NCBI GenBank assembly: GCA_025774865.1
Contig: JALGZO010000464.1
Coordinates: 1-10,169 of the forward strand
DNA length: 10,169 bases
Direction of reading: 5' to 3'
From: a bacterium
GTDB taxonomy: Bacteria > ARS69
Both the position numbers and the translations under genes were made by a program. This document shows positions 1 to 10,169 of the stretch, in pieces; position 1 is the stretch's first letter, and each line of letters opens with the position of its first letter. The notes below the pieces were generated by a model. It was not told the DNA's origin, made no database searches, and was given only the letters and a program-made list of their open reading frames with translations.

Positions 1-1164
1 GTCGAGGTTCGTGAACGTGTTGTCGAGATCGAACATGAAGTCCCGCACGATGTTGCCGTGCTGGAACACGTCGCGCTCGTCCTGGCGGGAGTTCGATCCG
101 TCGAACGTGAGCGTCGAGGGTACCCCCGGAGTGGCCGACGCGGACGCGCTCGCATTCCCGCCGAGAAAGTAGTTGGTGACGATGTACGGTCCTCGGAGCT
201 CTCCCTCGATCGTGACGGGGGTGGTCCCGCCGTGGGAGATGTCGAAGTCACCGTTGCGGTCGGAGTCGTCGCTGTTGCCGCCCTGCACCGAGACGGTCAG
301 GTGCTTCAGCCCCTCGGTCACGTTCGGGTCGCAGTAGCTGTGAGAGGGCGGCTGGTTCTGGACCGGTCCCTCCACCGTGCCCGTCACGTTGATCGGCACC
401 GAGAGGTTCCGACGGGCGAGGATGTTCCCGCTACGTGCGTCGACGATGCTCTCCCAAGTTCCGAAGGGCTCGTTCGCCGAAAACACCGTCACGTAAGCCG
501 GCGTGAGCTCCATGAGCTCGCCCTGCGGGGCAGGCACGAGCCAGAGCACCGCCGTCTGCGGCGCATCCGCGACCGGCGTGGTACCCAGCGCGGCCGCCGC
601 GCGAGCGATGGCGTCGGTCTCGGAGATCGTCGGCCTCGGAATGACCTCGTGACCCTCCGGGAAGAAATCGGAGCCGAACGCCGCGACCTGGCCGGTCTCA
701 CTCATCAGAACGAATGCCGTGCCGCCGTGGACCGGGACACCCTGCACGTTCTGCTGGTAGTGAACGGCCCATTTGCTGCGCAGGCGCGCCACGTTCCGGA
801 GCTGCATGTTGTTCTCGCGAACGCCTACGATGTCGGAGGTCAAGAGCAGGAAATCGCGGGCGGCGCCGATGGCCTGGGCCTCGGTGGCGATCCCGCTCGC
901 CGCGAACAGGTTTCCCCCGTACGCCATGTGCACGAGACCCGTTCGGGGGTCCTTCTGAACGAACCAACCCTCGTTCAGAACCGCGGAGCGACCGAGCCCC
1001 GCGTTCTCGACTCTTTGTGTTTCGTAGACCGGAGAGACGATTTCCCACTCCAGCCGCAGTTCTAGATCGTGGTGCGCGGAGGGCGTGAAGGCACCGGCGG
1101 CACCGGTTCCCAGAACGCACGTCCCCAGCAGGAACGATAAGGTGCGAAGTCGACGAGACCGCAT
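1..1164 (-). CDS. Secreted FTP/PepSY-propeptide metalloprotease-like protein, probably M36 (fungalysin) family; N-terminal part
   Basis: The frame is open from an ATG at 1162-1164 to the window edge, giving exactly 388 codons with no stop, so the C-terminus is missing. A GGAG ribosome site lies 7 bases upstream of the ATG. Residues 1-25 form a Sec signal peptide: Arg-rich start, Leu-rich core, and a likely cut after AGA. Residues ~125-172 match the fungalysin/thermolysin propeptide pattern (WAVHYQQNVQGVPVHGG, then a Gly-rich strand with 'SETGQVAAFGSDF'). Residues ~183-255 look like a PepSY-type segment ending in 'VDARSGNIL'. From ~328, 'YIVTNYF' and 'ERDVFQHGNIVRDFMFDL' resemble the N-terminal part of the M36 catalytic domain, whose HExxH zinc motif would lie beyond the window. 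The likely role is an exported zinc endopeptidase kept inactive by its propeptide. The family call is recall-based inference; the secreted FTP-type propeptide is the firmer part. It lies downstream of the methyltransferase gene on the same strand but 143 bases away, so it is probably transcribed separately. Confidence 0.72.
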   Translation of the reverse strand, partial: MRSRRLRTLSFLLGTCVLGTGAAGAFTPSAHHDLELRLEWEIVSPVYETQRVENAGLGRSAVLNEGWFVQKDPRTGLVHMAYGGNLFAASGIATEAQAIGAARDFLLLTSDIVGVRENNMQLRNVARLRSKWAVHYQQNVQGVPVHGGTAFVLMSETGQVAAFGSDFFPEGHEVIPRPTISETDAIARAAAALGTTPVADAPQTAVLWLVPAPQGELMELTPAYVTVFSANEPFGTWESIVDARSGNILARRNLSVPINVTGTVEGPVQNQPPSHSYCDPNVTEGLKHLTVSVQGGNSDDSDRNGDFDISHGGTTPVTIEGELRGPYIVTNYFLGGNASASASATPGVPSTLTFDGSNSRQDERDVFQHGNIVRDFMFDLDNTFTNLD

Positions 1165-1248
1165 GCGGACACTCCAGCTTGGGTAACTCAGGACGGACGA
1201 CGTTCGACGCGGCCGACCCTCTTTGGGGCGGCGACACACATGGCTCCG

Positions 1249-1254
1249 ATTCTA
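1249..1254 (-). promoter_or_regulatory. Possible -10 box for the protease gene
   Basis: On the minus strand this reads TAGAAT (5 of 6 to TATAAT), 84 bases upstream of the ATG at 1164. No convincing -35 sequence is seen 16-18 bases further upstream. It is the best candidate in the 143-base gap between the methyltransferase stop and the protease start, but the call is weak. Confidence 0.22.
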
Positions 1255-1258
1255 GCCG

Positions 1259-1300
1259 ATCCTGTCGGTGGGATGGAAACAGGATAATGGGGTCAGGATC
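1259..1300. repeat. Inverted repeat with a third copy, just after the methyltransferase stop
   Basis: ATCCTGT (1259-1265) pairs with ACAGGAT (1279-1285), a 7-bp stem with a 13-base loop. A further CAGGATC (1294-1300) can pair with GATCCTG (1258-1264) as an alternative. The element begins 8 bases after the methyltransferase stop on the minus strand. It may be a transcription end or mRNA-stability hairpin. There is no U tract after it, so an intrinsic terminator is not supported. Confidence 0.3.
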
Positions 1301-1307
1301 CGCCGTC

Positions 1308-2333
1308 TCAGGCCCTCCAACCCGTGACCACGCTCCAGTACCCGGCGGTGGGCGCCGTCTCGATTCTCTCGAATCCCGCCTCCGACAGCATTTCGCGAAC
1401 CTCCGCGCCGGAAAGCTGCTGCCCCTCCGTCCAGACCAACATGTCGAGGTTCACGAGGGCGTTCGCCAGCGGACCCGATCCGTCGTCCTCGACGAGCTTT
1501 TCGTGCACGAGCACGCGGCCTCCGGGGGCCAGCGCCGCCCAGGCCTTCGCCAGCAGCTCCCGGTCTCTTTCCCTGGGCCAGTCGTGGAGGATCTGCGAGA
1601 GGAGAATCGCGTCGAAACCCGCTGGAAAGGGGTCCTGGAACATGTCTCCGGGCCGGGGGGTGACCCGGTCGCCGAGGCCGGCGGCCTCGGCGTACTCGCC
1701 CACGATGCCGCATACGACCGGGAGGTCCCAGATGACGCACTCGACCTCCGGCCAGGCGGAGGCGATCGCCAGCGACAGGGCCCCCGACCCGCCGCCGACG
1801 TCCAGGACCCGGCGCACGTCGGTGAAGTCGACCGTCTCCGCGAGCCCCGCGGCCGGACGCTCGCTGATGCTGTGCATCGCCGCCGTGAACCGCTCCGCCT
1901 TTTGGGGGTCCGCCTCGTGCTCCGCCCAGGGATCGCCGCCGCCGTAGACCGACGGCCTTCCTTCCCGCAACGCCTCGAGAAGCATGGCCGGACTCAGGAA
2001 GTTCTCGATCTCGAGATCGATGAGACCGGCGAGGCACCCGGGCTTGCCGCGGACGAGGTAGTCGGAGGCGTCGGGCGACAGCGAATGAACGCCGGCGTCG
2101 TCGCGACGAAGAAGTCCCATGGCGAAGAGGGCTGCGAGCATCGCGTCGGTGGGGCGCGCCTTCGTGCCGAGGCGCTCGCAGATCGCCTCTCTCGCCAGGG
2201 GGCTCTTCTCAAGCAGGTCGAAGAGACCGATGCGAACGGCGGCCGCGAGCACCGCGCTCTGGCGACCGGCGATGTAGGAGTCGTACACGCGGCGATCGTC
2301 GCGTGGGAAGTGTTCGGGATTGCGCCTGGGCAT
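1308..2333 (-). CDS. SAM-dependent O-methyltransferase (Methyltransf_2 / hydroxyindole-OMT-like)
   Basis: This 341-residue cytoplasmic enzyme has the two-part build of small-molecule O-methyltransferases. Residues ~15-100 are an N-terminal winged-helix dimerisation domain ('YIAGRQSAVLAAAVRIGLFDLL', then 'RPTDAMLAALFAMGLL'). Residues ~170-341 are a Rossmann-like SAM domain. Motif I is VLDVGGGSG at 176-184, the acidic strand-2 end is 'IWDLP' (Asp203), 'GDMF' is at 229-232, and 'LHDWP' is at 249-253 with His250 as the expected catalytic base. 'LAPGGRVLVHE' (268-278) is the typical post-motif III stretch. The family methylates phenolic or enolic hydroxyls of secondary metabolites; the substrate here cannot be read from sequence. 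The frame stays open upstream to 2714, but the family's homology begins only about 12 residues after the ATG at 2331-2333. There is no clear Shine-Dalgarno site. A -10-like GATAAT ends 7 bases before the ATG, consistent with a leaderless transcript. No biosynthetic neighbours are present in the window. Confidence 0.88.
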   Translation of the reverse strand: MPRRNPEHFPRDDRRVYDSYIAGRQSAVLAAAVRIGLFDLLEKSPLAREAICERLGTKARPTDAMLAALFAMGLLRRDDAGVHSLSPDASDYLVRGKPGCLAGLIDLEIENFLSPAMLLEALREGRPSVYGGGDPWAEHEADPQKAERFTAAMHSISERPAAGLAETVDFTDVRRVLDVGGGSGALSLAIASAWPEVECVIWDLPVVCGIVGEYAEAAGLGDRVTPRPGDMFQDPFPAGFDAILLSQILHDWPRERDRELLAKAWAALAPGGRVLVHEKLVEDDGSGPLANALVNLDMLVWTEGQQLSGAEVREMLSEAGFERIETAPTAGYWSVVTGWRA

Positions 2334-2339
2334 GGCGGG

Positions 2340-2368
2340 ATTATCCGCGAAGGTCGTGGGCTTGACAC
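2340..2368 (-). promoter_or_regulatory. Candidate promoter of the methyltransferase, predicting a leaderless mRNA
   Basis: Read on the minus strand: GTGTCA (2368-2363, 4 of 6 to TTGACA), a 17-base spacer, then GATAAT (2345-2340, 5 of 6 to TATAAT). Only six bases (CCCGCC) separate the -10 box from the ATG, so normal initiation would start at or next to the A of the start codon. The absence of a ribosome site agrees with this. Confidence 0.42.
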
Positions 2369-2559
2369 CCCCGAAGGCCGCACCTAGCGTGGCCGCGTGG
2401 AGCTCCTCCTCGACATCCACGGGACCGCCGCGGCCCGACTTCGATCGGACGGGGTGGGCAAGGTATGCGCGCTCCTCTCCGAGGCTGCACTCGCGGACTG
2501 GCAGGGATTCGAGCTCGTCTCGACTCGATCCGCGACGTGCCCGGCCGCCGCGCTCGCCG

Positions 2560-2588
2560 TTGACAAGCCGCGCCGCGGCCGGAAGAAT
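2560..2588 (+). promoter_or_regulatory. sigma70-like promoter of sodN
   Basis: TTGACA (2560-2565, perfect), a 17-base spacer, then AAGAAT (2583-2588, 4 of 6). Transcription would begin near 2595, giving a leader of about 28 bases that contains the ribosome site. I see no obvious nickel- or iron-regulator operator around it. The rest of the 289-base gap towards the methyltransferase (about 2391-2559) shows nothing I can support. Confidence 0.55.
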
Positions 2589-2610
2589 CGCCCTCCCCTC
2601 GTCACGAATC

Positions 2611-2616
2611 GGAGGA
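2611..2616 (+). promoter_or_regulatory. Ribosome binding site that fixes the sodN start
   Basis: GGAGGA stands 6 bases before the GTG at 2623. The same frame is open back to 2320 and includes an upstream ATG, but only the GTG has a ribosome site and places a clean signal peptide at the N-terminus. Confidence 0.8.
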
Positions 2617-2622
2617 ACCACC

Positions 2623-3075
2623 GTGAACACGAATCGAATCTGCATCGTCGTCGCGCTCACTCTGACCGTCGGGGCGGGCGCCGCCTTCGCCCACTGCCAG
2701 GTTCCCTGCGGCATCTACGACGACCCGGCGCGCGTCGCCCAACTCAGTGAGGACGCCGCGACGATCACGAAGTCGATCCAGAAGATCCAGGAGCTTTCGA
2801 GCAAGCACGATCCGCAGGCGTTCAACCAGGCCGCGCGTTGGGTCGCGACGAAGGACGCGCACGCTTCGAACATCATCGAAACCGTGTCGAAGTACTTTCT
2901 GACACAAAAGGTGAAGCCAGTCGCGGCCGGGGCCGAGGGCCACGACGCCTACCTGGAGACGCTTGCCGCCTGTCACGCGGTCATGGTGGCCGCCATGAAG
3001 ACGAAGCAGAAGTGCGACGCGAACGCAGCGAAGGCGCTCGACGCCGCGATCGCCGCTCTGGACGAGCGCTGGTAG
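2623..3075 (+). CDS. sodN: Nickel superoxide dismutase with a Sec signal peptide
   Basis: This 150-residue protein would disproportionate superoxide to oxygen and hydrogen peroxide. Residues 1-23 are a clear Sec signal peptide: short basic start, Val/Ala/Leu core, and AFA at the cut. Cleavage after Ala23 leaves HCQVPCGIY as the mature N-terminus. That is the Ni-hook of the family (HCDLPCGVY in Streptomyces), with nickel ligands His1, Cys2 and Cys6, plus Tyr9. The usual Asp3 is Gln here. The 127-residue remainder is helix-rich, has the family-like stretch 'FNQAARWVATKDAHA' and 'SKYFLTQKV', and is close to the known ~117-residue mature length. Known SodN proteins expose His1 by removal of a short leader by SodX. 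Here signal peptidase could do it, making the enzyme periplasmic or secreted. No sodX-like peptidase gene is in the window. The gene stands alone on the plus strand with its own promoter and converges on the RND pump gene 57 bases away. Family identification is strong; export is inferred. Confidence 0.93.
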   Translation: MNTNRICIVVALTLTVGAGAAFAHCQVPCGIYDDPARVAQLSEDAATITKSIQKIQELSSKHDPQAFNQAARWVATKDAHASNIIETVSKYFLTQKVKPVAAGAEGHDAYLETLAACHAVMVAAMKTKQKCDANAAKALDAAIAALDERW

Positions 3076-3087
3076 CGCAGTCGATCA

Positions 3088-3114
3088 CCGCGGCGACGGT
3101 CGCGCCGGCCGCGG
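3088..3114. terminator. Possible hairpin between convergent sodN and RND genes
   Basis: CCGCGGC (3088-3094) pairs with GCCGCGG (3108-3114), a 7-bp all-GC stem with a 13-base loop, inside the 57-base gap between two convergent stops. There is no U tract on either strand, so it may be a factor-assisted end or chance in GC-rich DNA. Confidence 0.25.
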
Positions 3115-3132
3115 TCCCGATCCTGAGAGCCC

Positions 3133-6100
3133 TCACGAAGCCGCCTCCTCCTCGAGCGTCGGCCGCCGATAGAGCCCGATCACCCATTCCCGGACCCGGT
3201 GCAGATCGTCGAGAATCAGGTAGGAGACCGGCACCAGGATCATGATGACGAACGTGGCGAAGAGCACGCCGAACCCGAGCGAGACGGCGAGCGGCTTCAG
3301 AAACTGCGCCTGGAGGCTCCGTTCGAGGAGCAGCGGCGACACGCCGGCGAACGTCGTGAGCGACGTGAGGAGGATGGCCCGGAAACGGACGACTCCCGAC
3401 ACCCGAGCCGCCTGAAGCAGCGGCATGCCCTCGCGGCGCGCGCGATTCACGAAATCCACCATCACGAGACTGTCGTTCACCACGACGCCTGACAGCGCGA
3501 CGAAGCCCGCCATGGACAGCATCGTCAGGTTCATGCCGATGATCAGGTGACCCCACACCGCTCCGACGAACCCGAACGGAATCGCCGACATGATGATGAG
3601 CGGCTGCGTGTAGGACCGAAGCGGCACCCCGAGCAACGCGAAGATCACGAACACCGCCACGAGGAGGCCGCGCCGCAACGAGGCGAGGGTGTCGCTCTGT
3701 TGGCGCTGCTCACCTTCGAGCGAGAAGCCGACGCTGGGGTGATCGTCGAGGATCCGCGGCAGATCGACCCCGGTGACGGCCGCGAGGATCTCGTTCGCGT
3801 TGCCGACGTCGAGATCCACGTCCGCCGTGACATTGATGACGCGCTGACGATCCGCTCGTCGGATCGTGGAGAATCCCTTGTCGAAGCTCGCCGTCGCGAC
3901 CGACGAGAACGGCACTTCGACTCCTCCGGAGGCCCGGATCCGCATCGTTTCGAGATCGCCGAGCGACTTCCGGCGCTCCTCCGGGAACCGGACCATGACT
4001 TTGATGTCGTCGCGGCCGCGCTGAACGCGTTGAGCCTCCTCGCCGTAGAACGCCTGCCGGACTTGGCGCGCGAGATCCGAGAGCGTGATACCCAGCGCTT
4101 CCGCCTCCGGCTTCAGGCCGAGCTCGACCTCGTCCTTCCCGGAGCGGAACGAGTCGGTGATGTCGAAGACGCCGGGATAGGCGCTCAGTGCATGCTTCAA
4201 GCGCTCGGCCACGGCCGCGAGGGCGTCGAGATCGTTGGACGCGAGCTGCACGTTGATCGGTTCCCCGCTGGTGAACAGCGCGGACGTGAATACGAGCTCG
4301 ACCGCGCCCGGCACGGGACCCACGAGCTCCCGCCAGCGCCGCGCGATCCCAAACGCGTCGAGGTCCATCTCCTCCATGGGGGCGAGCTCGATGTTCACTT
4401 CGCCCACGTGCTCACCGGACGAGCTCGGCCCTCCCCCGATCGGACCACGACGCTGCCGATTGCTGTACGGCTGCTCGCCGACGGACGCGAGCACGTGGCG
4501 AAAAGCCCCCTCGCCATGTTCCTCCTCGACTTCCCGGCGAAGCTGCTTCGCCGCGTCCTCCATCCGCTGCACGGCCGCGGCCGTGACTTCCCGGGGCGTG
4601 CCGAGCGGCATCGTCACGAGCGCGACGACGTCGTCCCCTCGAACTTGCGGGAAGAACGTGAACTTGATCCAGCCACCTGCGACCACGCCAACCGTGATGA
4701 GCAGGGTCGAGATCCCGATGGCGAGAGCGACGTAGCGCCAGCGCAGAGCAAGATCGAGTGCGCGCTCGTAGACGTTATGGATGAACCACTTGAGACCGCG
4801 ATCGAAGTTCCCCTGGAACCTCGGCCACACTGACCGCCACCCCGTGACGCGCGGATCGCGGAGCTTCACCCTCGACAAGTGCGCCGGGAGAATGAACAGC
4901 GACTCGAAGAGCGAGAACAGCAGCACCGGAATGACGATCATCGGAATGACTCGCCAGATCTGTCCCATCATGCCGGGCAGAAAGAGTAGCGGGCTGAACG
5001 CCGTCACCGTGGTGAGAATCCCGAAGACCACCGGCGTCTTGACGCGGAGCGCCCCCGCGGTGGCGGCGTCCACCCCCGACCTCTTCTGCTCCATGTAGTG
5101 GAAGATGCTTTCACCCACGACGATCGCGTCGTCGACCGCGAGCCCGAGCACCACGATGAATGCGAACAGCGAGATCAGGTTGATCGACACTCCGAGCGTC
5201 GGCAGGAGCCAGAGCGCGCCGAGAAACGAGATCGGGATGCCCAGGGAAACCCAGAACGCGAGGCGAAGCTTGAGGAACAGAGCCAGGATCGTGACGACCA
5301 GGATGAATCCCAGCGTCCCGTTGCGGAGGAGTAGATCCATACGGCTCTTGAGAACCGCGGAATTGTCGTTCCAGGTCGTGAGCGCAATACCCGTAGGCAG
5401 CTCCCGGCCGGCGCTCTCGACGTATTCTTTGATGCGCCGCGCCACGTCGAGCGCCCGCTGCTCTCCCACGCGGTACACCTGCACCATCACGGCGGGTCGT
5501 TCGTCGAAGCGCGCTTCCTGTCCCGTGTCCTCGAAACCGTCGACGACTCTGGCGACGTCGCCGATCGTGAGCCGAGATCCGTCGGGAAGCGTGCGGACGA
5601 CGATCTCCTCGAATTCGCGCCCGCGGTACGCCTGGCCCACCGTACGGAGTAGCACCTCGCCGCCCCGCGTCTTCACCGAGCCGCCAGGAAGATCCAGCGA
5701 GGACCTGCGCACCGCGGCGGCCACCTCGTCGAACGTGAGACCGTACCGGCGAAGCGCGTTCTCGGAGACCTCCACCGCGATTTCGTAGGGACGGGCCACC
5801 ACGACCTCGGCGTGCGTGATTCCTGGGAGGCCGGTGATCTCGTCGCGCACTCGCTCGGCGAGTGACTTGAGAGCCGCTTCGTCTGCGTTGCCGGATACCA
5901 CCACGTCGATCACCTGGCGCTTGCGCACCACTTCCTGGATGACGGGCTTCTCTGATTCGTCGGGGAACGTGTCGATCGCGTCGACGATCGACTTGATCTC
6001 ATCGAGAACCTCGCTCGCGTTCTCGCCGCGCATGAGCTCGGCGGATACGCTTCCCACTCCCTCGTTCGCCGTGGACGTGATCCGGTCGACACCCTCGACG

Positions 6101-6321
6101 CCCTGGATCTCCTCCTCGATCCGGATGCATATGCCTTCCTCCACTTCCTCCGGCGTGGACCCGGGATAGCGCACGGTGACCGTGATCATCTCCGGACGGA
6201 TCTCGGGGAACACTTCCTGCGTGATTCCGGGAATCGTCAGGAGACCACCGACGACGATGAGCATCATCGCGAGGTTCGCGGCGACGTGATTCTGGGCGAA
6301 CCAGCCGACCCAGCTCGTCAC
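3133..6321 (-). CDS. RND efflux pump, inner-membrane permease (AcrB/HAE1-like)
   Basis: This 1062-residue proton-driven pump is a normal full length for the family. The order is TM1 (~14-32), a first porter/docking region (~40-330), TM2-6 (~335-480), TM7 (~530-550), a second porter region (~555-875), and TM8-12 (~880-1038). TM4 has 'GLAVDDAIVVGE' with the proton-relay pair Asp397-Asp398, which fits HAE1-type organic-compound pumps rather than the metal-ion (HME) class. TM10 reads 'LSGVVVNDSLVMVDF', so the AcrB Lys940-Asn941 pair is replaced by Asn949-Asp950. 'FRAILLTSLTTF' (980-991) keeps the conserved Arg and Thr of TM11. The start is GTG (6321-6319) in a GTGA overlap with the adaptor stop, with GGGAGG 7 bases before it. 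It is the last gene of the efflux operon. Substrates are not predictable; drugs, lipids or fatty acids are all possible. Confidence 0.95.
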   Translation of the reverse strand: MTSWVGWFAQNHVAANLAMMLIVVGGLLTIPGITQEVFPEIRPEMITVTVRYPGSTPEEVEEGICIRIEEEIQGVEGVDRITSTANEGVGSVSAELMRGENASEVLDEIKSIVDAIDTFPDESEKPVIQEVVRKRQVIDVVVSGNADEAALKSLAERVRDEITGLPGITHAEVVVARPYEIAVEVSENALRRYGLTFDEVAAAVRRSSLDLPGGSVKTRGGEVLLRTVGQAYRGREFEEIVVRTLPDGSRLTIGDVARVVDGFEDTGQEARFDERPAVMVQVYRVGEQRALDVARRIKEYVESAGRELPTGIALTTWNDNSAVLKSRMDLLLRNGTLGFILVVTILALFLKLRLAFWVSLGIPISFLGALWLLPTLGVSINLISLFAFIVVLGLAVDDAIVVGESIFHYMEQKRSGVDAATAGALRVKTPVVFGILTTVTAFSPLLFLPGMMGQIWRVIPMIVIPVLLFSLFESLFILPAHLSRVKLRDPRVTGWRSVWPRFQGNFDRGLKWFIHNVYERALDLALRWRYVALAIGISTLLITVGVVAGGWIKFTFFPQVRGDDVVALVTMPLGTPREVTAAAVQRMEDAAKQLRREVEEEHGEGAFRHVLASVGEQPYSNRQRRGPIGGGPSSSGEHVGEVNIELAPMEEMDLDAFGIARRWRELVGPVPGAVELVFTSALFTSGEPINVQLASNDLDALAAVAERLKHALSAYPGVFDITDSFRSGKDEVELGLKPEAEALGITLSDLARQVRQAFYGEEAQRVQRGRDDIKVMVRFPEERRKSLGDLETMRIRASGGVEVPFSSVATASFDKGFSTIRRADRQRVINVTADVDLDVGNANEILAAVTGVDLPRILDDHPSVGFSLEGEQRQQSDTLASLRRGLLVAVFVIFALLGVPLRSYTQPLIIMSAIPFGFVGAVWGHLIIGMNLTMLSMAGFVALSGVVVNDSLVMVDFVNRARREGMPLLQAARVSGVVRFRAILLTSLTTFAGVSPLLLERSLQAQFLKPLAVSLGFGVLFATFVIMILVPVSYLILDDLHRVREWVIGLYRRPTLEEEAAS

Positions 6322-7508
6322 GGCGACGCCTCCCGACTCTCCTGGGCGACGCGCACCGGCATGCCGTCGACGGCGAGCTCGAGGGGCGACACGCAGACGC
6401 GTTCACCTTCCTCGAGACCGTCACGGATCACGACCTCTTCGCCGTGGATCCGGAGGACGTCGACGTCGCGGAAGCGAAGCTGGTCCTCGTCGTCCACGAC
6501 AAAGATCCGGTTCAGACCGCGGAGTACGGCGCGCGGCAAGACGAACACGTCGGGCACGAGACGACCGACGATGTCGGCCTCGACGAACAGACCGACGGCC
6601 AGGGGCGGACCGTCGCGGTCCGCGCTGCGACCGTAGGGGTCCTCCACGCGAGCCACCGCGTGGACCATGCGCATGCGGGGGTCGATCTCGGCCTCGGTCC
6701 TCACGATGCGACCCTCCCACTCCCAGAGCCGTCCGCCGAACTCGGCACGCAACGAAACGCCCGGTTCCTTCCGGGGGCGGTCGGAGCGGAAGTCGAGAGG
6801 GAGATCCAGGAACGCGATCTCGTCCCGGGGAATCGGCAACCGAATCTCCGCTGCGTCGACGGCGTAGACACGAGCGATCGGGGCGCCGGGCGTCACGTAC
6901 CGCCCGACGTCCACTGATTTCGTCCGCACGCGACCCGTGTACGGCGCGACGATCTCCGTACGCTCGAGATCGAGCCGAGCCTTCTCGAGCTCCGCCTCGG
7001 CCGAGGCGAGCGCCGCCGTGGCCTCCGCGAGCTGTGGTTCGCGCAAGACCAAGGGGTCCGGATCGCCGGTTCCCAGTGCCTCCCAGTCCCGGCGCGCGAT
7101 CTTCGCTTCGCCCTCCTCCCGGGCGAGAAGGACTTCGTGCTGCGCCACGCGGGCCTTGGCCCGCGTCACCGCGACGCGGTAGTCGCGCGGGTCGATCTTC
7201 GCGAGCACTTCGCCTTTCTCGAAGAATCCGCCCGATACGAGCGTCGGCGAGACCTCGACGATTTCTCCCGCCACCTGCGAGACGAGCTGCGTTTCCGTGC
7301 GCGCGGTCACCTCACCGTGTGAGGAGACGTCGAGCCGCGCATCCTGCCGGGTGGCCGAGAGCACTTCGACGAGCGGGGGCGGCGCGACGCGACGCTGCCG
7401 TTCCGGCGTTCGCCGCGTCTTCACGAGGGCGACGAGGATCACGACGCCGAAGGCGATCACCAACAGCGGAAGGCCGATCTGCAGCGCGAGCCGACGCTTC
7501 GGGTTCAC
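6318..7508 (-). CDS. RND efflux periplasmic adaptor (membrane fusion protein, HlyD/AcrA type)
   Basis: This 396-residue adaptor bridges the RND pump and the outer-membrane channel. Residues ~8-29 are a single N-terminal membrane anchor after a basic start (no lipobox). A split lipoyl/barrel-sandwich domain follows: 'ETQLVSQVAGEIVEV' plus 'GEVLAKIDPRDY' (~72-110) on one side, and 'TEIVAPYTGRVRTKSVDVGRYV' compressed over ~184-205 on the other. The helical hairpin between them (~110-182) is Ala/Glu/Arg-rich with the look of a coiled coil. A beta-barrel region (~216-315) and a membrane-proximal domain (~320-388) complete the family architecture. The start is GTG (7508-7506), overlapping the outer-membrane-factor stop as GTGA. 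GAGGAG lies 8 bases upstream, so this gene has its own ribosome site even though the gene before it is broken. It overlaps the pump gene in the same way at 6318-6321. Confidence 0.93.
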   Translation of the reverse strand: MNPKRRLALQIGLPLLVIAFGVVILVALVKTRRTPERQRRVAPPPLVEVLSATRQDARLDVSSHGEVTARTETQLVSQVAGEIVEVSPTLVSGGFFEKGEVLAKIDPRDYRVAVTRAKARVAQHEVLLAREEGEAKIARRDWEALGTGDPDPLVLREPQLAEATAALASAEAELEKARLDLERTEIVAPYTGRVRTKSVDVGRYVTPGAPIARVYAVDAAEIRLPIPRDEIAFLDLPLDFRSDRPRKEPGVSLRAEFGGRLWEWEGRIVRTEAEIDPRMRMVHAVARVEDPYGRSADRDGPPLAVGLFVEADIVGRLVPDVFVLPRAVLRGLNRIFVVDDEDQLRFRDVDVLRIHGEEVVIRDGLEEGERVCVSPLELAVDGMPVRVAQESREASP

Positions 7509-8820
7509 GATTCGTTCTCCTCGTTCTCCGGCTCGAGACCACCCCCGAGCGCCAGATGAAGATCCACTCGACCGTCGAGGCGGAGCCTTCGCACCTCGAG
7601 CAGCCTCGTCTCCGCCGTCACGGCCGAGCGCTGGGCCGCGAGCAACGTGATGACATCATCGAGGCCGGACTGGTACCGGGACTCCGCCAGCTCGTGGGCC
7701 GCCCGGGCCTGCGCGGCTGCCTCGGTGAGCACCGTCTCCTGAGCCGCGAGCGACCGCTCCGCCTCGAGCGCGATCTCGACCTCCGCACACGCGACGAGCA
7801 CCGTGCTCGCCCACGCGGCCTTGAAAGAGCGGCTGCACGAGATTGCCTACCAGGCTCCACACCGTGAAGTCGCCCTGGAGGAGGTTCCCGAGCTCTTCGG
7901 ACGTGGCCCCGCCCGCCGCGGTGAGCGAGAGGCGCGGAAGGAGCGCGCGCCGCGAGGCGCTCGTGCGCCGGTTCGCGGCGGCGAGCCGGCGCTCGGCCGC
8001 GACGAGATCCGGACGACGGACCAGCAGGTCGGCGGGTAGGCCCGCGGGAATGTCGCGGGGCGGCGGACTCAGCTCACCGACGTCCGATCAAGACCTCCAG
8101 CTGCCGGCGCGCGCGGTCGAGCAATTGCTTTCTGAGGAGCAAGAAGGATTCGGCGTTCGCGCGGTCGACGAGGGTCAGGCGAAGATCGAGCGCGGGGCGC
8201 ACACCCGCTTCGTAGCGGCTTCGCACGTTCGCCGCCGTTCGCCGGTAGCTCGCGACGGTCTCCTCGGCGAGCTCCACTTGCCGCGTCGACTCGACGACCG
8301 CGAACCACGCCTTGATCGTCTGACCCGCGAGCGAGAGGCGCGCGCCGTGATACTCGGCCGCGGCCGCCTGCAGGTCCGCCGCCGCCGCCGACTTCTGGTT
8401 TCGCAGGCGACCCCAGAGGTCGATTTCCCACGCCACGTCCAGCGACACGCCGTAGCTCGTGGAACGAAAGTCGCGTGGCGGACTGAAGATGAAGGACGCC
8501 TGTTGTTGCCGCGCGGCTCGGCCGCCGGCGCTCACTTGCGGCCAGATGTCGGCGCCCGCGATGCGCGCCAGAGCCGCGGCCGCGTCGAGGCGGGCGGCCG
8601 CCGCGACCATGTCGGGGTTCTGCAGCAGCGCTTCGCGGACGAGCGTCTCGAGTCGCTCGTCCTCGAAGGAGTCCCACCAGACGACGGGGGCCGACGCGGA
8701 ATCAGCCGCGGTCCACTCTTCCGGAATAGACGGTGTCGCGTCCGGGATCTCGACGGGCGGCGCGGATCCGCAACCGGCGACGACGAAGGTGGCCGCGAGA
8801 ACGAACGGAAGCCGCTTCAC
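7505..8820 (-). pseudogene. Outer-membrane factor lipoprotein (NodT/OprM family), disrupted by two frame changes
   Basis: Three frames must be joined to recover the protein. Part A (8820-8077, 248 residues) starts with GTG, has GGAAGG 6 bases upstream, and a lipoprotein signal with lipobox VAGC (Cys17). It covers the first outer-membrane efflux repeat, with 'YGVSLDVAWEIDLWGRLRNQ', then 'LEVLIGRR' and a stop at 8076-8074. Part B (8075-7821, 85 residues) resumes one base along with 'IPAGLPADLLVRRPDLVAAE', a family hallmark, and runs to 'NLVQPLFQ'. Part C (7822-7508, 105 residues) resumes in the third frame at 'KAAWASTVLVACAEVEIAL' and ends at TGA 7507-7505. Against OprM, about 18 residues are missing at the B/C joint, the segment after the 'PIF' strand that leads into the next helix. 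The joined length is 438 residues, shorter than the roughly 460-490 usual in the family. The gene starts in a GTGA overlap with the regulator and ends in one with the adaptor. Genuine decay or assembly error cannot be told apart here. Confidence 0.88.
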
Positions 8821-9515
8821 GATCGGCCTTCCCGCGTAATCGGCGCGCGAAATCCCGCCGCGAGGAATGCGACGAGATCCGCGGTCACGGTCTCGTCCGG
8901 CTCGTTCCCGCGCGAGCGTGCCCCGGCTGCCCGCAGAGGAGGACCGCCCACCATGACGAAAGCCATCGCCCCGATCGAGAACTTGAACCGCCACGTGATC
9001 TCGTCGGGGGTCAGCTGCGGGAGAGCTCTTTCGATCGCTTCACAGAAACGCCGTCCGAGCCGCTCGAACTGGGAGAGCAGGATCTGCTGAACCTCCTGCG
9101 ACGACCCCGAGTGCGCCCGGCCCATGAGCCGCCGGAAGTGTCGGCCGCCGGGATCCCGGACGAGCACGAGAGCCGGGACGATCAACGCCTCCAGAATCCG
9201 CTCGATGCGGGGCGTGCCGCCGGACTCGGCTTCCGCCTCCTCGAGGCGCCGGAGCCGGTCTTCATTGATGGGTTGGATGCGTCGGGCGAAGACCTCCGTG
9301 ACGAGCGCGGTCTTGGATCCGAAGTGGTAGTTGACCGCCGCGAGATTGGCGCCCGCTTCGCGCGTGATGGTGCGAAGCGACGTCGTCTCGATGCCCTTCT
9401 CCGCGAACAGTCGCTCGGAGACGTCCAGCAGGCGCTCGCGCGTGGTGGCGGGCGGGTGGGCCTTCGATGCCGCCCGGGTGCGCCGGGATGAGTGAATCGG
9501 TTCGCGCGTGGCCAC
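8817..9515 (-). CDS. TetR/AcrR-family repressor, PsrA-like, first gene of the efflux operon
   Basis: This 232-residue regulator has a basic, disordered N-terminal tail (1-24). A TetR DNA-binding domain follows at ~25-72: 'TRERLLDVSERLFAEKGIE', then the helix-turn-helix 'TSLRTITREAGANLAAVNYHFGSK'-type region at 45-68, whose recognition helix NLAAVNYHFGSK is the same as I recall for Pseudomonas PsrA. The ligand and dimer domain (~75-225) contains 'HFRRLMGRAHS', 'PDEITWRFKFSIGAMAF' and 'DLVAFLAAGFRA', also of the PsrA/TetR_C type. The start is GTG (9515-9513) with GAGGAG 5 bases upstream. Its stop overlaps the outer-membrane-factor start as GTGA. Two palindromic operators sit on its own promoter, so it probably represses itself and the whole efflux operon. 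The inducer is unknown. A long-chain acyl compound is plausible by analogy with PsrA, and pump substrates are the alternative. Confidence 0.92.
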   Translation of the reverse strand: MATREPIHSSRRTRAASKAHPPATTRERLLDVSERLFAEKGIETTSLRTITREAGANLAAVNYHFGSKTALVTEVFARRIQPINEDRLRRLEEAEAESGGTPRIERILEALIVPALVLVRDPGGRHFRRLMGRAHSGSSQEVQQILLSQFERLGRRFCEAIERALPQLTPDEITWRFKFSIGAMAFVMVGGPPLRAAGARSRGNEPDETVTADLVAFLAAGFRAPITREGRS

Positions 9516-9524
9516 GGATCCTCC

Positions 9525-9553
9525 TCAAACGAAGGTTTGAAACATACGTTTGA
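9525..9553. promoter_or_regulatory. Twin overlapping TetR/PsrA-type operators
   Basis: Site 1 (9525-9540) is TCAAACGAAGGTTTGA, a perfect 6-bp inverted repeat around GAAG. Site 2 (9538-9553) is TGAAACATACGTTTGA, the same layout with one mismatch, sharing three bases with site 1. Both have the form (C/G)AAAC-N4-GTTTG, matching the known PsrA motif (G/C)AAAC-N2-4-GTTT(G/C). Site 2 contains the operon's -10 box; site 1 covers the predicted transcription start and touches the ribosome site, so bound repressor would block initiation. Confidence 0.8.
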
Positions 9554-9569
9554 CTGAGTCGGCTGTCAA
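9541..9569 (-). promoter_or_regulatory. Promoter of the tetR-efflux operon
   Basis: Minus strand: TTGACA (9569-9564, perfect), a 17-base spacer, then TATGTT (9546-9541, 4 of 6). Transcription would start near 9534, leaving a leader of about 19 bases. The -10 lies inside operator site 2. Confidence 0.7.
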
Positions 9570-9659
9570 CGCCGCCGGGGCGGGATGACGCGGAGAGCCG
9601 CCGACCGTTACCCTGCCCATCCGCACCTGCCGGCCAGGTTCACTCAAAGGAGACGATTC

Positions 9660-9827
9660 ATGGGGAGGCTCTTGCTCGGTGCCCTCGTGGTCGCGCTGCA
9701 CGTCTCGCCGAGTATCTGGTGGTACTCGCCGTGGGGATACACGGGGTTCGCGCTCTTCGGCACGATCGTGGGGTGGTTCCTCGCGGGGCTCGTGCTGGCA
9801 CGGTTCGTGACGCCGGCGGAAGGATGA
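9660..9827 (+). CDS. Small two-helix membrane protein, 55 residues, unknown function
   Basis: The ATG at 9660 has AAAGGAG 7 bases upstream. An in-frame ATG at 9585 lacks such a site and would add an Arg/Pro-rich tail, so I chose 9660. The protein has two hydrophobic segments (~3-20 and ~28-49) separated by an aromatic turn 'SIWWYSPWGY', and ends 'ARFVTPAEG'. Size and build recall small inner-membrane proteins such as DUF3311, but I do not recognise it. It is divergent from the efflux operon across a 144-base gap and 12 bases upstream of the kinase-like gene, so the two are probably co-transcribed. No convincing plus-strand promoter is seen; the twin operator is close enough (about 110 bases) that the regulator might also affect it. 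Confidence 0.62.
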   Translation: MGRLLLGALVVALHVSPSIWWYSPWGYTGFALFGTIVGWFLAGLVLARFVTPAEG

Positions 9828-9839
9828 GGGAGCGGCTTC

Positions 9840-10169
9840 ATGGAAACGCCCGCGGCGATCGGGAAGTACCGGATTCTCCATGAGTTGAAGGTGGACGCCC
9901 CGGACTCGTGCTGGGTCGCGGAGGACACCTTTCTCGGTCGCCACGTGGTCATCCGGTTGATGGCCGCGGGCACGGCCACGGAGCCCGCGGAGCATCGAGC
10001 ACTGGTCGAAGAGGCGCGGCAGGCGCGTGGCTCGCATCCGAACGTGGAAACGATGCTCAGCGCGGGGGAGCACGAAGGTCGCGTCTACTTCGCTTTCGAA
10101 TACCGTGACACCGGCAAGCGGCTGAGGCCGGCTGGGTGGCGAAGGTTCGCTCTGGTCATCGGCTCACTT
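9840..10169 (+). CDS. Degenerate Ser/Thr protein kinase N-lobe (PknB/Hanks-type), N-terminal part
   Basis: The frame is open from ATG 9840-9842 to the window end: 110 codons, no stop, C-terminus missing. GGGAG lies 7 bases upstream of the start. The sequence follows the N-lobe of bacterial Hanks kinases: 'IGKYRILHEL' (7-16), 'WVAEDTFLGRHVVIRLM' (25-41), 'EEARQARGSHPNV' (57-69), 'AGEHEGRVYFAFEY' (75-88). Two functional positions are altered. The Gly-rich ATP loop (normally GxGxxG) is replaced by 'KVDAPDSCW', and the VAIK-type lysine is Arg39 in 'VVIR'. Glu58 stands where the helix-C glutamate is expected. The stretch after residue 95 ('GWRRFALVIGSL') does not look like the usual hinge and C-lobe and could begin a membrane segment. 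This suggests a pseudokinase or a truncated kinase-derived domain. Certainty about activity needs the missing part. Confidence 0.72.
   Translation, partial: METPAAIGKYRILHELKVDAPDSCWVAEDTFLGRHVVIRLMAAGTATEPAEHRALVEEARQARGSHPNVETMLSAGEHEGRVYFAFEYRDTGKRLRPAGWRRFALVIGSL

Follow-up and report, generated by a model that had tools for sequence, protein, structure and literature searches.

A widespread class of nickel superoxide dismutases with Sec-type signal peptides, predicted to mature through export instead of SodX

The sodN gene in the stretch of DNA analysed here (the window, 10,169 bases, one entire contig, G000:C468) very probably encodes an extracytoplasmic nickel superoxide dismutase (NiSOD) that is exported by Sec, has its His1 made by signal peptidase I and binds nickel outside the cytoplasm. 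The usual description of NiSOD is of an enzyme that resides in the cytoplasm and depends on SodX. In the mechanism proposed, the precursor would cross the inner membrane unfolded via Sec, and signal peptidase I would cut between Ala23 and His24. Nickel would then be bound by the free amine of the new His1 together with Cys2 and Cys6 beyond the inner membrane, most probably in the periplasm. In that compartment superoxide would be removed by the four-helix subunits, presumably as an oligomer. Since NiSOD uses the His1 amine as a nickel ligand (PDB entries 1T6U and 1Q0D), proper nickel binding would be possible only after the leader has been removed; a Sec substrate loses its leader at the outer surface of the inner membrane, and known chemistry therefore implies that nickel would have to be met there. 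If signal peptidase I frees His1, one housekeeping protease would do the job of SodX, and maturation would be coupled to export. A counterpoint to periplasmic loading is that, until nickel is bound, the cysteines of the hook would be exposed to the oxidising conditions of the periplasm.

The gene occupies positions 2623..3075 of the forward strand and is translated into 150 amino acids from a GTG start codon to a TAG stop at 3073-3075. The start at 2623 is supported by two upstream signals on the same strand, a Shine-Dalgarno sequence, GGAGG (2611..2615, 7 nt before the GTG), and a promoter-like site, TTGACA-17-AAGAAT (2560..2588, 34 nt before the start codon). The latter came from a consensus scan and matches 10 of 12 consensus positions; 2 sites were found in the region against a shuffle mean of 0.0, which is no proof of function. 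The translated precursor reads VNTNRICIVVALTLTVGAGAAFA up to the predicted cleavage bond and HCQVPCGIYDDPAR... beyond it. It is made up of a Sec-type signal peptide of 23 residues ending TVGAGAAFA (2623..2691), a leader type common to 158 distinct relatives, and a mature NiSOD of 127 residues (2692..3072) that begins HCQVPCGIYDD and carries at its N-terminus the nickel hook H1-C2-Q3-V4-P5-C6-G7-I8-Y9 (2692-2718).

A profile search assigns the protein to the Sod_Ni family (PF09055, E 1.6e-29, 103.4 bits against a cut-off of 25), and its hook, HCQVPCGIY, conforms to HCxxPCGxY. The NCBI sodN equivalog model, TIGR02753, gives it 37.9 bits, below the cut-off of 90; all 65 aligned relatives of the window protein match this model, the best only at E 2.5e-13. 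The marks of the canonical SodN/SodX system, namely a hydrophilic leader, Asp3, a TIGR02753 score above the cut-off and a sodX gene in the genome, are all absent. The preliminary description of this DNA had reported a 23-residue leader ending AFA right before the hook, and translation together with PF09055 confirms it. The replacement of Asp3 by Gln, reported there as unusual, is real and proves typical of a whole class of relatives (99 Gln, 58 Glu and no Asp among 157).

The host is represented by a MAG of 4.7 Mb, split into 785 contigs, with a completeness of 92.65% and a contamination of 8.3%. Divergent to sodN lies an O-methyltransferase gene (likely ATG at 2333), and convergent with it an RND efflux gene. 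The latter belongs to an ordinary efflux operon that adjoins sodN on the reverse strand (3133-9515) and encodes an RND pump, a membrane-fusion protein, an outer-membrane factor with a lipoprotein signal and a TetR regulator; the OEP lipoprotein and RND pump on this contig point to an outer membrane in the host. The contig end truncates a reverse-strand gene at 1-1239, of which the beginning is present; it encodes a secreted protein bearing an FTP propeptide motif (M36-like peptidase). No RNA elements or tRNAs were found in the window. An Fe/Mn-SOD without a signal peptide is also encoded in the genome, which would fit a division of labour between cytoplasm and envelope.

Comparison of SodN proteins revealed two classes. 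The sample of 178 distinct sequences came from a scan of named genomes, with a pattern that favours [FS]AHC, and from family searches blind to the leader, in which phylum groups were named from the record of each search's centre genome. In these leader-blind searches SodN was present in 39 of 199 genomes of Planctomycetota, 38 of 240 of Verrucomicrobiota, 17 of 247 of Desulfobacterota, 4 of 229 of Gammaproteobacteria and 1 of 296 of Bacteroidota, the last being the centre genome itself. Asp3 hooks occur in 20 of the 178 sequences (the canonical class) and Gln3 or Glu3 hooks in 158 (the exported class), and leader type tracks hook type without exception. Leader hydrophobicity, taken as the best 11-residue Kyte-Doolittle mean, spans 1.55 to 3.74 for exported proteins and -0.72 to 1.39 for canonical ones, two ranges that do not overlap; the hydrophilic canonical leaders end in AxA, with Ala at -1 in 20/20. 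Mapping of leader types on a tree of aligned homologues, a check that the preliminary description had proposed, gave a single branch dividing the classes, with support of 100/100 and presence in all 200 bootstrap trees sampled; the tree was built without the leader and without the first nine residues, that is, the hook. The canonical side consists of 20 sequences from outside Actinobacteria and Cyanobacteria plus the Streptomyces sequence of 1T6U, which groups with them. By the labels of the genome records, exported SodN occurs in at least 10 phyla, including Planctomycetota, Verrucomicrobiota, Thermodesulfobacteriota, Bacteroidota, Fidelibacterota, Elusimicrobiota and Omnitrophota, as well as Aminicenantes, Krumholzibacteriota, Eiseniibacteriota, Zixibacteria, Aquificota, Fusobacteriota and others. 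Judged from these sequences, the arrangement is not peculiar to the window's genome; it belongs to a widespread class of which Gln3 or Glu3 is the mark.

Some members of the sample depart from the common pattern. Three canonical proteins (L136, L138 and L229, from two Gammaproteobacteria and a Desulfobulbus bin) have Lys for hook Gly7 (HCDIPCKIY); among exported ones, L225 has Ala7 in the hook and L150 is extended C-terminally by about 170 residues. By simple count, 33 of the 158 exported proteins carry His-rich C-terminal tails (at least 4 His in the last 25 residues), among them L023, L034, L048, L085, L126 and L208; the window protein has no such tail, for which metal gathering is a possible role. 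A bin labelled Alphaproteobacteria (L006) has a SodN and neighbours that match Phycisphaerae (L007, L009), and the label is probably wrong. In G003, of the same family as the window's genome, two SodN fragments (L003, L004) lie at contig ends and differ in their overlapping parts, which suggests two sodN copies. Phage origin or spread of exported sodN was considered and rejected, no relative being present among viral contigs; plasmid records gave one match, on the Ilyobacter polytropus megaplasmid.

The leader of the window protein follows the n-, h- and c-region pattern of a signal peptide, with Arg5, a hydrophobic core and then Ala-Phe-Ala directly before His24, and thus has the small residues at -3 and -1 that signal peptidase I recognises. 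Its hydrophobicity of 2.92 compares with the canonical maximum of 1.39. When scored with a matrix made from other exported leaders, the window and its close kin being excluded, the bond between Ala23 and His24 is the best site at 10.3 bits, with Ala18-Gly19 as runner-up at 5.95; the leaders were aligned at the His, and the matrix is hence not fully independent. With each leader left out in turn, the His bond is the best site in 121 of 155. Throughout the exported class, residue -1 is Ala in 128, Ser in 22 and Gly in 2, together 152/158, and this conservation of Sec-type leaders lends comparative support to the earlier proposal that ordinary signal peptidase makes His1. The six exceptions are L126 (Thr), L226 (Pro), L064 (Pirellulaceae) and L143, L146 and L147 (Planctomycetota). 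The last four have an additional segment between the hydrophobic signal and HC, ending ..AVVV in L064 and ..SPR, ..GPPL and ..TRAR, respectively, in the others, so that freeing His1 would take a further cut by another protease. Signal peptidase alone thus does not explain every exported member. Export by Tat was rejected, as twin-arginine start regions occur in just 6 relatives and not in the window protein.

The distribution of sodX follows the same division. As the preliminary description had stated, there is no sodX in the window, by ORF and profile searches of the contig, and the whole-genome search that it had called for, with TIGR02754, found none in the 92.65% complete genome. At a threshold of at least 40 bits, TIGR02754 detected sodX in 0 of 118 distinct exported-only genomes, the best match reaching 34.1 bits, and in 18 of 20 genomes with a canonical copy, or 19 of 20 when an adjacent 34-bit match in G097 is counted (Fisher p about 1e-20, with related genomes not independent). 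An S26-type sodX lies directly downstream of the canonical sodN in 19 of 20; in the last, G155, sodN is at a contig end. Six genomes have both classes (G020, G025, G032, G153, G222 and G244), and there sodX adjoins the canonical copy only. In one of the genome sets searched, just three genomes had a SodX-like match of at least 40 bits; these are G020, G025 and G032, in each of which a second, canonical sodN lies beside sodX. Because many of the genomes are incomplete, the lack of sodX in any one of them carries little weight; the overall pattern hangs on no single genome. Together, these comparisons support the SodX independence proposed earlier. A hidden SodX among S26-like matches of 20-34 bits was considered and rejected, since the matches that were examined proved to be LepB-like proteins or longer S26 proteins away from sodN. 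Nor did a search of the neighbouring genes for maturation or nickel-supply partners turn up a recurrent family near exported sodN beyond close kin.

The AlphaFold2 model of the window protein has four helices, with a mean pLDDT of 93.7 and about 58 in the hook. Its top fold match is Streptomyces NiSOD (1t6u; Z 14.5, rmsd 1.8 over 107 residues), and unrelated four-helix bundles match at Z 11.8 or less. Among solved structures, a profile of the exported class matches Streptomyces NiSOD alone (E 0.007), and the class therefore appears to be without a solved member. Both classes keep His1, Cys2, Pro5, Cys6, Arg39 and Lys44 (Streptomyces numbering) without variation, position 9 is Tyr or Phe, and the exported class keeps Tyr62 and the hook H-C-x-x-P-C-[GA]-x-[YF]. 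Among 157 aligned exported proteins, Gln or Glu at 3, Trp at 40 and Leu, Met or Ile at 64 occur in all, and His at 47 in 155; the equivalents in the window protein are Gln3, Trp50, His57 and Leu70. As position 64 is Lys in the Streptomyces enzyme, kinetics may differ. The window protein shares with the Streptomyces SodN/SodX system (1T6U, 1Q0D; TIGR02753, TIGR02754) the hook H-C-x-x-P-C-G-x-Y, the four-helix fold and dependence on proteolysis to expose a free His1, but differs in having a hydrophobic export signal for the hydrophilic leader, no sodX, Gln3 for Asp3, His57 for Arg47 and Leu70 for Lys64.

The protein could be exported and cut as proposed and yet be no superoxide dismutase, the hook serving as a periplasmic nickel or copper site like those of CopC or the signal-strapping proteins. 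A His that becomes N-terminal through loss of a signal peptide is a general means of binding metals outside the cytoplasm (PMC12537917), and such a role would accommodate the class-specific changes near the site (Asp3 to Gln or Glu, Lys64 to Leu or Met, Arg47 to His), the His-rich tails of 33 relatives and a TIGR02753 score far under the cut-off. It is nevertheless improbable, given that the entire hook and Tyr62 are retained on a NiSOD fold and that the crystal structure of D3A NiSOD (3g50) indicates that position 3 is not essential to that fold. The assignment as an artefact of assembly or binning, in which the contig would come from another organism and the lack of sodX in the genome would be uninformative, draws on the contig's length of 10,169 bases and the 8.3% contamination of the MAG, and is hardly credible: two more genomes from this family carry the same type of SodN, the closest sequence in the tree being L002 (99/90), and the absence of sodX extends over the 118 exported-only genomes.

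Two further explanations concern the leader. It might be removed by an unrecognised SodX-like peptidase, the enzyme remaining cytoplasmic, for canonical leaders likewise end in AxA before His and SodX is itself related to signal peptidase. This is very unlikely, since exported leaders are strongly hydrophobic and canonical ones are not, the S26-like matches in exported-only genomes stay at about 34 bits or less, with LepB-like or longer S26 proteins among those inspected, and exported sodN has no recurrent neighbour. Alternatively, the hydrophobic leader, the cleavage of which is a prediction, might stay uncut and anchor an inactive protein in the membrane; this is scarcely to be expected of a class in which a small -1 residue stands beside an invariant His1-Cys2 in 152 of 158 proteins, a feature for which a permanent anchor would have no need. 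Export with cleavage by signal peptidase I accordingly stands as the preferred reading.

That a NiSOD can have a signal peptide in front of His1 is already in print: the signal peptide of the Ni-SOD of the planctomycete Roseiconus lacunae (WP_230780104.1) served as a probe in work on signal strapping (PMC12537917, Nat Commun 2025). This signal peptide, MTRLLTATLALMFTASIASA, stands directly before His as in the window protein, and by these features the Roseiconus protein most likely belongs to the exported class. Searches with that signal peptide gave many Ni-SODs among the matches; the protein is only a probe there, not an object of study, and SodX is unmentioned in the text. The literature searched, which missed the likeliest sources (Dupont et al. 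2008, Sheng et al. 2014), yielded no account of the exported class or of its hook, nor any that connects the class with missing sodX. Algal ubiquitin-NiSOD fusions (PMC6332867) are alike in that the N-terminus may be freed without SodX, but they are eukaryotic and have ubiquitin in place of a signal peptide. Periplasmic Cu,Zn-SOD (SodC) offers an analogy as a Sec-exported SOD directed against extracytoplasmic superoxide, with an unrelated fold and metals. Cyanobacterial NiSOD has been called cytoplasmic, and the use of NiSOD has been doubted in ten cyanobacteria without sodX (PMC8346466).

The exported SodN proteins are best read as a large, barely studied branch of NiSOD that would be built for use outside the cytoplasm without a dedicated maturation protease. 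More tentatively, and at a little under an even chance, they may constitute a second, self-sufficient NiSOD branch outside the cytoplasm in many diderm phyla, which would load nickel there with neither dedicated protease nor partner gene and have ordinary signal peptidase make its metal ligand; the SodX system may be an internalised version of this arrangement, or the reverse. The idea of internalisation has its basis in a maturation protease that is a relative of signal peptidase and a leader that still ends in AxA, of which the hydrophobic core may have been lost; the two leader types offer a way to test where SodX came from. The window protein, and probably most of the exported class, would be overlooked in annotation by the TIGR02753 cut-off, and a genome with sodN and without sodX need not be counted as devoid of active NiSOD when its copy belongs to this class. 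Should the exported class be active, it would represent a nickel enzyme assembled outside the cytoplasm, under conditions that differ in nickel supply, in competition with copper and in the redox state of the hook cysteines.
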